Part shown: positions 1 through 64,000 of the stretch, piece after piece | Numbering within the stretch: position 1 is the first letter of the stretch | Layout: the number at the start of each line of letters is the position of its first letter | Assembly: GCF_027307225.1 (NCBI RefSeq) | Contig: NZ_DAHUXJ010000106.1 | Location: forward strand, 1 to 64,000 | Length of the DNA stretch: 64,000 bases | DNA from: Bradyrhizobium sp. | GTDB lineage: Bacteria > Pseudomonadota > Alphaproteobacteria > Rhizobiales > Xanthobacteraceae | Direction of reading: 5' to 3' | Notes under the pieces: generated by a model | Told to the model about the DNA's origin: nothing | Databases searched by the model: none | What the model saw: the letters and a program-made list of their open reading frames with translations, nothing else | Position numbers and translations under genes: made by a program

Positions 1-96
1 GGCTACAACTTCCGCCGCCTCATCAAGTGGCTCAGAATTTTATTGTGCCTCATCCTGATCGCGATCTTTCCCAAGCCAAATCTATCGCCCGCCTGA
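1..96 (+). CDS. C-terminal end of an IS5-family-type transposase (partial)
   Basis: The window opens inside a reading frame that ends at the TGA at 94-96. The visible residues begin GYNFRRLIKWLRILLCLIL. This matches the usual C-terminus of IS5-group DDE transposases, where a GYNF-R-LL-W motif is followed by a short hydrophobic tail. Only 31 residues are visible, so the catalytic residues lie outside the window. Whether the upstream part is intact cannot be seen, and no terminal inverted repeat could be identified after the stop. It marks the left edge as an accessory or rearranged region. Confidence 0.6.
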   Translation, partial: GYNFRRLIKWLRILLCLILIAIFPKPNLSPA

Positions 97-210
97 AAAC
101 GTATTGTTCACAGACGACTCGCTACGATCAGGCACACACGCAAGAATCCAGCTCCGCGCCCGCGATGGCCGGACCGGAAGGCGCCTGCAGGTTAGGCAGG
201 GCTGGAGCGC

Positions 211-945
211 TCATCGAGCCGTTTCGTCGTCCAGCAAGATGGGAAGCCCGGCCCGCTCCTCGCCGGCCTGGTCGCTCAGACGCTGGTTAAACGCCCAAAT
301 CGCTGCCTGTGTACGGTTGCTGGCGCCGATCTTTCGCAAGATCGCCTTCACATGCGCCTTCACGGTCGGCTCCGCGATCCTGAAGAACCGTGCGACCTGT
401 TTGTTCGAATCGCCCCGAACGATGCGCTCGAGGATAGCGACCTCTCGTGCCGACAGCTTCGCGGCCTGAGGTTCGTCGGCGACATCCCATAGCACCTCGC
501 CAGTGAGGGGCGGCGACGGCGGGTCTTCGGCCTTTGGCTGGATTTCCAACGGCCAGAGGCGAGCGTCGATGAGAATGAGCTTGCCGTTGATGACCGCCTG
601 CAGCGTGCTGACAAGGTCACTCGGGCTGACGGTATTGAAGAGCGCCGCGTTGGCTCCGTCGTCAAGCGCGCTTGCGAGCGAGCGCGGATTGCTCTCATCC
701 GCAACCGCTACAATGAACGCGAGCGGATACCGGCTCCGAATCTTGCTGCATACGACAGCGTGGTCCGCGTCTACCGCCACGATGAACAGGATAGGCCCGT
801 CATCGGGGATTTCCGTGAGATCCTCCAAGTCGATTGCGCAACCGAGGGGACGAAAGCGGGTCTTGGACAGTATTAGCCGAAGACCTTCCCGGAACAGGCC
901 ATCGCTTCGCAGGATATAGGTCGGCACAGCGGACTCACTCGACAT
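211..945 (-). CDS. LuxR-family response regulator with degenerate receiver domain
   Basis: This 244-residue protein has a CheY-like N-terminal half (about residues 8-125) and a LuxR-type helix-turn-helix (about 164-220, LSAREVAILERIVRG...SNKQVARFF...TVKAHVKAILRKIGASNRTQA). The DNA-binding half is canonical. The receiver is atypical. There is only one acidic residue in the first pocket (SDGLFREGLR), a possible acceptor Asp59 in VAVDAD, and Asn104 where the conserved Lys is expected. It may therefore act without phosphorylation. Such orphan regulators are common in Bradyrhizobium. No sensor kinase gene is adjacent, and the target is unknown. Confidence 0.8.
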   Translation of the reverse strand: MSSESAVPTYILRSDGLFREGLRLILSKTRFRPLGCAIDLEDLTEIPDDGPILFIVAVDADHAVVCSKIRSRYPLAFIVAVADESNPRSLASALDDGANAALFNTVSPSDLVSTLQAVINGKLILIDARLWPLEIQPKAEDPPSPPLTGEVLWDVADEPQAAKLSAREVAILERIVRGDSNKQVARFFRIAEPTVKAHVKAILRKIGASNRTQAAIWAFNQRLSDQAGEERAGLPILLDDETAR

Positions 946-1199
946 CGCCTCGCAGCCGCTCCAATTAACACACTACTTATTTTCTTCAGCTGCCCCGCCG
1001 CCTGTCGCCGGCGAGATCAAACGTACATCCTTGGATTTATTTGCAAATAACTTACGATACTTTCGACGCGCACCCAAGACAGCATCCCTGTCCTAAATGC
1101 GACAATCGGACGAGTTCCCGTGCCGCCGGAGCGTCTTGTTTGGCTTATGTCGGTGTGGGTCCCAGCCGATGATGCGGCGAAAATGGCGTTAAGCGCCTC

Positions 1200-1589
1200 A
1201 TGGCATTCGCAGTTGACTTGCTTCAGCCCGTCGACGTCGAGGATTCGAATTTTGCCGTGATGATATTCGACAAGCCCGGCTTGCATCTCGCCATTTTGAT
1301 GAGAGACGGCGAGCATTGGCTCATTCTCGACAATCGTACGTTCACCATTGTGGACAGTGCCGTTACGCGCCGGTACGTGCCGTTGCACGAATTCGATGAA
1401 GACGGCGTTCGCGATTTCAGGTGGTCGCCAAGGCGAGCGGCTCGGCCCTGGCGACAATCGGGCGAAGGGCGAGGGCGCTGCTCCATTTCGACTCATGACC
1501 CGAAGCGATGTTCGGAAGAGACGCGCCTCGACAAAAAATCGCTGACCGCGTTGACGCTCCCGCTCGGCGTTTCCAGCTTCAGCGCATGA
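1200..1589 (+). pseudogene. Probable remnant of a bacterial transglutaminase-like cysteine protease (BTLCP)
   Basis: About residues 25-75 (HLAILMRDGEHWLILDNRTF followed by RYVPLHEFDEDGVRDF) resemble the C-terminal half of BTLCP-type transglutaminase-like proteins, in which a His-containing strand precedes an LDNR motif. The catalytic Cys-containing N-terminal half is absent. In-frame translation upstream hits a TGA at 1170-1172, and no alternative frame supplies the missing part. The tail after about residue 75 is low-quality Arg/Ser-rich sequence. I read this as a decayed fragment, consistent with the nearby transposase remnant. It could instead be a short unrelated ORF. Confidence 0.35.
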
Positions 1590-1922
1590 GATACGAGGAG
1601 CGGGTGCTATCCCGGAGCTATAAAGACTGGCGCGGACGGCTCGTTTGATGCCGGCTTCGGAATCGGGACACTAGCCGGGTATTTTGTGCGGCGCGATGTG
1701 CTGCGGCGCTGTTCGGCCTCTCATCCGCCATGCACCATCGATCCGATGCAGCGAAAACCGACGGCGGACGGCTACTGAGTCAGGTGCATTCCGCTTTGCG
1801 GAAAAACTGACGATACGAATTTTCTCTTTTTGCCTTCGTATTGCTCGCTTTCATTGACGTCATCACTTGCCTGCGAATAGCATCGCAGCCGATCCGCTAA
1901 GAGGTCACCAGGGAGGGTATCG
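1590..1922. other. Intergenic region upstream of the PQQ dehydrogenase gene
   Basis: No convincing gene was found here. The last 20 bases carry a strong ribosome binding site (AGGGAGG, seven bases before ATG 1923). The region from about 1780 is AT-richer than its surroundings and is the likely promoter region of the dehydrogenase operon. No specific operator was recognised. Confidence 0.4.
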
Positions 1923-3587
1923 ATGAATCGCTTTGCATTCGTGGCGTGCGCTATATTGCTCGCGCCCCTCAGTGCCAACGCTCAGTCCGCCGATCAATTG
2001 GTCAAGGGCGCGACCGACACGTCAAACGTTCTCAATTATGGCATGGGGTACAATCTGCAGCGGTTCAGTCCGCTGACCCAGATCAACCGGGACAACGCCA
2101 AGGAGCTTGTGCCGGTGTGGAACTACAGCTTTGCCGACGACCGCAGCGAGGAATCGCAGCCGCTGGTATACCAGGGCGTGATCTACGTCACCACGAACAG
2201 CGCCACGATGGCGATCGACGTCAAAACCGGCAAGCAGATCTGGAAGACCAAGGTCGAATATCCGCCCGAGACGCCGCGCATCGTATGCTGCGGCATCATC
2301 AACCGCGGCGCGGCGATCCAGGACGGCAAGCTGTACCGGACGACGCTGGACGCCAACGTCATCGCGCTCGACATGAAAACCGGCAAGGAGCTGTGGCGGC
2401 AGAAGGCGGCCGACATCAAGGAAGGCTACTCCATGACGGTCGCACCGCTCGTCGCTGACGGCGTCGTGCTGACCGGCGTTTCCGGAGCCGAGTTCGGCAC
2501 CCGCGACTTCATCGACGGCTGGGATCCCGGAACAGGCAAGCATCTCTGGCGCACCTACTCCGTCCCGAGCCCCGATGAGCCAGGCGGCGACACCTGGAAG
2601 GGCGACACCTGGAAGCTCGGCGGTGGATCGACCTGGATCACAGGCTCCTATGACCCCGAGTTGAAGACGGTCTATTGGGGCATCGGCAACCCAGGTCCGT
2701 TCGACGCGGCCGGGCGGCCGGGCGACAATCTCTACACCTGCTCCGTGCTCGCGCTCGACCCCAAGACGGGGAAGATCAAATGGCACTACCAGTTCTCGCC
2801 GAACAACCCCTTCGACTATGACGCCGTCGCCGAGATGGTGCTTGCCGAGATCAAGGTCGACGGCAAGCCGACCAAGGTGCTGATGGATGCCAACCGCAAC
2901 GGCTTCTTCTATGTGCTCGATCGCACCAACGGCAAGCTGCTCGCGGCCAATCCCTATGTGAAGGTCAACTGGGCGACCGGCATCGACATGAAGACCGGCC
3001 GTCCGATCGAGACCGACGTCACCAAGGATGCGCGCGAAGGCAAGAAGGTCACGGTCTTCCCGTCAATCCTCGGCGGCAAGAACTGGGAGCCGATGTCGTT
3101 CGACCCGCAGACCGGCCTCGCCTATGCCAACACGCTTCTGTTCGGCGGCCATTACAAGACCGCGCCTGCAACCTACAAGGCAGGTGAATGGTATGTCGGC
3201 ATGGACCTCACCGATCTCTGGGAGTGGGGTACCGGGCCGCGCGGCGCACTCAAGGCGATCGATCCCTTGACCGGCAAGGCCAAGTGGGAAGCGCCGAGCG
3301 ACATTCCGCGCTTTTCGGGTGTGCTGTCGACCGCCGGTGGCGTCGTCTTCTCCGGCCAGTTGACCGGTGAGTTCGAGGCATTCGATGCCGACAGCGGCAA
3401 GAAGCTCTGGCAGTTCCAGACCGGTTCGGGCATCGAAGGACAACCGGTGACCTGGCAGCAGGATGGCGTGCAGTATGTCGCCGTCGCGAGCGGCTATGGC
3501 GGCGTCTACTCCTTGTTCTCCGGCGACGAGCGGTTGGCCAAGGTGCCGGCTGGCGGATCGCTGTGGGTGTTCGCGGTCAAGAAGTAA
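1923..3587 (+). CDS. PQQ-dependent methanol/ethanol-family dehydrogenase, lanthanide type
   Basis: This 554-residue periplasmic quinoprotein oxidises primary alcohols and passes electrons to a c-type cytochrome. A signal peptide covers about residues 1-20 (cleavage after SANA). Beta-propeller repeats with tryptophan-docking motifs follow. The vicinal disulfide pair is Cys122-Cys123 (IVCCGI). The active-site stretch reads FDYDAVAEM, with the catalytic Asp at 298 and a second Asp at 300. In XoxF and ExaF-type enzymes the second Asp coordinates a lanthanide, whereas calcium enzymes have Ala, Ser or Thr there. A strong ribosome binding site precedes ATG 1923. The following cytochrome c and binding-protein genes give a xoxF-xoxG-xoxJ-like arrangement. 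The substrate (methanol, ethanol or another alcohol) cannot be decided from sequence alone. Confidence 0.9.
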   Translation: MNRFAFVACAILLAPLSANAQSADQLVKGATDTSNVLNYGMGYNLQRFSPLTQINRDNAKELVPVWNYSFADDRSEESQPLVYQGVIYVTTNSATMAIDVKTGKQIWKTKVEYPPETPRIVCCGIINRGAAIQDGKLYRTTLDANVIALDMKTGKELWRQKAADIKEGYSMTVAPLVADGVVLTGVSGAEFGTRDFIDGWDPGTGKHLWRTYSVPSPDEPGGDTWKGDTWKLGGGSTWITGSYDPELKTVYWGIGNPGPFDAAGRPGDNLYTCSVLALDPKTGKIKWHYQFSPNNPFDYDAVAEMVLAEIKVDGKPTKVLMDANRNGFFYVLDRTNGKLLAANPYVKVNWATGIDMKTGRPIETDVTKDAREGKKVTVFPSILGGKNWEPMSFDPQTGLAYANTLLFGGHYKTAPATYKAGEWYVGMDLTDLWEWGTGPRGALKAIDPLTGKAKWEAPSDIPRFSGVLSTAGGVVFSGQLTGEFEAFDADSGKKLWQFQTGSGIEGQPVTWQQDGVQYVAVASGYGGVYSLFSGDERLAKVPAGGSLWVFAVKK

Positions 3588-3591
3588 CCTG

Positions 3592-3669
3592 CTAGTGTGG
3601 CTACTCTGACGTTCCTTTCAGTTTCTCGGCGGCTTCGTCGAAGGAACGTCAGAGTTAAAGCCACACTAG
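3592..3669. repeat. Type I CTAG palindrome, copy 1A
   Basis: This imperfect palindrome begins and ends with CTAG. Outer arms are CTAGTGTGGCT and AGCCACACTAG-like; inner arms are CTGACGTTCC and GGAACGTCAG. It lies just after the dehydrogenase stop and is the first half of a tandem pair. Confidence 0.85.
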
Positions 3670-3682
3670 AATCATAGATTTG

Positions 3683-3758
3683 CTAGTGTCCGTTTGGTTC
3701 TGACATTCGTAAAAGTGCCCGCTGCGATCCGATACGAATGTCAGAACCAGGACACTAG
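3683..3758. repeat. Type I CTAG palindrome, copy 1B
   Basis: Second member of the pair, 13 bases after copy 1A. Outer arms are CTAGTGTCC and GGACACTAG; inner arms are GGTTCTGACATTCGTA and TACGAATGTCAGAACC. It separates the dehydrogenase from the cytochrome gene and could act as an attenuator or transcript-stabilising hairpin. Confidence 0.85.
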
Positions 3759-3783
3759 ATAACAACAAGTAAGTGGTTCTTAC

Positions 3784-4164
3784 GTGATGCAAGTACGTAT
3801 CGGCTGGGCGGCGGCATTCGCCGCCCTTGCCATTGTGGCGATGGTGGTACCCTCCGCGCAACCCGCGGCGGCACAACAGTCCGCTCCTGAGCAAGCCAAG
3901 CCCGGCCCGGCAAACGCGGACCAGGGAATGATCGACAAGGGCAAGGCGATTTTTGCAGAGCATTGCTCGCACTGCCACGGCTTCAACATGGTCAATGCGG
4001 GCACGATCACGCCCGACCTGCGCAAATTTCCCGACGACAGACCGCGGTTCGTCACCACCGTCAAAAGCGGCAAGAACAACCGGATGCCGCCCTGGGGCGA
4101 CGTCTTGAGCGACGACGACATCGCGAACCTGTGGGCCTACGTGACGAGCCGGAGGGGCCAATGA
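3784..4164 (+). CDS. Periplasmic cytochrome c, probable electron acceptor of the PQQ dehydrogenase
   Basis: This 126-residue protein has an N-terminal signal peptide (about residues 1-31, ending in AAAQ) and one haem-binding CSHCH motif (Cys61, Cys64, His65). Met101 in RMPPWG is the likely distal ligand. It is a small class I cytochrome c. Position directly after the quinoprotein suggests the XoxG role of taking electrons from PQQH2. Two starts are possible, GTG 3784 or the adjacent ATG 3787. Its stop overlaps the next start in an ATGA junction, so translation of the two is probably coupled. Confidence 0.88.
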   Translation: MMQVRIGWAAAFAALAIVAMVVPSAQPAAAQQSAPEQAKPGPANADQGMIDKGKAIFAEHCSHCHGFNMVNAGTITPDLRKFPDDRPRFVTTVKSGKNNRMPPWGDVLSDDDIANLWAYVTSRRGQ

Positions 4165-5105
4165 GACGTTCGTTGACGGCGATCTGTGCCAGCGCGCTGC
4201 TCTCAGTTGCACTATCGGCGATCACGGACAGGCCTGTCGCCGCATCCGACGACGTCCTGAAGGTGTGTCTCGACGAAGACCTGCCGCCAGCGTCGGTCCA
4301 CAGGCGCGGCAAGCCGGACAGCGGATTTGACGTCCTGCTGGCGCAGGCCGTTGCCAAGCAACTGCAACGGCCGCTCCATATCCAGTGGTTCGAAACCAGG
4401 CTGGACGAGGACTCAAGCCCCGCACTTGAGGCCAATGCGCTGCTTTCGGACGGCCGGTGCGCGCTGCTCGGCGGTTACGCGCTGACCCAGGATTCACTCG
4501 TCGCCCCCGGCGTCAAGACGGCGAAGCTTCCCGATTTCGACGGCGCGACCAGGGACGATCGCCGGCGCCGTGTCCCGCTCGGCGTCCTTGCACCCAGCCG
4601 GCCCTACGTCTATTCGGCCCTCACGGTGGTGCTCGGCAGCAAGGCGGGCGATCGCCATGTCAAAGACCTCGGCGACCTTGCGGATTTGAGAATTGGCATC
4701 GAGAGCGGCACGCTCGCGGACGCTATCTTGATGAACTTCGACAAAGGCAAACTGATCGACCAGATCACCCATCTGGTGCCGACGCGGAGCGATCTGCTCG
4801 GCGAACTCGAGCGCGGCGAACTCGACGCGACGCTGGTGGACACGCGCCGCCTCGACGCCTATCGCGCCGCGCATCCGGACAGCCATCTTGCGGCGAGCGG
4901 ATATTACTACCCGATCGGCGTCAACCGCGCCTATATCGGTGTTGCCAGCGACGGCGCGCTCATCGCGGCCGTCGACAAGGTGCTGGCGGATCTTGAAGCG
5001 AACGGCACCATCGAACAGCTGGCCAAAACTTCCGGTCTCACTTATCAGAAGCCTCGCGAGCCCATCATCCTTGGCGACGTTCTGCCGCAGATCTTGCGGA
5101 AGTAA
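4161..5105 (+). CDS. Periplasmic solute-binding protein, XoxJ/MoxJ-like
   Basis: This 314-residue protein has a signal peptide (about 1-28) and an extracellular solute-binding family 3 fold. Ligand-lobe motifs include VCLDEDLPPAS near the N-terminus, DLADLRIGIESGT in the middle and GELDATLVDTRRLDAY later. It starts at ATG 4161, overlapping the cytochrome stop by ATGA. An open frame extends upstream to 3963, but the signal peptide fixes 4161 as the start. No ABC permease or ATPase genes are nearby. With the quinoprotein and cytochrome neighbours, a XoxJ-type maturation or accessory role is more likely than transport. That role is inference. Confidence 0.8.
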   Translation: MRRSLTAICASALLSVALSAITDRPVAASDDVLKVCLDEDLPPASVHRRGKPDSGFDVLLAQAVAKQLQRPLHIQWFETRLDEDSSPALEANALLSDGRCALLGGYALTQDSLVAPGVKTAKLPDFDGATRDDRRRRVPLGVLAPSRPYVYSALTVVLGSKAGDRHVKDLGDLADLRIGIESGTLADAILMNFDKGKLIDQITHLVPTRSDLLGELERGELDATLVDTRRLDAYRAAHPDSHLAASGYYYPIGVNRAYIGVASDGALIAAVDKVLADLEANGTIEQLAKTSGLTYQKPREPIILGDVLPQILRK

Positions 5106-5130
5106 GCCGTCGCCTCAATGGGGATCGCCT

Positions 5131-5195
5131 GGAGCTCCGGTTCCGAAGTTCGCGAGCTATCGGGGCGACCTCTGATGTGAACTTCGCAATTGGTG
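5131..5195. repeat. Degenerate type II palindrome
   Basis: A decayed single copy: left arm GGAGCTCCGGTTCCGAAGTTCGC and, about 30 bases on, the partly matching right arm GTGAACTTCGCAATT. It lies in the gap before the hydrolase gene. The intact relatives are at about 56219 and 61809. Confidence 0.55.
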
Positions 5196-5215
5196 CGACG
5201 ACAAGGGAGTAGCCG

Positions 5216-6103
5216 ATGATCGATTCGAGCCGACGCACCGTTCTTGCAAGCGGTGCTGCCGCCGCGGCGGCAAGCGCAGCGCCGCAAGTGTTCGCCCAAG
5301 CGGAAGGACACGCACAGCCGGCGGGCGCGGTTCCGGGATTGCCTGATGGCGCCAAGATCGGCTTCTACGAGAAAGGTGACGTTCGCATCCGCTATGCCGA
5401 GATTGGCTCGGGCTTCCCGCTGCTGGCGACGCCCGGCGGCGGCTTGAACTCTTGTATCGCCGTGTGGGCGCGCGCGGTGATCGACATTCCGCAGGAGTAC
5501 AAGAACGACTTCCGTGTGATCACCATGGACCAGCGCAATGCCACGGGCGGTGAATCCACCGGCCCGGTTCCGGTCGACGATCCCTGGGGCGCGTTCGCCG
5601 ACGACCAACTGGGCGTGATGGACCATCTCGGCATCGACAAATTTTTCTTCTTCGGCAACTGCATCGGAGGCCCGTTCGCGATGAAGCTGATGGAGCGGGC
5701 GCCACAGCGCATCGCTGCTGCGATATTGAGCCAGCCAGTCGGGCACAACGCGGCGAAACCGGATTACATGTACGACGCCGGCAAGACCGTCTGGGCCAAG
5801 GAGCTGCGCGAGCGCCAGAGCGACGTCTCGATGGAGACCATCGAGAAATATCTGCACAACCTCTACCGCGTGCGTCCCGATTTCGTGTACAGCGTCTCGC
5901 GCGATTTCGCGAAATCATGCCAGACGCCGATGCTGGTACTGCCGGACAACGTCGATGCGCATCCGCTGGCGGCTTCGATCGACGTCGCCTCGCTTTGCCC
6001 GAATGCCGAGATCACGGTGTTCCCCTGGAAGGAGCCGCCGGAACTGAAGGCGCGCACCATCAACCGCGCGCGCACTTTCCTGAAGCGACATCAGACGGCG
6101 TAG
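5216..6103 (+). CDS. Tat-exported alpha/beta-hydrolase-fold protein with atypical active site
   Basis: This 295-residue protein starts with a twin-arginine-type signal (SSRRTVLASG, residues 4-13, then an Ala-rich stretch to about 28). The alpha/beta-hydrolase core has an oxyanion-type GGG near residues 74-76, an MDQRNATGGE strand and a nucleophile elbow GNCIGG at 147-152. Cys149 therefore replaces the usual Ser. The acidic-residue strand reads LVLPDNVDAHP (240-250). The place where the catalytic His normally sits reads FPWKEPPE, with no His. It could be a Cys-dependent enzyme of dienelactone-hydrolase type or a non-catalytic protein. A ribosome binding site (AAGGGAG) precedes ATG 5216. It follows the PQQ dehydrogenase cluster, suggesting a periplasmic role in the same pathway. 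Confidence 0.8.
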   Translation: MIDSSRRTVLASGAAAAAASAAPQVFAQAEGHAQPAGAVPGLPDGAKIGFYEKGDVRIRYAEIGSGFPLLATPGGGLNSCIAVWARAVIDIPQEYKNDFRVITMDQRNATGGESTGPVPVDDPWGAFADDQLGVMDHLGIDKFFFFGNCIGGPFAMKLMERAPQRIAAAILSQPVGHNAAKPDYMYDAGKTVWAKELRERQSDVSMETIEKYLHNLYRVRPDFVYSVSRDFAKSCQTPMLVLPDNVDAHPLAASIDVASLCPNAEITVFPWKEPPELKARTINRARTFLKRHQTA

Positions 6104-6209
6104 CGAGGTCTTAAATCGCCGGACTGTTGTGCTATCCGTTCGACATCGGTGATAATCGATGCCGAAGTTTGCGAAGGCGGTAACCTGAGGCTCCCTGCAA
6201 ATGACGGTC

Positions 6210-6296
6210 GGCGTAGGATGGGTTGAGCAGTTTGCGAAACCCATCATGTCAGGACGTTAGCTGATGGGTATCGCTTCGCTCCACCCATCCTACGCA
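6210..6296. repeat. Intergenic palindrome of the GTAGGATGGGT family
   Basis: Arms GCGTAGGATGGGTTGAGC and GCTCCACCCATCCTACGC enclose two further inverted segments (GCGAAACCCATCA and TGATGGGTATCGC). The sequence forms one long double hairpin in the gap between convergent genes. I know this as a dispersed repeat type in Rhizobiales and other proteobacteria. Confidence 0.75.
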
Positions 6297-6361
6297 CTGA
6301 AGTTTGCGAAGGCTGCCTGGTAAATCACGCCTTGTTGTGAGGGTGCTTTTCAGCCGCAGGT

Positions 6362-6565
6362 CTATCTGGTCTTGCGCAGCTTTTTGCCGAAGAAATCGAT
6401 GCCCGTCAGCGCCGCTATGACAATCGCAATTGCCACCGCCGCGCCGCGAATTTCGGAGAGCGAGAATCCAAGATCGTAGTGCGCCACATATCTGATCGCG
6501 ATCGCCACATAGGCTGCGACACAGACGGCCCTGACAGTTGCTAACGCATCCCAGCGGCTTTGCAT
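6362..6565 (-). CDS. Small two-helix membrane protein, unknown function
   Basis: This 67-residue frame starts at ATG 6565 and ends in FFGKKLRKTR. Two hydrophobic segments are visible (about 12-29 and 41-56), with positive residues between and after them, so it looks like a real inner-membrane mini-protein. A much longer open frame continues upstream to 7828, but that part is antisense to the SGNH-like gene and has no protein character. No family was recognised. It is convergent with the hydrolase gene and divergent from the SGNH-like gene. Confidence 0.55.
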   Translation of the reverse strand: MQSRWDALATVRAVCVAAYVAIAIRYVAHYDLGFSLSEIRGAAVAIAIVIAALTGIDFFGKKLRKTR

Positions 6566-6751
6566 GTTGCACACCTCATCCGCATTCCAATCAAAGGAAT
6601 AACTTGGTCGGTCGGTAATCGATGTGAGGTAGTTCACATGCTCTGGCTGAAAAGCCACTTCGCCCGCATCCCCGCTGACTTGCTGCTCGGCAGCCAGCGG
6701 CCGAAGGGTTTGATATTGTCCGAAGCCGCGGTTCATGGTTGAACGGCCCGC

Positions 6752-7741
6752 ATGAAACAGGCCGTTTCCATTTCCGTTCGAGGCGCGCTGCGGCGAGCGG
6801 AAATCGGCTCCGCGCGCTGGATCGCGGCCGCGATCGTACTCACAGGCGCCGCGTGGCTGGCCGTGCTGGCGGGCCTGCTCGCGGTCGCAGGTCGCGTGCA
6901 CGACGACATCCCGGTGTTGCTGGCGGTCAAGCTGCCGCTGCTTGCCTCGCATCCGGAACTCATTTTCGCGGGCGAAAGCCGTACCGAATACCAGGTCGAT
7001 CCACGCCTGGCGGCGCAACTGATCGGCAAGCCAGAGGGATCGGCGGTCAATATCGCCTATGATGCCGGCGAGCCGCTGGCGGCACTGGCCGCCATGCGCC
7101 GCGAACCTGACGTGTTTCAAGGCGCGCACGTCGTCATCAGCGTTGCGCCATTTCTGTTCAATGAAGGCGTGCGGCCGGCCGTCTTCAATCCGCAAGACGT
7201 CATCGCCCGTCTTGGCGTGTTCAAGCAGATGACGACCTATCTGCCGCTGCGCGCCGGCACGCTGATCCGCTTCATCCGCGAGGCCTTCGCCGCGCGTCTC
7301 GAATCCAGGCTGCATACGGCGCATCCGGCGCAGTCGCTGGACGCGCTCGGCCTGTTCTTGCTCGGCTATTCTCGGCCTGAAAACCGCTTGCCGGCCGCGC
7401 TTGGCTCGCATCCGCACTACACCGGCTGGAATATCGCCGGGCCCAAGGCGCACTTCGAAATCGGCGCGCTGTGCGAGATGGCGAAGCTGGCGCGCAAAAT
7501 CACCGTCGTTATTCCGCCGTGGTCGCCACGCTACGATCGCGCGCGTGACCCGGAGTGGAAGGAAAACGACGAACAATATGTGGCGCTGGTCGCCGATGCT
7601 GGCCGCACCTGCGGTTTCGATGTCCTGAACATCGTGGCGGTTCCCGGGCTGACGCCGGGCGACTACGCCGACGAGATGCACGTCAATGCGTCCGGCGTGC
7701 CGATCTATACGCGCTATCTCGTATCGCAGTTGAAGCGTTAG
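6752..7741 (+). CDS. SGNH-hydrolase-like membrane-anchored protein, partner of MBOAT acyltransferase
   Basis: This 329-residue protein has one N-terminal transmembrane segment (about 23-47) and then a periplasmic domain. The SGNH-type nucleophile block is FAGESRTEYQVDP with Ser76. The C-terminal catalytic pair is DEMH (Asp307, His310). This layout is like AlgX, AlgJ, PatB and DltD-type acetyl-transfer partners. The MBOAT gene starts nine bases downstream, so the two almost certainly form a unit: MBOAT moves an acyl group across the membrane and this protein attaches it to a polymer. The target glycan is unknown, because no polysaccharide biosynthesis genes are adjacent. Confidence 0.75.
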   Translation: MKQAVSISVRGALRRAEIGSARWIAAAIVLTGAAWLAVLAGLLAVAGRVHDDIPVLLAVKLPLLASHPELIFAGESRTEYQVDPRLAAQLIGKPEGSAVNIAYDAGEPLAALAAMRREPDVFQGAHVVISVAPFLFNEGVRPAVFNPQDVIARLGVFKQMTTYLPLRAGTLIRFIREAFAARLESRLHTAHPAQSLDALGLFLLGYSRPENRLPAALGSHPHYTGWNIAGPKAHFEIGALCEMAKLARKITVVIPPWSPRYDRARDPEWKENDEQYVALVADAGRTCGFDVLNIVAVPGLTPGDYADEMHVNASGVPIYTRYLVSQLKR

Positions 7742-7750
7742 CGGCGGGCG

Positions 7751-9253
7751 ATGCTGTTCTCCACCTACACTTTCCTGTTCCAGTTCCTGCCTGCCGTGGT
7801 GCTGGCCTTTGTCGCGGCGCGCCGGCACTCACCGCGCGCGGGCATTCTGGTTTTGGTCGGTGCCTCGCTGTTCTTCTACGGTGCGTGGCGGCCGGTCTAT
7901 CTGCTGCTTCTGCTCGCTTCGATCGCCGCGAATTTCTCGCTCGGCCTGTTGATGGAGAAGCCGCATCGCCGCCGCGCCATCGGCATGCTTGGCGTCGCGC
8001 TCAATCTCGCGCTGCTCGGCTATTTCAAGTATACCAACTTCGTCTTCGGCGGCATCCATCAGTTGACCGGCGCGCCGCTGCCGCTCGTGAACGTCGTGCT
8101 GCCGCTCGGCATCTCGTTCTTCACCTTTCAGCAGATCGCTTATCTCGTCGACGTCATGCGCGGCGCGAAGCTCGAGCGCGACATCGTCAGCTACACGCTG
8201 TTCGTCTCGTTCTTTCCGCACCTGATCGCGGGACCGCTGGTCCATCACGCCGAGATGATCCCGCAATTCAAGCGCGGGCGGACGCAGCGCTCGGCCGTGC
8301 TGGCGGCGAGGGGAATGGCGATCTTCGCCGCGGGTCTGTTCAAGAAGGTGGTAATCGCGGACAATTTGGCGCAGTTCGTCTCGCCGGTGTTCGCGCATCT
8401 CGACGCCGGCGGCGGCGTCACCACGTCATGGGCGTGGCTCTCGACGCTGGCCTATACCTTGCAGATCTATTTCGATTTCTCCGGCTATTCCGACATGGCG
8501 GTCGGGCTGGCGCTGTTGTTCGGCATTCGCCTGCCGGTGAATTTCCGCTCGCCCTACAAGGCGACGTCGATTGTCGATTTCTGGCGGCGCTGGCACATCA
8601 CGCTGTCGCGGTTCCTGCGCGATTATCTCTACATTCCGCTCGGGGGAAACCGCCGCGGCGAGCCGCGTCGTTACGTCAACCTGATGCTGACCATGCTGCT
8701 CGGTGGGCTCTGGCACGGGGCGGGGTGGAATTTTCTGATCTGGGGCGGCCTGCACGGCCTCTATCTCGGCATCAATCATCTCTGGCAGAAATGGCGCGGC
8801 GTGACGGCGAAGGCATCGACGTCCAATCACGTTGCCACGTTCCTCTCATGGGCCCTCACTTTTTTCGCAGTCGTCATCGCCTGGGTGTTCTTCCGCGCCA
8901 GGACCGCGGCGGGCGCCTGGATCATGCTGAAGGCGCTGGCCGGATTTGCAGCCGAGAGTTCGGCCTATGTCTCGCCCGGCATCCTGCGGGTGATGGACCT
9001 GCCGTTGCTCGTCGGCGACGAACCTCTGCTCCTGATCGGCAGTGGCGCGGTCACGACAGCGCTTGCGATCGCGCTCTTCTTGCCCAACGTGCCGCAGATC
9101 TTCCGCTACCGCGAATATCGCCGCGCGCCGGAATCATCGAGCTGGCCACAATGGCAGCCGCGCTTCGCATGGGCGTTGGCGTCCGCGTTTGCCCTGGCGA
9201 TCTCGCTATTCGGCATGTGGCAGCGGCTCGAATTTCTGTATTTTCAATTCTGA
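7751..9253 (+). CDS. MBOAT-family O-acyltransferase (AlgI-like)
   Basis: This 500-residue polytopic membrane protein has roughly ten or more hydrophobic segments. The MBOAT signature is clear: DFWRRWHITLSRFLRDYLYIP in the middle, then WHGAGWNFLIWGGLHG with conserved His322 and catalytic His335. Family members transfer acetyl groups from cytoplasmic donors to the periplasm, for example alginate, cellulose or peptidoglycan O-acetylation. It is read directly after the SGNH-like gene and ends seven bases from the convergent TauE/SafE gene. Length is usual for the family. The substrate is not determinable here. Confidence 0.88.
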   Translation: MLFSTYTFLFQFLPAVVLAFVAARRHSPRAGILVLVGASLFFYGAWRPVYLLLLLASIAANFSLGLLMEKPHRRRAIGMLGVALNLALLGYFKYTNFVFGGIHQLTGAPLPLVNVVLPLGISFFTFQQIAYLVDVMRGAKLERDIVSYTLFVSFFPHLIAGPLVHHAEMIPQFKRGRTQRSAVLAARGMAIFAAGLFKKVVIADNLAQFVSPVFAHLDAGGGVTTSWAWLSTLAYTLQIYFDFSGYSDMAVGLALLFGIRLPVNFRSPYKATSIVDFWRRWHITLSRFLRDYLYIPLGGNRRGEPRRYVNLMLTMLLGGLWHGAGWNFLIWGGLHGLYLGINHLWQKWRGVTAKASTSNHVATFLSWALTFFAVVIAWVFFRARTAAGAWIMLKALAGFAAESSAYVSPGILRVMDLPLLVGDEPLLLIGSGAVTTALAIALFLPNVPQIFRYREYRRAPESSSWPQWQPRFAWALASAFALAISLFGMWQRLEFLYFQF

Positions 9254-9260
9254 CCTACGC

Positions 9261-10007
9261 TCAAAAGAGCTGGCCGAGGCTACTCCACACCAGCGTGACG
9301 CCGGACAGAAACAAAAGCCCGAGCACGACGTCGCGAAAATTGCCGTCGCTCAGTACGCGATAGGCGCGCGTGCCGAGCCAGGCACCGCCGATCGTTGCCG
9401 GAAACACGACCAGCGCCAGCCACAGCGTCTCGCGCTTGATCAGCCCCGAAGCTCCCTGCGCGACCAGCGCGGCCGTCAGGATGGTCCAGTTGAAGGTCTG
9501 GAACAGGCCGCGCCGTTCATCCTTGCCAATGCCGCGCACGCTCGCCCACAGAATCGGAATCGGTCCGGAAAGTCCCGCAAGCCCGCCGAGCACGCCGCCG
9601 GCAAATCCGATGCCGGTGTCGGCAGCCTTGCCGCCGAAGGTCACCGTCATCGGGCGGCGCTGGAGATAAAGCGCGGTGGGAAATATCAGAAGCAGGATGC
9701 CGACGGCGAGCTTGAAATGACGCGGATCGGCATAGGCGACGAACCACGTGCCGATCGGCACGCCGGCGAGGCCGCCGACCAGAAACGGCAACACCAGCTT
9801 GAAATCGATCGATCGCCAGATCGACGGCATGGTCCAGGTCTGGGCAATGATGGAGCAGATCAGCACCAGTTGGACCGCGACGTCCGGCGTCACGACGTAA
9901 AGCCAGATACCGAGCGCCATCAGCGCGGTACCAAATCCCGCAAGGCCCGACACGAAGCCGCCGGCGAGCGCGCCGAACAACAGCACGGCGATCGTGATCA
10001 TGCTCAT
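9261..10007 (-). CDS. TauE/SafE-family sulfite/anion exporter permease
   Basis: This 248-residue membrane protein has about eight hydrophobic segments and typical TauE/SafE features: GALAGGFVSGLAGFGTALMALG at the N-terminus and FAGGVLGGLAGLSGPIPILWAS in the second half, the two glycine-rich family repeats. ATG 10007 is chosen. The frame is open to 10043, but the extra 12 codons come from a truncated palindrome at 10021-10042 and look non-native. ATG 10001 is an alternative. The family exports sulfite, sulfonates or similar anions; the substrate here is unknown. Confidence 0.85.
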   Translation of the reverse strand: MSMITIAVLLFGALAGGFVSGLAGFGTALMALGIWLYVVTPDVAVQLVLICSIIAQTWTMPSIWRSIDFKLVLPFLVGGLAGVPIGTWFVAYADPRHFKLAVGILLLIFPTALYLQRRPMTVTFGGKAADTGIGFAGGVLGGLAGLSGPIPILWASVRGIGKDERRGLFQTFNWTILTAALVAQGASGLIKRETLWLALVVFPATIGGAWLGTRAYRVLSDGNFRDVVLGLLFLSGVTLVWSSLGQLF

Positions 10008-10020
10008 GCAAACGTGGTTC

Positions 10021-10042
10021 TGACATTCGTATCCGAATGTCA
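10021..10042. repeat. Truncated type I palindrome core
   Basis: Only the inner arms survive: TGACATTCG, four bases, CGAATGTCA. The flanking GGTTC matches complete copies. It lies immediately upstream of the TauE/SafE start, where it extends the open reading frame artificially. Confidence 0.6.
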
Positions 10043-10065
10043 AACTGGCTCAGGCAGGCGCGAGA

Positions 10066-10620
10066 CTACTGGCCGTCGCTGTGCCGGGGTCCGAAGATCG
10101 CCGTGTAAAGATCGGTGGTCGGCCCGTTGGTCGAGATGCCGTAAGCGGTCGGGGAGGCCTGTTCTGGCGGAGGCGCAGGCGGCGCGGGTTGTTGCGCGAC
10201 CTGCAACGGCGCGGGAGTGGGCTGGCCGTAGGCGGGTTGCGGCGCCCGGCTTGACGCCGCGGTCTGCGCCTGGTTCGGCCGGCTGGGTTCTGTCGCGACG
10301 GCCTGACCCGTGCGTGGCGCCGGATATTGCTGGCCTTGCTGAACCGGGGTCATCGGCTGGGCGGTGACCTGCTGAACCGGCTCGGCATTGGCAACCGTCG
10401 TTGCCGGGGCCGGCTTCGGTTGGCTCGACCCGAAGATTTCGGTGTAGAGGTCGGTGGTCGGTCCGTCGCTACTGAAGCCGTAACCGGTCCTGTACGGCTG
10501 CTCGCCTTGCGCGGACGCCTGGCTCGAGGTCGCATTGTTCGCCGCCGCACAGCCGGCAACGGCGAGCGCGGCCGCGGCCAGCGCAGCGGCAGTCCGGATC
10601 CAGGACAATGCGTGATTCAA
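10066..10620 (-). CDS. Lipoprotein with duplicated GPTTDLYTxIFG motif, function unknown
   Basis: I start it at TTG 10620, preceded by CAGGGGG on the coding strand, giving 184 residues. The lipobox is LAVAGC (Cys24). An 18-residue motif occurs twice: YGFSSDGPTTDLYTEIFG at 47-64 and YGISTNGPTTDLYTAIFG at 160-177. The connecting 95 residues are Pro/Gln/Ala-rich and look disordered. No family was recognised. Longer frames reaching 10878 run into the RNase P RNA gene and are rejected. The repeated ends suggest two identical short binding elements on a flexible tether. Confidence 0.7.
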   Translation of the reverse strand: MNHALSWIRTAAALAAAALAVAGCAAANNATSSQASAQGEQPYRTGYGFSSDGPTTDLYTEIFGSSQPKPAPATTVANAEPVQQVTAQPMTPVQQGQQYPAPRTGQAVATEPSRPNQAQTAASSRAPQPAYGQPTPAPLQVAQQPAPPAPPPEQASPTAYGISTNGPTTDLYTAIFGPRHSDGQ

Positions 10621-10739
10621 GACGAGCCCCCTGACCGTCGGTCCGGTCGATCGCCCAGCAATAAAGGCAGGATATGGCGTCCGCAAGGCAGCTTTACCGT
10701 GCCGGGTGTCGCCGACAGGTCGGAAAACGGGCGAGGGGC

Positions 10740-10772
10740 CCGGCGCTTTAACGCCGAACCCCTCATTTATCA
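10740..10772 (-). terminator. rnpB: Possible rnpB terminator hairpin
   Basis: Just beyond the 3' end of RNase P RNA on the minus strand, GAGGGG-TT-CGGCG pairs with CGCCG-GG-CCCCTC around a short loop. The following bases are only moderately T-rich (CCCGTTTTCC), so termination is plausible rather than certain. Confidence 0.4.
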
Positions 10773-10776
10773 GCAT

Positions 10777-11176
10777 CAGCCGGCCTGTAAGCCGGGTTCT
10801 GTAGGGCCTTGCCCACTTGCGTAGACAAGACGCGACGGCCATTCCTCTGGGACCACGCTTGCGCGGGGCCTCGAGCAACCAACCCGGACGGCGAGCCTGA
10901 CATCGCTCCCGCAGGCGTTATCGCTTTCGCGAACGACCCGCGTTGCCGTCCCTATTCGGTCTTGCTCCCGGTGGGGTTTACCATGCCGGTTCCGTTGCCG
11001 GTCCCGCGGTGCGCTCTTACCGCACCTTTTCACCCTTGCTGCCTCCCGGGGGAGGAAGCGGTTCGTTCTCTGTGGCACTTTCCCTGGGGTTGCCCCCGCC
11101 GGGAGTTATCCGGCACCGTATGTCGATGGAGCCCGGACTTTCCTCTCCCTTGCGGAAGCGGCCGTCCGGCCGACTG
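10777..11176 (-). ncRNA. rnpB: RNase P RNA, class A
   Basis: The catalytic RNA that removes 5' leaders from tRNA precursors. Read on the minus strand, the conserved blocks are in order: GAGGAAAGTCCGGGCTCC near the 5' end, CAGGGAAAGTGCCACAGAGA, and a 3' end with GAACCCGGCTTACAGGCCGG. The P1 helix is visible, CAGTCGGCC at the 5' end pairing with GGCCGGCTG at the 3' end, and it sets the boundaries to within a few bases. Length is about 400 nt, usual for alphaproteobacteria. Confidence 0.93.
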
Positions 11177-11325
11177 ACGGCTAAGGCATGGGATTTATGG
11201 CTGCCCCCGTCAAGCCGTTAACAACCGGACAGGGCCCCCAAAAATAATTATCGTGAAGATGTCGTTTGGCGGCCGGGCACTTCGACTGCTTGTCGGCGAT
11301 CCAGCCGAACACGAGGATAAGTGAC

Positions 11326-11676
11326 ATGCAGTATTTACTGATGATCTACAGCAACGAAGTCGAATACGCCAAGCGCAGCGCCGCGACCACCGAGAAGACC
11401 ATGGCCGAATACCAGACCTTTACCCAGTCGATTATCCAGAGCGGCAATTTCAAGGGCGGAGACCGGCTCCGGCCGACATCGACCGCGACCACGGTGCGCG
11501 TCCGCGATGGCAAGATTCTGACCACGGACGGCCCGTTTGCGGAAACGCGCGAACAGCTCGGTGGCTATTACCTGATCGAGGCGAATGATCTCGACACCGC
11601 GATCGGCATCGCTGCGCGCATTCCTACCGCCCGCGACGGATCGATCGAGGTGCGCCCGATCTGGGTCTACAACTGA
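11326..11676 (+). CDS. YCII/DGPF-domain protein, partner of ECF sigma factor
   Basis: This 116-residue protein starts at ATG 11326 after a GAGGATAA ribosome binding site. It has the YCII-like fold start [11 protein letters not shown] and the signature [20 protein letters not shown], the DGPF motif. A frame open to 11266 adds 20 residues without family support. Genes of this type are consistently paired with ECF42-type sigma factors, as here, with an eight-base gap to the sigma gene. The molecular role of DGPF proteins is not established; catalysis or sensing has been proposed. Confidence 0.87.
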
Positions 11677-11684
11677 CGCCAGAG

Positions 11685-12920
11685 ATGCAGCCAGCCGAGA
11701 TCGAAAAGATATTTCGCGACGAGGCGGGAAGGGCGCTGGCCACGCTCATCCGCCTCGTCGGCGATTTCGATCTCGCCGAGGACGTCTTGCAGGAAGCCTT
11801 TGCGGCGGCACTGGAGCGCTGGCCCGACGCAGAGCCGCCGTCCAATCCGCGGGCTTGGCTGGTCAATGTCGGACGCAACAAGGCGATCGATCGCATTCGC
11901 CGGCAGATATCGTTTCGCGACAAGCAGGAAGCGTTGACGCATGAAGTGCTGCTCAACGCCGAACCTTCGCAGGACGAGCACGATGCCGCGCTCGACGACG
12001 ACATGCTGCGGCTGATCTTCACCTGTTGCCATCCTTCCTTCGCAGCCGAAGTCCAGGTGGCGCTGACGTTGCGCACCGTCTGCGGGTTGACCACGGCGCA
12101 GGTGGCGCGCGCGTTCCTCGCAAGCGAGGATGCGATGGGCCAGCGTCTGGTTCGCGCCAAGCAGAAAATCAAGCTCGCCGGCATTCCCTACGAGGTGCCC
12201 GAGCGCGACGCCCTCGAGCCGCGGCTGCGCGGGGTCCTGGCGGTGATCTATCTCGTCTTCAGTGAAGGCTATGTCGCCACGTCAGGCGAGGTCTTGATGC
12301 GGCCCGATCTTGCCCGCGAAGCAATCCGCCTGGCGCGCCTGCTCGATGTGTTGATGCCGCGCCGCCGCGAGGTCAAGGGCCTGCTCGCCTTGTTGCTCTT
12401 GCACGACGCGCGCCGCACCGGGCGTCAGACCGCAGGCGGCGATATCGTGCTGCTCGAGGAGCAGGACCGCTCGCTCTGGGATCAAGCTCAAATCTCCGAA
12501 GGATTGATGCTCGTCGAAGCAGCGCTGCTGTTGCCGGGCCGTCCCGAACCTTATGCGGTGCAGGCCGCGATCGCAGCGCTTCATGCACAGGCACCGAATT
12601 TTCACGATACCGACTGGAAGCAGATCGCGGGGCTCTACGAAGTGCTGCTGCGGATTTCGCCTTCGCCGGTCATCGAGCTCAATCACGCCGCCGCTGTTTC
12701 GATGGTCGATGGACCGGCGCGAGCGCTTGACCTCGTCGATGCCTTGCAGGCGCGCGGCGGCCTCGATGGCTATGAATTGCTGCCGGCGGTGCGTGCCGAT
12801 CTGTTGCGAAGGCTCGGCCGGCGCCAGGCTGCGCGCGAAGCCTATCTGGCGGCGACTGAAGCGACGCAACTCGAACCGCTGCGACGGCTCTACGCGCGGC
12901 GTTTGGCTGAGCTCGGTTGA
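11685..12920 (+). CDS. ECF42-type RNA polymerase sigma factor with C-terminal TPR-like extension
   Basis: This 411-residue protein contains sigma region 2 (about residues 10-75, including [21 protein letters not shown]) and region 4 (about 115-170, [20 protein letters not shown]). A large helical C-terminal extension follows (about 180-411) with [16 protein letters not shown] and repeated alpha-alpha hairpins. This architecture and the adjacent DGPF gene define the ECF42 group, which lacks a classical anti-sigma factor and is thought to be controlled through its own C-terminal extension. No target promoter could be identified. Confidence 0.88.
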
Positions 12921-13000
12921 CGCGAGCAACGCCGTCAGGCTCGACGATCGAACGGTTCAAATTCTTTCGGGTCAACGGCAGCGCCGGGTTCGATAAGTCG

Positions 13001-13783
13001 CTATGTCGCGGCGGTTGCCGCGGTTTCCGCCGGCAGGCTGGCGAGCAGTGCCTGCAGCGTCACCAGTGTCGAGTGATCGGCGACGCCATCCACCTTGGCC
13101 GGGCGGAAGTGACGTTGGAAAGCCGTGACGACTTCCGTGGTCGTGGTGTCGTACTTGCCGGTGATCGAAAGGCCATAGCCGTAACGGGCGAGGGCCTGTT
13201 GCAGGCCGCGCACCTCGTTGCTGGTCGCACCTAACCTCAATCCCTCGCTGCGCACGAGCGGCGCCGGCTGGACCCAGTGACCCACGCCGGAATTGGCCAG
13301 CGAATGCCACGGGAATTTCTCGCCGGGGTCCTTCTTGCGCGAAGGCGCGACGTCGGAATGCGCCAGCACCCGCTGCGAAGGCACGTTGCGGCGAAGCATG
13401 ATACCTCGGCACAGCGCGATAACGGCGGCGATCTGGCGCAGCGGGAATTCGGGATAACCCCAGTCATGTCCGCGGTTGACGATCTCGACGCCGATCGAAC
13501 AGGAGTTGATGTCGTCCTCTCCGGCCCACGAGGCGACGCCGGCGTGCCAGGCGCGCTTGGCTTCCGGCACGCACTGCACGATGCGCCCGTCTTCCAGAAC
13601 GATGTAATGCGCGGAGACGTCGGTTCCTGCGGTGCAGAGCTGCGCGATCGCACCCTGCACATCCGGCATGCCGGTGTAGTGCAGCAGGATCATGTCGGGC
13701 AGGCGGCCCTTGTTTCGCTCGCCGAAGTTTGCGGAAGGAATGACGTCGGAAGCGATCGAGGAGTCTGGCGTAAAGGTCTGCAT
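13001..13783 (-). CDS. N-acetylmuramoyl-L-alanine amidase, AmiD/AmpD type, with peptidoglycan-binding domain
   Basis: From ATG 13783 the protein has 260 residues. An Amidase_2 domain covers roughly residues 25-170, with zinc-ligand His in MILLHYTG and in LAHSDVAPSRKKDPG and the conserved EIVNRGHDWGYPEFP. A C-terminal PG_binding_1 domain covers about 190-250 (NEVRGLQQALARYGYGLSITGKYD). It cleaves the MurNAc-L-Ala bond in cell wall recycling or remodelling. No convincing signal peptide is seen, which favours a cytoplasmic AmpD-like role. ATG 13855 is an alternative start. It is divergent from the dcw cluster and adjacent to it. Confidence 0.85.
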   Translation of the reverse strand: MQTFTPDSSIASDVIPSANFGERNKGRLPDMILLHYTGMPDVQGAIAQLCTAGTDVSAHYIVLEDGRIVQCVPEAKRAWHAGVASWAGEDDINSCSIGVEIVNRGHDWGYPEFPLRQIAAVIALCRGIMLRRNVPSQRVLAHSDVAPSRKKDPGEKFPWHSLANSGVGHWVQPAPLVRSEGLRLGATSNEVRGLQQALARYGYGLSITGKYDTTTTEVVTAFQRHFRPAKVDGVADHSTLVTLQALLASLPAETAATAAT

Positions 13784-14371
13784 ATTCTCGATAGGTCGGG
13801 GCAGCGGGGTGGCACGCCGCTTCGAATCACTGGATGTGAACGAACCGAGCGACATATCAATACTCAAACCCGGCAACACAACGGCAACCAAATTTTTCAA
13901 GACAACGTCAGCACTATTCTCTGCCGCCGTCCGCGGCGCAATCGCCTGACCGGCATCCGACGAGCATTTTGGGTGGGTGTGTGCGGAAGGCATCACTCCG
14001 CCATTCGCGGGCCACAACCGGGCGGTGGACTTACCCTCGTTGGCCGGACAGCGCGGAGTTTGGCGATTTCAACCCTTTCTTAACGCTACTTGTCGTTACT
14101 TACCAAGTGGTGAAGAGCCGCGCTCGATGTCCTCGGGCCGGTGGGCGCCGCCGTTTCTGCATAGGGGCTGCGCTTCGGGCTCGGGTCGCTCCGCCGGAGG
14201 GCACGCGGGAAGCATAGGTTTGACGTGTCCTTTGGAGTCCCAGCTCGAGTTCCCACCATGCGCCGGCCGCTGCAACCGGAAAGGCCGGCGAGAAGCTTAC
14301 TTTTGAGGCGCCATGGGCTCCTTCGCGTCCAAGTTCCGCATCGCCTCTCGGCTTTCGCCGGGAGGGCCGGC
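13784..14371. other. Divergent intergenic region between the amidase and rsmH; no mraZ
   Basis: These 588 bases hold no gene I can support. Neither strand shows the MraZ signature, nor the GTGGG repeats that normally flank mraZ. A 12-base string GTTACTTACCAA at 14095-14106 recurs exactly upstream of ftsQ (29616-29627). The region should carry the promoter for the first half of the dcw cluster. Confidence 0.5.
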
Positions 14372-15376
14372 ATGACGCCGCCCGCGGCAAGTGGCCCTCG
14401 CCATATCCCGGTCCTTGGCCGCGAGGTAATGGACTGGCTGGAACCGCGCGAAGGCGGAATCTATGTCGACGCGACCTTCGGCGCCGGCGGTTATAGCCGC
14501 ACCATCCTCGACACCGACAACACCCGCGTCATCGCCATCGACCGCGACCGTACCGCGGTCTCAGGCGGATTCGAACTGGTCGATCGCTCGAAGGGCCGCC
14601 TTACCCTGATTGAGGATCGCTTCTCGAACCTCGCCGATATCTGCCGCGGGCAAGGCATTACCGCTGTCGACGGTGTCGTCATGGACATCGGCGTGTCCTC
14701 GATGCAACTGGATGAAGCCGCGCGCGGTTTCTCATTTCGCGCCGATGGGCCGCTCGACATGCGGATGGGGTCAAGCGGTCCGACCGCGGCCGACGTGATC
14801 GCGAAGGCCTCCGAGGCCGATCTCGCCAACATCATCTATATCTTCGGCGAAGAGCGCCACTCGCGCGCCGTGGCGCGCGCGATCGTTGCCGCGCGCAAGG
14901 AAGCGCCGATCGCGACAACGCGTGCGCTGGCCGATCTCGTCGGAAAAGTTGTGCGTGGTAAGCCGGGCGACATTCACCCGGCGACGCGGACGTTTCAGGG
15001 TTTGCGGATTTTCGTCAACCAGGAACTCGACGAACTGCTATCAGCGTTGTCGGCCGCCGAACAGGTGCTCAAGCCCGGCGGGCGGCTGGTCGTGGTGTCG
15101 TTTCATTCGCTGGAAGACCGCATCGTCAAGAATTTCCTGAACGAGCGTGCCAGGGTGAGCGGCGGCTCGCGGCACCAGCCGGAGAGCGCGAAAGCCGCGC
15201 CAAGCTTTGCCATCCTCACCAAGCGTCCGGTGGTGGCGCAACAGGATGAAGTCGCGGCCAATCCGCGTGCGCGTTCGGCAAAACTCCGCGCCGGCGAGCG
15301 CCGCGATGCACCGGTGTATCCGGCGGCCGAACAGCCCGGATGGCCCACGCTCGATAGCGTAATGAGGGGAGGCTGA
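14372..15376 (+). CDS. rsmH: 16S rRNA (cytosine-1402-N4)-methyltransferase RsmH
   Basis: This 334-residue protein (also called MraW) methylates C1402 of 16S rRNA in the ribosomal P site using S-adenosylmethionine. ATG 14372 follows a GGGAGGG ribosome binding site and begins the family pattern [12 protein letters not shown]. The SAM-binding motif is [12 protein letters not shown], followed by AIDRD. Late motifs are [20 protein letters not shown] and the basic tail [12 protein letters not shown]. It is the first gene of the dcw cluster here and lies three bases before ftsL. Confidence 0.95.
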
Positions 15377-15379
15377 GGC

Positions 15380-15808
15380 ATGCGCATCATCCATCTCCTC
15401 GTGATCGGTGCGCTGGTGTTTGCGGCCGCCTACGTCTACCGGATCAAGATGGTATCGACCGACCGCACCGAGCGTGTGCTGCGGTTGCGCGCTCAAATTC
15501 ACGAAGAGCGCGACGCGATTGCGTTGCTGCACGCCGAATGGGCCAAGCTCGATTCGCCGCAGCGGCTGCAAGGCCTGGTCGAGCGTCATTTGCCGCTCAA
15601 GCCGCTCAACGCCAATCAGTACGACTCATTGAAGAATTTGCCCGATCGTCCGCCGAGCCTGGTCAAGCCGGGCGATCCGGATCCGATTGGCTCCATGCTC
15701 CAGACCATCGAGGCGTCCGTCGACGCGCCGACGACAACAGGTTCGATTCCGACGCAGCCTAAGGCTCAGTCTCGGTCTCAGTCTCGGTCTCAGGAGGCGC
15801 CGCAATGA
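15380..15808 (+). CDS. ftsL: Cell division protein FtsL
   Basis: This 142-residue bitopic protein has one transmembrane helix (about 3-20), then a heptad-patterned coiled coil (about 25-75, RTERVLRLRAQIHEERDAIA). The C-terminal tail is Ser/Gln/Pro-rich and encoded partly by a short tandem repeat (TCTCGGTCTCAG units at about 15772-15796). FtsL joins FtsB and FtsQ to control septal synthesis. It is recognised by position between rsmH and ftsI as much as by sequence, since FtsL is poorly conserved. Its stop overlaps the ftsI start (ATGA). Confidence 0.85.
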   Translation: MRIIHLLVIGALVFAAAYVYRIKMVSTDRTERVLRLRAQIHEERDAIALLHAEWAKLDSPQRLQGLVERHLPLKPLNANQYDSLKNLPDRPPSLVKPGDPDPIGSMLQTIEASVDAPTTTGSIPTQPKAQSRSQSRSQEAPQ

Positions 15809-17553
15809 CCGGTCGCGTCCCTTCCACCCAGAAATCCCAGGAGCCGTGGCGGCAGCGGCTGATCCGCAGCCTGCTTTACGGGCGTAACGTCGATCGCACC
15901 GCGAAGGCGCGCGCCCGCGTCGGCTTCGTGATGCTGGCCTTTGTCGCGATCTATGCCGTGATCGGCGGACGACTCGTGATGTTTGCGACCGGCGCCGATA
16001 GCCGCAGCGCGCGCCACAGCGCCAGCCAGGATGCGATCGCGACCGCGCGGCCCGATATCCTCGACCGCAACGGCGAGGTTCTCGCCACCGACGTCAAGGC
16101 GCCGAGCCTGTTCGGCGAGCCGCGCCGGATCATCGACAAGGAGGAGGCGATTGAACTTCTGACCGCGACCCTGCCCGACCTCGACACCGCCGAGGTGCGC
16201 GAGCGCCTGTCGGGCCGCAAGGGTTTTGTCTGGCTCAAGCGCGAAATCACGCCGCGACAGCAGCAGGAAATCCACCGCCTCGGCATTCCCGGCATCGGCT
16301 TCCTGCGCGAGAACAAGCGCGTCTACCCGAGCGGCAACGAGGTCGCGCATCTGATCGGCCTGGTCAATATCGACAACCAGGGCATCGCCGGGATGGAGAA
16401 GTGGCTCGATACCAACGGTCTTGCCGATCTGCATCGCGCCGGCTTTGCCACCGATCGCCTGCAGAACCCGGTCGAATTGTCGGTCGACCTTCGCGTCGAG
16501 CATGCGCTGCGCGACGAACTGCAAAAGGCGAAGGACAAATTTCACGCCAAGGCGGCAAGCGGCCTCGTCACCAACGTCAGGACCGGCGAGGTGATCGCGA
16601 TGATCTCGCTGCCGGACTTCGATCCGAACAATCCGAAGGAAGCGCACGATCCCGACCGCATCAACCGCCTGACCACCGGCGTCTACGAAATGGGCTCGAC
16701 GTTCAAGGCGTTTACGCTCGCGATGGCGCTCGATACCGGCAAGTACGATCTCGATTCGCTGTGGGATGCGCGCGGGCCGCTGCATTACGGCAAGTTCGCG
16801 ATCCACGATGACGAGCCGAAGGGTCGCTTCCTCACCATGAAGGAAGTCTTCACCTTCTCGTCCAACGTCGGCGCGGCCCGCATTGCGCTTGCGCAGGGCG
16901 TCGACGCGCACAAGGCGTTCCTGCGCAAGATGGGTCAGCTCGACCGACTGCGCACTGAATTGCCCGAGAGTGCCTCGCCAATCGTGCCGCGGCACTGGGG
17001 TGACCTGAACACCATTACGATTGCCTTCGGCCACGGCATCGCGGTGGCGCCGCTGCAGGCTGTGATGGGCGTCAGCGCGCTCGTCAATGGTGGCTATCTC
17101 ATTCCGCCGACCTTCCTCAAGCGCACCGAAGCAGAGGCGATGCAATTGGCGACGCGGGTGATCAAGCCGGAGACGTCGGAGAAGATGCGGTTCCTGATGC
17201 GGCTCAATGCCGAGGTCGGAACCGCGCGCAAGGCCGACGTCAAGGGCTACTACATCGGCGGCAAGACCGGCACGGCCGAGAAGGTCATCAACGGCCGCTA
17301 TGCCAAGAGACGCGTGCTCACCGCTTTCACCGCAATTTTGCCGGTCGACAAGCCGCGCTACCAAGTTTTGATCATGCTGGACGAGCCGCAGCCCTTGAAG
17401 GAAACCTACGGCTTCATCACCTCGGGCTGGAACGCGGTGCCGACCGCCGGTAACGTGATTTCCCGGATCGCGCCGCTTCTGGATGTCGAGCCGCGCTTCG
17501 ACCTGCCGCCGTCCGACCGCCTTATTCTTGCGGCATCGAAGACAACCCAGTAA
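15805..17553 (+). CDS. ftsI: Septal peptidoglycan transpeptidase FtsI (PBP3)
   Basis: This 582-residue class B penicillin-binding protein cross-links peptidoglycan at the septum. It has a cytoplasmic basic N-terminus and one transmembrane helix (about 40-58). A dimerisation/pedestal domain begins with ATARPDILDRNGEVLATD. The transpeptidase domain carries STFK (Ser298 nucleophile, Lys301), SSN (353-354 Ser-Asn) and KTGT (487-490). All catalytic motifs are intact. Overlap with ftsL suggests coupling. It is separated from murE by about 380 bases of repeats, unusual within a dcw cluster. Confidence 0.96.
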   Translation: MTGRVPSTQKSQEPWRQRLIRSLLYGRNVDRTAKARARVGFVMLAFVAIYAVIGGRLVMFATGADSRSARHSASQDAIATARPDILDRNGEVLATDVKAPSLFGEPRRIIDKEEAIELLTATLPDLDTAEVRERLSGRKGFVWLKREITPRQQQEIHRLGIPGIGFLRENKRVYPSGNEVAHLIGLVNIDNQGIAGMEKWLDTNGLADLHRAGFATDRLQNPVELSVDLRVEHALRDELQKAKDKFHAKAASGLVTNVRTGEVIAMISLPDFDPNNPKEAHDPDRINRLTTGVYEMGSTFKAFTLAMALDTGKYDLDSLWDARGPLHYGKFAIHDDEPKGRFLTMKEVFTFSSNVGAARIALAQGVDAHKAFLRKMGQLDRLRTELPESASPIVPRHWGDLNTITIAFGHGIAVAPLQAVMGVSALVNGGYLIPPTFLKRTEAEAMQLATRVIKPETSEKMRFLMRLNAEVGTARKADVKGYYIGGKTGTAEKVINGRYAKRRVLTAFTAILPVDKPRYQVLIMLDEPQPLKETYGFITSGWNAVPTAGNVISRIAPLLDVEPRFDLPPSDRLILAASKTTQ

Positions 17554-17598
17554 GCCTCGAACCGTGCCGCAATAGATTCGGAAACGGAGTTGTTTAGC

Positions 17599-17740
17599 CC
17601 TGCTGCGTCAAAACCCTCATGGCGAGGAGCACCTTTGGCGCGTCTCGAACCATGAGGCCCCGATATTGGCCTCATCCTTCGAGACGCCGCTTGCGCGGCT
17701 CCTCAGGATGAGGGAAGAGGGCAAGCTGTGACGCAGCAGG
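17599..17740. repeat. Nested palindrome of the CCTCATCCTTCGAGACG family
   Basis: Outer arms CCTGCTGCGTCA and TGACGCAGCAGG enclose inner inverted segments: CCTCATGGCGAGGAGC against GCTCCTCAGGATGAGG, and CGTCTCGAACCATGAGG against CCTCATCCTTCGAGACG. It is a long dispersed intergenic repeat of a type I know from Bradyrhizobium-like genomes, located after ftsI. Confidence 0.75.
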
Positions 17741-17759
17741 ATTGGGGCGTTGACCCTGA

Positions 17760-17836
17760 CTAGTGAGGCGGATTTGACATTCGCTTTAGTGGTGACGCGA
17801 GTCCGGTTAGCGAATGTCAAATCCAAGCCGCACTAG
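17760..17836. repeat. Type I CTAG palindrome, copy 2A
   Basis: Runs from CTAG to CTAG. Arms are CTAGTGAGGCGGATTTGAC and GTCAAATCC...GCCGCACTAG around an ATTCGCT/AGCGAAT core. It is followed after 13 bases by copy 2B in the ftsI-murE gap. Confidence 0.85.
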
Positions 17837-17849
17837 AATCATATATCTG

Positions 17850-17925
17850 CTAGTGTCCCGAAGGTTCTGACATTCGTAAGCGAATCCTCCGAGGCATGAT
17901 ACGAATGTCAGAACCGGGACACTAG
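17850..17925. repeat. Type I CTAG palindrome, copy 2B
   Basis: Arms are CTAGTGTCCCG and CGGGACACTAG outside, GGTTCTGACATTCGTA and TACGAATGTCAGAACC inside. It ends seven bases before the murE ATG, so it occupies the normal ribosome-binding position. Confidence 0.85.
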
Positions 17926-17932
17926 AAACACC

Positions 17933-19396
17933 ATGAAGCTCTCCGACCTCTTCGGTGATGACGCCACCATCGATCCGCGCGCCGCTGGCGCGACCGAGGT
18001 ATCCGGTCTTGCGGTCGACAGCCGCGCGGTCAAGCCGGGCGACCTGTTCTTTGCGCTTTCCGGGGCGAAGACCGATGGCGCGCGCTTCGTCGAGGCGGCG
18101 ATTGCGGCAGGCGCGGTTGCAATTGCGGGCAGCCATCCGCCGTCTGGCGGATGCCGCGTTCCGTTTGTGGCGACGCCTAATCCGCGCCGCGCGCTGGCGC
18201 TGGCAGCCGCAAAATTTTTCCCGAAACAACCGTCGACCATTGCCGCCGTCACCGGCACCAGCGGCAAGACCTCGGTTGCCGCGTTCACGCGCCAGATCTG
18301 GCAGCGGCTTGGGTTTTCGGCAGCTTCCATCGGCACCATTGGTCTGGTCTCGGAAAAGCGCACCATTTATGGCTCGCTGACCACGCCGGATCCGATCGCC
18401 TTGCACCACCAACTCGACGAGATCGCGCGCGAGGGCGTCACCCATCTGGCGTTCGAGGCTTCCTCGCACGGGCTCGACCAGTTTCGGCTCGACGGTGTGC
18501 GTGTGAACGCGGGGGCCTTCACCAATCTGTCGCGCGACCACATGGATTACCATCCGGACGTCGCACACTATCTTTCCGCAAAGCTGCGGCTGTTCCACGA
18601 TCTCGTCGTGGATGGTGGCGCGGCGGTGATCTCGGCCGATCACGATTGTTCGGCTCAGGTGATCGAGGCGGCGTCAAAGCGCAAGTTGCGGCTGATCACC
18701 GTCGGCGCGAAGGGCGATGGCGGAGGCGAGGGGATTCGCGTCACCGCGACCACCATCGACGGTTTCGCGCAGCGGCTCGAGCTTGAACATCGCGGGCGCC
18801 GCTATCAGGTCCATTTGCCGCTGGTCGGCGAGTTTCAGGTCGAGAACGCGGTGGTGGCCGCGGGCCTTGCCATCGGCACTGGCAGCGCACCGGATCAGGT
18901 TTTCGCCGCGCTCGAACGGCTCGAAGGCGCCAAAGGTCGCCTGGAGCGGGTTGGCGAACATAACGGCGCGCCGATCTTCGTCGATTACGCGCACAAGCCG
19001 GATGCGCTGACCAAGGCGTTGCAAGCCTTGCGGCCCTACACAAAACGGAAACTCATCGTCGTGTTCGGCGCCGGCGGCGACCGCGATGCGGGAAAACGCC
19101 CCTTGATGGGCGCGATTGCTGCGGAGAACGCCGATGAGGTCATCGTCACCGACGACAATCCGCGCAGCGAAAACCCGGCCGATATCCGCGCCGCGATCCT
19201 GGCCGCAGCGAACGGCGCGAAGGAAATCGGCGACCGCAACGAGGCAATCGGGAAGGCCATTGTCGGTCTCACGCAGGGCGACGTGCTCCTGATTGCCGGC
19301 AAGGGCCACGAGACCGGCCAAATTATTGGCGACCGTGTGCTGCCGTTCAGCGATCACGATGCGGTGGCTTCCGTTTTGGCGGAGACGGTGGCATGA
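17933..19396 (+). CDS. murE: UDP-MurNAc-L-Ala-D-Glu:meso-diaminopimelate ligase
   Basis: This 487-residue Mur ligase adds meso-diaminopimelate to the peptidoglycan precursor. The N-terminal UDP-binding domain begins MKLSDLFGDD, with SRAVKPGDLFFAL. The ATP P-loop is GTSGKTS (108-114). The substrate-specificity motif is DNPRSENPADI (the DNPR box of Dap-adding MurE), followed by GKGHETGQI. ATG 17933 is set by the family N-terminus. No clear Shine-Dalgarno sequence lies in the seven bases between the palindrome and ATG. Its stop overlaps murF (ATGA). Confidence 0.96.
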   Translation: MKLSDLFGDDATIDPRAAGATEVSGLAVDSRAVKPGDLFFALSGAKTDGARFVEAAIAAGAVAIAGSHPPSGGCRVPFVATPNPRRALALAAAKFFPKQPSTIAAVTGTSGKTSVAAFTRQIWQRLGFSAASIGTIGLVSEKRTIYGSLTTPDPIALHHQLDEIAREGVTHLAFEASSHGLDQFRLDGVRVNAGAFTNLSRDHMDYHPDVAHYLSAKLRLFHDLVVDGGAAVISADHDCSAQVIEAASKRKLRLITVGAKGDGGGEGIRVTATTIDGFAQRLELEHRGRRYQVHLPLVGEFQVENAVVAAGLAIGTGSAPDQVFAALERLEGAKGRLERVGEHNGAPIFVDYAHKPDALTKALQALRPYTKRKLIVVFGAGGDRDAGKRPLMGAIAAENADEVIVTDDNPRSENPADIRAAILAAANGAKEIGDRNEAIGKAIVGLTQGDVLLIAGKGHETGQIIGDRVLPFSDHDAVASVLAETVA

Positions 19397-20832
19397 GCGC
19401 TTTGCCGTTATGGACGCCGGATGCAATGCGCTCGGCGATGCGCGCCGAAGCCAACGGCGCGCTGCCGCAAGCGATCACGGGTATATCCATCGACAGCCGT
19501 ACGCTTGCCCCGGGCGATTCGTATTTTGCCATCAGGGGCGCCGTGCATGACGGTCATGATTTCGTCGCTGCCGCGTTGAAGGCCGGCGCCGCGCTGGCGG
19601 TCGTGGGAAAGGCGCAAGCCGGTAAATTTGCGCCGGACGCGCCGCTACTCGTGGTCGACGACGTGCTTGCAGGACTTGTCGAACTTGCGCGGGCCTCGCG
19701 AGAGCGGCTCGAAGGACAGGTGATTGCGGTCACTGGATCAGTCGGCAAGACCTCGACCAAGGAAGCGCTGCTGCACGTGCTTTCGGCGCAGGGGCAGACG
19801 CACGCTTCAGCCGCATCGTTCAACAATCACTGGGGCGTGCCGTTATCGCTGGCGCGCTGTCCGGCCACGGCGCGCTTCGCCGTGTTCGAGATCGGGATGA
19901 ATCACGCCGGCGAAATCTCCCCGCTGGTGAAGATGGTGCGGCCGCAGGTGGCTGTTATCACCACGGTCGAGCCGGTGCATCTGGAGTTCTTCTCCGGCAT
20001 CGAGGCGATTGCCGACGCCAAGGCGGAAATCTTCGAGGGCGTCGAACCCGGTGGCGCGGTCATACTCAATCGCGACAATTCGCAATTCGCAAGGCTCAAC
20101 GGCCGCGCCAGGGATTGCGGGATCTCGCGCATCGTGTCCTTTGGCGTTGACAGGAAATCCGAAGCGCGGTTGCTTGAGGTTTCACTGCATGCGACCTGCT
20201 CGGCGGTTCATGCCAAAATCCTCGGCCACGAAGTCACTTACAAGCTCGGCATGCCCGGGCGGCATATCGCGATGAATTCGCTCGCAGTGCTCGCCGCAAG
20301 TTCGCTCGCGGGCGCCGATCTGGCGCTGGCCGCGCTGTCGCTATCGCAACTCGTGCCGGCTGCCGGTCGCGGCGTTCGTCGTACGCTCGTTGTTCCCGGC
20401 GGCGAAATCACCTTGATCGATGAAAGCTATAACGCCAACCCGGCGTCGATGGCGGCAGCCCTGAGTGTGCTCGGCCGCACCCAGATCGGCTCGCAAGGCC
20501 GGCGGATTGCGGTACTGGGCGATATGCTCGAACTGGGGCCGGCCGGCGCCAAATTGCATGCCGGCCTGAATGACGCCATCAAGGCCGAGCACATCGATCT
20601 CGTCTATTGTTGTGGCCCGCTGATGCGTAAGCTGTGGGACGCTCTTTCCACCGGCAAGCGAGGCGGTTATGCCGACAGCGCGGCCAGCCTCGAAGCGCAG
20701 GTTCTCGCCGCACTTCGCGCCGGCGACGCCGTCATGATCAAGGGTTCGTTCGGCTCGAAGATGAAAACCATTGTCTCCGCGCTCGAAAAGCGCTTCCCCG
20801 GCAAGGCCGCATTCGACGAAGCTGCGGTATAG
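19393..20832 (+). CDS. murF: UDP-MurNAc-tripeptide:D-Ala-D-Ala ligase
   Basis: This 479-residue enzyme adds the D-Ala-D-Ala dipeptide to complete the UDP-MurNAc-pentapeptide in the cytoplasm. It has the N-terminal motif [16 protein letters not shown] and a P-loop GSVGKTS (115-121). Further Mur-ligase motifs are [22 protein letters not shown] and the C-terminal [13 protein letters not shown]. The start overlaps the murE stop. A ten-base gap separates it from mraY, so murE-murF-mraY look like one translational block. Confidence 0.96.
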
Positions 20833-20842
20833 GCGGACCTTA

Positions 20843-21946
20843 ATGTTCTATTGGTTGATCGATCTCTCCAACACCGTTCCCGGCCTCTCAGGGTTGCACG
20901 GCATCCTGAACGTGTTCCGCTACATCACGTTCCGCACGGGCGGGGCGATGGTGACGGGGGCGCTGTTCGTGTTCCTGTTCGGACCCTGGATCATCGACCA
21001 CTTGCGGCTGCGCCAGGGCAAGGGTCAACCAATTCGCACCGATGGCCCGCAATCCCATCTCAGCAAGAAGGGCACGCCCACCATGGGCGGGCTGATGATC
21101 CTGTCGGGGCTCGTGGTCTCCACCGTGCTGTGGGCCAATCCGGTCAATCCTTACGTTTGGATCGTGCTGGCGGTGACGCTCGGTTTCGGTTTCGTCGGCT
21201 TCTACGATGACTACCTGAAGGTCACCAAGCAGAGCCACAGCGGCTTCGCCGGCCGTATCCGCCTTCTGCTCGAAGGTGTCATTGCGCTCGCGGCCTGCTA
21301 CGCGCTCGTCAGACTCGGCCGCGAGCCGTTCTCGACCTCGCTCGTCATTCCCTTCTTCAAGGACGTGGCGCTGAACCTTGGCTGGTTCTTCGCGGTGTTC
21401 GGTGCATTCATCATTGTCGGTGCCGGCAACGCCGTGAACCTGACCGACGGTCTCGACGGCCTCGCTATCGTGCCGGTCATGATCGCAGCTGCGAGTTTCG
21501 GCATGATCTCCTACCTGGCCGGCAACGCGGTATTCTCCGATTATCTGCAGATCAACTACGTTGCGGGTACCGGCGAACTCGCGGTGCTTTGCGGCGCGGT
21601 GCTGGGCGCGGGCCTTGGATTTTTATGGTTCAACGCGCCGCCGGCCTCGATCTTCATGGGCGACACCGGCTCGCTCGCGCTCGGCGGCATGCTGGGCTCG
21701 ATCGCGGTAGCCGTGAAGCACGAGATCGTGCTTGCGGTGATCGGTGGCCTGTTCGTGCTGGAAGCGGTCTCGGTGATCGTGCAGGTCACCTCCTTCAAGC
21801 TCACTGGAAAACGCATCTTCAAGATGGCGCCGATCCACCATCATTTCGAGCAGTTGGGCTGGACCGAGCCGCAGATCGTGATCCGTTTCTGGATCATCTC
21901 GGTGATGCTGGCGCTTGCCGGCCTCTCGACGCTGAAGCTGCGGTGA
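20843..21946 (+). CDS. mraY: Phospho-MurNAc-pentapeptide transferase (lipid I synthase)
   Basis: This 367-residue inner-membrane enzyme, with about ten transmembrane segments, transfers phospho-MurNAc-pentapeptide to undecaprenyl phosphate. Conserved loops are [25 protein letters not shown] (the aspartate pair), [33 protein letters not shown] and the C-terminal [15 protein letters not shown] 20843 gives the family start [11 protein letters not shown] frame open to 20771 overlaps murF and is rejected. It is followed by a repeat-filled gap before murD. Confidence 0.96.
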
Positions 21947-21978
21947 TGACTTTTCTCCGCCGCGCTGCTCGCTCCGCT

Positions 21979-22098
21979 CCCTCCCCCCTTGTGGGGGAGG
22001 GTTGGGGAGGGGGGTATCCTGATTTTGGATGCGCGCCTATTCGCACCCCCCTCCCGCCGCTGCTTCGCAGCGTCGGCCTCCCCCACAAGGGGGGAGGC
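21979..22098. repeat. CTCCCCC/GGGGGAGG intergenic repeat, mraY-murD junction
   Basis: Arms CTCCCCCCTTGTGGGGGAGG and CCTCCCCCACAAGGGGGGAGG-like surround a second inverted segment containing CACCCCCCTCCCGCCGCTGC. It is a common dispersed alphaproteobacterial palindrome. It fills most of the gap between mraY and murD. Confidence 0.75.
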
Positions 22099-22127
22099 AA
22101 CAAGAAAGCAAAGAGTGAGGCGTCATC

Positions 22128-23528
22128 TTGATCCCCGTCACTTCCTTTGCGGGCAAGACCGTTGCGGTGTTCGGCCTTGGCGGCTCGGGCCTTGCAAGCT
22201 GTCAGGCGCTGCGGGCCGGCGGGGCCGAAGTCATCGCCGGCGATGACGGCGCCGGGAAACTTGCGGAAGCGGCAAAAGCCGGCTTCATCACCGCTGACTT
22301 GCGAACGGTCGACTGGTCGCGCTTTGCCGCGCTGATCCTGACGCCCGGCGCGCCGCTGACCCATCCGGCGCCGCATTGGAGCGTGGTGATGGCGCGCCAA
22401 GCCGGCGTCGAGGTGATCGGCGACATCGAACTGTTCTGCCGCGAGCGGCAGCGCCATGCGCCGGATGCGCCGTTCGTCGCGATCACCGGCACCAACGGCA
22501 AATCGACCACCACGGCGCTGATCGCGCATCTGATGCGCGTCGCCGGTTACGACACCCAGATGGGCGGCAATATCGGCACCGCGATCCTGTCGCTGGAGCC
22601 GCCGCGCAAGGGCCGCGTGCATGTGATCGAGATGTCGTCCTACCAGATCGATCTCACGCCCTCGCTCGATCCGACCGTCGGCATCCTGATCAATGTCAGC
22701 GAAGACCATATCGATCGCCACGGCACGCTCGAACATTACGCCGCGGTGAAGGAGCGCCTTGTCGCCGGCGTTCAGCCGCAGGGCACGGCAATCGTCGGCG
22801 TCGATGACATCTGGTGCCGCGCGGCTGCCGACCGGATCGAGCAGGCGGGCAAGCGCGTCGTTCGCATCTCGGTGCGAAACCCGTTGCCTGATGGCATCTA
22901 TATCGATCACGAGGTGATCTGGCGCGCTTCCACCGGGGCGCGGAGCGAGATCGCGAAGATCGGCGGCATCGGCTCGCTGCGCGGCCTGCATAATGCGCAG
23001 AACGCGGCATGCGCTTCTGCCGCCGCGCTCGCGCTGGGCGTTGCCGGCGATGTCTTGCAGAAGGGGTTGCGCAGCTTTCCGGGGCTGGCGCACCGGATGG
23101 AGCAGGTCGGCCGCCGCAACAACGTGCTGTTCGTCAACGACTCCAAGGGCACCAATGCCGATGCGGCCGCGCATGCGCTGTCGTCGTTTGCCGACATCTT
23201 CTGGATCGCGGGCGGCAAGCCCAAGGCCGGCGGCATCACCAGCCTCACGGAATATTTTCCGCGCATCCGCAAAGCCTATCTGATCGGCGAAGCGGCGGCG
23301 GAATTCGCGACCACGCTCGGCAAGACAGTCGCCCACGAGATATCGCAGACGCTCGATGTCGCGGTCGAACACGCCGCGCGCGATGCGGAAGCGTCGGGAT
23401 TGAAGGAGGCGGTGGTGTTGCTGTCGCCAGCCTGCGCCTCGTTCGACCAGTATCGCAATTTCGAAATCCGCGGGACCAAATTCCGCGATCTCGTGCAGGC
23501 GCTCCCGGGCGTGAAGCCGGTGGTGTGA
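22128..23528 (+). CDS. murD: UDP-MurNAc-L-alanine:D-glutamate ligase
   Basis: This 466-residue enzyme adds D-glutamate to UDP-MurNAc-L-Ala. It starts at TTG 22128 ([11 protein letters not shown]), after GAGTGAGG. The N-terminal Rossmann motif is [13 protein letters not shown], the P-loop GTNGKST (121-127), then GGNIGTAIL and EMSSYQIDL. Late motifs are [15 protein letters not shown] and the C-terminal [18 protein letters not shown]. The start codon is a weak one and follows a repeat, which may lower expression relative to neighbours. Confidence 0.96.
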
Positions 23529-23537
23529 CTTTCTTCA

Positions 23538-23560
23538 TCCCTCCCCGCGAGGGGGAGGGA
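23538..23560. repeat. Short CCCTCCCCGCGAGGGGGAGGG hairpin, murD-ftsW junction
   Basis: A perfect short hairpin (CCCTCCCC, GCGA, GGGGGAGGG) followed by ATAAG. It is a reduced member of the CTCCCCC repeat family, ten bases after the murD stop. Confidence 0.65.
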
Positions 23561-23641
23561 TAAGAAAGCGTCAATTCCATTAACCCCTTGGAAACCATCA
23601 TGGGCGACCAATGGGCGGGTCTCTTACCTTTGAGAACGCCC

Positions 23642-24790
23642 ATGCTCTCTCGTGAACAGCGCAACCCCCTCAGCGACTGGTGGTGGACGGTCGACCTCCT
23701 GCAACTGGCGGCGATCATCGCGCTGATCCTGGGCGGGGTGATCCTGTCGCTGGCGGCAAGCCCGCAAGTTGCGGTGCGGATCGGGCTCGATCCCTTCCAC
23801 TTCTTCAATCATCACGTGTTCTTTCTGCTGCCGTCGTTCACGGTGCTGATCGGGGTGTCGTTCCTGTCGCCGCTGCAGATTCGCCGCACGGCGCTGATCG
23901 TTTTTGTCGTCAGTGTGGCGTTGATTGTGCTGACGCTGCTGGTCGGACCTGAAGTGAAGGGCTCGCGGCGCTGGATCACGCTGATCGGGGTGAATATCCA
24001 GGCCTCCGAATCCGCCAAACCGGCTTTCGTGGTGCTCGCCGCTTGGTTGTTCGCGGAATCGACGAAGAAGCCGGAAATGCCGGCGACCTCGATGGCGCTG
24101 GTGCTTCTGCTGACGCTGGTCTCGTTGCTCGTGATGGAGCCCGATTTTGGCCAGACCATGCTGATTTCGATGGTGTGGGGTTCGCTGTTCTTCATTGCCG
24201 GCATGCGCATGATCTGGGTGGTCGGCCTTGCGGGCGCTGCGAGCAGTGGCCTGTTCGTTGCCTATCTGTTGGTCCCGCACGTCGCCGGGCGCATCAAGCG
24301 CTTCATGAATCCGGCTTCCGGCGATACCTTTCAGGTCGACACGGCGATGGAAGCCTTCAGCAATGGCGGCTGGTTCGGGCTCGGGCCGGGCGAGGGCATC
24401 GCCAAGCGCAGTCTGCCGGACAGCCATACCGACTTCGTGTTCGCGGTGGCTGCGGAGGAGTTTGGAATCATTCTATGCCTGATACTGCTGGCGCTGTTCG
24501 CCTTCATCGTGCTCCGCGCGTTGTCGCGGGCCTATCGGAGCGAGGACATGTTCGCGCGCTTTGCGGCTTCCGGCCTTGCCATCCTGTTCGGCGTGCAGGC
24601 CGCGATCAATATGGCGGTGAATCTGCAGCTGATTCCGGCCAAAGGCATGACGCTACCGTTCATCTCCTATGGCGGTTCATCGATGGTGTCGCTGGCCTAT
24701 GGTGTCGGCATGATGCTCGCCTTGACTCGGCAGCGTCCGCGCACGGAACTGGAATCGATGAACACCTCGGCCGCGCCAGGCTACGCATAA
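23642..24790 (+). CDS. ftsW: Divisome lipid II polymerase (SEDS glycosyltransferase) FtsW
   Basis: This 382-residue polytopic membrane protein of the SEDS family polymerises septal glycan strands with FtsI. About ten hydrophobic segments are visible. Conserved stretches include VGPEVKGSRRWITL, AAEEFGIILCL and GMTLPFISYGGSSMVSLAYGVGMMLAL. ATG 23642 gives the family N-terminus MLSREQRNPLSDWWWTVD. Upstream in-frame ATGs at 23588 and 23600 are possible but add residues without family support. Confidence 0.95.
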   Translation: MLSREQRNPLSDWWWTVDLLQLAAIIALILGGVILSLAASPQVAVRIGLDPFHFFNHHVFFLLPSFTVLIGVSFLSPLQIRRTALIVFVVSVALIVLTLLVGPEVKGSRRWITLIGVNIQASESAKPAFVVLAAWLFAESTKKPEMPATSMALVLLLTLVSLLVMEPDFGQTMLISMVWGSLFFIAGMRMIWVVGLAGAASSGLFVAYLLVPHVAGRIKRFMNPASGDTFQVDTAMEAFSNGGWFGLGPGEGIAKRSLPDSHTDFVFAVAAEEFGIILCLILLALFAFIVLRALSRAYRSEDMFARFAASGLAILFGVQAAINMAVNLQLIPAKGMTLPFISYGGSSMVSLAYGVGMMLALTRQRPRTELESMNTSAAPGYA

Positions 24791-24838
24791 ATCTTTCGCG
24801 CCTCGCCATGTCAGGGCTTTGGCGGTAAAGAGGCGGCC

Positions 24839-25939
24839 ATGGAGCAAAACGCCCTGATCCTGCTGGCCGCCGGCGGCACCGGTGGCCATCTGTTTCCAGC
24901 CGAAGCGCTCGGCGTGGAATTGATGAAGCGCGGCCTGCGCGTGCGGCTGGCGACTGACTCGCGAGCGTTGCGTTACTCCGGCCTGTTCACCCGCGACACC
25001 ATCGACGTGGTACCGAGCGAAACCGTGCGCGGCCACAACCCGTTATCGCTGGCGCGCACCGGCCTTATGCTCGCCAGCGGCGTGGCGGCCGCGATCTATT
25101 TGCTGCGCAAATTGAAGCCGGCAGCCGTCGTCGGTTTCGGCGGTTATCCGACGCTGCCGCCGTTGATCGCCGCGCGACTGCTCGGCATTCCTTCCGTCGT
25201 GCACGAGGCCAACGCGGTGCTTGGCCGCGCCAACCGCTTTCTGTCGAAGCGCGTCAGCGCGATCGCGACCTCACTCCCCGGAGTGCTCGACCGCGATCCG
25301 GAGCTTGCCTCGAAGACCACAACCATCGGCATGCCGATGCGCCCGGCCATTCTCGCCGCGGCCGCCGTGAAATACACGACGCCAGGTCCGGCCGGCCCGC
25401 TTCGTCTGCTCGTAGTTGGCGGCAGTCAGGGCGCGCGCGTCCTGGCCGACATCGTGCCGGGGTCGATCGAAAAGCTCGAACCTTCGCTCCTCGGCCGGCT
25501 GCAGCTGACCCAGCAGGTGCGCGAAGAAGACATGGCGCGGGTCCGCGCGATCTATGACCGGCTCAAGATCAATGCGGAGCTCGCGCCGTTCTTCACGGAT
25601 TTGCCAGTGCGGCTTGCGGCCAACCATCTGGTCGTCTCGCGCTCGGGAGCCGGAACCGTATCCGAACTCGCCGCCATCGGCCGTCCCTCGATCCTGGTGC
25701 CGCTGCCGGGTTCGATCGATCAGGACCAGTTCGCCAATGCCGGCGTGCTGTCGCAGGCGGGCGGCGCCTTGCGGATTCCGCAAGCCGAATTTACCTCCGA
25801 TCGCCTGGCGTCGGAAATTTCTGCGCTCGGCGCCGAGCCGTCAAAATTGACGGCAATGGCTCAGGCCGCGAAGAATGCCGGCCGGCTGGATGCCGCGGTG
25901 CGGCTCGCCGATCTGGTGGCGAAAGTCGCCGGGATTTGA
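24839..25939 (+). CDS. murG: Undecaprenyl-PP-MurNAc-pentapeptide GlcNAc transferase (lipid II synthase)
   Basis: This 366-residue GT28 glycosyltransferase works at the inner face of the membrane to convert lipid I to lipid II. The N-terminal glycine-rich loop is LLAAGGTGGHLFPAEALG, followed by VVGFGGYPTLPPLIAA and VHEANAVLGRANR. The C-terminal UDP-GlcNAc site includes VVGGSQGARVLADIVP and SRSGAGTVSELAAIGRPSILVPLPG. It lies 48 bases after ftsW. The gap after it carries an expanded repeat. Confidence 0.96.
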   Translation: MEQNALILLAAGGTGGHLFPAEALGVELMKRGLRVRLATDSRALRYSGLFTRDTIDVVPSETVRGHNPLSLARTGLMLASGVAAAIYLLRKLKPAAVVGFGGYPTLPPLIAARLLGIPSVVHEANAVLGRANRFLSKRVSAIATSLPGVLDRDPELASKTTTIGMPMRPAILAAAAVKYTTPGPAGPLRLLVVGGSQGARVLADIVPGSIEKLEPSLLGRLQLTQQVREEDMARVRAIYDRLKINAELAPFFTDLPVRLAANHLVVSRSGAGTVSELAAIGRPSILVPLPGSIDQDQFANAGVLSQAGGALRIPQAEFTSDRLASEISALGAEPSKLTAMAQAAKNAGRLDAAVRLADLVAKVAGI

Positions 25940-25943
25940 CGTT

Positions 25944-26047
25944 AGTCATTCCGGACGGGACGAGAATCGGACCGATCCGGAATCTCGAGATTCTCCAATG
26001 TGCAAGTGCACATTGTAGTTCGGTGGTTCCCACCGCCCCGGAATGAC
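25944..26047. repeat. Expanded GTCATTCCGG repeat, murG-murC junction
   Basis: Family ends GTCATTCCGG and CCCCGGAATGAC, with the internal CGGAATCTCGAGATTC block. The copy carries an extra segment containing the small hairpin AATGTGC-AAGT-GCACATT at about 25998-26015. It is followed by a fragment of another repeat (CATGCCACGCGAAAGCGGGG). Confidence 0.75.
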
Positions 26048-26144
26048 GAAAATCCCCCCTTGTCATGCCACGCGAAAGCGGGGCATCCAGTAATGCGCGT
26101 GGGCTGGTTTTTGCCTCGCGGACTCTGATGTCTGGGGAACACCA

Positions 26145-27548
26145 ATGAGACTGCCGCGCGAGATCGGGCCCATCCACTTCGTCGGGATCGGGGGTATCGG
26201 GATGAGCGGCATCGCCGAGGTCTTGTGCAATCTCGGCTACACGGTGCAGGGCTCGGACGCCTCCGAAGGCGCCAATGTCGCCCGCCTGCGCGAGAAAGGC
26301 ATCAAGGTCACGGTCGGCCACAGGGCCGAGAACGTCGACGGTGCCGATGTCGTCGTGGTGTCGACCGCGATCAAGCGCGACAATCCGGAATTGATGGCGG
26401 CGCGGACGCAACGCATCCCCGTGGTGCGGCGCGCCGAAATGCTCGCCGAATTGATGCGGCTGAAAAGTTGCGTCGCCATCGCGGGCACCCACGGCAAGAC
26501 CACGACGACGACCATGGTCGCAACCTTGCTGGATGCCGGTGACATCGATCCCACCGTCATCAACGGCGGCATCATCAACGCCTACGGCTCCAACGCGCGC
26601 CTCGGCGCAGGCGACTGGATGGTGGTGGAAGCCGACGAAAGCGACGGCACTTTCCTGAAGTTGCCGGCCGATGTCGTCATCGTCACCAATATCGACCCCG
26701 AACATCTCGATCACTTCAAGACGTTCGATGCGATCCAGGAAGCATTCCGCAATTTCGTCGAGAACGTGCCGTTCTATGGTTTCGCCGTGATGTGCATCGA
26801 TCATCCGGTGGTGCAGACATTGGTCGGCAAGATCGAGGATCGCCGCATCATCACTTACGGCGAAAACCCGCAGGCCGACGCGCGGCTGGTCGATCTCGCG
26901 CCAATGGGGGGCGGCTCGACATTCAAGGTCGCGATCCGCGATCGCAAGCGCGATGCGGCGCACGAAATCGCCGATATCACCTTGCCGATGCCAGGACGCC
27001 ATAATGCCTTGAATGCCACGGCGGCGATCGCGGTGGCGCATGCGCTCGGCATTTCCGACGAAGCGATCCGCATGGCGCTGGCCGGGTTCGGCGGCGTGAA
27101 GCGGCGCTTCACCAAGACCGGCGAATGGAACGGCATCACCGTCATCGACGACTACGGCCATCATCCCGTCGAGATTGCCGCCGTGCTCAGGGCCGCGCGC
27201 GAATCCACCAACGGCAAGGTCATCGCCGTAGTGCAGCCGCATCGCTTCACGCGCCTGCAATCGTTGTTCGACGAGTTCTGTACCTGCTTCAACGATGCCG
27301 ATGCCGTCGTCGTGGCCGAAGTGTATCCCGCGGGCGAGACGCCGATCGAAGGCATCGACCGCGATCATTTCGTGCTGGGCCTGCGGGCGCATGGTCATCG
27401 CGAGGTGATCCCGCTGCCCGAGGCGGGCGCGCTCGCCGGCATCGTCAAGGGGCTGGCCGGCAGCGGCGATTTCGTCGTCTGCTTAGGTGCCGGCAGCATC
27501 ACGCAATGGGCCTACGCGCTTCCGGGCGAGTTGAAGGCGCTGGGGTGA
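26145..27548 (+). CDS. murC: UDP-MurNAc:L-alanine ligase
   Basis: This 467-residue enzyme performs the first amino-acid addition to UDP-MurNAc. The N-terminal motif is [18 protein letters not shown] and the P-loop is GTHGKTT (114-120). Further motifs are [32 protein letters not shown] and [11 protein letters not shown]. The C-terminus reads [16 protein letters not shown]. All functional motifs are present. It is separated from murB by a single base, so the two are probably translationally coupled. Confidence 0.96.
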
Positions 27549-27549
27549 G

Positions 27550-28470
27550 ATGACCTTCCCCGATCTCACCGCCGACCTCAAAGCCGCGATGCCGGAATTG
27601 CGCGGGCGGCTGACGGCGAACCAGCGGCTTGCGGAACTGACCTGGTTTCGCGTCGGTGGACCGGCGCAGGTCCTGTTCACGCCGGCCGATGAAGATGATC
27701 TCGCATATTTCCTTAGCAACCTTCCGGCAGAGTTGCCGGTCACTATCGTCGGCGTCGGCTCCAATTTGATCGTGCGCGACGGCGGCCTGCCGGGGGTGGT
27801 CATCCGCCTGTCGCCACGCGGCTTCGGCGAGGCGATCACACAAGGCGAGGTCGTGAGCGCAGGCACGGCCGCGCTCGACAAGCGCGTGGCGGAAGTGGCA
27901 GCGAGCGCCAATCTTGCCGGGCTCGAATTCTTCTTCGGCATTCCGGGCACCATCGGCGGGGCGCTACGCATGAATGCCGGCGCCAACGGCGCAGAGACCA
28001 GGGACGTCCTACTGGAAGCAACGGGCATCGGCCGTGATGGCCGGAAGCATGTCTTTGACAACGCCGGCATGAAGTTCGTCTACCGCAAGTCGGGTGTCGA
28101 TCCTTCCATCATTTTCACCTCGGCCCGCTTTCAGGGCAGGCCGGCAACGACGGATGCGATCCGCGTGCGGATGAACGAGGTGCACGCCCATCGCGAGGCG
28201 GCGCAGCCGATCCGCGAAAAGACGGGGGGATCGACCTTCAAGAATCCGCCTGACCACAGCGCCTGGAAGTTGATCGATGCCGCCGGCTGTCGCGGCCTTC
28301 GTGTCGGCGGCGCGCAGGTGTCGGAAATGCACTGCAACTTTCTGATCAATACCGGCGATGCCACGGCAGCCGACATTGAGATGCTGGGTGAAACGGTTCG
28401 CGCGCGGGTAAAGGAAAATTGCGGAATCGAGTTACAATGGGAAATCAAGCGGATCGGGGTTTCTCTTTAA
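27550..28470 (+). CDS. murB: UDP-N-acetylenolpyruvoylglucosamine reductase
   Basis: This 306-residue flavoenzyme reduces UDP-GlcNAc-enolpyruvate to UDP-MurNAc with NADPH. FAD-binding motifs include [34 protein letters not shown] and [23 protein letters not shown]. The catalytic region has [18 protein letters not shown] and the C-terminal [28 protein letters not shown] type I MurB layout fits, with the SerGly-containing GGSTFKNP motif supplying the proton donor. Confidence 0.95.
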
Positions 28471-28472
28471 CC

Positions 28473-28553
28473 GTCATTCCGGGGCGATGCGTTAGCATCG
28501 AACCCGGAATCTCGAGATTCCGGGTCCGGCGCTCCGCGCCATCCCGGAATGAC
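28473..28553. repeat. GTCATTCCGGGG repeat, murB-ddl junction
   Basis: Canonical copy with GTCATTCCGGGGCGATGCG, ACCCGGAATCTCGAGATTCC and CATCCCGGAATGAC. It occupies almost the whole gap. The AAGGG just after its end provides the ribosome binding site for ddl. Confidence 0.8.
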
Positions 28554-28567
28554 AAGGGTGCGAATTG

Positions 28568-29566
28568 ATGCGGATCACCATTCTCTTCGGCGGCACCAAC
28601 AAGGAGCGGCTGGTGTCGGTAGCAAGCGCCCAGGCGTTGCACACCGCGCTGCCCGACGCCGATCTGTGGTTCTGGGAAGCTGACGACAGCGTGCACGAGG
28701 CGAGCGGCAAGGCGTTGCTCGCTCACGCGCGGCCGTTCGAAAATCCGTTCAAGCCGGACGGCGCGCGCGTCAGTCTTTCGATCGATCAGGCAATGGATCG
28801 CGCCAAGGTCGATGGCCGCCTGCTGGTGCTGGGGCTGCACGGCGGCCGCGCCGAGAATGGCGAGTTGCAGGCAATGTGCGAACTGCGCGACATAGCCTTC
28901 ACCGGCTCCGGCTCCGCCTCGTCCAACCTTGCGTTCGACAAGGTCGCGGCCAAGCGCTTTGCTGCGATCGCAGGCGTCCATTCGCCTGACGGCATTGCGC
29001 TTTCCGACATTGACGCGGCCTTCGCCCAGTACGGCAAGCTGATCGCAAAGCCGGCGCGCGATGGCTCAAGCTATGGGCTGATCTTCGTGAATTCGAAGCA
29101 GGATATCGTCGCCGTTCGCAACGCCGCCCGGTCAGAGGAATATGTGATCGAGCCGTTCGTCGCCGGCACCGAGGCAACCTGCGGCGTGCTGGAGCAGGCC
29201 GATGGTTCGCTCATCTCGCTGCCGCCGATCGAGATCATCCCGGCCGAGGGCGGGGCAGGCTTCGACTACCGGGCGAAGTATCTTGCGAAAGCGACCCAGG
29301 AAATCTGCCCGGGCCGCTTTCCGCCCGAAATCAGCGAAACGATCATGGACATGGCCTTGCGGGTGCACTTGGCGCTATCGTGCGGCGGCTATTCGCGCAC
29401 CGATTTCATCGTCTCGGACAACGGGCCGGTTTATCTCGAAACCAACACCTTGCCCGGCCTCACCAAGGCCTCGCTTTTTCCCAAGGCGTTGAAGGCGTTT
29501 GGGCTCGAGTTCGCCGATTTCCTCAAGGGCCAGATTGTGATCGGAGAGCGGCGCTCCCGTGGCTGA
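28568..29566 (+). CDS. ddl: D-alanine--D-alanine ligase, divergent
   Basis: This 332-residue ATP-grasp enzyme makes the D-Ala-D-Ala dipeptide used by MurF. Compared with E. coli DdlB the sequence is divergent, but key positions remain: TNKERLVS (substrate Glu), LHGGRAENGELQ, TGSGSASSNLAFDK, AKPARDGSSYG (Ser), FDYRAKY (Tyr), TDFIV (Mg-binding Asp) and YLETNTLPGLTK (Mg-binding Glu and Asn). ATG 28568 is chosen; TTG 28565 directly before it is an alternative. The dcw position supports the assignment. Confidence 0.88.
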   Translation: MRITILFGGTNKERLVSVASAQALHTALPDADLWFWEADDSVHEASGKALLAHARPFENPFKPDGARVSLSIDQAMDRAKVDGRLLVLGLHGGRAENGELQAMCELRDIAFTGSGSASSNLAFDKVAAKRFAAIAGVHSPDGIALSDIDAAFAQYGKLIAKPARDGSSYGLIFVNSKQDIVAVRNAARSEEYVIEPFVAGTEATCGVLEQADGSLISLPPIEIIPAEGGAGFDYRAKYLAKATQEICPGRFPPEISETIMDMALRVHLALSCGGYSRTDFIVSDNGPVYLETNTLPGLTKASLFPKALKAFGLEFADFLKGQIVIGERRSRG

Positions 29567-29865
29567 ATCCGCGGTTCTGCGGTGGAACGGGCTCAGGCGT
29601 TACGAAAATCCTAACGTTACTTACCAAAGCCTTATCGAAACACGTGAAATCGGGGCCTGAGGCGGCGGAATTTACCCTTTGTTTACCAGGAAGTCCGAAG
29701 GTTAACGCTGGCGGCGCGTGTGCGCTTGGCCGCCGGGGCGCGTGCTGTTTGGGGAACTTTCAGCGCGCGCGGGGATCGTGATCTTCTTGCCCGGTGCGGC
29801 CGAGCCGTCAGATGCGCTCGCAACCCGCAAATCCTTGCGGACACAATAGTTGACGAGCTCGAGTA
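29567..29865. promoter_or_regulatory. Intergenic region upstream of ftsQ, probable promoter region
   Basis: These 299 bases carry no gene. They are AT-richer than the coding DNA around them. They contain GTTACTTACCAA (29616-29627), identical to a string upstream of rsmH, and further TTTACC-type strings (TTTACCC and GTTTACC at about 29670-29690). This is the likely start of a second dcw transcript (ftsQ-ftsA-ftsZ). No start site can be fixed by reading alone. Confidence 0.4.
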
Positions 29866-30852
29866 ATGGATGGTGGAGGACGTCTCGCCCGGTCACCGCG
29901 ATCGCCGAGGCAACAGGTTGATCTGATGGACGCCGTCCTTGGCGCGGCCGCCGGCTTGCGCGCGCGCCTGCGCCGTCGATCGTCTTCCGTCAAATCACGC
30001 GGCGACGTCCGCGATGAGCATCCGCTCCGCCTGATCGCGTTTATCGAACGTTTGCCCCGCCGCGCCGGCCTCATGGCGACGCTGTTGTTGCTCGCGGCTA
30101 GCGCCGGACTTGGCATCGTCAAGGGCGGCCATCTCGATGATTTTCTGATCTCTTTGAGCGACACCCGCAACGCGCTGGCCAATTCGGCCGGCTTCCGGAT
30201 CACGTCGGTCGCCATCAACGGCCGCAAGCAACTTTCTCAGGACGAGGTGCTTGCGATCGGCGGCGTCAACGGCCGCTCCTCCCTGCTGTTCCTCGATGCG
30301 GCGGCGGTTCGCGAGAAACTGAGGGCCGACGCCTGGATCAGCGACGCAACCGTGCTGAAGCTCTATCCCGGCCAATTGCGCATCGACATCACCGAACGGG
30401 CGCCGTTTGCGCTGTGGCAGCATGACGGCCACCTGTTCGTGATCTCCGAAGATGGCGCGGTGTTGCAGAACTACGTGCCGGACCGCTTCGTCAAATTGCC
30501 GCTGGTGGTGGGCAAGGGAGCTGCAACCCACGCCAAGGACTTTTTGGCGTTGCTTGCCCGTTATCCGCAGGTCAATGCCGTGACCAGGGCTGCGATCTTC
30601 GTCGGTGAACGGCGCTGGAGCCTGCTGTTCAACGACGGCCTCGAAGTTCGGCTGCCGAAAAACGACGTCAGCAATGCGCTTGCTTCCTTGAGCAAACTCG
30701 ACAAGGACGAGCAGCTGTTTTCCAAGGACATCGTCGCGATCGATCTCCGTCTGCCGGACCGGCTGATCGTGCAGTTGTCGGATGACGCGGCCAAGGCCCG
30801 CGAAGACGCGCTCAAGAAGAAAGAACCGAAAAAGAAGGTCGGCGACGCATGA
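29866..30852 (+). CDS. ftsQ: Cell division protein FtsQ
   Basis: This 328-residue bitopic divisome protein links FtsA-side and periplasmic components. It has a long basic cytoplasmic N-terminus, a transmembrane helix (about 66-85) and a POTRA domain (about 105-175, FRITSVAINGRKQLSQDEVL). The beta domain includes DATVLKLYPGQLRIDITERAPFALWQ. The C-terminus is Lys-rich (DALKKKEPKKK). ATG 29866 is the first in frame; ATG 29926 (MDAVLG) is an alternative. The stop overlaps the ftsA start in ATGA. Confidence 0.92.
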   Translation: MDGGGRLARSPRSPRQQVDLMDAVLGAAAGLRARLRRRSSSVKSRGDVRDEHPLRLIAFIERLPRRAGLMATLLLLAASAGLGIVKGGHLDDFLISLSDTRNALANSAGFRITSVAINGRKQLSQDEVLAIGGVNGRSSLLFLDAAAVREKLRADAWISDATVLKLYPGQLRIDITERAPFALWQHDGHLFVISEDGAVLQNYVPDRFVKLPLVVGKGAATHAKDFLALLARYPQVNAVTRAAIFVGERRWSLLFNDGLEVRLPKNDVSNALASLSKLDKDEQLFSKDIVAIDLRLPDRLIVQLSDDAAKAREDALKKKEPKKKVGDA

Positions 30853-32171
30853 GCGGCCTCGATAACAACCAGGCGCCGAAAACGCGCCCCATGTCCGGCA
30901 AGCGCACCGCGCTGGTCGCTTCGCTCGATATCGGCACCAGCAAGATCGCCTGCATGATCGCGCGGCTGAAGCCATGCCTGCCGAGCGAAACCTTGCGCGG
31001 CCGCACCCATGCGGTCGAACTGATCGGCTACGGCCAGATTCAGTCGCGCGGCGTCAAGGCCGGCGCCGTCGTCGATCTTGCCGAATGCGAGCAGGCCGTT
31101 CGCCAGGCGGTCGCCGCGGCCGAGGATATGGCCAAGGTCCGGGTTGAATCGGTTTTGCTGTCGGTCTCGGCCGGCCGGCTGCAGGGACAACTGGTCGAGG
31201 CGGCCGCCGATATCAAGGGCGGGGCCGTGACATCCGCGGATGTCGCGCGCGTCACCTCCGCCGGCATGCATCATGCGACCGGGGCGGGGCGCACCGCGCT
31301 GCACGCGCTGCCGATCAGCTATTCGATCGACGGGGTGAAGGGCGTTCGCGACGCCAAGGGCATGGTGGCGCGGCAGTTCGGCGTCGACATGAACGTCGTC
31401 ACCTCGGATACGACGGTCGTCAAAAACCTGATGCTGGTGGTGGAACGCTGCCATCTCAATGTCGAGGCGATGGCGGCGAGCCCCTATGTGGCCAGCCTGT
31501 CGGTCCTGACCGACGACGAGGCGGATCTGGGGGCGGCGGTGGTCGAAATGGGGGCGGGGACCACCACGATCGCGACCTATTCCGGCGGGCGGTTCATGCA
31601 CACATCGGGTTTTGCACTGGGTGGGCACCACATCACCATGGATCTGGCGCGGGGACTCTCGGCGTGCATTGCGGATGCCGAGCGAATCAAGACGTTATAT
31701 GGCACGGTGCTGACCGGCGGGTCTGACGCACACGAGTTGATGTCTGTGCCGTCTGCCGGCGACGACGAGTTGGATGTTCCGCAGGTCGTGTCACGCGCCA
31801 CGATTGCGAACATTATCCGGTACCGTGCCGAGGAGATTTTTGAGATGGTCAGGGACCGGCTGGCGGATTCTCCCTTTGCGGCGGAGCCGAAAGCCCGTGT
31901 GGTTTTGAGCGGAGGCGCTTCACAGCTGACCGGCACGCTGGAACTGGCAACCAAGGTCCTCAACCGGCCGGTACGGATCGGCCGGCCGCTCGGCTTCAGC
32001 CGGCTGAGCAACGAAGCCAAGGGGGCTTCCTTCGCGGTTCCGGCCGGGCTGCTGGTCTATCCGCAATACGCTTACCTTGAACATGTTGAACCGCGGCACA
32101 CGCGGCAACTCCGGACAGGGACCGACGGCTATTTCGGCAAGGTCGGCCGATGGCTTCGAGAGGGTTTCTGA
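30849..32171 (+). CDS. ftsA: Cell division actin-like protein FtsA
   Basis: This 440-residue actin-fold ATPase tethers FtsZ to the membrane. Nucleotide-binding motifs include ASLDIGTSKIACMIA at the N-terminus, LGAAVVEMGAGTTTIATYSGG in the middle and ARVVLSGGASQLTGTLEL later. The SHS2/1C domain follows the first motif. The C-terminus (GYFGKVGRWLREGF) is the amphipathic membrane-targeting helix. The overlap with ftsQ suggests coupled expression. An 87-base gap precedes ftsZ. Confidence 0.96.
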   Translation: MSGLDNNQAPKTRPMSGKRTALVASLDIGTSKIACMIARLKPCLPSETLRGRTHAVELIGYGQIQSRGVKAGAVVDLAECEQAVRQAVAAAEDMAKVRVESVLLSVSAGRLQGQLVEAAADIKGGAVTSADVARVTSAGMHHATGAGRTALHALPISYSIDGVKGVRDAKGMVARQFGVDMNVVTSDTTVVKNLMLVVERCHLNVEAMAASPYVASLSVLTDDEADLGAAVVEMGAGTTTIATYSGGRFMHTSGFALGGHHITMDLARGLSACIADAERIKTLYGTVLTGGSDAHELMSVPSAGDDELDVPQVVSRATIANIIRYRAEEIFEMVRDRLADSPFAAEPKARVVLSGGASQLTGTLELATKVLNRPVRIGRPLGFSRLSNEAKGASFAVPAGLLVYPQYAYLEHVEPRHTRQLRTGTDGYFGKVGRWLREGF

Positions 32172-32258
32172 TGAATTTTTTCCGCCAATCCCTGATTTCA
32201 CCAACACCCGCGGCAAGAGGCCGGGGCGAACCCACGCGCGCGTGACCAAGAGGCAACC

Positions 32259-34061
32259 ATGGCACTCAATATTACTCCTCCTGACATTCATGAGCTGAAG
32301 CCCCGGATCACTGTCTTCGGCGTCGGTGGAGCGGGCGGCAATGCCGTCAACAACATGATCACCGCCGGCCTCCAGGGGGTCGACTTCGTCGTCGCCAACA
32401 CCGACGCGCAGGCGCTGACGATGTCGAAGGCGCAGCGCATCATCCAGATGGGCACGCAGGTGACCCAGGGCCTGGGCGCGGGTTCGCAGCCCGACGTGGG
32501 CGCAGCCGCCGCGCAGGAAGTCCTCGACGAGATCCGCGATCATATCTCTGGCGTCAACATGATGTTCGTCACCGCGGGCATGGGCGGCGGCACCGGCACG
32601 GGTGCTGCTCCGGTCATCGCCAGGACCGCCCGCGACCTCGGCATTCTTACTGTCGGCGTTGTCACCAAGCCGTTCCACTTCGAAGGCCAGCGCCGCATGC
32701 GCACTGCGGAAGCCGGTATCAACGAGCTTCACAAGGTGGTCGACACGCTTCTGATCATCCCGAACCAGAACCTGTTCCGGGTCGCCAACGAAAAGACCAC
32801 CTTTGCCGACGCCTTCGCGATGGCCGACCAGGTGCTCTATTCGGGCGTCGCCTGCATCACCGACCTCATGGTCAAGGAAGGCCTGATCAACCTCGACTTC
32901 GCCGACGTAAGGGCGGTGATGAGAGAGATGGGCAAGGCGATGATGGGTACCGGCGAAGCCTCCGGCGACAAGCGCGCGCTGACGGCGGCAGAAGCTGCCA
33001 TCGCCAACCCGCTGATCGACGATTCCTCGATGAAGGGCGCCCGTGGCCTGTTGATCTCGATCACCGGCGGCAAGGACCTAACCCTGTTCGAAGTCGACGA
33101 GGCCGCGACGCGGATTCGTGAAGAAGTCGACCAGGACGCCAACATCATCGTCGGCGCCACCTTCGACGAGGCGCTCGACGGCATCATCCGTGTCTCGGTG
33201 GTCGCCACCGGCATCGAGCAGGCGCAGATTTCGCGCACCACCGGCGCTTCGCCCACTCCCGCCGCCAGCATCACGCCGCCGACGTCGTCTCCCGACACGC
33301 GCCTGGCCGAGCTGACCGCGCGGCTTCGCGCCGACAATGCGCGGCTCGCCGAGCGCGCCCAGAAGCTCGAAAGCTCGAACGCGGCGCTGGCCGCGCCGGC
33401 TTCGCCGCCGCGTCAAGGCAACACGGTCGAGCGAGCCGCACTTGCCGCCATTGCGGCGGCCGTTTCAGCCGAGCCGCAGGCCCCTGTGGCGGCTGCGCCG
33501 TTGCAGCCGGCGGCCTATGGCGATGTGACGGTTCGTCCAATCGCGCAAAAGCCCTCGCTGTTTCCCGATCCGGAAGTAGCGGCGGCGCCCGCGCTCGAAC
33601 CGATCCCGCCCGAGACGTTCATCCCGCAAGCGGCCGAACGTCCGCCGCTCCGTGCGCCGCGGATGCCGAAATTCGAGGAATTGCCGATGCCGGCCCAGGC
33701 CGAAATCCGTCAGGCCCGCGGGGAACTGGAGGACGAGCATCCGCAGAAGACCAAAATGTCGCTGCTGCAGCGCCTGGCCAATGTCGGCCTCGGCCGCCGC
33801 GACGAAGAAAGCGAAAGCGAACCGCCGATCGCGGCCCGCGCCTCGGGTCCGGCCATGCCGGCGATGCCGTCGTTGCCGGAGCGCAAGCCTCAGCGCTCGG
33901 TCGCTCAGCAAATCGCAGCCCATTCTCCGGTATCGGAGTATGCTCCACGGCATGCACCTCAAGGTCTGGACGCTCACGGCCGCCCGGCACCTGTGGCCGC
34001 GGCGCCACAGGGCGACGACCATCTGGATATCCCGGCCTTCCTGCGCCGTCAGGTAACCTGA
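32259..34061 (+). CDS. ftsZ: Cell division tubulin homologue FtsZ, long-linker form
   Basis: This 600-residue GTPase forms the Z ring. The tubulin-like core occupies about residues 12-325, with [14 protein letters not shown] at the start and the signature GGGTGTG (109-115) followed by AAPVIA. The T7-loop region is FADVRAVM. An Ala/Pro-rich variable linker of about 250 residues follows, and the protein ends in the conserved C-terminal peptide DIPAFLRRQ, which binds FtsA and other partners. E. coli FtsZ has about 383 residues; the long linker is typical of alphaproteobacteria. A terminator follows. Confidence 0.97.
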
Positions 34062-34086
34062 AACTTGTTACAATCTCGGCGACGAC

Positions 34087-34121
34087 AAAGGGCCTCGGTT
34101 GGATCACCGGGGCTCTTTTTG
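34087..34121 (+). terminator. Rho-independent terminator after ftsZ
   Basis: The stem AAAGGGCCTCGG pairs with CCGGGGCTCTTT (12 pairs including G-T) around an eight-base loop, running into TTTTTG. It ends the ftsQ-ftsA-ftsZ transcript and separates it from lpxC. Confidence 0.8.
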
Positions 34122-34414
34122 TTCTGGCTGCGGCGATGGGCTGGAAATTCACCCAAACGGTTGAAATATATTTGTTAAATAGCCCTGCTGGAATTCGAAT
34201 GACAGCCGTTGACGGCCGTTTTCGATTTCCGATTTGGGGCAAGGCTTGGCGCGAATGCGGCAGAGATAGGGTAACAATCGGTAAAAAAGCGTGAGTTGGC
34301 GCGCAATAAGGCGGCGATTATTCTCGCCAGTGACTTGGGGAACCACTGAGTCGGACTGACGTCATAAGGGGAAGTCAGCCCGGTCTCACGGTAAGTCAGT
34401 GTGGGCGCTTCTGT
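34122..34414. other. Intergenic region between the ftsZ terminator and lpxC
   Basis: No gene or repeat was recognised in these bases. The stretch is AT-richer than its neighbours and probably contains the lpxC promoter. No specific operator was identified. Confidence 0.4.
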
Positions 34415-35380
34415 ATGAAATTCGGTCGGCAAACAACGCTGCGTTCGCAGGCAACGGTCACGGGCGTCGGTGTCCACTCGGGACTGCCGGTCAATCTTAC
34501 CATCGGACCTGCATCCGTGGATGCGGGTTTTATTTTTGTCCGCACCGGCCTTGATGGCAGCGACCGTGAAGTCCGCGCCATTGCCGAATCCGTCATTGCT
34601 ACCGAATTTGCCACCGTGCTTGGCGACCGCAACGGACCACTGGTCTCAACTGCTGAGCACGTGCTCGCCGCGTTGCGCGGCATGGGTGTGGACAACGCCA
34701 CGATCGAAGTCGACGGCCCCGAAGTGCCGATCATGGACGGCAGCGCGGCGGCCTTTGTTGCCGCGATCGACCAGGCCGGCATCGTCAGCCAGTCGGCGGC
34801 GCGCCGTTTCCTCCAGATAACCAGGCCGGTTCAGGTTGCGATCGGCGATTCCTTCGGCGAATTGCGGCCGAACTCTTCCGGTTTCCGCGCCGAGGTCGAA
34901 ATCGATTTCGCCAACCCGGTGATCGGCCGGCAGAATTATATCCTCGATCTCAGCGCCGAACGGTTCCGTCGCGAGATTTCCCGCGCCCGCACCTTCGGCT
35001 GCGTCAACGACGTCGCGCGTCTGTGGAGCGCCGGTTTTGCGCTCGGCGCGTCCTTTGAGAATTCGGTGGTGTTCGATGAGAGCCGCCTGCTCAATGCCGA
35101 AGGCCTGCGCTACGGCGACGAATGCGTGCGTCACAAGATGCTGGATGTAATTGGCGATTTGGCGCTCGCAGGCCTGCCGATGCTCGGCACCTACCGCTCG
35201 GTCCGTGGCGGCCACAAGCTCAACTACGCCGTGCTGACGGCGCTTCTGGCCGATCGTACCGCCTGGCGGGTGGTCGAGCTCGAGACCACCGCACGCCGTT
35301 CATCCCGCACCTACGCCGAGGTCGGCAGCGGCATGGTTGGCGGCATGGTGGCTCCCGCCTACGGTCCCGACGTTTCCTGA
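34415..35380 (+). CDS. lpxC: UDP-3-O-acyl-N-acetylglucosamine deacetylase
   Basis: This 321-residue zinc amidase catalyses the committed step of lipid A synthesis in the cytoplasm. The start MKFGRQTTLRSQATVTGVGVHSG matches the family. Zinc and catalytic motifs include STAEHVLAAL (His), VDGPEVPIMDGSA (Glu, Asp) and HKMLDVIGDLAL (His, Asp). The C-terminal GHKLNYAVL corresponds to the usual catalytic-His region. Placement after ftsZ is the classical dcw-lpxC arrangement. Confidence 0.95.
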   Translation: MKFGRQTTLRSQATVTGVGVHSGLPVNLTIGPASVDAGFIFVRTGLDGSDREVRAIAESVIATEFATVLGDRNGPLVSTAEHVLAALRGMGVDNATIEVDGPEVPIMDGSAAAFVAAIDQAGIVSQSAARRFLQITRPVQVAIGDSFGELRPNSSGFRAEVEIDFANPVIGRQNYILDLSAERFRREISRARTFGCVNDVARLWSAGFALGASFENSVVFDESRLLNAEGLRYGDECVRHKMLDVIGDLALAGLPMLGTYRSVRGGHKLNYAVLTALLADRTAWRVVELETTARRSSRTYAEVGSGMVGGMVAPAYGPDVS

Positions 35381-35389
35381 AACGTCCGT

Positions 35390-35461
35390 CTAGTGGTCTG
35401 ATTCTAACATTCGTGTCCCTTCTCAGCGGGCGCTTTGCGAATGTTAGAATGGGACCACTAG
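35390..35461. repeat. Type I CTAG palindrome, single copy after lpxC
   Basis: Arms are CTAGTGGTC...ATTCTAACATTCG and CGAATGTTAGAAT...GACCACTAG. The loop (CCCTTCTCAGCGGGCGCT) resembles that of the copy at 48401. It is ten bases after the lpxC stop. Confidence 0.85.
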
Positions 35462-35573
35462 AACCGCCTTAATCCGGGCGAAATAGCTGCGTATCCGGTT
35501 GGTTAAAGGACTTGTTTTAGATAAACAGGGCCGGGCGCCGGGTGCGAAGGCCCCCGGGTTTTATTGCGCCCCG

Positions 35574-35633
35574 CAGTGGTGAATTGACATTCGCTTGGCC
35601 GCGAAAGGCACGAATGCCGGAACAAGACACCAG
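35574..35633. repeat. Degenerate type I palindrome before bamD
   Basis: CAGTGGTGAATTGACATTCG and CACGAATG...ACACCAG retain the family pattern with several mismatches. It would be the decayed B partner of the copy at 35390, displaced by about 110 bases. Confidence 0.5.
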
Positions 35634-35670
35634 CGCATATGATGTTCGAAAGGCGTCAGGTCTGAACTCC

Positions 35671-36588
35671 ATGTCGACAAAGCGTATGACGCCCCAATGC
35701 CGGCGGCTTTCGAATCATTGGGGCCTTGAAGCTCTCGTGCGGCCGCTGCGCATTGTGGCGGGCCTTGCTGTTGCCGCGACCATGTTGAGCGCCTGCGGCG
35801 GGGCCACCGAATTGTGGGACAAGGTGACGCAAAAGGACGACACCTTTGTCGATGAACCGGCGGAAAAGCTCTATAACGAAGGCCTGTTCCTGACCAACGA
35901 GAAGCGCGACCCGAAGGGCGGCGCCAAGAAGTTCGAGGAAGTCGATCGCCAGCATCCCTATTCGGATCTTGCGCGCAAGTCGCTTCTGATGTCGGCCTAC
36001 TCCTACTATCAGGCCAACGACTATGACAGCTGCATCGGCGCTGCGACCCGTTACGTCACGCTGCATCCGGGCAGCCCGGACGCGGCTTACGCGCAATATC
36101 TGATTGCCGCCTCGCATTACGACCAGATCGCCGATGTCACCCGCGACCAGAGCCGCACCGAGAAGGCGATCGCCGCGCTCGAAGAAGTGGTGCGCAAATA
36201 TCCGACGTCTGAATATGCGGTCAGCGCCAAGCAGAAGCTCGAGGCCGCGCGCGACCAGTTGGCCGGCAAGGAGATGAATGTCGGCCGGTATGACCTGCAG
36301 AAGCGCAACTACACCGGCGCGATCAACCGCTTCAAGACCGTGGTCACCCAGTACCAGACCACCCGCCATGTCGAGGAAGCCCTGGCGCGGCTGACCGAAG
36401 CCTATATGGCGATCGGCGTCGTCAGCGAGGCCCAGACCGCCGCCGCCGTGCTCGGGCACAATTTTCCTGACAGTCCCTGGTACAAGGACGCCTACAATCT
36501 AGTAAAGTCCGGCGGAGTCGAGCCGAGCGAGAATACGGGCTCCTATATTTCCAAGGCCTTCAGAGCGCTCGGTATCGGCAAGGCATAG
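35671..36588 (+). CDS. bamD: Outer membrane protein assembly factor BamD (lipoprotein)
   Basis: This 305-residue BAM-complex lipoprotein helps insert beta-barrel proteins. ATG 35671 is chosen because the lipobox (MLSAC) then follows a suitable signal stretch (about residues 20-44). Earlier in-frame ATGs lie in the degenerate palindrome. The mature part has TPR repeats: PAEKLYNEGLFLTNEKRDPKGGAKKFEEVDRQHPYS-type helices near the start, then DAAYAQYLIAASHYDQI and further pairs. It is the standard gene between lpxC and recN in this bacterial group. Confidence 0.93.
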   Translation: MSTKRMTPQCRRLSNHWGLEALVRPLRIVAGLAVAATMLSACGGATELWDKVTQKDDTFVDEPAEKLYNEGLFLTNEKRDPKGGAKKFEEVDRQHPYSDLARKSLLMSAYSYYQANDYDSCIGAATRYVTLHPGSPDAAYAQYLIAASHYDQIADVTRDQSRTEKAIAALEEVVRKYPTSEYAVSAKQKLEAARDQLAGKEMNVGRYDLQKRNYTGAINRFKTVVTQYQTTRHVEEALARLTEAYMAIGVVSEAQTAAAVLGHNFPDSPWYKDAYNLVKSGGVEPSENTGSYISKAFRALGIGKA

Positions 36589-36669
36589 TCCTTTTTTCCG
36601 AAGCGACTATGCTGAAACGGAGATGGAATCACTGATTCCGTCGGGTTGGAGCTTGGGAATCTTCATCGC

Positions 36670-38358
36670 ATGCTGGCGCGTCTGTCGATCCGCGACATCG
36701 TCCTGATCGAACGGCTCGATATCGAGTTTGCCCGTGGGCTGGCCGTTCTCACCGGCGAGACCGGCGCGGGTAAATCCATTTTGCTCGATGCCTTCGCGCT
36801 GGCGCTTGGCGGCCGTGGCGATGCCGGCCTCGTGCGCCACGGCGTCGAGCAGGGCCAGGTGACGGCCACCTTCGATGTGCCGAAGGGCCATCCGGCCGCA
36901 ACCCTGCTTGCCGAAAATGGCCTCGATGACGCGAGCTTTCAGGATTCTTGCGAAATGATCCTGCGCCGGGTGCAGTTCGCCGACGGCCGCTCCCGCGCCT
37001 TCATCAACGATCAGTCGATCAGCGTGCAGACCCTGAAGGCGCTGGGCTCCGCCTTGGTCGAAATCCACGGCCAGCATGACGAGCGCGCGCTGGTCGATGC
37101 CTCGACCCATCGCCGCCTGCTCGATGCGTTTTCCGGCCTCGAGAAGGATGTCGCTGCGCTGGAAAGGCTCTGGGAGACGCGGCGTGAGGCCAACAAGGCG
37201 CTCGACGAACATCGCGCCGGCATGGAGCGCGCCGCGCGCGAGGCCGATTACCTGAGGCACGCCTCCGACGAATTGAAGCAGCTTGGCCCGAAGGACGGCG
37301 AGGAAACCAATCTCGCCTCGCGCCGCACTACCATGATGCAGGGCGAGAAGATCGCATCCGACTTGCGCGAGGCGCAGGACGCCGTCAGCGGCGATCACTC
37401 GCCGGTAGCTAGCCTCTCGGCGGCCGTGCGCCGCCTCGAACGCCGCGCGGCCAATTCGCCCGCCCTAGTCGAACCCGCGGTGAAGGCAATCGATATCGCG
37501 ATCAACGCGCTGGAAGAAGCCGACCAGCATCTTGCGGCTGCGCTTGCCGCGGCCGATTTCGATCCCGCCGAACTCGAGCGCATCGAGGAGCGGCTGTTCG
37601 CCCTTCGCGCCGCCTCGCGCAAATATTCGACGCCGGTCGATGGGCTTGCGGCGCTGGCCGCGAAATATGCCGCCGACGTCGCGCTGATCGATGCTGGCGC
37701 CGATCAGTTGAAGAAGCTGGCAGCGGCCGCAACTGAGGCCGACAAGCGTTACGGAGCGGCGGCCGCGAAACTCTCCGCGGCCCGGGTCAAGTCGGCCGAA
37801 AGGCTCAACAAGGCCGTCAACGCCGAGCTTGCCCCGCTCAAACTCGAGCGCGCGAAGTTCACCACGCAAGTGGAATCGGATCCCGCTTCGCCCGGCCCGC
37901 AGGGCCACGACCGCGTGGAATTCTGGGTGCAGACAAATCCCGGCACCAGGCCGGGACCGCTGATGAAGGTCGCCTCCGGCGGCGAGTTGTCGCGCTTTCT
38001 GCTGGCGCTCAAGGTGGTGCTGTCGGACCGCGGCTCGGCACCGACGCTCGTGTTCGACGAAATCGATACCGGGGTCGGCGGCGCGGTGGCGGACGCGATC
38101 GGCGCGCGGCTGGCGCGGCTTGCTTCCAAGGTGCAGGTGATGGCGGTGACGCATGCGCCGCAGGTGGCCGCGCGCGCCAACCGGCATTTGCTGATTTCCA
38201 AGGATGCGCTCGACAAGGGCAAGCGCGTCGCCACCCGCGTCAATGCGCTTGCCGCCGATCACCGCCGCGAGGAAATCGCCCGCATGCTGGCGGGCGCGGA
38301 AATCACCGCCGAGGCCCGCGCGGCCGCCGAGCGGCTGCTCAAGGCCGCAACCGCGTAA
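36670..38358 (+). CDS. recN: DNA repair protein RecN (SMC-like ATPase)
   Basis: This 562-residue SMC-type protein acts in double-strand-break repair. The Walker A motif is GETGAGKS (29-36). The middle is a long alpha-helical coiled-coil region. The ABC signature is SGGELSRFLLALKVVL and Walker B is LVFDEIDTGVGG, followed by VMAVTHAPQVAA. ATG 36670 gives the family start MLARLSIRDIVLIERLDIEF; TTG 36646 in frame is less likely. Confidence 0.95.
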   Translation: MLARLSIRDIVLIERLDIEFARGLAVLTGETGAGKSILLDAFALALGGRGDAGLVRHGVEQGQVTATFDVPKGHPAATLLAENGLDDASFQDSCEMILRRVQFADGRSRAFINDQSISVQTLKALGSALVEIHGQHDERALVDASTHRRLLDAFSGLEKDVAALERLWETRREANKALDEHRAGMERAAREADYLRHASDELKQLGPKDGEETNLASRRTTMMQGEKIASDLREAQDAVSGDHSPVASLSAAVRRLERRAANSPALVEPAVKAIDIAINALEEADQHLAAALAAADFDPAELERIEERLFALRAASRKYSTPVDGLAALAAKYAADVALIDAGADQLKKLAAAATEADKRYGAAAAKLSAARVKSAERLNKAVNAELAPLKLERAKFTTQVESDPASPGPQGHDRVEFWVQTNPGTRPGPLMKVASGGELSRFLLALKVVLSDRGSAPTLVFDEIDTGVGGAVADAIGARLARLASKVQVMAVTHAPQVAARANRHLLISKDALDKGKRVATRVNALAADHRREEIARMLAGAEITAEARAAAERLLKAATA

Positions 38359-38366
38359 GGTGTGAC

Positions 38367-38447
38367 GTCATTCCGGGGCGATGCGAAGCATCGAACCCGG
38401 AATCTCGAGATTCCGGGTCTGGTGCTAGCGCGCCATCCCGGAATGAC
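38367..38447. repeat. GTCATTCCGGGG repeat between recN and the GIY-YIG gene
   Basis: Canonical copy with GTCATTCCGGGGCGATGCG, CCCGGAATCTCGAGATTCC and CATCCCGGAATGAC. It fills the gap between the convergent recN and GIY-YIG genes. Confidence 0.8.
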
Positions 38448-38450
38448 GGA

Positions 38451-38738
38451 TTACGTGCAAATCGAGTCGTACAAATCCAGCCACCGTGGATTTTCAGCCT
38501 CTATCAATCGAGCTTTCCAATCCCGCTTCCATTTCTTGAGTTCTTTTTCGCGCGATATGGCGGAAACCGGGTCATCGTAGGTCTCGAACCATACGAGCTT
38601 CGTTATGTTGTACCTGGATGTGAAGCTCGGGACCGACTTTTGACGATGTTCGTAGACCCGGCGCACAAGGTCGTTGGTGACGCCGACATAGGTTGCCCCA
38701 TCTTTCCGGCTTGCTAGGATATAGACGTAGTAAGCCAT
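38451..38738 (-). CDS. GIY-YIG domain small nuclease-like protein
   Basis: This 95-residue protein is a stand-alone GIY-YIG (UPF0213/YhbQ-like) domain. The motifs are YYVYILASRKDGATYVGVTND, with YVYIL and TYVGVT forming the two halves of the signature, then RRVYEHR and the late EKELKKWKRDWK. ATG 38738 gives a compact domain; 38759 is an upstream alternative. Small proteins of this type are widespread, and their cellular role is uncertain (structure-specific nuclease or repair). It sits antisense between recN and ligA, flanked by repeats on both sides. Confidence 0.85.
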   Translation of the reverse strand: MAYYVYILASRKDGATYVGVTNDLVRRVYEHRQKSVPSFTSRYNITKLVWFETYDDPVSAISREKELKKWKRDWKARLIEAENPRWLDLYDSICT

Positions 38739-38740
38739 GA

Positions 38741-41041
<2,301 letters not shown>

Positions 41042-41052
41042 TTATTGAATTT

Positions 41053-41094
41053 GTCGTTCCGGGATGGCGCGTCAGCGCCAGACCCGGAAATGAC
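41053..41094. repeat. Short GTCGTTCCGGGATGG repeat remnant
   Basis: A reduced copy (GTCGTTCCGGGATGGCGCG and CGCCAGACCCGGAAATGAC) between the convergent ligA and Bcr/CflA genes. Confidence 0.65.
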
Positions 41095-41100
41095 ATTCCC

Positions 41101-42381
41101 TCACACAATCCCGCCTTCTTCTTCCGCCTTTTCGATCAGCGCCTGGCTCACCACCAGATTGCGCCGGGGAATGATGAAAACCATCGTCGAAACGCAGGCG
41201 AGCGAGAGCACGAATATCGCCGCGTTGAGCGGCGCCGGCGTCGCAAAATGGTCGCCGAGCCAGGCGCCGAACTGCGACAGGAACGAACCAAGCCCCATTT
41301 GCAGGAATCCCATCGCGCCGGAGGCGGTGCCGGCCGCTTCAGGCCGGACGCTGATGGCGCCGGCCGCGGAGTTCGACATCACGAAGGCGTTGGCGAACAT
41401 CACGATCATCTGCGTGCCGAACAGCCAGGACGGCACCTGGTTGATCCCACTGAGCCCCCAGATCAGGTTCAAGAGGCTTCCGAAGAGTTGCAGCGCAAGG
41501 CCGAACCAGATCAGCTTTTCGAGCTGATAGCGCGGCGAGAAGCGCACGCAAAACAGATTGCCGATCAGATAGGCAAATCCCGTGGTCGCAAACCACGCGC
41601 CATATTCGGCGCCGGTGCGGCCCATATGCGTGACGACGATGTAGGGCCCTCCGCCGGCGAAGGCAAAGATGATCTGCGAGGCCAGCACCTGGCACAGCAC
41701 ATAGCCGATGAAGGCGCGGCTGGTCAGGAGACTGCCGACATCGCCGCGAAAGCCGCCGCCCGTCCTGGGCCGGACGCGGCGCGTCTCCGGCAAGACCAGT
41801 GCGATCGCGGCTGCGACGATAATGGAGCCCGCCGTGATCACGTAGAAGATCGCACGCCAGCCCAATGCGGTTTCGATCAGGCCGCCGGTCAGGGGGCTCA
41901 GCATCTGCGCGATCATCATGACCGCGATCACGAGGCTGATCATGGAGGAGATGCGCTCGCGGCTATAGAGGTCGCGGATGATGGCGCGGCTCACCACCAT
42001 GCCGGTGGCGCCGCCGAGCGCCTGGAAGAACCGCGCGGCAATCAGTTGCGGCAGCGTATGGGCGAAGGTGCAGGCCGCGCTCGCCACCACCATCAGGGTG
42101 AGGCCCGCCAGTAGAACCGGCCGGCGTCCGAAGCGATCGGAGAGCGGCCCCATCAGGATCTGCGAACAGGCAATGCCGACCATGTAGAGCGACACCGTCA
42201 TCTGCGCGATGGAGATGTCGCTCGCAAAGCCGGTGGCGAGCAACGGCAGCGCCGGCACCAGCATGTAGAGCGAGATCGGCGCCACGCCGGTCATGGCGAC
42301 GAGCAGCAGCAGCATGATGCGCGCGTTCGGCGCGTCTTGTTTGGTCGGTGCGGCCGGTCTGTCGACGACGCCATGCATCAA
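41101..42381 (-). CDS. Bcr/CflA-type major facilitator drug efflux transporter
   Basis: This 426-residue inner-membrane protein has 12 predicted helices. Drug/H+ antiporter motifs are visible: MTVSLYMVGIACSQILMGPLSDRFGRRPVLLAG (motif A between helices 2 and 3) and the FFQALGGATGMVVSRAIIRDLY stretch typical of Bcr/CflA proteins. It likely exports small toxic compounds, sulfonamide- or bicyclomycin-like. Two adjacent ATGs (42381 and 42378) could both serve as start. No regulator gene is adjacent. Confidence 0.88.
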   Translation of the reverse strand: MMHGVVDRPAAPTKQDAPNARIMLLLLVAMTGVAPISLYMLVPALPLLATGFASDISIAQMTVSLYMVGIACSQILMGPLSDRFGRRPVLLAGLTLMVVASAACTFAHTLPQLIAARFFQALGGATGMVVSRAIIRDLYSRERISSMISLVIAVMMIAQMLSPLTGGLIETALGWRAIFYVITAGSIIVAAAIALVLPETRRVRPRTGGGFRGDVGSLLTSRAFIGYVLCQVLASQIIFAFAGGGPYIVVTHMGRTGAEYGAWFATTGFAYLIGNLFCVRFSPRYQLEKLIWFGLALQLFGSLLNLIWGLSGINQVPSWLFGTQMIVMFANAFVMSNSAAGAISVRPEAAGTASGAMGFLQMGLGSFLSQFGAWLGDHFATPAPLNAAIFVLSLACVSTMVFIIPRRNLVVSQALIEKAEEEGGIV

Positions 42382-42690
42382 GAGCTCGTTTCCTTAGTTA
42401 GGCGCAGATGTCATCGGTCCGGCATGCGCTTCATGCTTTCGTTTACGTGATGTTGTTAAGTCGGACCCTAGCGCCATTCCGCGCACGGCGAATGCGGTGT
42501 TTCGGAATGCGGCTATTCGTTTTCCGGGATGCGTGGTGCGCAATCGGGAATGTCGTCGGGGAATGGTTGTTCTTCGTCATTCCGGGGTGCGTCGGAGACG
42601 CGAGCTATGGTGCGCAATTGCGCACCTGGGAATCTCGAGGTTCCGGGTTCGCGCTCACGCGCGCCCCGGAACGACGTTTCAACATGGCAC
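42382..42690. other. Intergenic region between pepP-like gene and Bcr/CflA gene
   Basis: No gene is supported here. The right half is a GTCATTCCGGGG-type repeat (42576-42675). The left half should contain the promoter of the Bcr/CflA gene. Confidence 0.5.
42576..42675. repeat. GTCATTCCGGGG repeat, 3' of aminopeptidase gene
   Basis: GTCATTCCGGGGTGCG at the left end and CGCCCCGGAACGAC at the right, with GAATCTCGAGGTTCCGGG inside. An additional small hairpin (GGTGCGCAATTGCGCACC) is inserted at about 42609-42626. Confidence 0.75.
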
Positions 42691-44520
42691 CTACAACGAC
42701 AGCGGCGCGGTGGCCGCGTCGAGCCAGGTCCTGGTGGCGTCGTCGACCTGGCCGCGGACGGCGTGGCGGACGCGCTCATGGTATTGGTTGAGCCAGCTCA
42801 ATTCGTCGCCGCTGAGCATATTCAGATCGACCAGGCGACGGTCGATCGGCGCCAGCGTCAGCGTCTCGAAGGCGTTGACCGGCTTTTCGGCGCCGGCGAC
42901 CTCGGCGGCGACCACGAGTTCGAGATTCTCGATGCGGATGCCGAAGGCGTCGGTCTTGTAATAGCCGGGCTCGTTGGAAAGGATCATGCCGCGCTTCAGC
43001 GGCGTGGTGCCGAGCTTGGAAATCCGCGCCGGCCCTTCATGCACCGAAAGATAACTGCCGACGCCATGGCCGGTGCCGTGCTCGAAATCGACGCCGGCCT
43101 GCCAGAGATATTGCCGCGCCAGCGTATCGAGCTGTGCGCCCGACGTTCCGTCGGGAAACAGCGCGCGCGCAATCGCGATATGGCCGCGCAGCACGCGGGT
43201 GAAGCGGTCGCACATCTCCGGCGTCGGCTCGCCGATCGCAATCGTGCGGGTGACGTCGGTGGTGCCGTCTTCATATTGCGCGCCGGAATCGATCAGCAGC
43301 AGATCGCCAGGCGCGATGCGGCGGTTGCTCTTGCGGGTGACGCGGTAGTGCACGATGGCGCCGTTCGGCCCCGTGCCGGAGATGGTGGGGAAGGACACAT
43401 CCTTCAGCGCGCCGGTGTCGCGGCGAAACGTTTCCAGCGCTTCGACCGCGTCGATCTCGGTGAGGCTGCCCGACGGCGCCTCGCGATCGACGAAGGCGAG
43501 GAAGCGCGCCAGCGCAATCGCGTCGCGCCGGTGCGCGGCTTTCGTGCCGGCGATCTCGGTGGCGTTCTTCACGGCCTTGAGGAGCGCGATCGGATCGGAC
43601 CCGCGGATCGGCTTGCCGCCGCTCGAGATGATCAGGCGGGTCAGGGCGTCGGCGGCCGTCGCGCTGTCGAGCGCAATCGAGGCGCCGCTTTTCGACAGTT
43701 CCACCAGCTTTGGCGTCATCGCACCGGGCTCGACGATATCAGCGGTCTGTTCGAGGTGATCGCGCACGCTGTTGGAGAGTTTTCTATGATCGATGAACAG
43801 CGTCGGCCGGCCGCTTTTCGGCACCAGCGCATAGGACATGGGCAGGGGCGTGTGCGCGACGTCGGCGCCGCGGATGTTGAAGGTCCACGCGACCGCATGG
43901 CTATCCGACAGCACCAGCGCATCGGCGTTAAGTTTTGCGATCTCGGCCTCGATCCGCTTCAGCTTGTCGGCTTCGATTTCGCCCGCGAATTGCTTTCCGT
44001 GCAGCGACACCGGCGCCACCGGCGCAAGTGGCCGCTCGGTCCAGACGACGTCAACGGGGTTGCCTTCGACCGCGACCAGTTCGGCGCCGGCCCTGGCGCA
44101 GGCGGCCGCGAGCTTCTCGGCCGCCGCAGTAGTGTGCAGCCAGGGATCGAAGCCGAGGCGATCGCCGGGGCTAAGATGTTGCGCCAGCCAGGCTTCCGGC
44201 GGCGGGTCCACCAGCGGCTGGACGCTCCACACCCTGGTGTCGACCTGTTTGCCGGCTTGCAGGGTGTAGCGCCCGTCGACAAAGACAGCTGCCTCGCGGG
44301 CGAGCACGATCGCCATGCCGGCCGAGCCGGTGAAACCGGTCAGCCACGCCAGGCGCTCTTCGGACGGCGCGACATATTCGTTCTGCTGCTGGTCGGCGCG
44401 CGGCACCACGAACCCGGTCAGGTTGCGTCGTGTCAGTTCTTCGCGGAATGCGGAGAGGCGCGCGGTCAGGGCGACGCCGGTTTCGGGTTCTTCGAACGTC
44501 TGGAACAGGGCTTCGAACAT
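42691..44520 (-). CDS. Xaa-Pro aminopeptidase (aminopeptidase P family, M24B)
   Basis: This 609-residue three-domain form is like eukaryotic cytosolic APP1 and longer than E. coli PepP (about 440). Two creatinase N-terminal-type domains (to about residue 320) precede a pita-bread M24 domain. Metal ligands are seen in IDSGAQYEDGTTDVTRT (Asp pair), HGTGHGVGSYLSVHEGP (His) and NEPGYYKTDAFGIRIENL (Glu pair). It removes N-terminal residues before proline in the cytoplasm. The upstream region is shared with the small divergent gene at 44736. Confidence 0.92.
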   Translation of the reverse strand: MFEALFQTFEEPETGVALTARLSAFREELTRRNLTGFVVPRADQQQNEYVAPSEERLAWLTGFTGSAGMAIVLAREAAVFVDGRYTLQAGKQVDTRVWSVQPLVDPPPEAWLAQHLSPGDRLGFDPWLHTTAAAEKLAAACARAGAELVAVEGNPVDVVWTERPLAPVAPVSLHGKQFAGEIEADKLKRIEAEIAKLNADALVLSDSHAVAWTFNIRGADVAHTPLPMSYALVPKSGRPTLFIDHRKLSNSVRDHLEQTADIVEPGAMTPKLVELSKSGASIALDSATAADALTRLIISSGGKPIRGSDPIALLKAVKNATEIAGTKAAHRRDAIALARFLAFVDREAPSGSLTEIDAVEALETFRRDTGALKDVSFPTISGTGPNGAIVHYRVTRKSNRRIAPGDLLLIDSGAQYEDGTTDVTRTIAIGEPTPEMCDRFTRVLRGHIAIARALFPDGTSGAQLDTLARQYLWQAGVDFEHGTGHGVGSYLSVHEGPARISKLGTTPLKRGMILSNEPGYYKTDAFGIRIENLELVVAAEVAGAEKPVNAFETLTLAPIDRRLVDLNMLSGDELSWLNQYHERVRHAVRGQVDDATRTWLDAATAPLSL

Positions 44521-44735
44521 TGGACGATAGTATCATCTTTTCCAAGGACAACTGTGTAACCGACTCAAATCGCTTCCGATTCGGAATTTATTGTGATTGA
44601 ATTGCTGCACCTGCGTTAGACGGGTTTGAACGTTTCGTGACGTCCATGGTCGCGAGGCGCTTCGAGAAGAAATCTTCGGGTGGAATTCCAAGGCAGTTCC
44701 AAGGGCGTTTTGTTACTAGCGTCGAGGGATTAATC

Positions 44736-44921
44736 ATGCCCGTCTTCACCTTTGAGAAGATTTCGCCGCCGCTCAGTGCGGCTGCGTCCGCGCCTGCTGC
44801 CGAAAAACCGCGCAACGTTATCGTTCAGTTCCTGGATCGTTTCGTCGAGGCGCGCGTCAAGCGCACGGCCGTTGAGGAAAATTCCGGTAGCCCGCCGCAA
44901 CAGCAGACGCCGAACAAATAA
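44736..44921 (+). CDS. Small conserved-looking protein, unknown function
   Basis: This 61-residue protein starts at ATG 44736 after a GAGGGAT ribosome binding site. It has a Ser/Ala/Pro-rich first half and a charged helical stretch (RNVIVQFLDRFVEARVKR), then a Gln/Pro-rich tail. No family was recognised. A frame open to 44637 exists, but the internal ribosome binding site favours the shorter form. Reading-frame quality and a clear start make it more likely real than chance. Confidence 0.55.
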   Translation: MPVFTFEKISPPLSAAASAPAAEKPRNVIVQFLDRFVEARVKRTAVEENSGSPPQQQTPNK

Positions 44922-44927
44922 TCCACT

Positions 44928-45004
44928 GTCATTCCGGGATGGTCCAAAGGACCAGACCCGGAATCTCGAGAGTCCAGATAACCGCTGCGCGGTTTCCGGA
45001 ATGA
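44928..45004. repeat. GTCATTCCGGG repeat, 3' of prmA
   Basis: GTCATTCCGGGATGGTCC and the GGAATGAC right end, with ACCCGGAATCTCGAGAGTCC inside. It fills the gap between the convergent small gene and prmA. Confidence 0.75.
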
Positions 45005-45009
45005 CCTGA

Positions 45010-45903
45010 TTAAGCCTTGCACAGCAACAGGCTGCTCCAGCCTTCGATCCTGATGTGCCGCTCCAGGATCAGCCCGCGCGCCCGGTAGGCTGCGATCACC
45101 GACGCCGCCTGCGGCGTCAGCAATCCGGACAGGATCAGCCGCGCCGCGCCGGCGAGGTGCCGCGACATCGGTGTCGCCATTTGCCGCAGCGGATTGGCGA
45201 GAATATTGGCCAGTATGAGGTCAAAGGGCTGGCGTTGGCGCAGCAGCGGTGCCGAAAAGCCGTTGCCCCACGTCACCTCAACGAACGGACCGACCCCGTT
45301 CTGCCGCGCATTCTCGGCGGCGACCTTCACGGACAGCGCATCGATGTCGCTCGCCAGCACCTGGTCGCGCAGGGCCTTGACGGCGGCGATCGCCAGTACC
45401 CCGGTGCCGGTGCCGAGATCGAGCACCCGGCGCGGCCGGTAAGCCTTCAGGACGTGGCCGAGCAGCAGCAGGCAGCCGCGGGTGGTGCCGTGATGGCCGG
45501 TGCCGAACGCCAGCGCCGCCTCGATCTCGACGCGGAGCCTGTTGGGCGCGACTCTGGCCCGGTCGTGCCGGCCATGGACGACAAAGCGACCGGCATGGAC
45601 CGGCACCAGCTCGTCCAGCGTGGCCTTGACCCAGTCCTTGGGCTCGACGGTGTCGAACGTCACGGCCCGGCCAGCGTCCTCCCCGGCGGCCAAAGCGACC
45701 AGTTCGCGGATCGCGGTCTCGTTGGGCGCGTCCGCAAAATAGAAGGCCACGTCCCAGCGTCCGCCCGGTCCCTCGAAGGCCCCGACGGCTGCTTCGCCTT
45801 CATCGAGGGTTTCGGTCAGGCGATCGGCGACGCGGCGGGCGGTGGCCTCGTCGCCGATGGGCAGCGTGGCGCGGTGTGTTTGCGGGGTGAGCGTCGAGGT
45901 CAT
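45010..45903 (-). CDS. prmA: Ribosomal protein L11 methyltransferase
   Basis: This 297-residue SAM-dependent enzyme methylates ribosomal protein L11. The SAM-binding motif is VLDLGTGTGVLAIAAVKAL, preceded by the FGTGHHGTTRGCL motif of the PrmA family. The catalytic NILANPL-type motif (LILANILANPLRQM) is present. The N-terminal substrate-recognition domain is shorter than in E. coli but recognisable. Length fits the family. Confidence 0.93.
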   Translation of the reverse strand: MTSTLTPQTHRATLPIGDEATARRVADRLTETLDEGEAAVGAFEGPGGRWDVAFYFADAPNETAIRELVALAAGEDAGRAVTFDTVEPKDWVKATLDELVPVHAGRFVVHGRHDRARVAPNRLRVEIEAALAFGTGHHGTTRGCLLLLGHVLKAYRPRRVLDLGTGTGVLAIAAVKALRDQVLASDIDALSVKVAAENARQNGVGPFVEVTWGNGFSAPLLRQRQPFDLILANILANPLRQMATPMSRHLAGAARLILSGLLTPQAASVIAAYRARGLILERHIRIEGWSSLLLCKA

Positions 45904-46562
45904 TGGATCGGCTGCTATCGGGTAGAGTTGATCGGCTCGGTCGATCCCTCCCCCCGCGAAGCGGTGGGGAGGGAAGGCCGTAGGGAAGCGGAGGCCAGGG
46001 TGGGGGGCCTATACCCCACCCCGACCCGCAAGGGGCGGGAAAAAGAAAAGTGTACTCAGCCCCGGCGGGATCAACAGTCGGTTCGTCATGGCCCAATTTA
46101 AGGTTTCGTTCACCCCGTTATTCTAGGTTCGCCTGTGCGAGACGCCCGTGCGCGCGTTTTGGCGCCGATATCGGCTCCGCGCACCTCTGTGGTTAAAAAG
46201 CAGATTAACGCGCAAGGGCATAGCGGTGGTTCTCAAACTATCCGTTGAGGCAGCTCATTTGCCGCCTCAAATGCCGGGATCGCTTCCCCCTTCGCAGGCT
46301 TCATCCTCTTGATGGTTAAGTGTTGGTTAAAGCAAGCTTTCCATCGTTTTGAATTTGCTGGCTGATCAACCCGTGGAGATGACGGTTGCTGCGCGAATGG
46401 CGGTCGCCGATTTGCGGCCCGATCGCCTGGTTGCCGCGGACGGCTTCTCGCGCGATGCACCTCGACGATGCTTCCCTCATGCGCAAAATCCGAACGGCTT
46501 CACGTTTCTTGTCAGGTTCTCATCCGGCCGCGCTAAGTAAGCGAACGAAATCGGAGAGAATT
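45904..46562. other. Intergenic region upstream of prmA, repeat-containing
   Basis: No convincing gene was found in these 659 bases. The stretch 45945-46042 is a CTCCCCC-type repeat. The remainder has several short ORFs without protein character. The AGAGAATT segment at the right end is the ribosome binding region of the next gene. Confidence 0.45.
45945..46042. repeat. CTCCCCC/GGTGGGGAGGG intergenic repeat
   Basis: CCCTCCCCCCGCGAAGCGGT followed by GGGGAGGG forms a hairpin. A second inverted part contains GGTGGGGGGCC and CCCCACCCCGACCCGCAAGG. It is the same dispersed family as at 21979 and 61748. Confidence 0.7.
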
Positions 46563-46976
46563 GTGAAGCGCCCATTCGGTCTTGTCGCAGCGTGTGTCCT
46601 CGCGTCCGCCGTCTTGGGGCGGCTTCACGCGGCGACCAATCTCGCGCCGGGCCCAGGCGACACCCGGCTTCACCTCGAAGCTTGCACCAAATGGACCGAA
46701 CAACAAGGCAGCTTCACTTTCACCAACGAGTGCAGCGAGCCGGTGGCGCTCGTCTTCGTCGAGCTTGGTGGCCTGCGCCGGTTTGATCGCGTGATCAAGC
46801 CGAAGGAGCGGTTCGATATCAAGCTGCCCGAACAGGTGATCAATATGACGAGCTGGCTCTTTACGGCCTGCCCGGCCGGGTATGTTCCGAGCGTGCCCTT
46901 CACGGTGGAGGAGCAGGCCTTGATCGTCGCGGGTCAGTATGAGTGCATCCGGAGGAGGGGGGCCTCCAGGTGGTGA
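46563..46976 (+). CDS. Probable secreted protein, unknown function
   Basis: I start this at GTG 46563, four bases after GGAGAG, giving 137 residues. A signal-type hydrophobic stretch (PFGLVAACVLASAVLGRLHA) leads into a small domain with Cys in LEACTKW, FTNECSEP, FTACPAG and QYECIRR. The pattern LEACTKWTEQQGSFTFTNECSEPVALVFVEL suggests a small beta-sandwich with disulfides. No named family was recognised. Upstream in-frame codons to 46386 lack a signal-like start. Confidence 0.6.
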   Translation: MKRPFGLVAACVLASAVLGRLHAATNLAPGPGDTRLHLEACTKWTEQQGSFTFTNECSEPVALVFVELGGLRRFDRVIKPKERFDIKLPEQVINMTSWLFTACPAGYVPSVPFTVEEQALIVAGQYECIRRRGASRW

Positions 46977-47262
46977 CACATCGGTAGTGGGTCAGTGACG
47001 CACTACCGATTGGCCAGCGAACCCAACGCTCGTCCACAGTTACTGACGTCAAACATTCGCCGTTGTCTCAAGCGCTTGCCGGCTTTTCCCCAGGCTTCAT
47101 CGGCGCGTCACAAATGCGTCCCTTGAGCTTTGAGAGTGCCGCGCGTCCCCAGACTTTTCCGCGTCCCATCCACCGTATCAGGTGCAAAGATCGCGCGACA
47201 ATCCAGCGGTTTGACGTTTAGATCCGCTGCTACCTTCTGGAGAGTGAAGGGCGACCTGATCC

Positions 47263-47610
47263 ATGCGCAACGGGCTTTACTCCATCAACATCCACATGCT
47301 CGACGGCGTGAGGGGCCGCGATAGCGGAATCCTCATTCTCAAGGACGGCCAGTTGCTCGGGGGTGGTCCGTTTTTCTGGTCGGTCGGCCGCTACAGCGTG
47401 GGTGACGGCACCTGGAATGGCGAACTCGTCACCAACCAGCATACGCCATTCACCGATCCCTTCGGCCGCCCGCTGTTCGGCGGAGAGGAGGTCAGCTCCG
47501 GATTTACCGGGAAATTTGCCGACGACGAGTCCGAGGTGTTCGGCACGACCCTGGTGGGATCGCGCAGCCTCTCCTTTCGCGCCGTGCTGAAGCTGTTGGC
47601 GGAGGAATAG
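47263..47610 (+). CDS. GrlR-domain-like regulatory protein
   Basis: This 115-residue protein resembles the GrlR fold known from negative regulators of type III secretion: MRNGLYSINIHMLDGVRGRDSGILILKDGQLLGGGPFFWSVGRY, with the family pattern GLY...G.G...L.DG.L.GG. Free-standing GrlR-like genes are frequent in Bradyrhizobium and are not tied to secretion systems there. No type III secretion gene is present in this window, so the regulatory label is by fold only. Confidence 0.65.
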   Translation: MRNGLYSINIHMLDGVRGRDSGILILKDGQLLGGGPFFWSVGRYSVGDGTWNGELVTNQHTPFTDPFGRPLFGGEEVSSGFTGKFADDESEVFGTTLVGSRSLSFRAVLKLLAEE

Positions 47611-48015
47611 CAAGAAGCAGCAGCGCCGTGCCTGGTTAACGATCCACTTCCGGCTTTTTGGAAAGCTGTCGGCATTTACTCAGGTTTGACTATGCCGCGA
47701 CGGAAATTGCCTGACTTAACCGGTTGAACAGCGGCGGTAGCTCATGGTCTGGCCCAGACGGAGACGGGATATGCCAGACCCAGGTTCTTGCACCAGTAGC
47801 GACGTCCATGCTCGCGCAATTTGCGACGAGGTTGGCGAACGTCTTCGTGTTTTGCTCGACCGGTCGCAGACTCCGCCGCCGCCAGGGATTTTGGCGTTGC
47901 TGTTGCGACTCCAGTTGAGTGAACTGAAGACTGCGCTTGCAGAACCCGCGAACGATCTCGCCGTCGCGAGTTGACGTTCACGACGCGGTCGCCCGTTTCC
48001 ATTTCGCGAGCTGCG
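47611..48015. other. Intergenic region with one candidate small ORF
   Basis: The region holds no confident gene. A 67-residue frame at 47771-47974 is described separately. The rest shows nothing recognisable. Confidence 0.4.
47771..47974 (+). CDS. Candidate small helical protein (weak NepR-like pattern)
   Basis: This 67-residue frame from ATG 47771 contains ICDEVGERLRVLLDRSQT, then PPPPGILALLLRLQLSEL. The pattern of IG-x-x-LR, a short Pro segment and a LL-x-x-L helix is reminiscent of NepR anti-sigma factors, but the match is weak. No PhyR or EcfG gene is nearby, and no strong ribosome binding site is visible. It may be a chance ORF. Confidence 0.25.
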   Translation: MPDPGSCTSSDVHARAICDEVGERLRVLLDRSQTPPPPGILALLLRLQLSELKTALAEPANDLAVAS

Positions 48016-48399
48016 TCAGTTTGACGTCAGACGGCGGTACAGCCACCATCCGAAGCCTGCGGCGACCGCCATCCAGACCGCAACGATCGCTGCCGCCGCA
48101 CGCCTGCCGACAGGTCGCGCTTGCGCCGCCTCCGCCAACGCCCGGTGCTCTTCCATGATGTCTGCAGGGATCAGCCGGATGACCAGCCAGATACCCGCAG
48201 GAACCAGGATGACATCATCCAGGTAACCGAGGACCGGGATGAAATCAGGTATCAAGTCGATCGGTGAGAGCGCGTATCCCGCCACGAGCGCGGCCAGTGC
48301 CTTCGCGTACCAGGGGACACGCGGGTCCCGGCTGGCAAGGTAAAGGGCGTGAACGTCCCGTTTGACGAGACGAGCCCAGTTCTTCACCTCTCCCCACAT
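48016..48399 (-). CDS. YkvA/DUF1232-family membrane protein
   Basis: This 127-residue protein has the DUF1232 core RDPRVPWYAKALAALVAGYALSPIDLIPDFIPVLGYLDDVIL, with the signature Y-A-L-S-P-I-D-L-I-P-D. A second hydrophobic helix lies at the C-terminus (about 100-121). Family function is unknown. The start ATG 48399 is one base from the end of a CTAG palindrome, so no separate ribosome binding site is possible unless the hairpin supplies one or the true start is internal (GTG at codon 5). Confidence 0.85.
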   Translation of the reverse strand: MWGEVKNWARLVKRDVHALYLASRDPRVPWYAKALAALVAGYALSPIDLIPDFIPVLGYLDDVILVPAGIWLVIRLIPADIMEEHRALAEAAQARPVGRRAAAAIVAVWMAVAAGFGWWLYRRLTSN

Positions 48400-48400
48400 T

Positions 48401-48477
48401 CTAGTGGTCCAATTCTAACATTCGCATCCCTTCTCAGCAGTCGCTTTTGCGAATGTTAGAATTAGAAGGACCACTAG
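48401..48477. repeat. Type I CTAG palindrome, copy 3A
   Basis: Arms are CTAGTGGTCCAATTCTAAC and GTTAGAATT...GGACCACTAG around an ATTCGC/GCGAAT core. It abuts the start of the DUF1232 gene. Confidence 0.85.
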
Positions 48478-48490
48478 CAAATATGGGTTT

Positions 48491-48568
48491 CTAGTGGAGT
48501 TTTGGATTTGACATTCGCTTGACGAACCCGCGGCTAGGTGGGTAGCGAATGTCAAATCCACTCCACTG
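48491..48568. repeat. Type I palindrome, copy 3B
   Basis: Begins CTAGTGGAGTTTTGGATTTG. The right arm is GCGAATGTCAAATCCACTCC, ending CACTG rather than CACTAG. It follows copy 3A after 13 bases. Confidence 0.8.
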
Positions 48569-48609
48569 CACCGGCCATCCACATCTCATCCCCAGGCTGT
48601 CCACCGCCT

Positions 48610-50211
48610 TTACGCAAACACTCCCCGGCGATCGCGCAAGATCACCTGCGCGGCGTTGTGGCCGGGCGCGCCGGTGACGCCGCCGCCGGGATGGGCGCCG
48701 GAGCCGCAGTGATAAAGCCCCTTGAGCGGGCCGCGGTAGTCGGCGTGGCCGAGCATCGGGCGCGCCGAGAACAGCTGGTTCAGCGTCAGCGCCCCGTGAA
48801 ATATGTCGCCGCCAAGCAGTCCGAATTGCCGCTCGAGGTCGAGTGGGGAGAGGATCTGGCGTCCGATCACGCTCGCCGCAAAGCCCGGCGCATACCGGTC
48901 GACGGTGGCGATCATGAGGTCGGCGACTTCCTCGCGATAGTTATCCCAGGACAGCCCACCCGGCAGTTCCGGCGCGACGTGCTGGCAAAACAGACTGGCG
49001 ACATGCTGGCCCGGCGGCGCGAGGCTGTCGTCGAGCGTCGAGGGGATCAGCAACTCGACCACGGGCGCGCGGCTCCAGCCGCTTTCGCGCGCGTCCAGCC
49101 ACGCGCGGTCCATGTAGGCAAGGCTCGGCGCAAGGATGATTCCCGAGGTGAGGTGATCGCCTTCTCCCGGCAGCGCCGTGAACGAAGGCAACGCTTTCAG
49201 CGCCACATTGATGCGGAAGGTGCCGGAGCCGTTGCGCCAGTTTTGCATGCGCTTGAGGAAATCCTCCGGCAGGGCGTTTGACGGCACGAGGCGGGTGTAG
49301 AGCAGCTTCGGATTGACGCCGGACACGACATAGCGGGCGCGGATGGTCTCGCCATTGTCGAGCACGACGCCGGCCGCGCGGCCGCGCTCGACGATCACCT
49401 CGCGAACGCCTGTCTCCAGCGTGATCTCGGCGCCGGCCTCTTTGGCGGCGCGTGCGACGGCCTGGCCGATCGCGCCCATGCCGCCGATGGCATGGCCCCA
49501 GACGCCTTTCTTGCCGTTCACTTCGCCGAAGGCATGGTGCAGCATCACATAGGCCGAGCCTGCGGCGTAGGGCGATGCATAGTTGCCGACGATGGCATCG
49601 AAACCAAACAGCGCCTTGATCAGGTCGCTCTCGAACACCTCGTCCAGCATCTCGCCGGCCGAGCGCGTGAACAGGTCGAGCAGCAGGCGCTGCTGTTCCA
49701 TCGACAGCTTGCGCAGGATATTCGCCGTGCCGAGCGCATTGAAGCTTTCGCGGATCGCGCCCGCGCCAAAACCGTCGACCAGGTTCGGCGGCGCGCGCAG
49801 CACGAAGGCGCGCAGCACGTCGGCAATCTCCTCCAGCTTTCGGTTGAAACCGTCGAGTTCGGCGGCGTCGCGCGGGCTGAGTTTTGCGAGCGAATCCCTG
49901 GTGCGGCCTTCGCCGGTCAGCAAATAGCGGCCGTCAGGCGCGGGCAGGAAGTTCTGCGCGCGGCGCTCGACAATCCTCAAACCATGCTGGCCGAGTTTCA
50001 GGTCAGAAATAATCTGGGGGTTGAGCAGGCTCACGGTGTAGGCGGCGACCGAATTGCGGAAGCCCGGAACGAATTCTTCCGTCACCGCAGCGCCGCCCAC
50101 GACCTTGCGTCGCTCGACCACGCGCACCCGCAAGCCGGTCCGTGCCAGATAGGCCGCGCAGGTGAGGCCGTTGTGGCCGGCTCCGATGATGACGACGTCG
50201 GTTTCGTTCAT
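48610..50211 (-). CDS. FAD-dependent oxidoreductase of the phytoene-desaturase/PYROXD2 type
   Basis: This 533-residue flavoprotein has an N-terminal dinucleotide-binding motif DVVIIGAGHNGLTCAAYLARTG and then the VVGGAAVTEEFVPGFRNSVAAYTVSLLNP stretch. The C-terminal FAD motif reads GLYHCGSGAHPGGGVTGAPGHNAAQVIL, typical of CrtI-like oxidoreductases. The nearest well-named relatives by pattern are PYROXD2-like proteins, not carotenoid enzymes, and no carotenoid genes are nearby. ATG 50211 is used; the frame extends eight codons further upstream. The substrate is unknown. Confidence 0.85.
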   Translation of the reverse strand: MNETDVVIIGAGHNGLTCAAYLARTGLRVRVVERRKVVGGAAVTEEFVPGFRNSVAAYTVSLLNPQIISDLKLGQHGLRIVERRAQNFLPAPDGRYLLTGEGRTRDSLAKLSPRDAAELDGFNRKLEEIADVLRAFVLRAPPNLVDGFGAGAIRESFNALGTANILRKLSMEQQRLLLDLFTRSAGEMLDEVFESDLIKALFGFDAIVGNYASPYAAGSAYVMLHHAFGEVNGKKGVWGHAIGGMGAIGQAVARAAKEAGAEITLETGVREVIVERGRAAGVVLDNGETIRARYVVSGVNPKLLYTRLVPSNALPEDFLKRMQNWRNGSGTFRINVALKALPSFTALPGEGDHLTSGIILAPSLAYMDRAWLDARESGWSRAPVVELLIPSTLDDSLAPPGQHVASLFCQHVAPELPGGLSWDNYREEVADLMIATVDRYAPGFAASVIGRQILSPLDLERQFGLLGGDIFHGALTLNQLFSARPMLGHADYRGPLKGLYHCGSGAHPGGGVTGAPGHNAAQVILRDRRGVFA

Positions 50212-50230
50212 GTGGGGTTTCATCCCGGGC

Positions 50231-50323
50231 GTCATTCCGGGACACGCATAAAGCGTGGACCCGGAATCTCGCGCCGTAATTTCGAGATTCCGGGGTCGCC
50301 CCTTCGAGGCGCCCCGGAATGAC
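50231..50323. repeat. GTCATTCCGGG repeat upstream of the oxidoreductase gene
   Basis: GTCATTCCGGGACACGC at the left and CGCCCCGGAATGAC at the right, with GGACCCGGAATCTCGCGCCG and TTCGAGATTCCGG inside. It lies between two divergently read genes. Confidence 0.75.
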
Positions 50324-50429
50324 TGCTAGATGACACATCGAAGGCGGCGATGCGAGCGTTGGGTTACGTTCAGTCCGTTGCCCGCATTCCCATCCTATGC
50401 TCCATTGCCCGGCCCTACCCGGAGTTTTC

Positions 50430-52700
50430 ATGTCCGCCGTTGAGTTGGTGACAGACAGGCCGTCCGTCTCGCGAAACCGGCTGGTGCTGCTGGTCTACAC
50501 GGCGGCGATCTTCGTCAGTGCGCTGCTGTTGTTTTCGGTGCAGCCGCTGTTCACCAAAATGGTGCTGCCACGGCTCGGCGGCTCGCCGGCGGTGTGGTCG
50601 GTGGCGATGGTGTTTTTCCAGTCGCTGCTGCTCGCGGGCTATGCCTATGCGCATCTTCTGATGCGGATCGCTAACCGTCTGGTCGCGATCCTGGTGCATG
50701 TGGCGCTGTTGATCGTCGCCTTCGCGACGCTGCCGCTCGCGATCGCAGCCGGTTTCGGCGATCCGCCGACCGGCGGCTACGCGATCTGGCTGCTCGGCCT
50801 GTTTGTGGCCTCCATCGGGCTGCCGTTCTTCGCGCTCGCGGCGAACAATCCGCTGCTCCAGGCCTGGTTCGTCCGCACCGGCCATCCCGATGGCGTCGAC
50901 CCGTATTTTCTCTATGCTTCTTCCAATGTCGGCAGCTTCCTCGCGCTGCTCTCCTATCCGTTGGTGTTAGAGCCGCTCTTCACGCTGAGGATGCAGAATC
51001 TGCTCTGGAGCGGCGGCTACGGCCTCCTGATCGTCTTGATCGCGGCTTGTGGCTTGCTGTTGTGGCGGTCTCCAGCCCTGGTGCCTTCAGGCATGACGGC
51101 CGAAAGCGACGCGCCGGCGCCATCTCTCGCCACCCGCGCGCGCTGGGTGTTTCTCGCCGCGGTGCCGTCCGGCCTGCTGATTGCGGTGACCGCGCATATT
51201 TCGACCGACGTCGCCGCCGCACCCTTGCTGTGGGTGCTGCCGCTCTCGCTCTATCTCCTGACCTGGGTACTGGTGTTCCAGTCGCGGCCGCTGATACCGC
51301 ATAAATGGGTGTTGCTGGCGCAGCCGGTTGCGATCGCCGGCGCCATCATGCTGCTCGCTGTCGGCGGTGAACAGAATTTGCTGCTGACGCTCGGCGGACA
51401 TCAACTTTGTTTCTTCGTCATCGCCATGGCGTGCCACGGCGAACTTGCGCGCACGCGCCCCCACGCAAAATATCTCACCGGCTTCTATGTCGCGCTGTCG
51501 TTCGGCGGCATGATCGGCGGGCTCTTCGCCGGGTTGATCGCGCCGAACGTGTTTTCCTGGATCGCGGAATACCCGATCCTGATCGTGTTCGCTGCGCTGT
51601 GCCGCCCGGTTGAGAACGAACGCTGGCCGCGCCTGAGCCGCTGGCTGTGGCCGCTCGCGGTGATGGTTGCATTGCTCTTGATCGTGCCGTCGCAGATGAA
51701 AGGCGAACTGTTCGACTGGTTCGAGGATTATCGCGTCGATGTCGCGGGCGGCGTCGCCGGTCTCGGCATGTTGCTGGCGCTCGTGTTCGACACCGCGCGG
51801 TTCAAGCTCGCCGTTGTCGCGGCGCTGGCGCTGGTGCTGGTGCGCGTCTATCCCGCCGATGACGGCCGGGTGGATACCGTGCGCAGCTTCTTCGGCGTCC
51901 ACAAGATCGTGACGACGCCAAGCGGCCGTTACCACGTGCTGATGCACGGTTCCACGATTCACGGCGCGCAGAAATTCGCCAACGCCGACGGCACGCCGGT
52001 CGTGGGCCGGCCCGACCCGATCACCTACTATCACAAGGACGGCGGCATCGGTCAGGCGATCGCCGCGGTCCGCGACCGCAAGGGCGCGCCGCTGCGCGTA
52101 GCGGCGATCGGCGTCGGCTCCGGTACGCTGACCTGTGCGGCCGCGCCGGGCGAGACCTGGAAGTTCTTCGAGATCGACCAGACCATGGTCGATACCGCGC
52201 GCGATATCAGATATTTCACCTACGTCCGGAATTGCCAGCCCGATTTCAAGCCGGTCATCGGCGACGCACGACTGACGTTTGCGCGCGAGCCCGACGGGCT
52301 CTACGACCTGATCATCGTCGATGCCTATTCATCCGACGCGATCCCGATCCATCTCGCCACGCAGGAGGCGATGAAGATCTACAAGGACAAGCTTGCTCCG
52401 CAAGGCGTGGTGCTGATGCACGTCTCGAACCGGCATCTGGAACTGGCGAGCGTCGTGGTCGGCATTGCGGACGCCAACGCAATGAAAAGCTGGGTCTATG
52501 ATGAAGATTCCGGCCGCGACGACGAATATATCTTCGCGACCAATGTCGTGGTGTCGGCGCGCGCGGTGGCCGATGTCGGCAAGCTCGTGTCATCGGACAA
52601 ATGGGAAGAAACCGAACCTTCCGCCGGTCAGCGGGTCTGGACCGACGACTATTGCAACGTGCTTGGCGCGGTTTATCGACGCCTTCGCGAAGGCGGATAG
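50430..52700 (+). CDS. Fused polytopic membrane/spermidine-synthase-like protein
   Basis: This 756-residue protein has about ten or more transmembrane helices in its first ~500 residues and a C-terminal class I methyltransferase fold of spermidine-synthase type: VAAIGVGSGTLTCAAAPGE, FFEIDQTMVDTARD, VIGDARLTF and LIIVDAYSSDAIPIHLATQEAM. The D-A-Y-S-S-D-A-I-P motif aligns with the catalytic region of polyamine synthases. These fused proteins are widespread, but substrate and function are not established. ATG 50430 follows a CGGAG ribosome binding site. Confidence 0.88.
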   Translation: MSAVELVTDRPSVSRNRLVLLVYTAAIFVSALLLFSVQPLFTKMVLPRLGGSPAVWSVAMVFFQSLLLAGYAYAHLLMRIANRLVAILVHVALLIVAFATLPLAIAAGFGDPPTGGYAIWLLGLFVASIGLPFFALAANNPLLQAWFVRTGHPDGVDPYFLYASSNVGSFLALLSYPLVLEPLFTLRMQNLLWSGGYGLLIVLIAACGLLLWRSPALVPSGMTAESDAPAPSLATRARWVFLAAVPSGLLIAVTAHISTDVAAAPLLWVLPLSLYLLTWVLVFQSRPLIPHKWVLLAQPVAIAGAIMLLAVGGEQNLLLTLGGHQLCFFVIAMACHGELARTRPHAKYLTGFYVALSFGGMIGGLFAGLIAPNVFSWIAEYPILIVFAALCRPVENERWPRLSRWLWPLAVMVALLLIVPSQMKGELFDWFEDYRVDVAGGVAGLGMLLALVFDTARFKLAVVAALALVLVRVYPADDGRVDTVRSFFGVHKIVTTPSGRYHVLMHGSTIHGAQKFANADGTPVVGRPDPITYYHKDGGIGQAIAAVRDRKGAPLRVAAIGVGSGTLTCAAAPGETWKFFEIDQTMVDTARDIRYFTYVRNCQPDFKPVIGDARLTFAREPDGLYDLIIVDAYSSDAIPIHLATQEAMKIYKDKLAPQGVVLMHVSNRHLELASVVVGIADANAMKSWVYDEDSGRDDEYIFATNVVVSARAVADVGKLVSSDKWEETEPSAGQRVWTDDYCNVLGAVYRRLREGG

Positions 52701-52867
52701 CTGCTTCAAGAACGGCCAATTCTGAAATCGATTTTAGTCTTCCGCCATAGTCTCGGGGAACTCGGCCGGTAATCTCGGCGTTTTCTTGCACATTGTCGAA
52801 GTTTGTGCCGCCGTTCGGGCTTGCAACCTTGCTTGTGCGATGCCGGCGCGTCGCCCGGGAGGAGTCT

Positions 52868-54712
52868 ATGTCAAGCATCAAATGGTTATCGGTCGTTGTG
52901 CTGTCTGTTGGACTGTCAGCCGGCGCCTATGCGGGTCCACGAGGCGGAGGCGGGGGCGGGGGCGGGGGGCACGGCGGCGGAGGTGGAGGTTTCCACGGCG
53001 GCGGAGGTGGAGGCTTCCACGGCGGTGGAGGTGGAGGATTTCACGGCGGTGGCGGTGGAGGATTCCGCGGCGGGGGTGGCGGCTTTCACGGCGGCGGCGC
53101 GCATTTCGGCGGGGGTGGTGCGCATTTCGGTGGCGTCCATGGCGGCGGCGCGCGCTTCGGCGGCGGTCACGTTGGCGGCGGTCATATGGCCGGTCGCCAA
53201 TTTGGCGGCGGTCACGTCGGCGGTGCGCGTGGCGGAGGCGTCCACGGCGGCGGGCATTTCGCGGGTGGCGGACGCCACGTCGGCGGTGCTGGGCATCTCG
53301 GCGGCGCTGGCGCGACTGCGCATGCAGGCCGCGGCGGTGGCGCAATTTCGAACGCTGGCCGCGGCGGTGGCGCAATTTCGCGCGCAGGCCGCGGCGGCAA
53401 TTTCGGCGGGGCTCACTCGCTGGCGGGACGTAACGGTGGAAACAACCGTCACGCCGCAATGCGGGCGAACGCCGTTCATCACGCACTTGCCGGCGCCGCT
53501 GTTGCCGGCGCGCTGCATAACCGCGGTGCGCTAAACAATCCGGCATCGCGTGCACATATTTCGGCGGCTGCAGCGACGGCCGGATGGCGTGGTCACGACC
53601 GGAATGGCGGCTGGTGGCGGCACGGCAATGGCGGCTATGGCTGGGTCGGCCCGCTGTTCTGGCCGTTCGCCTACAACGACATGTATGACTATGCGATGTG
53701 GGGTTATGGTCCCTCGTTCTGGGACTACGGCTATGGCGATCTCTACGCTGGAATTTTCGCGCCTTACGGTTATGACGACCTGGCCGGCTATCTGCCTTAT
53801 GGCGGCGGTTATTCCGGCGGCGGTTATGCCGGCGGCGGCTATTCCGGCGGCGGTTATGCCGGCGGCGGTACTGCCGGTAGCGGTGCGGCGCCGTCCGGTC
53901 GTGCGGCTGCGCCGAACCAGCCGAATGAACTGACGCAAATGTGCGGCCAGGACACCCAGGACATCGCCGGCCTTCCGATCGACCGGATCCAACAGGCGAT
54001 CAATCCGGATGACGAGCAGCGCAAGGCGCTCGACGATTTCGCCAATGCGTCGGTCAAGGCGGCCCAGATCATCAAGGATGCCTGCCCGTCGCAAGTTGCA
54101 TCCACCGCGCCCGGCCGGCTGGCTGCGATGCGGACGCGGCTCGAGGCGATGATCTCGGCCGTCAACACCGTCGAGCCGCCGCTCGATCATTTCTACGGCC
54201 TGCTCAACGACGAGCAAAAGCAACGGTTGACGGCGCTTGGTGAAGAGCAGCGGCGCGGCCGCAACAATGACGATTCGTCGACGCAAGCCTGCGGTAACGG
54301 GCAGCCCGGCGTCACGGACTGGCCGGCGGCCGAAATCGAACGAAAGCTGCGTCCGACCGAGGCACAGCAGGCGAGCCTGAACAATCTGAAGGATGTCACG
54401 GCTAAGGCAGCCGACATGCTGAAGGGAACGTGCGAGCCCAACGAGGCATTGACCCCGCCGGCGCGGCTCGCGGCAGCCGGCAAACGCCTGGATGCGATGT
54501 TGCAAGCGGTTGAAACCGTCAAACCCGCACTCGATGACTTCTACAACCAGCTGAGCGATGAGCAGAAGGCCGAGTTCGAATCGATCGGGACATCGCGCGA
54601 TGCCGCCCAGGTCTCGGATACCAATGAGACGGCCCCGGCGCCACGGCACCACTACCATCATCGCCATCACGCCAGCGCGGCGGGCATTATCCGCCGGCTG
54701 ATCGGGTTCTGA
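52868..54712 (+). CDS. Secreted glycine-rich protein with two Spy/LTXXQ-like domains
   Basis: This 614-residue protein starts at ATG 52868 after GGGAGGAG. A signal peptide (about 1-22) is followed by a glycine-rich region to about residue 170, built of short GGGG-F/H-x repeats (HGGGG, FHGGGG, ARFGG-type), plus a shorter Gly/Tyr-rich block (YGGGYSGGGYAGG). Two similar C-terminal helical domains follow (about 375-475 and 495-590). Each has a DRIQQAINPDDEQRKALD or EIERKLRPTEAQQASLN helix, CxxxxxxTPPARLAAMxxRLxAM-type pattern and a DEQKxxLxxLG end. These resemble the LTXXQ motif of Spy/CpxP periplasmic chaperones. It is probably a surface or periplasmic structural protein. Confidence 0.8.
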   Translation: MSSIKWLSVVVLSVGLSAGAYAGPRGGGGGGGGGHGGGGGGFHGGGGGGFHGGGGGGFHGGGGGGFRGGGGGFHGGGAHFGGGGAHFGGVHGGGARFGGGHVGGGHMAGRQFGGGHVGGARGGGVHGGGHFAGGGRHVGGAGHLGGAGATAHAGRGGGAISNAGRGGGAISRAGRGGNFGGAHSLAGRNGGNNRHAAMRANAVHHALAGAAVAGALHNRGALNNPASRAHISAAAATAGWRGHDRNGGWWRHGNGGYGWVGPLFWPFAYNDMYDYAMWGYGPSFWDYGYGDLYAGIFAPYGYDDLAGYLPYGGGYSGGGYAGGGYSGGGYAGGGTAGSGAAPSGRAAAPNQPNELTQMCGQDTQDIAGLPIDRIQQAINPDDEQRKALDDFANASVKAAQIIKDACPSQVASTAPGRLAAMRTRLEAMISAVNTVEPPLDHFYGLLNDEQKQRLTALGEEQRRGRNNDDSSTQACGNGQPGVTDWPAAEIERKLRPTEAQQASLNNLKDVTAKAADMLKGTCEPNEALTPPARLAAAGKRLDAMLQAVETVKPALDDFYNQLSDEQKAEFESIGTSRDAAQVSDTNETAPAPRHHYHHRHHASAAGIIRRLIGF

Positions 54713-54728
54713 TCGGATTTCGCAAGCA

Positions 54729-54756
54729 ACGCGCCGGCTCTTGCCGGCGCGTTTTT
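54729..54756 (+). terminator. Rho-independent terminator after the glycine-rich gene
   Basis: A ten-pair stem ACGCGCCGGC / GCCGGCGCGT with a TCTT loop runs into TTTT. It ends the glycine-rich gene and overlaps the last base of the convergent TAXI gene's stop codon. Confidence 0.85.
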
Positions 54757-56216
54757 CATGAAGCCCGGACGCGCGGCAAACCTGCCGCGCCCCCGCCGAT
54801 CACCGCGCGGCGATCGGCGACCGCGTGATGAAACTGCTCGAGCACGAGACCATAGGCGGACAGATCGCCTTCATCGATCGCGCCGTCGTCGTAGCCTTCC
54901 AGCGTTTCGCGGAGGAATTCATCGGCCTCTTCCTGGAGCGCGTCCAGTTCTTCAAGCGAGTTTGTCTTGCGCACCTGCGCGATATGCGCCAGCAGCTTGT
55001 CGCGATGCTCGCCGGTCAGCGAGCGCTCGTCGCGCTTCATGTAATGGCGGAACCCCGCCGTCGCCGACCCAAGCACCGAAAGCAGCAAGACGACGCCCCA
55101 GATGTAGTCGCTGTACTTGTCGAGGAAGGTCCGTTCGGTGCCGTCGATAAAGGCCGCCGCGCCGGGATGCGCCGGGATCGCCGCGTCCTTGTCGGTGTCC
55201 GGCTTTTCGATCTTGGATGCAGCGGGGTCTTGCTTGACGAGCGCCGGGCGCACGTTGAACAACGCCCGCGTGAACGCGCCGGCCTTCGTGTCCGACAGCT
55301 TCTTCGTCGCCACGATCAGGTGGTTGACGCCGACGGTATCGACTGTGTCGTCGGGGCGGGCAGGGGAGGTCGTGAACGAGCTGCCTGGAATTTCCTCGGA
55401 CTCATAGAGCGGATGCTTGTGGGCGAGCGCCTCCGAGACATCGATGGCGAGAAAAGCCGGCTCGCCGCGCAGCCGCGCGGTCGTGACGATGGCATCGGTG
55501 GTGATCTTGCTATCGAGCGGGCCGACCGTCATGAAGGCGTCGATCGAGGGATCTTTCACCATCTCGGTTACTTGCGAAACGGGGAAGCGCGAAATCGCTA
55601 CCTTGTCGGGGTTAAGGCCGGATTCGCTCAGGATCAGCTTGAGCAGGGTGACATTGACCGCGGTGCGGCCGAGAACGCCGACACGCTTGCCGTCGAGCTC
55701 TGCGATCTCCTTGATTTTCGATTTGCTTTCTTTCTTGCCGCTCTTGCGCGGCGCGCCGGACGGCGCCCACAGCACCACGACGTTCTTGCGCAGGATGGCG
55801 ACCGATCCCGCCCCCTTCGGCATGTCCTCGTCGGCACGGCCGACGGCAAGGTCGACTTCACCGGCTGCGAGGAGCCCGAGGCTCTCGACCGGACCGGCGG
55901 TCGAGACCACGGTCAGGCGGACCGGAGTTCCTTCGGTGATGAACTCCTGCGCCAGACTCTGGATCACTTTCTGGTCTTCGCTTCCGGCCGGTCCGACCGC
56001 GATGCGCAAGACGGCTGGCCGCGACAGCAGGAAGGCAGCGCCGGCGACCGCCGCCAAGATCAGCAGCGCGGCGGCAATGAGCAAAAAAGGAGAGCCGCTT
56101 TTCCGTCCGCCGGAAGCCAGCTTCGCGTTCAAACTGTCCGATACAGGCATGCCGCCGCCAGATGAATTGGTAGCCCCCGAAAGCCTATCCCAGGCCCCAA
56201 GGATGCGCTGCACCAT
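54756..56216 (-). CDS. TAXI-family TRAP transporter solute receptor, membrane-anchored
   Basis: This 486-residue protein has an N-terminal transmembrane anchor (about 43-65, FLLIAAALLILAAVAGAAFLL) and then a TAXI-type binding domain (ILRIAVGPAGSEDQKVIQSLAQEF, AGEVDLAVGRADEDMPKGAG). A second transmembrane helix near residue 370 precedes a helical cytoplasmic-type tail. No TRAP permease genes (DctQ/DctM) are adjacent. The two-helix topology suggests a sensor or accessory role rather than a free binding protein. Its ATG is one base from a CTAG palindrome; ATG at codon 23 is an alternative start. Confidence 0.8.
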   Translation of the reverse strand: MVQRILGAWDRLSGATNSSGGGMPVSDSLNAKLASGGRKSGSPFLLIAAALLILAAVAGAAFLLSRPAVLRIAVGPAGSEDQKVIQSLAQEFITEGTPVRLTVVSTAGPVESLGLLAAGEVDLAVGRADEDMPKGAGSVAILRKNVVVLWAPSGAPRKSGKKESKSKIKEIAELDGKRVGVLGRTAVNVTLLKLILSESGLNPDKVAISRFPVSQVTEMVKDPSIDAFMTVGPLDSKITTDAIVTTARLRGEPAFLAIDVSEALAHKHPLYESEEIPGSSFTTSPARPDDTVDTVGVNHLIVATKKLSDTKAGAFTRALFNVRPALVKQDPAASKIEKPDTDKDAAIPAHPGAAAFIDGTERTFLDKYSDYIWGVVLLLSVLGSATAGFRHYMKRDERSLTGEHRDKLLAHIAQVRKTNSLEELDALQEEADEFLRETLEGYDDGAIDEGDLSAYGLVLEQFHHAVADRRAVIGGGAAGLPRVRAS

Positions 56217-56218
56217 TC

Positions 56219-56292
56219 TAGAGCTCCGATTCCGAAGTTCGCAAGCTATTGCGGCCCCTCCGATGCGAACTTCGGAATCAAAGGAGCTCTAG
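56219..56292. repeat. Type II CTAG palindrome, copy 4A
   Basis: Arms are CTAGAGCTCCGATTCCGAAG and CTTCGGAATC...GGAGCTCTAG around TTCGC/GCGAA. It is base-for-base the same as copy 6A at 61809 as far as I can read. It abuts the TAXI gene start. Confidence 0.88.
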
Positions 56293-56308
56293 CAACTTAT
56301 TGTTTTGA

Positions 56309-56382
56309 GTAGGCTTTGAATTTGAAGTTCGTATAACGAACTCACGGCGAAACTGATAGGAACTTCAAATTCGCCGCACCAG
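56309..56382. repeat. Type II palindrome, copy 4B
   Basis: GGCTTTGAATTTGAAGTTCG on the left and GGAACTTCAAATTCGCCGC on the right, after a spacer CAACTTATTGTTTTGAG. It is the partner of copy 4A. Confidence 0.85.
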
Positions 56383-56639
56383 CACGCCTCGGAGGTTGTG
56401 CGGGCGCTACTATTTATGTTGGCGGACTTGCTTCGGTCATCGTTAAAATTGCCGAATCGCGTAACGATGGCCCGACCCGGGGAATTTCGTTGCCGGGGCG
56501 TGGCATTCGGCCGATGGTTTGCGCTTATTTCGAACACGATGGTGCAGAACCAGTTATGCCCGCCGAATGTTGTGAAACCGACAATTTGGCCCGGACGCGT
56601 TTCGGCAGGTCCGAACGCGCGCGCCGAGGAGAGCGTGCC

Positions 56640-56873
56640 GTGCGATGGCGACGTGTGCTTTGCCTGGTAGTGCTGACGGCCGGCCTTTCGGCCTGCCAGG
56701 AGCCGGACTACACCCCGGAGCAACGGGTTTGCATTGCCTCGCACTATGCCGCCTATGACGCCAAGCAACTCGACCAATGTGTCGACGTGTGCCGGGTCTG
56801 CATGAAGGGCAATGTGGTGACCTGCAACACCTCGTGCCGGCTGCGCGGTGCGAGACCGCCGGCCGAACCGTAG
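56640..56873 (+). CDS. Small Cys-rich lipoprotein, unknown function
   Basis: I start this at GTG 56640, after GAGGAGAG, giving 77 residues. The lipobox is LSAC (about residues 16-19). The mature part is rich in Cys: RVCIASH, DQCVDVCRVCMK, VTCNTSCRL, seven Cys in all counting the lipid-modified one. The spacing C-x3-C-x2-C then C-x3-C could form disulfides or bind a metal. No family was recognised. In-frame codons to 56490 upstream lack a signal peptide. Confidence 0.6.
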   Translation: MRWRRVLCLVVLTAGLSACQEPDYTPEQRVCIASHYAAYDAKQLDQCVDVCRVCMKGNVVTCNTSCRLRGARPPAEP

Positions 56874-56993
56874 GGACTCAAACCAGTGCCCGTTTTGGCT
56901 AGCGCCGCAAAGCGCGCCTCAGCTCTTGAGTCAGCTCCTACTGGCGTCCATCAAGCGCGACTTGAAGGATGCCTCGCAACTCCAAGTGCCTGA

Positions 56994-57791
56994 TCAATTC
57001 GAATAGTAGTAACCGCGCTGCTGCTGGTACTGATTGCCGTAGCCGTCATAGCCCTGCGGCTGCTGCTGATAGTAATCGGCCTGCCTGTCTGAGGGCCGCC
57101 GCACGCCGCGTGGTGCCGGATAGCGCTGATCGGTCGAACTGCCATCGGCCGGATAGATGTAGCCGTCGTCGGCCCGTTGCTGCTGCTGCTGCTGCTGCAC
57201 GGGGCGGCGGCCGGGGAAAAATTGCGGCTGCGGCGTCAGCAACATCGGCTGGCCGGCGTCCGAAGTTTGCTGCTGATATAGCCGTTGCTGATATTGCTGA
57301 TCCGGCTGTTGGGGCTCGTTGCGCGCTACGGCGGTATTGCCCCGCTTGCGGGCGATCGCCACTGTGGACGAGCCGGTCAGCGTCACGGTGGCGTTGAGCA
57401 CGCCTTGCTGCTCGACCAGCGCGTAGAGCGTCGAGGCGTTGGCGCGCGACAGCCGCACGCAACCATGCGAGACCGGCATGCCGAGGCTTCGTTCGGACTC
57501 GGTACCGTGGATCGCGTGCCCGATCTTGGTGAAGAAGATCGAGTGCGGCATCGGCGCGTCGTCGAATTCCTTGGAGAAGTGGTCGGCTTCCATGCGGAAG
57601 GTGCGGAAGGTGCCGTTCGGCGTCTCGTGCGACGGATTTCCGGTGGAGACCGGCCAGTGATAACGGGTGACGCCGTCGACGGCGACGGTCATCATCTGGT
57701 TATCCTTGTCGACGGTGATGGAAACTTTGGCCTGTGCGGCGCCCGCGGCAAACAGCATCAGGGTCGTGGCAGCAACGAGAAGGGAACGCAT
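56994..57791 (-). CDS. L,D-transpeptidase (YkuD domain) with Gln-rich tail
   Basis: This 265-residue protein has a signal peptide (about 1-21) and a YkuD catalytic domain (about 22-135). The catalytic motif is HGTESERSLGMPVSHGCVRLS, with His109 and Cys111. It forms 3-3 peptidoglycan cross-links or attaches proteins to the wall in the periplasm. The C-terminal half (about 150-265) is Gln/Tyr/Pro-rich and low-complexity, partly encoded by a run of CTG/CAG triplets at about 57178-57198. That tail is unusual for the family and may vary in length by slippage. Confidence 0.88.
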   Translation of the reverse strand: MRSLLVAATTLMLFAAGAAQAKVSITVDKDNQMMTVAVDGVTRYHWPVSTGNPSHETPNGTFRTFRMEADHFSKEFDDAPMPHSIFFTKIGHAIHGTESERSLGMPVSHGCVRLSRANASTLYALVEQQGVLNATVTLTGSSTVAIARKRGNTAVARNEPQQPDQQYQQRLYQQQTSDAGQPMLLTPQPQFFPGRRPVQQQQQQQRADDGYIYPADGSSTDQRYPAPRGVRRPSDRQADYYQQQPQGYDGYGNQYQQQRGYYYSN

Positions 57792-58051
57792 TTACCTCTG
57801 GCCTCCAGGCCTTTGATTTCGCACCGCACCCCATCCCACTGGATTAATATGCCTGAATTCCAGTGCTGGTTCCAGTATCCGCTTTCGCATCGCCGAAACG
57901 TGTATGCCCATCTCGCATCGTTAACGGCAAAGCCGTGGCAGGGCCTGCCGATACGTTCATCATCCTGACCTCAGCGTGGCGCATTGGTGAACGCGGGAAC
58001 CGAAAGCGCTACATCGGCGTTATCGATTCACATTCACGGGAAGAGGAATCG

Positions 58052-58390
58052 ATGATGCTAGGTAAGGAAAAGGCGATCAGGGCAGTGGCCCACCCGGTCG
58101 ATGTACCGGTCGCGCGTTGGCTTGGGTTACTCGCATTGGCGCTGGCGCTGCTTGCCGTTCCCGCCGCAAGCCATGCGCAAGGCCTCGTGGGCGGTATGCA
58201 GCAAGGCGCCGCGCAAGGTTCTTATGACGGTGGCCGCGCTGCCGGCCCGGTTGGCGCGGCGGTTGGTGGCGCCGTCGGAGCCGGTGTCGGCGGGGCGTTT
58301 GGCGTGGTCGACGGCGCTCTCGGCATTCCCTATCGCCGCCACTGCCACGGCTATTACAACCGCTACGGCCACTGGCGCTGCTATCGGTAA
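58052..58390 (+). CDS. Glycine-zipper-like small secreted or membrane protein
   Basis: This 112-residue protein starts at ATG 58052 after AAGAGGAATC. A hydrophobic segment (about 25-44, WLGLLALALALLAVPAASHA) acts as signal peptide or anchor. A Gly/Ala-rich stretch with G-x3-G spacing follows (AAVGGAVGAGVGGAFG), and the end is His/Tyr-rich (HCHGYYNRYGHWRCYR). It resembles other glycine-zipper envelope proteins, function unknown. An upstream frame to 57863 has no signal and is rejected. Confidence 0.65.
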   Translation: MMLGKEKAIRAVAHPVDVPVARWLGLLALALALLAVPAASHAQGLVGGMQQGAAQGSYDGGRAAGPVGAAVGGAVGAGVGGAFGVVDGALGIPYRRHCHGYYNRYGHWRCYR

Positions 58391-58402
58391 TTACACTGCG
58401 CC

Positions 58403-58482
58403 GTCATTCCGGGACGGTCTGTAAAGACCGGGCCCGGAATCTCGAGATCCCGGATTCGATGCTGACGCATCGCTCCGGGATA
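58403..58482. repeat. GTCATTCCGGGA repeat, 3' of ABC-2 permease
   Basis: GTCATTCCGGGACGG at the left, GCCCGGAATCTCGAGATCCC inside and CGCTCCGGGATAA at the right, with a slightly degenerate right end. It lies between the convergent glycine-zipper and permease genes. Confidence 0.7.
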
Positions 58483-58494
58483 ATCCTTTCAGGA

Positions 58495-59256
58495 TTAATT
58501 TTTGAGCCGGTATCCGGTCTTGAAAATCCACGCCACCGCGATCATGCAAATGACGAGGAACGATAGCGTCATGCCGATGCTCACGGCGACGCTGACGTCG
58601 GCGATCTCGTAGAAGCTCCAGCGAAAGCCGCTGATCAGATAGACCACGGGGTTGAGCAGCGTGATGGTTCGCCAGCCCGACGGCAGCATGTTCACCGAAT
58701 AGAAGCTGCCGCCGAGGAAGGTCAGCGGCGTCACGATCAGCATCGGGATCATCTGCAGTTTCTCGAAGCCGTCGGCCCAGATGCCGATGATGAAGCCGAA
58801 CAGGCTGAAGGTGACTGCGGTGAGCACCAGGAAAGTCAGCATCCAGAAGGGATGATGGATGTGCAGCGGCACGAACAGGCCGGCGGTTGCGAGAATGATC
58901 AGGCCGAGAACGATCGATTTGGTCGCCGCCGCGCCGACATAGCCCAGCACGATCTCGAAATAGGAAATCGGCGCCGACAGGATCTCGTAGATGGTGCCGA
59001 CGAATTTCGGGAAATAGATGCCGAACGACGCGTTGGCGATGCTCTGCGTCAGCACCGACAACATCACTAGTCCCGGCACGATGAAGGTGCCGTAGCTCAC
59101 GCCCTCGACCTGGGTGATGCGCGAGCCGATCGCAGCACCAAAGACGACGAAATAGAGCGAGGTCGACACCACAGGCGACACGATGCTTTGCAGGATCGTG
59201 CGCGCGGTGCGCGCCATCTCAAACTTGTAGATCGCGCCGATGGCCCGGAAGTTCAT
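58495..59256 (-). CDS. ABC-2-type transporter permease
   Basis: From ATG 59256 this is a 253-residue inner-membrane protein with about six helices, starting [40 protein letters not shown]. The pattern matches the ABC-2 permeases (NodJ/DrrB-like) that pair with single-domain ATPases. The ATPase gene lies upstream in the same direction, with a palindrome pair between them. Substrate could be a lipid, polysaccharide or drug. The frame open to 59346 contains palindrome sequence and is rejected. Confidence 0.87.
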
Positions 59257-59266
59257 GACTGCCTCA

Positions 59267-59343
59267 CCAGTGTCCCCGATTCCGAAGTTCGCCTGTATTC
59301 GCGGCCCCTCCGGAGCGAACTTCGGAATCGAAAGGGACACTGG
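59267..59343. repeat. Type II palindrome, copy 5A
   Basis: Arms are CCAGTGTCCCCGATTCCGAAG and CTTCGGAATCGAAAGGGACACTGG. The ends are CCAG/CTGG instead of CTAG, a compensated change on both sides. It sits between the ABC-2 ATPase and permease genes. Confidence 0.85.
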
Positions 59344-59358
59344 CAAATTTAGGTTTTT

Positions 59359-59431
59359 GGTGCGGCATTGAACTTGAAGTTCCTATATGAGGGCGAGGCA
59401 AAGCTGGTAGGAACTTCAAGTTCGCCGCACC
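59359..59431. repeat. Type II palindrome, copy 5B, overlapping the ABC ATPase 3' end
   Basis: GGTGCGGCATTGAACTTGAAG on the left, CTTCAAGTTCGCCGCACC on the right. Its right arm (from 59416 on) encodes the last residues and the stop codon of the ABC ATPase gene. Confidence 0.85.
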
Positions 59432-60339
59432 AAACTTACAAAAATGTCTTCCAGCGAGCTTTGGCTGGTTTCGAGATCGGCGAAGCGGATGCCGGCATCG
59501 CGCAGGTCGGCGAGCAGGCTGGTGATGCCGGTGCGGTCGCCCCGCGTATCGTAATTGAAGATCAGGTCGTTGCCGCCGTTCGACAGTTCGAGATGGTAGG
59601 CCGAAAGCGCCGGCGGGATCGCGTCGATGCTGTTCTGCAAGTGAAGCTTGAGTTGCTTGCTCCCGAGCTTCTGCATCAACTTGGCCTTCTCCTCGACCAG
59701 GATGATCTCGCCCTTGTTGATGACGCCTACTCTGTCCGCCATCTCCTCGGCCTCGCCGATGTAATGCGTGGTGAGGATGATGGTGACGCCGGCTGCTTTC
59801 AGCCCGCTCACCACTTCCCACATGCCCTTGCGCAATTCGACGTCGACGCCGGCGGTCGGCTCGTCAAGAAACAGAACCTGCGGCTCGTGCGACAGCGCCT
59901 TCGCGATCATCACGCGGCGTTTCATGCCGCCGGACAGCGTGACGATCTTGGAATCCTTCTTGTCCCAGAGCGACAGGTCCTTCAGCACCTTTTCGACGTA
60001 GGCCGGGTTTTTCGGCTTGCCGAACAGGCCGCGGCTGAAACTCACGGTGCCCCACACGGTCTCGAAGGCGTCGGTATGCAGCTCCTGCGGCACCAGGCCG
60101 ATCATGGTGCGCGCAGCGCGGGCGTCGGAGATGATGTCGTGGCCGCCGACCGTGATGCGGCCGGTCGAGAGATTGTTGATGCCGCAGATGATGCTGATGA
60201 GCGTGGTCTTGCCGGCGCCGTTCGGCCCCAGCAGCGCAAAGATCTCACCTTGCATGATCTCCAGATGGATGTCCTTCAGCGCCGTGAAGCCGGAGCCGTA
60301 GGTTTTGGAGAGTTGGGAGACGGAAATAATGGAAGGCAT
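59416..60339 (-). CDS. ABC-2-type transporter ATP-binding protein
   Basis: This 307-residue cytoplasmic ATPase energises export with the downstream ABC-2 permease. Walker A is GPNGAGKTT (38-46), the signature [15 protein letters not shown] and Walker [17 protein letters not shown], followed by [17 protein letters not shown]-terminal regulatory-type domain follows (about 215-307), as in DrrA/NodI-like exporters. The last residues, LVRRT, and the stop are encoded by the arm of palindrome copy 5B. Confidence 0.9.
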
Positions 60340-60542
60340 GGAGCCGATGCTGGTTTTTCAGGAAGCGAAAACGCGAGGGGCGTACACCGGCCGCCAGGCA
60401 AGAGGAAGGAATTTTTGTGCAATCCCGCGAGGCGCTTTTGCCGGTTGTCTGCGGGGGACCAACGCATATCTTGTTGCCGGGAACAAATCAAAACAGCCGG
60501 TCAAATAACCGGTTTTCAGGAAACGCCGGGGCTTTTGTCAGC

Positions 60543-61736
60543 ATGATGTCAGTATGCAGGAATTTGTGCGCCGTTTCGCTGTTGGCAACGGCCTTTGTGG
60601 CGTTGCCGCCGGTGGCCAACGCGGCCGAGGCCGGCATCAAGCTCGGCAATACCGCGCCCTATAGCGGGCCGGCTTCCGCCTACGGCACCATCGCCCGCGC
60701 CGAGGCCGCCTATTTCCAGATGCTCAACGAGCAGGGCGGCATCAACGGCCGCAAGATCGAATTCCTCACCATGGACGACGCCTATTCGCCGGCCAAGACC
60801 GTCGAGCAGACCCGCAAGCTGGTCGAGCAGGACGAGGTGCTGGCGATGTTCTCGTCGGTCGGCACCGCGCCGAATATCTCGGTGCAGAAATATCTCAACG
60901 CCAAGCATGTGCCGCAGATCTTCGTGTCGTCCGGCGCGACGCGCTGGAACGATCCCGGGCATTTTCCCTGGACCGTCGGTTTCAACCCGACCTACGAACT
61001 CGAAGGCAAGCTTTACGCGGAATACATTCTGAAGACGAAGCCCGACGCCAGGATCGCGGTGATCGCCCCGAACGAAGACGCCGGCAAGGATTACGTGCGC
61101 GGCTTCAAGGAAGGTCTCGGCGAACACATCAAGCAGCTCGTCTCCGAGACGACGTACCTCACGGCCGATCCGACCATCGACTCGCAGATGGTGACGATGC
61201 GCGAATCCGGCGCGGATGTCTTCTTTGCGGAAGCGACGCCGAAATTCGCCGCGCAAGCGATCAGGAAAGCCGCGAGCATGGGCTGGAAGCCGCTGATCAT
61301 CCTGCCCTCGGTGTCGAATTCGTTTTCGGCGGTGCTTGAGCCGGCGGGCCTGCAGAATTCGGTCGGCGTCGTCACCGGGCTTTATCTCAAGGACCCCAAC
61401 GACACGCGCTGGGCGAACGATCCGGCGCTGAAGGACTGGTTCGCCTGGATGAAGAAGTATCAACCCAATGCGTCGACCGGCGATCTCTTCAACGTGCAGG
61501 GCTACACGGTGGCGCAGATCATGGCGCAGGTTTTGAAGAATTGCGGCGACGATCTTTCCCGCGAGAACATCCTCAAGCAGGCCAAGCAGCTCGACGGGAT
61601 CGAGATGCCGATGCTGCTGCCCGGCATCAAGGTTTACACCGATCCGAACAACGTCACGCCGATCCGCCAGATCCAGATGGCGCGCTTCGACGGCAAGTCC
61701 TGGGTGCTGTTCGGGGATGTTCTCGGGGAGAAGTAG
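60543..61736 (+). CDS. ABC transporter branched-chain-amino-acid-type substrate-binding protein
   Basis: From ATG 60543 the protein has 397 residues. A signal peptide (about 1-26, ending VANAAE) is followed by a two-lobe periplasmic-binding fold (Peripla_BP_6): GIKLGNTAPYSGPASAYGTIARAEAAYFQMLNEQGGINGRKIEFLTMDDAYSPAKTVEQ-type start and AVIAPNEDAGKDYVRGFKEGL later. Ligands in this family include amino acids, amides and aromatic acids. No permease or ATPase genes of the Liv type are in the window, so it may work with a distant transporter. The frame open to 60417 is rejected. Confidence 0.87.
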   Translation: MMSVCRNLCAVSLLATAFVALPPVANAAEAGIKLGNTAPYSGPASAYGTIARAEAAYFQMLNEQGGINGRKIEFLTMDDAYSPAKTVEQTRKLVEQDEVLAMFSSVGTAPNISVQKYLNAKHVPQIFVSSGATRWNDPGHFPWTVGFNPTYELEGKLYAEYILKTKPDARIAVIAPNEDAGKDYVRGFKEGLGEHIKQLVSETTYLTADPTIDSQMVTMRESGADVFFAEATPKFAAQAIRKAASMGWKPLIILPSVSNSFSAVLEPAGLQNSVGVVTGLYLKDPNDTRWANDPALKDWFAWMKKYQPNASTGDLFNVQGYTVAQIMAQVLKNCGDDLSRENILKQAKQLDGIEMPMLLPGIKVYTDPNNVTPIRQIQMARFDGKSWVLFGDVLGEK

Positions 61737-61747
61737 CTACCTTCTTG

Positions 61748-61808
61748 TCCCTCCCCCGCGGAACGCGCGGGGAGGGTGGCCGTCGCGAAGCGACGGTCGG
61801 GTGGGGGG
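61748..61808. repeat. CTCCCCC/GGGGAGGG intergenic repeat
   Basis: CCCTCCCCCGCG and CGCGGGGAGGG form a hairpin, followed by GTCGCGAAGCGAC and GGTCGGGTGGGGGGC. It belongs to the family at 21979 and 45945 and lies directly before palindrome copy 6A. Confidence 0.7.
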
Positions 61809-61883
61809 CTAGAGCTCCGATTCCGAAGTTCGCAAGCTATTGCGGCCCCTCCGATGCGAACTTCGGAATCAAAGGAGCTCTAG
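61809..61883. repeat. Type II CTAG palindrome, copy 6A
   Basis: Same arms as copy 4A (CTAGAGCTCCGATTCCGAAG / CTTCGGAATC...GGAGCTCTAG), including the loop GCAAGCTATTGCGGCCCC. It is apparently identical to copy 4A although 5.6 kb away. Confidence 0.88.
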
Positions 61884-61899
61884 CAACTTATTGTTTTGA

Positions 61900-61975
61900 G
61901 TAGCGGCTTTGAATTTGAAGTTCCTATGACGAACTCACGGCGAAACTGCTAGGAACTTCAAATTCGCCGCACTAG
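61900..61975. repeat. Type II palindrome, copy 6B
   Basis: GCGGCTTTGAATTTGAAGTTCC on the left and AGGAACTTCAAATTCGCCGC, then ACTAG, on the right. It follows copy 6A after a CAACTTATTGTTTTGAG spacer and is close to copy 4B, with small differences. Confidence 0.85.
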
Positions 61976-62093
61976 TACATCGGAAATATCGAGAGTGTGT
62001 TCTTTGAACCCCCACCCCGGCTCGCTGCGCTCGCTGAGCTCTGCTCGCCTCGGACCCCGCAATGGAGAGGGAAAAGAAAGCGGCGACCGCACG

Positions 62094-62366
62094 CTATTGA
62101 AAATAATTGTTGATGATGCGCAGGTCCGAGAGCGTCGGCTGCTGGCCGTTCGTGCTGGCCTCGATCACCCGGCGGCAAACCTCGGCGGTCGCCTCGTCCC
62201 TGAAATCGTTTGCCGCTTCCAGCACCGTGCGCGCGGTGTCGAGCGCGCCGCCGTCCTGTTTCGGCGCCTCGGATTGCTCCGCCATCGCGCCACCCTTGCG
62301 GCCAAAACCCTGCCCGGCGGCCTTGCCGAAGGCGGGCACACCCTTGCCAAACGGAATTGCGGTCAT
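62094..62366 (-). CDS. Small hypothetical protein, co-directional with DUF2336 gene
   Basis: This 90-residue protein has a Gly-rich basic start (MTAIPFGKGVPAFGKAAGQGFGRKGGA) and then an acidic, helical second half (LDTARTVLEAANDFRDEATAEVCRRVIEAST). No family was recognised. It begins 16 bases after the stop of the DUF2336 gene and is read the same way, so the two probably share a transcript. The 3' side is flanked by palindrome copies. Confidence 0.7.
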   Translation of the reverse strand: MTAIPFGKGVPAFGKAAGQGFGRKGGAMAEQSEAPKQDGGALDTARTVLEAANDFRDEATAEVCRRVIEASTNGQQPTLSDLRIINNYFQ

Positions 62367-62382
62367 GCTGGCTTCCCCCTGA

Positions 62383-63525
62383 TCAGGCGTATAACGCGGC
62401 CTTCAGGCCCGCATCGGCCGCCGTACCGCCCTTGCGCGACTGGCAGAAGGCCATCACGCTGCGCGACGTCTCGATGTTAAGGCGGTCGTAATCATTCTCG
62501 AGAGTTCTGAGTTCGCTGGCGGTGATCCGGTGATCCTTGGCGCCGAGGAACAGCAGCGCCATCATGGTGTCCCACGAGAAATCCAGCGCCTTGCAAAGGA
62601 TCAGGAGCATCTCGCGATTCTTGTCGAGCATCACGCGCTCGATCATGTCGCTCGGCAGCGAGCAGAGCAGCGACATGCCGATCGTGACTTCCTCGAACCG
62701 GTGCGAGCGGGCGTAGCTCGAGATGCTCGATTCGTTCAGATTGCCGAGCCGGTGCTGCGTCGTTACGACGCGCTTGGCGACGAAATGGCCGCGCGAAGCG
62801 GGACCGAACTTCGACTGCAATTCGCCGGCGAGGTCACTCACGGATGACTGGATCTGCCGCGCCATTTCCGGGCGCTCGAGCTCCAGCCGCTTCTTCACAT
62901 CGGAGGTCGCTTTCGCAATCAGCTGCTGGAAGACATGCCGCGGGATGTCCTTGCGCAGGCCGAGCTGCTCGGCGAGGATGGAATCTCCTTCCGCGCGCTG
63001 GACCATGTTCAGGAAGCCGAAGTCGGAGAACCTGGCGCCGCTGTTGCCGGCAACCGACTTGACGACTTCCTGGTCGCCGCGCTTGACCAGCTCGTCGGTC
63101 ACGCGTTCCTCGAGCGTCTCGCGCTGCGAGATCGACAGCATGTGCGCCTGGCTCTTGGTGCAGGCATTGGCCACCAGCGCATAGGTCTCGAGCTGCTTGG
63201 AATCGCGCAGGACCGGACCGGCGACTTCGATCGCGTCATCGAAGGCCAGCTTGTGAATGATGTTGACCGGCGCCTGGTCGAAACGCGCCAGCTTTTCGGA
63301 CAGTTGCGCGCGGGCCGCGACCTCGATCTCGTCGGCCAGACGGGTGACGACTTCGCCGAACGTCCAGATTTCTTCCTCGCTGAAGCTGCCCGCAATCATG
63401 AGGTCGGTGGTGTGCCACAGCGCCTTGGCGCGGCTGGCGGGCGTACCGCGCGCAACCGCCTCCTCCAGATCGTCGATGAACGAGTTCGATTCGGTCTTCT
63501 TGACCGTTTTGAATTGCAAGCTCAT
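62383..63525 (-). CDS. DUF2336-domain protein
   Basis: From ATG 63525 this 380-residue cytoplasmic protein is mostly alpha-helical and shows the DUF2336 pattern: SFIDDLEEAVARGTPASRAKALWHTTDLMI near the start, followed by ADEIEVAARAQLSEKLARFDQAPVNIIHKLAFDDAIEVAGPVLRDS. DUF2336 proteins are frequent in Rhizobiales and built of HEAT-like helical repeats; their function is unknown. An upstream frame to 63624 is not needed. It is divergent from the carbamoyltransferase gene, about 180 bases away. Confidence 0.85.
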   Translation of the reverse strand: MSLQFKTVKKTESNSFIDDLEEAVARGTPASRAKALWHTTDLMIAGSFSEEEIWTFGEVVTRLADEIEVAARAQLSEKLARFDQAPVNIIHKLAFDDAIEVAGPVLRDSKQLETYALVANACTKSQAHMLSISQRETLEERVTDELVKRGDQEVVKSVAGNSGARFSDFGFLNMVQRAEGDSILAEQLGLRKDIPRHVFQQLIAKATSDVKKRLELERPEMARQIQSSVSDLAGELQSKFGPASRGHFVAKRVVTTQHRLGNLNESSISSYARSHRFEEVTIGMSLLCSLPSDMIERVMLDKNREMLLILCKALDFSWDTMMALLFLGAKDHRITASELRTLENDYDRLNIETSRSVMAFCQSRKGGTAADAGLKAALYA

Positions 63526-63701
63526 TTGGGCAGCCAAATCCTTCGGCGAAACCTCATCGGTGAGCCACAATACAGGCCACGCGCAAGTTTTCGGTAAAGA
63601 TGGCTCCGAAGTATTGTCGATCAAAATTCGTTAAAATGCGTTCAATTTGGTTAAGGTCATGAACCGTTCAGCAGCAGGATGGCGAGAGGGAGTAAGGCAG
63701 G

Positions 63702-64000
63702 GTGGTAAATGTCCTGGGAATCAATTCAGTGTACCACGAGTCGGCCGCGGCACTGCTGGTCGACGGCGAGCTTGTGGCGGCCGTCGAGGAGGAGCGGTTC
63801 AACCGCATCAAGCACGGCAAGGAGGCCACATGGGATAATCCCCATCAGCTTCCGGAGCGCGCAATCCGCTTTTGCCTGAAGCACGCCGGGCTCACTCCCC
63901 GCGACATCCACCATGTCGCCTACTCGTTCGATCCCAAGCAGCGGGTCAAGCAATACCGCGCCGACTGGTGGGATCCCCGCTATGAGGAAACCTTTCGTTT
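63702..64000 (+). CDS. Carbamoyltransferase, NodU/HypF-C type (partial)
   Basis: GTG 63702, after a GAGAGGGAG ribosome binding region, starts a protein reading VVNVLGINSVYHESAAALLVDG, then ELVAAVEEERFNRIKHG. This is the N-terminus of the NodU/CmcH carbamoyltransferase family (ASKHA-like fold, with HESAAALL and EEERF motifs). 99 codons are visible before the window ends. Members transfer carbamoyl groups to sugars or antibiotics, for example in Nod factor decoration. Which substrate applies cannot be judged from the visible part. Confidence 0.85.
   Translation, partial: MVNVLGINSVYHESAAALLVDGELVAAVEEERFNRIKHGKEATWDNPHQLPERAIRFCLKHAGLTPRDIHHVAYSFDPKQRVKQYRADWWDPRYEETFR

Follow-up and report, generated by a model that had tools for sequence, protein, structure and literature searches.

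How might an α/β-hydrolase-fold protein work when its nucleophile elbow carries a cysteine and the loop where the catalytic histidine belongs carries none? The question is raised by a gene at positions 5216..6103 (+ strand) of the 64,000-nucleotide stretch of Bradyrhizobium sp. DNA analysed here (the window). Its open reading frame is intact, encodes 295 amino acids and has homologues elsewhere. The nucleophile elbow of the protein reads FFGNCIGG with Cys149, and the stretch ahead of the last helix, VFPWKEPPEL, is free of histidine; the reading frame, the GNCIGG elbow and the FPWKEPPE loop that the first-pass annotation had pointed out are all real in this translation. That annotation also described the protein as lacking the Ser and the His of the triad, which is right insofar as a cysteine occupies the elbow and the β8-αF loop has no histidine, but it overlooked a conserved histidine, His249, one loop away between β7 and αE. 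Against the nearest relative (L002, 92% identical), 62 of the 93 base differences fall on third codon positions and 61 of the 85 changed codons are synonymous, as expected of a gene kept by selection.

Membership in the α/β-hydrolase fold superfamily follows from profile PF00561, which scores 46.8 bits where the cut-off is 25.8. An AlphaFold2 model built on a 74-row alignment (mean pLDDT 88.5, pTM 0.84; residues 1-36 below 50) places the elbow G147-N-C149-I-G151, a G-x-Nuc-x-G motif, between β5 (143-148) and αC (151-161), and further assigns β7 (239-242), αE (251-260), β8 (264-266) and αF (275-291). The loop that holds His249 (residues 241-250) is modelled with a mean pLDDT of 98. Structural comparison with VIA-align returns small esterases and C-C hydrolases, with 8v16 at the top (Z 22.8, rmsd 2.8 over 222 residues) and 6eb3 (Z 22.6) and BphD 1c4x (Z 21.7) among the other rows, rows within 1 counting as tied; Foldseek gives similar neighbours with TM-scores of about 0.5-0.7. 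Seven NCBIfam models match, every score lying far under the model's own cut-off. The PcaD model (3-oxoadipate enol-lactonase, TIGR02427) reaches 36.1 bits against a curated cut-off of 255.85, which leaves the protein outside that family, the BphD model reaches 33.4 bits against a curated cut-off of 462.15, and one intracellular PHA depolymerase model reaches 22.3 bits against 300, while neither Pfam nor NCBIfam yields a dienelactone hydrolase or PHA synthase model at E <= 0.001. Solved structures offer no close sequence relative, the best PDB chain scoring 34.2 bits in one search and 43.6 bits in the other (profile positions 8-139 of 252). By profile and fold, the nearest known proteins are PcaD, BphD/HsaD and the small esterases 8v16 and 6eb3, all of which use a Ser nucleophile together with a β8-loop His.

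Alignment of the family reveals that Cys149 (5660..5662, + strand), His249 (5960..5962, + strand) and Trp271 (6026..6028, + strand), the last in the β8-αF loop in the place of the canonical His, occur together in all 113 sequences compared, which come from different loci. This total is made up of 81 sequences (the window plus the best 80 of at least 520 stretches), 22 and 10, after removal of overlaps, namely the window in a 23-row set and seven re-fetched loci in a 17-row set. Taken set by set, Cys149 and Trp271 are each present in 81/81, 23/23 family rows and 17/17. Invariant among the same 81 sequences are, besides C149, H249 and W271, residues D244, P270, D105, R107, N108, W124 and D130. 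D105, R107 and N108 belong to a family motif, D-Q-R-N-A (105-109; 5528..5542, + strand; A109 in 80/81), where ordinary relatives read D-x-R-G. The cysteine is also found in all 22 members retrieved by whole-protein or profile genome searches, the window included. Because the two scan patterns spanned the W124 region and the CIG elbow, conservation of these two segments is partly imposed; H249, D244 and W271 lay in neither pattern, and the conservation of His249 and Trp271 is therefore not a selection effect. Loci with a stop inside the stretch read (L079, L091, L104, L109) or with odd ends (L112, L118, L131), seven altogether, were excluded from alignment A2 and are still counted in the 81-sequence figures; L011 is interrupted by an in-frame stop.

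Profile alignment with ordinary relatives (A3) pairs V246 with their invariant catalytic Asp, which sets His249 at position acid+3; this pairing was read by eye from the printed alignment, and a second alignment agrees. In the segment D244-N245-V246 (5945..5953, + strand), the canonical acid column thus holds Val in the window and, across the 81 sequences (the window and the best 80 of at least 520), T 58, V 17, I 3, A 2 and S 1, with Asp244 near by. With T, V, I, A or S in this column throughout the main clade, alignment does not fix the third catalytic residue, which may be Asp244 or residue 245. Six distant members (L036, L037, L038, L040, L141 and L220, a single species contributing L038 and L040 as two of its strains) carry an Asp at 246 within D-x-x-H-P, as would be expected if the histidine arose beside an existing acid. 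L036 and L037 have a further His, five residues past the Trp, that may act as the base in those two; L038, L040 and L141 lack it. In the canonical-His loop itself (residues 267-274, TVFPWKEP), the placement of Trp271 relative to the missing histidine is ambiguous: the profile alignment pairs the canonical His with P274, and counting back from the conserved F288-L289, with the BphD residues as we take them to be, puts Trp271 on the canonical-His position.

As a background we used 51 other α/β hydrolases, 26 from the window genome and 25 from other proteobacteria (3 of 54 loci, L181, L184 and L186, had no profile-matching frame and were dropped; L188 is misaligned). A His in the β8-loop segment is present in 49 of the 51, and the nucleophile column holds S 38, D 7, C 3, A 1, G 1 and N 1. 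In the MAFFT alignment 48 of the 51 background rows are gapped at column 249, and gap-free tests were used for this reason: HP in the β7 loop occurs in 1/51 (L164, at acid+4) against 19/19 family rows in the same alignment, and D-x-x-H in the β7 loop occurs in 0/51. Among 15 ordinary relatives that form another set, HP at acid+3 occurs once, in L029. Both L164 and L029 retain their own β8 His, which indicates that a His ahead of the loop Pro can serve another role; the relocation could plausibly have passed through forms that have both histidines. A Cys elbow together with the canonical His is seen in L148, L182 and L183, so that the arrangement of the histidine, and not the cysteine, distinguishes the family. 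L148, whose elbow (GICQGG) carries the cysteine and whose β8 loop (NHVLQP) keeps the His, is an ordinary α/β hydrolase and offers a natural comparison.

We favour the reading, at a probability of roughly one half, that the protein is a cysteine hydrolase in which Cys149 would be activated by His249, the base having moved to the β7-αE loop, and that it would act on ester or lactone products of flavin monooxygenases. In such a mechanism Cys149 would be the nucleophile and His249 the general base; the base would have left the β8-αF loop, which carries Trp in every member seen, for position acid+3 of the β7-αE loop. From sequence comparison, this relocation is the likely reading of the alignments. 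The proposed substrates would be esters or lactones produced by flavin monooxygenases of the Baeyer-Villiger type, which the enzyme would open or cleave. A survey of the fold (PMC7034887) reports that in 22 of 40 α/β-hydrolase families the residue at acid+3 makes hydrophobic contact with the imidazole of the catalytic His; His249 should consequently lie near the vacated place of the imidazole, and hence near the nucleophile. Cysteine triads are reported to be under weaker constraint and to be able to do without the third residue (PMC9825947). The suggestion of the first-pass annotation that the protein is a cysteine enzyme acting on an aldehyde or ester product survives in its ester form, with Cys149 in every family sequence seen and oxygenases among the recurring neighbours.

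The loss of the canonical His, joined in the main clade by loss of the canonical Asp, would also suit a pseudoenzyme or binding protein in which Cys, His and Trp line a ligand pocket without turnover, and Streptomyces relatives located in NRPS/PKS clusters lack any nucleophile (L039, L203, L204). We consider this unlikely for the family, however, given that Cys, His and Trp are retained together throughout the 113 sequences, in records titled as several phyla, and that catabolic enzymes are frequent among the neighbours.

A different role, that of a non-catalytic helper of the adjoining quinoprotein, had been put forward by the first-pass annotation, which noted a PQQ dehydrogenase next door. 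The dehydrogenase is real: the window encodes a PQQ alcohol dehydrogenase at 1923-3587 (TIGR03075, 686 bits). It contains a CC pair, and its D-Y-D stretch (FDYDAVAE) is reminiscent of lanthanide-type enzymes. Between it and the hydrolase gene, at 3963-5105, lies a binding protein that matches the quinoprotein-associated model TIGR03871 weakly (24 bits, cut-off 212); its TTG start is probably too early, with the leader-like MRRSLTAICASALLSV lying inside. This position just downstream of both genes, and a leader that would send the products to a shared compartment, speak for an accessory of the dehydrogenase. Co-occurrence across loci speaks against it: homologues of the dehydrogenase or the binding protein were found in 0/98 other family loci, the 92%-identical L042 included (tblastn, E <= 1e-3, 1.03 Mb; flanks reached up to 5 kb per side in the 80 named loci and about 6-10 kb in the remaining 18, and were shorter where a contig ends). 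A lack of association with PQQ genes elsewhere is an outcome that the first-pass annotation had itself named as refuting its suggestion. The leader, moreover, is missing from most testable loci. A conserved PQQ linkage was rejected on this search, made in 18 loci and then in all 98, and the accessory role is largely refuted and, in our estimate, highly improbable.

The leader itself is of the twin-arginine type. Residues 1-28 (MIDSSRRTVLASGAAAAAASAAPQVFAQ) were read as such by eye in a protein that begins MIDSSRRTVLASG...PQVFAQ; with a guessed cleavage site the leader covers residues 1-27 (SRRTVLASG...PQVFA; 5216..5296, + strand). By a rule that asks for twin Arg plus an uncharged hydrophobic run, it is present in 7 and absent in 69 of the 76 testable named loci (among the best 80 of at least 520); by eye, it is present in the window, L002 and L003. 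In a tree of 89 rows the trait needs three changes among the 85 scored rows, and eight of the nine leader-bearing rows fall in one 11-row group that includes the window (SH-aLRT 99), with L003 apart. Within this group L065 is leaderless and L061 and L064 are unscored; the leader-bearing L112 lies outside the tree. Being confined mostly to one clade, the leader marks export as a clade trait and not as part of the core function of the family, and export, as read from sequence, would be mainly a trait of the window's clade, where the leader would take the enzyme to the periplasm. The Tat signal of the first-pass annotation is thus present by eye, and the periplasmic location that it was held to imply is a prediction.

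Analysis of the other neighbours reveals two recurring partners. The first is a BVMO-like flavoenzyme, whose L101 copy matches PF00743 and shows what we take to be the BVMO fingerprint, FxGxxxHxxxWP. Its gene lies 26-47 bp upstream on the same strand in L081, L087, L100, L101 and L133 (within 50 bp in five loci), overlaps the family match in L091 and lies 311 bp upstream in L074; a BVMO-like gene of 38-43% identity stands 0.5-8 kb upstream in 12 of the 14 same-genus loci of the other subgroup. All these gaps are distances between tblastn matches. Three of the loci (L087, L101, L133), in which the family gene adjoins the Baeyer-Villiger-like gene, are MAG records titled Bordetella parapertussis, and these species names are probably unreliable. 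Luciferase-type monooxygenases are found in 10/83 loci and SDRs in 11/83 (raw counts, with one member of each confirmed by Pfam), and one same-genus locus also holds an acyl-CoA dehydrogenase, an enoyl-CoA hydratase, a nitronate monooxygenase and a thiolase-like gene. Esters and lactones are the products of Baeyer-Villiger oxidation, and it is the recurrence of BVMO-like neighbours that leads us to propose ester or lactone hydrolysis as the function.

The second partner is a YghU-type oxidoreductase of the GST family (L094 copy: NF008731, 518 bits against a cut-off of 325), encoded upstream on the same strand at 25-317 bp in 13 of the 14 same-genus loci of the other subgroup (at 5.3 kb in L044) and in L069 and L094, with copies at these loci 75-83% identical to that of L094. 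The 14 same-genus loci share their gene order and are therefore not independent cases. In L118, three family matches lie on one contig (3318-6694) with a YghU-type GST gene in between. Such a partner raises the alternative that Cys149 is a nucleophile in glutathione chemistry (acyl-glutathione, hemithioacetal or disulfide), with His249 as an acid-base residue. The association is nonetheless narrow: a GST match (E <= 1e-20) is present in 5 of the 80 named loci (the best 80 of at least 520), adjacent in just L069, L094 and L118, and absent at the window locus. YghU is, besides, a broad-range enzyme and may merely protect the cysteine, and we regard glutathione chemistry as possible but rather unlikely.

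Neither the BVMO-like gene nor the YghU-type GST gene is found at the window locus or at the loci of its nearest relatives. Among 11 loci checked in the window's clade, no genes are shared beyond pairs, other shared frames overlapping the family gene; L060 and L067 have in common a gene that looks by eye like a metallo-β-lactamase gene, and L064 and L076 one for an ABC-type ATPase, likewise identified by eye.

The frequency of oxygenase genes among the neighbours could equally suit a cofactor-free oxygenase, a lyase or an epoxide-type hydrolase that uses His249 and Cys149 other than through an acyl-enzyme. According to section 2.7 of a review (PMC11878206), the fold does host D/E-H dyad lyases that work without serine. 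Nothing specific in our data points to such chemistry, however. An elbow cysteine in this fold usually signals covalent catalysis, and we hold this alternative to be improbable.

The preferred reading of a relocated base applies to a family that is large and apparently unstudied. Searches of 60 relatives give matches at E <= 6e-76 in 14 genomes, all of them from the 36 genomes, counting the window's own, of its genus, and the next match beyond these stands at 2.9e-9. In wider draws, 397 genomes of the order include 5 with the family, and 398 of the phylum include 6. Profile A1 scores members at 220 bits or more and ordinary hydrolases at no more than 68.4, and the narrower profile A2 gives the distant L141 and L220 154 and 157 bits. 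A scan of GTDB species genomes yields at least 520 stretches at tblastn E <= 1e-3, of which membership is not certain for all, and the best 80, which were kept, come from records titled Alphaproteobacteria, Acetobacteraceae, betaproteobacterial MAGs, Dehalococcoidia/SAR202 and others. Copy number in seven genomes is two each in three titled SAR202/Dehalococcoidia, four in two and one in two, the fourth copy in one of the four-copy genomes being the distant L220. Plasmid records hold distant relatives only, of which two from Rhizobium indicum (31-33% identical) have the family residues. The Streptomyces plasmid genes mentioned above (28-30% identity), which lie in NRPS/PKS clusters with a P450 gene adjoining, have the elbows ASGDGT and ASGAGT without a nucleophile; L204 has lost the His too, and the three are possible pseudoenzymes.

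Dienelactone hydrolase, PHA depolymerase and PHA synthase likewise combine a Cys elbow with this fold and act on esters or lactones. Section 2.7 of PMC11878206 lists them as C-D-H triads with the His supplied by the β8-αF loop, whereas the family described here has Trp in that loop and its His in the β7-αE loop. The laboratory-evolved cysteine lipase CALB, in the relevant excerpt of PMC6642262, confirms that a Cys-His-Asp triad can be active in this fold; unlike the present family, it is man-made and keeps its His in the usual place. A triad residue from the loop of another strand is also known from ZenA lactonases, in which the Asp follows β6 (PMC10913051, in part); in these enzymes it is the acid that has changed place, with the His still in β8-αF, whereas here the His appears to be the mover. 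In the sections of the 2024 review (PMC11878206) that bear on this point, the residue that migrates is the acid, and the His comes from the β8-αF loop. We found no report of a relocated catalytic His in the α/β-hydrolase fold in the open-licence literature, and the family is a variant of α/β hydrolases apparently not described before. More tentatively, and with somewhat less confidence than for the window protein, we propose that the family consists of α/β hydrolases with the His relocated to acid+3 and a Cys-His dyad or triad of new connectivity, which would carry out a lactonase or esterase step after Baeyer-Villiger oxidation in proteobacteria and SAR202.

For SAR202, lactones formed by Baeyer-Villiger oxidation have been proposed to open either spontaneously or through the action of a lactonase or esterase that is given no name (PMC5395668, in part). 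The word hydrolase does not occur in the main-text portions consulted of that paper, nor do hydrolase and COG0596 in those of PMC6946804, and the published SAR202 oxygenases belong to type II, another class than the BVMO-like gene here. With two copies in each of three SAR202/Dehalococcoidia genomes and luciferase-type monooxygenases as neighbours, the family is a candidate for this lactone-opening step. If the proposed arrangement is true, a large natural family whose β8-αF loop holds Trp and whose conserved His lies one loop away would be an exception among α/β hydrolases and a case of active-site rewiring, in which a textbook enzyme fold would prove able to relocate a key catalytic residue.
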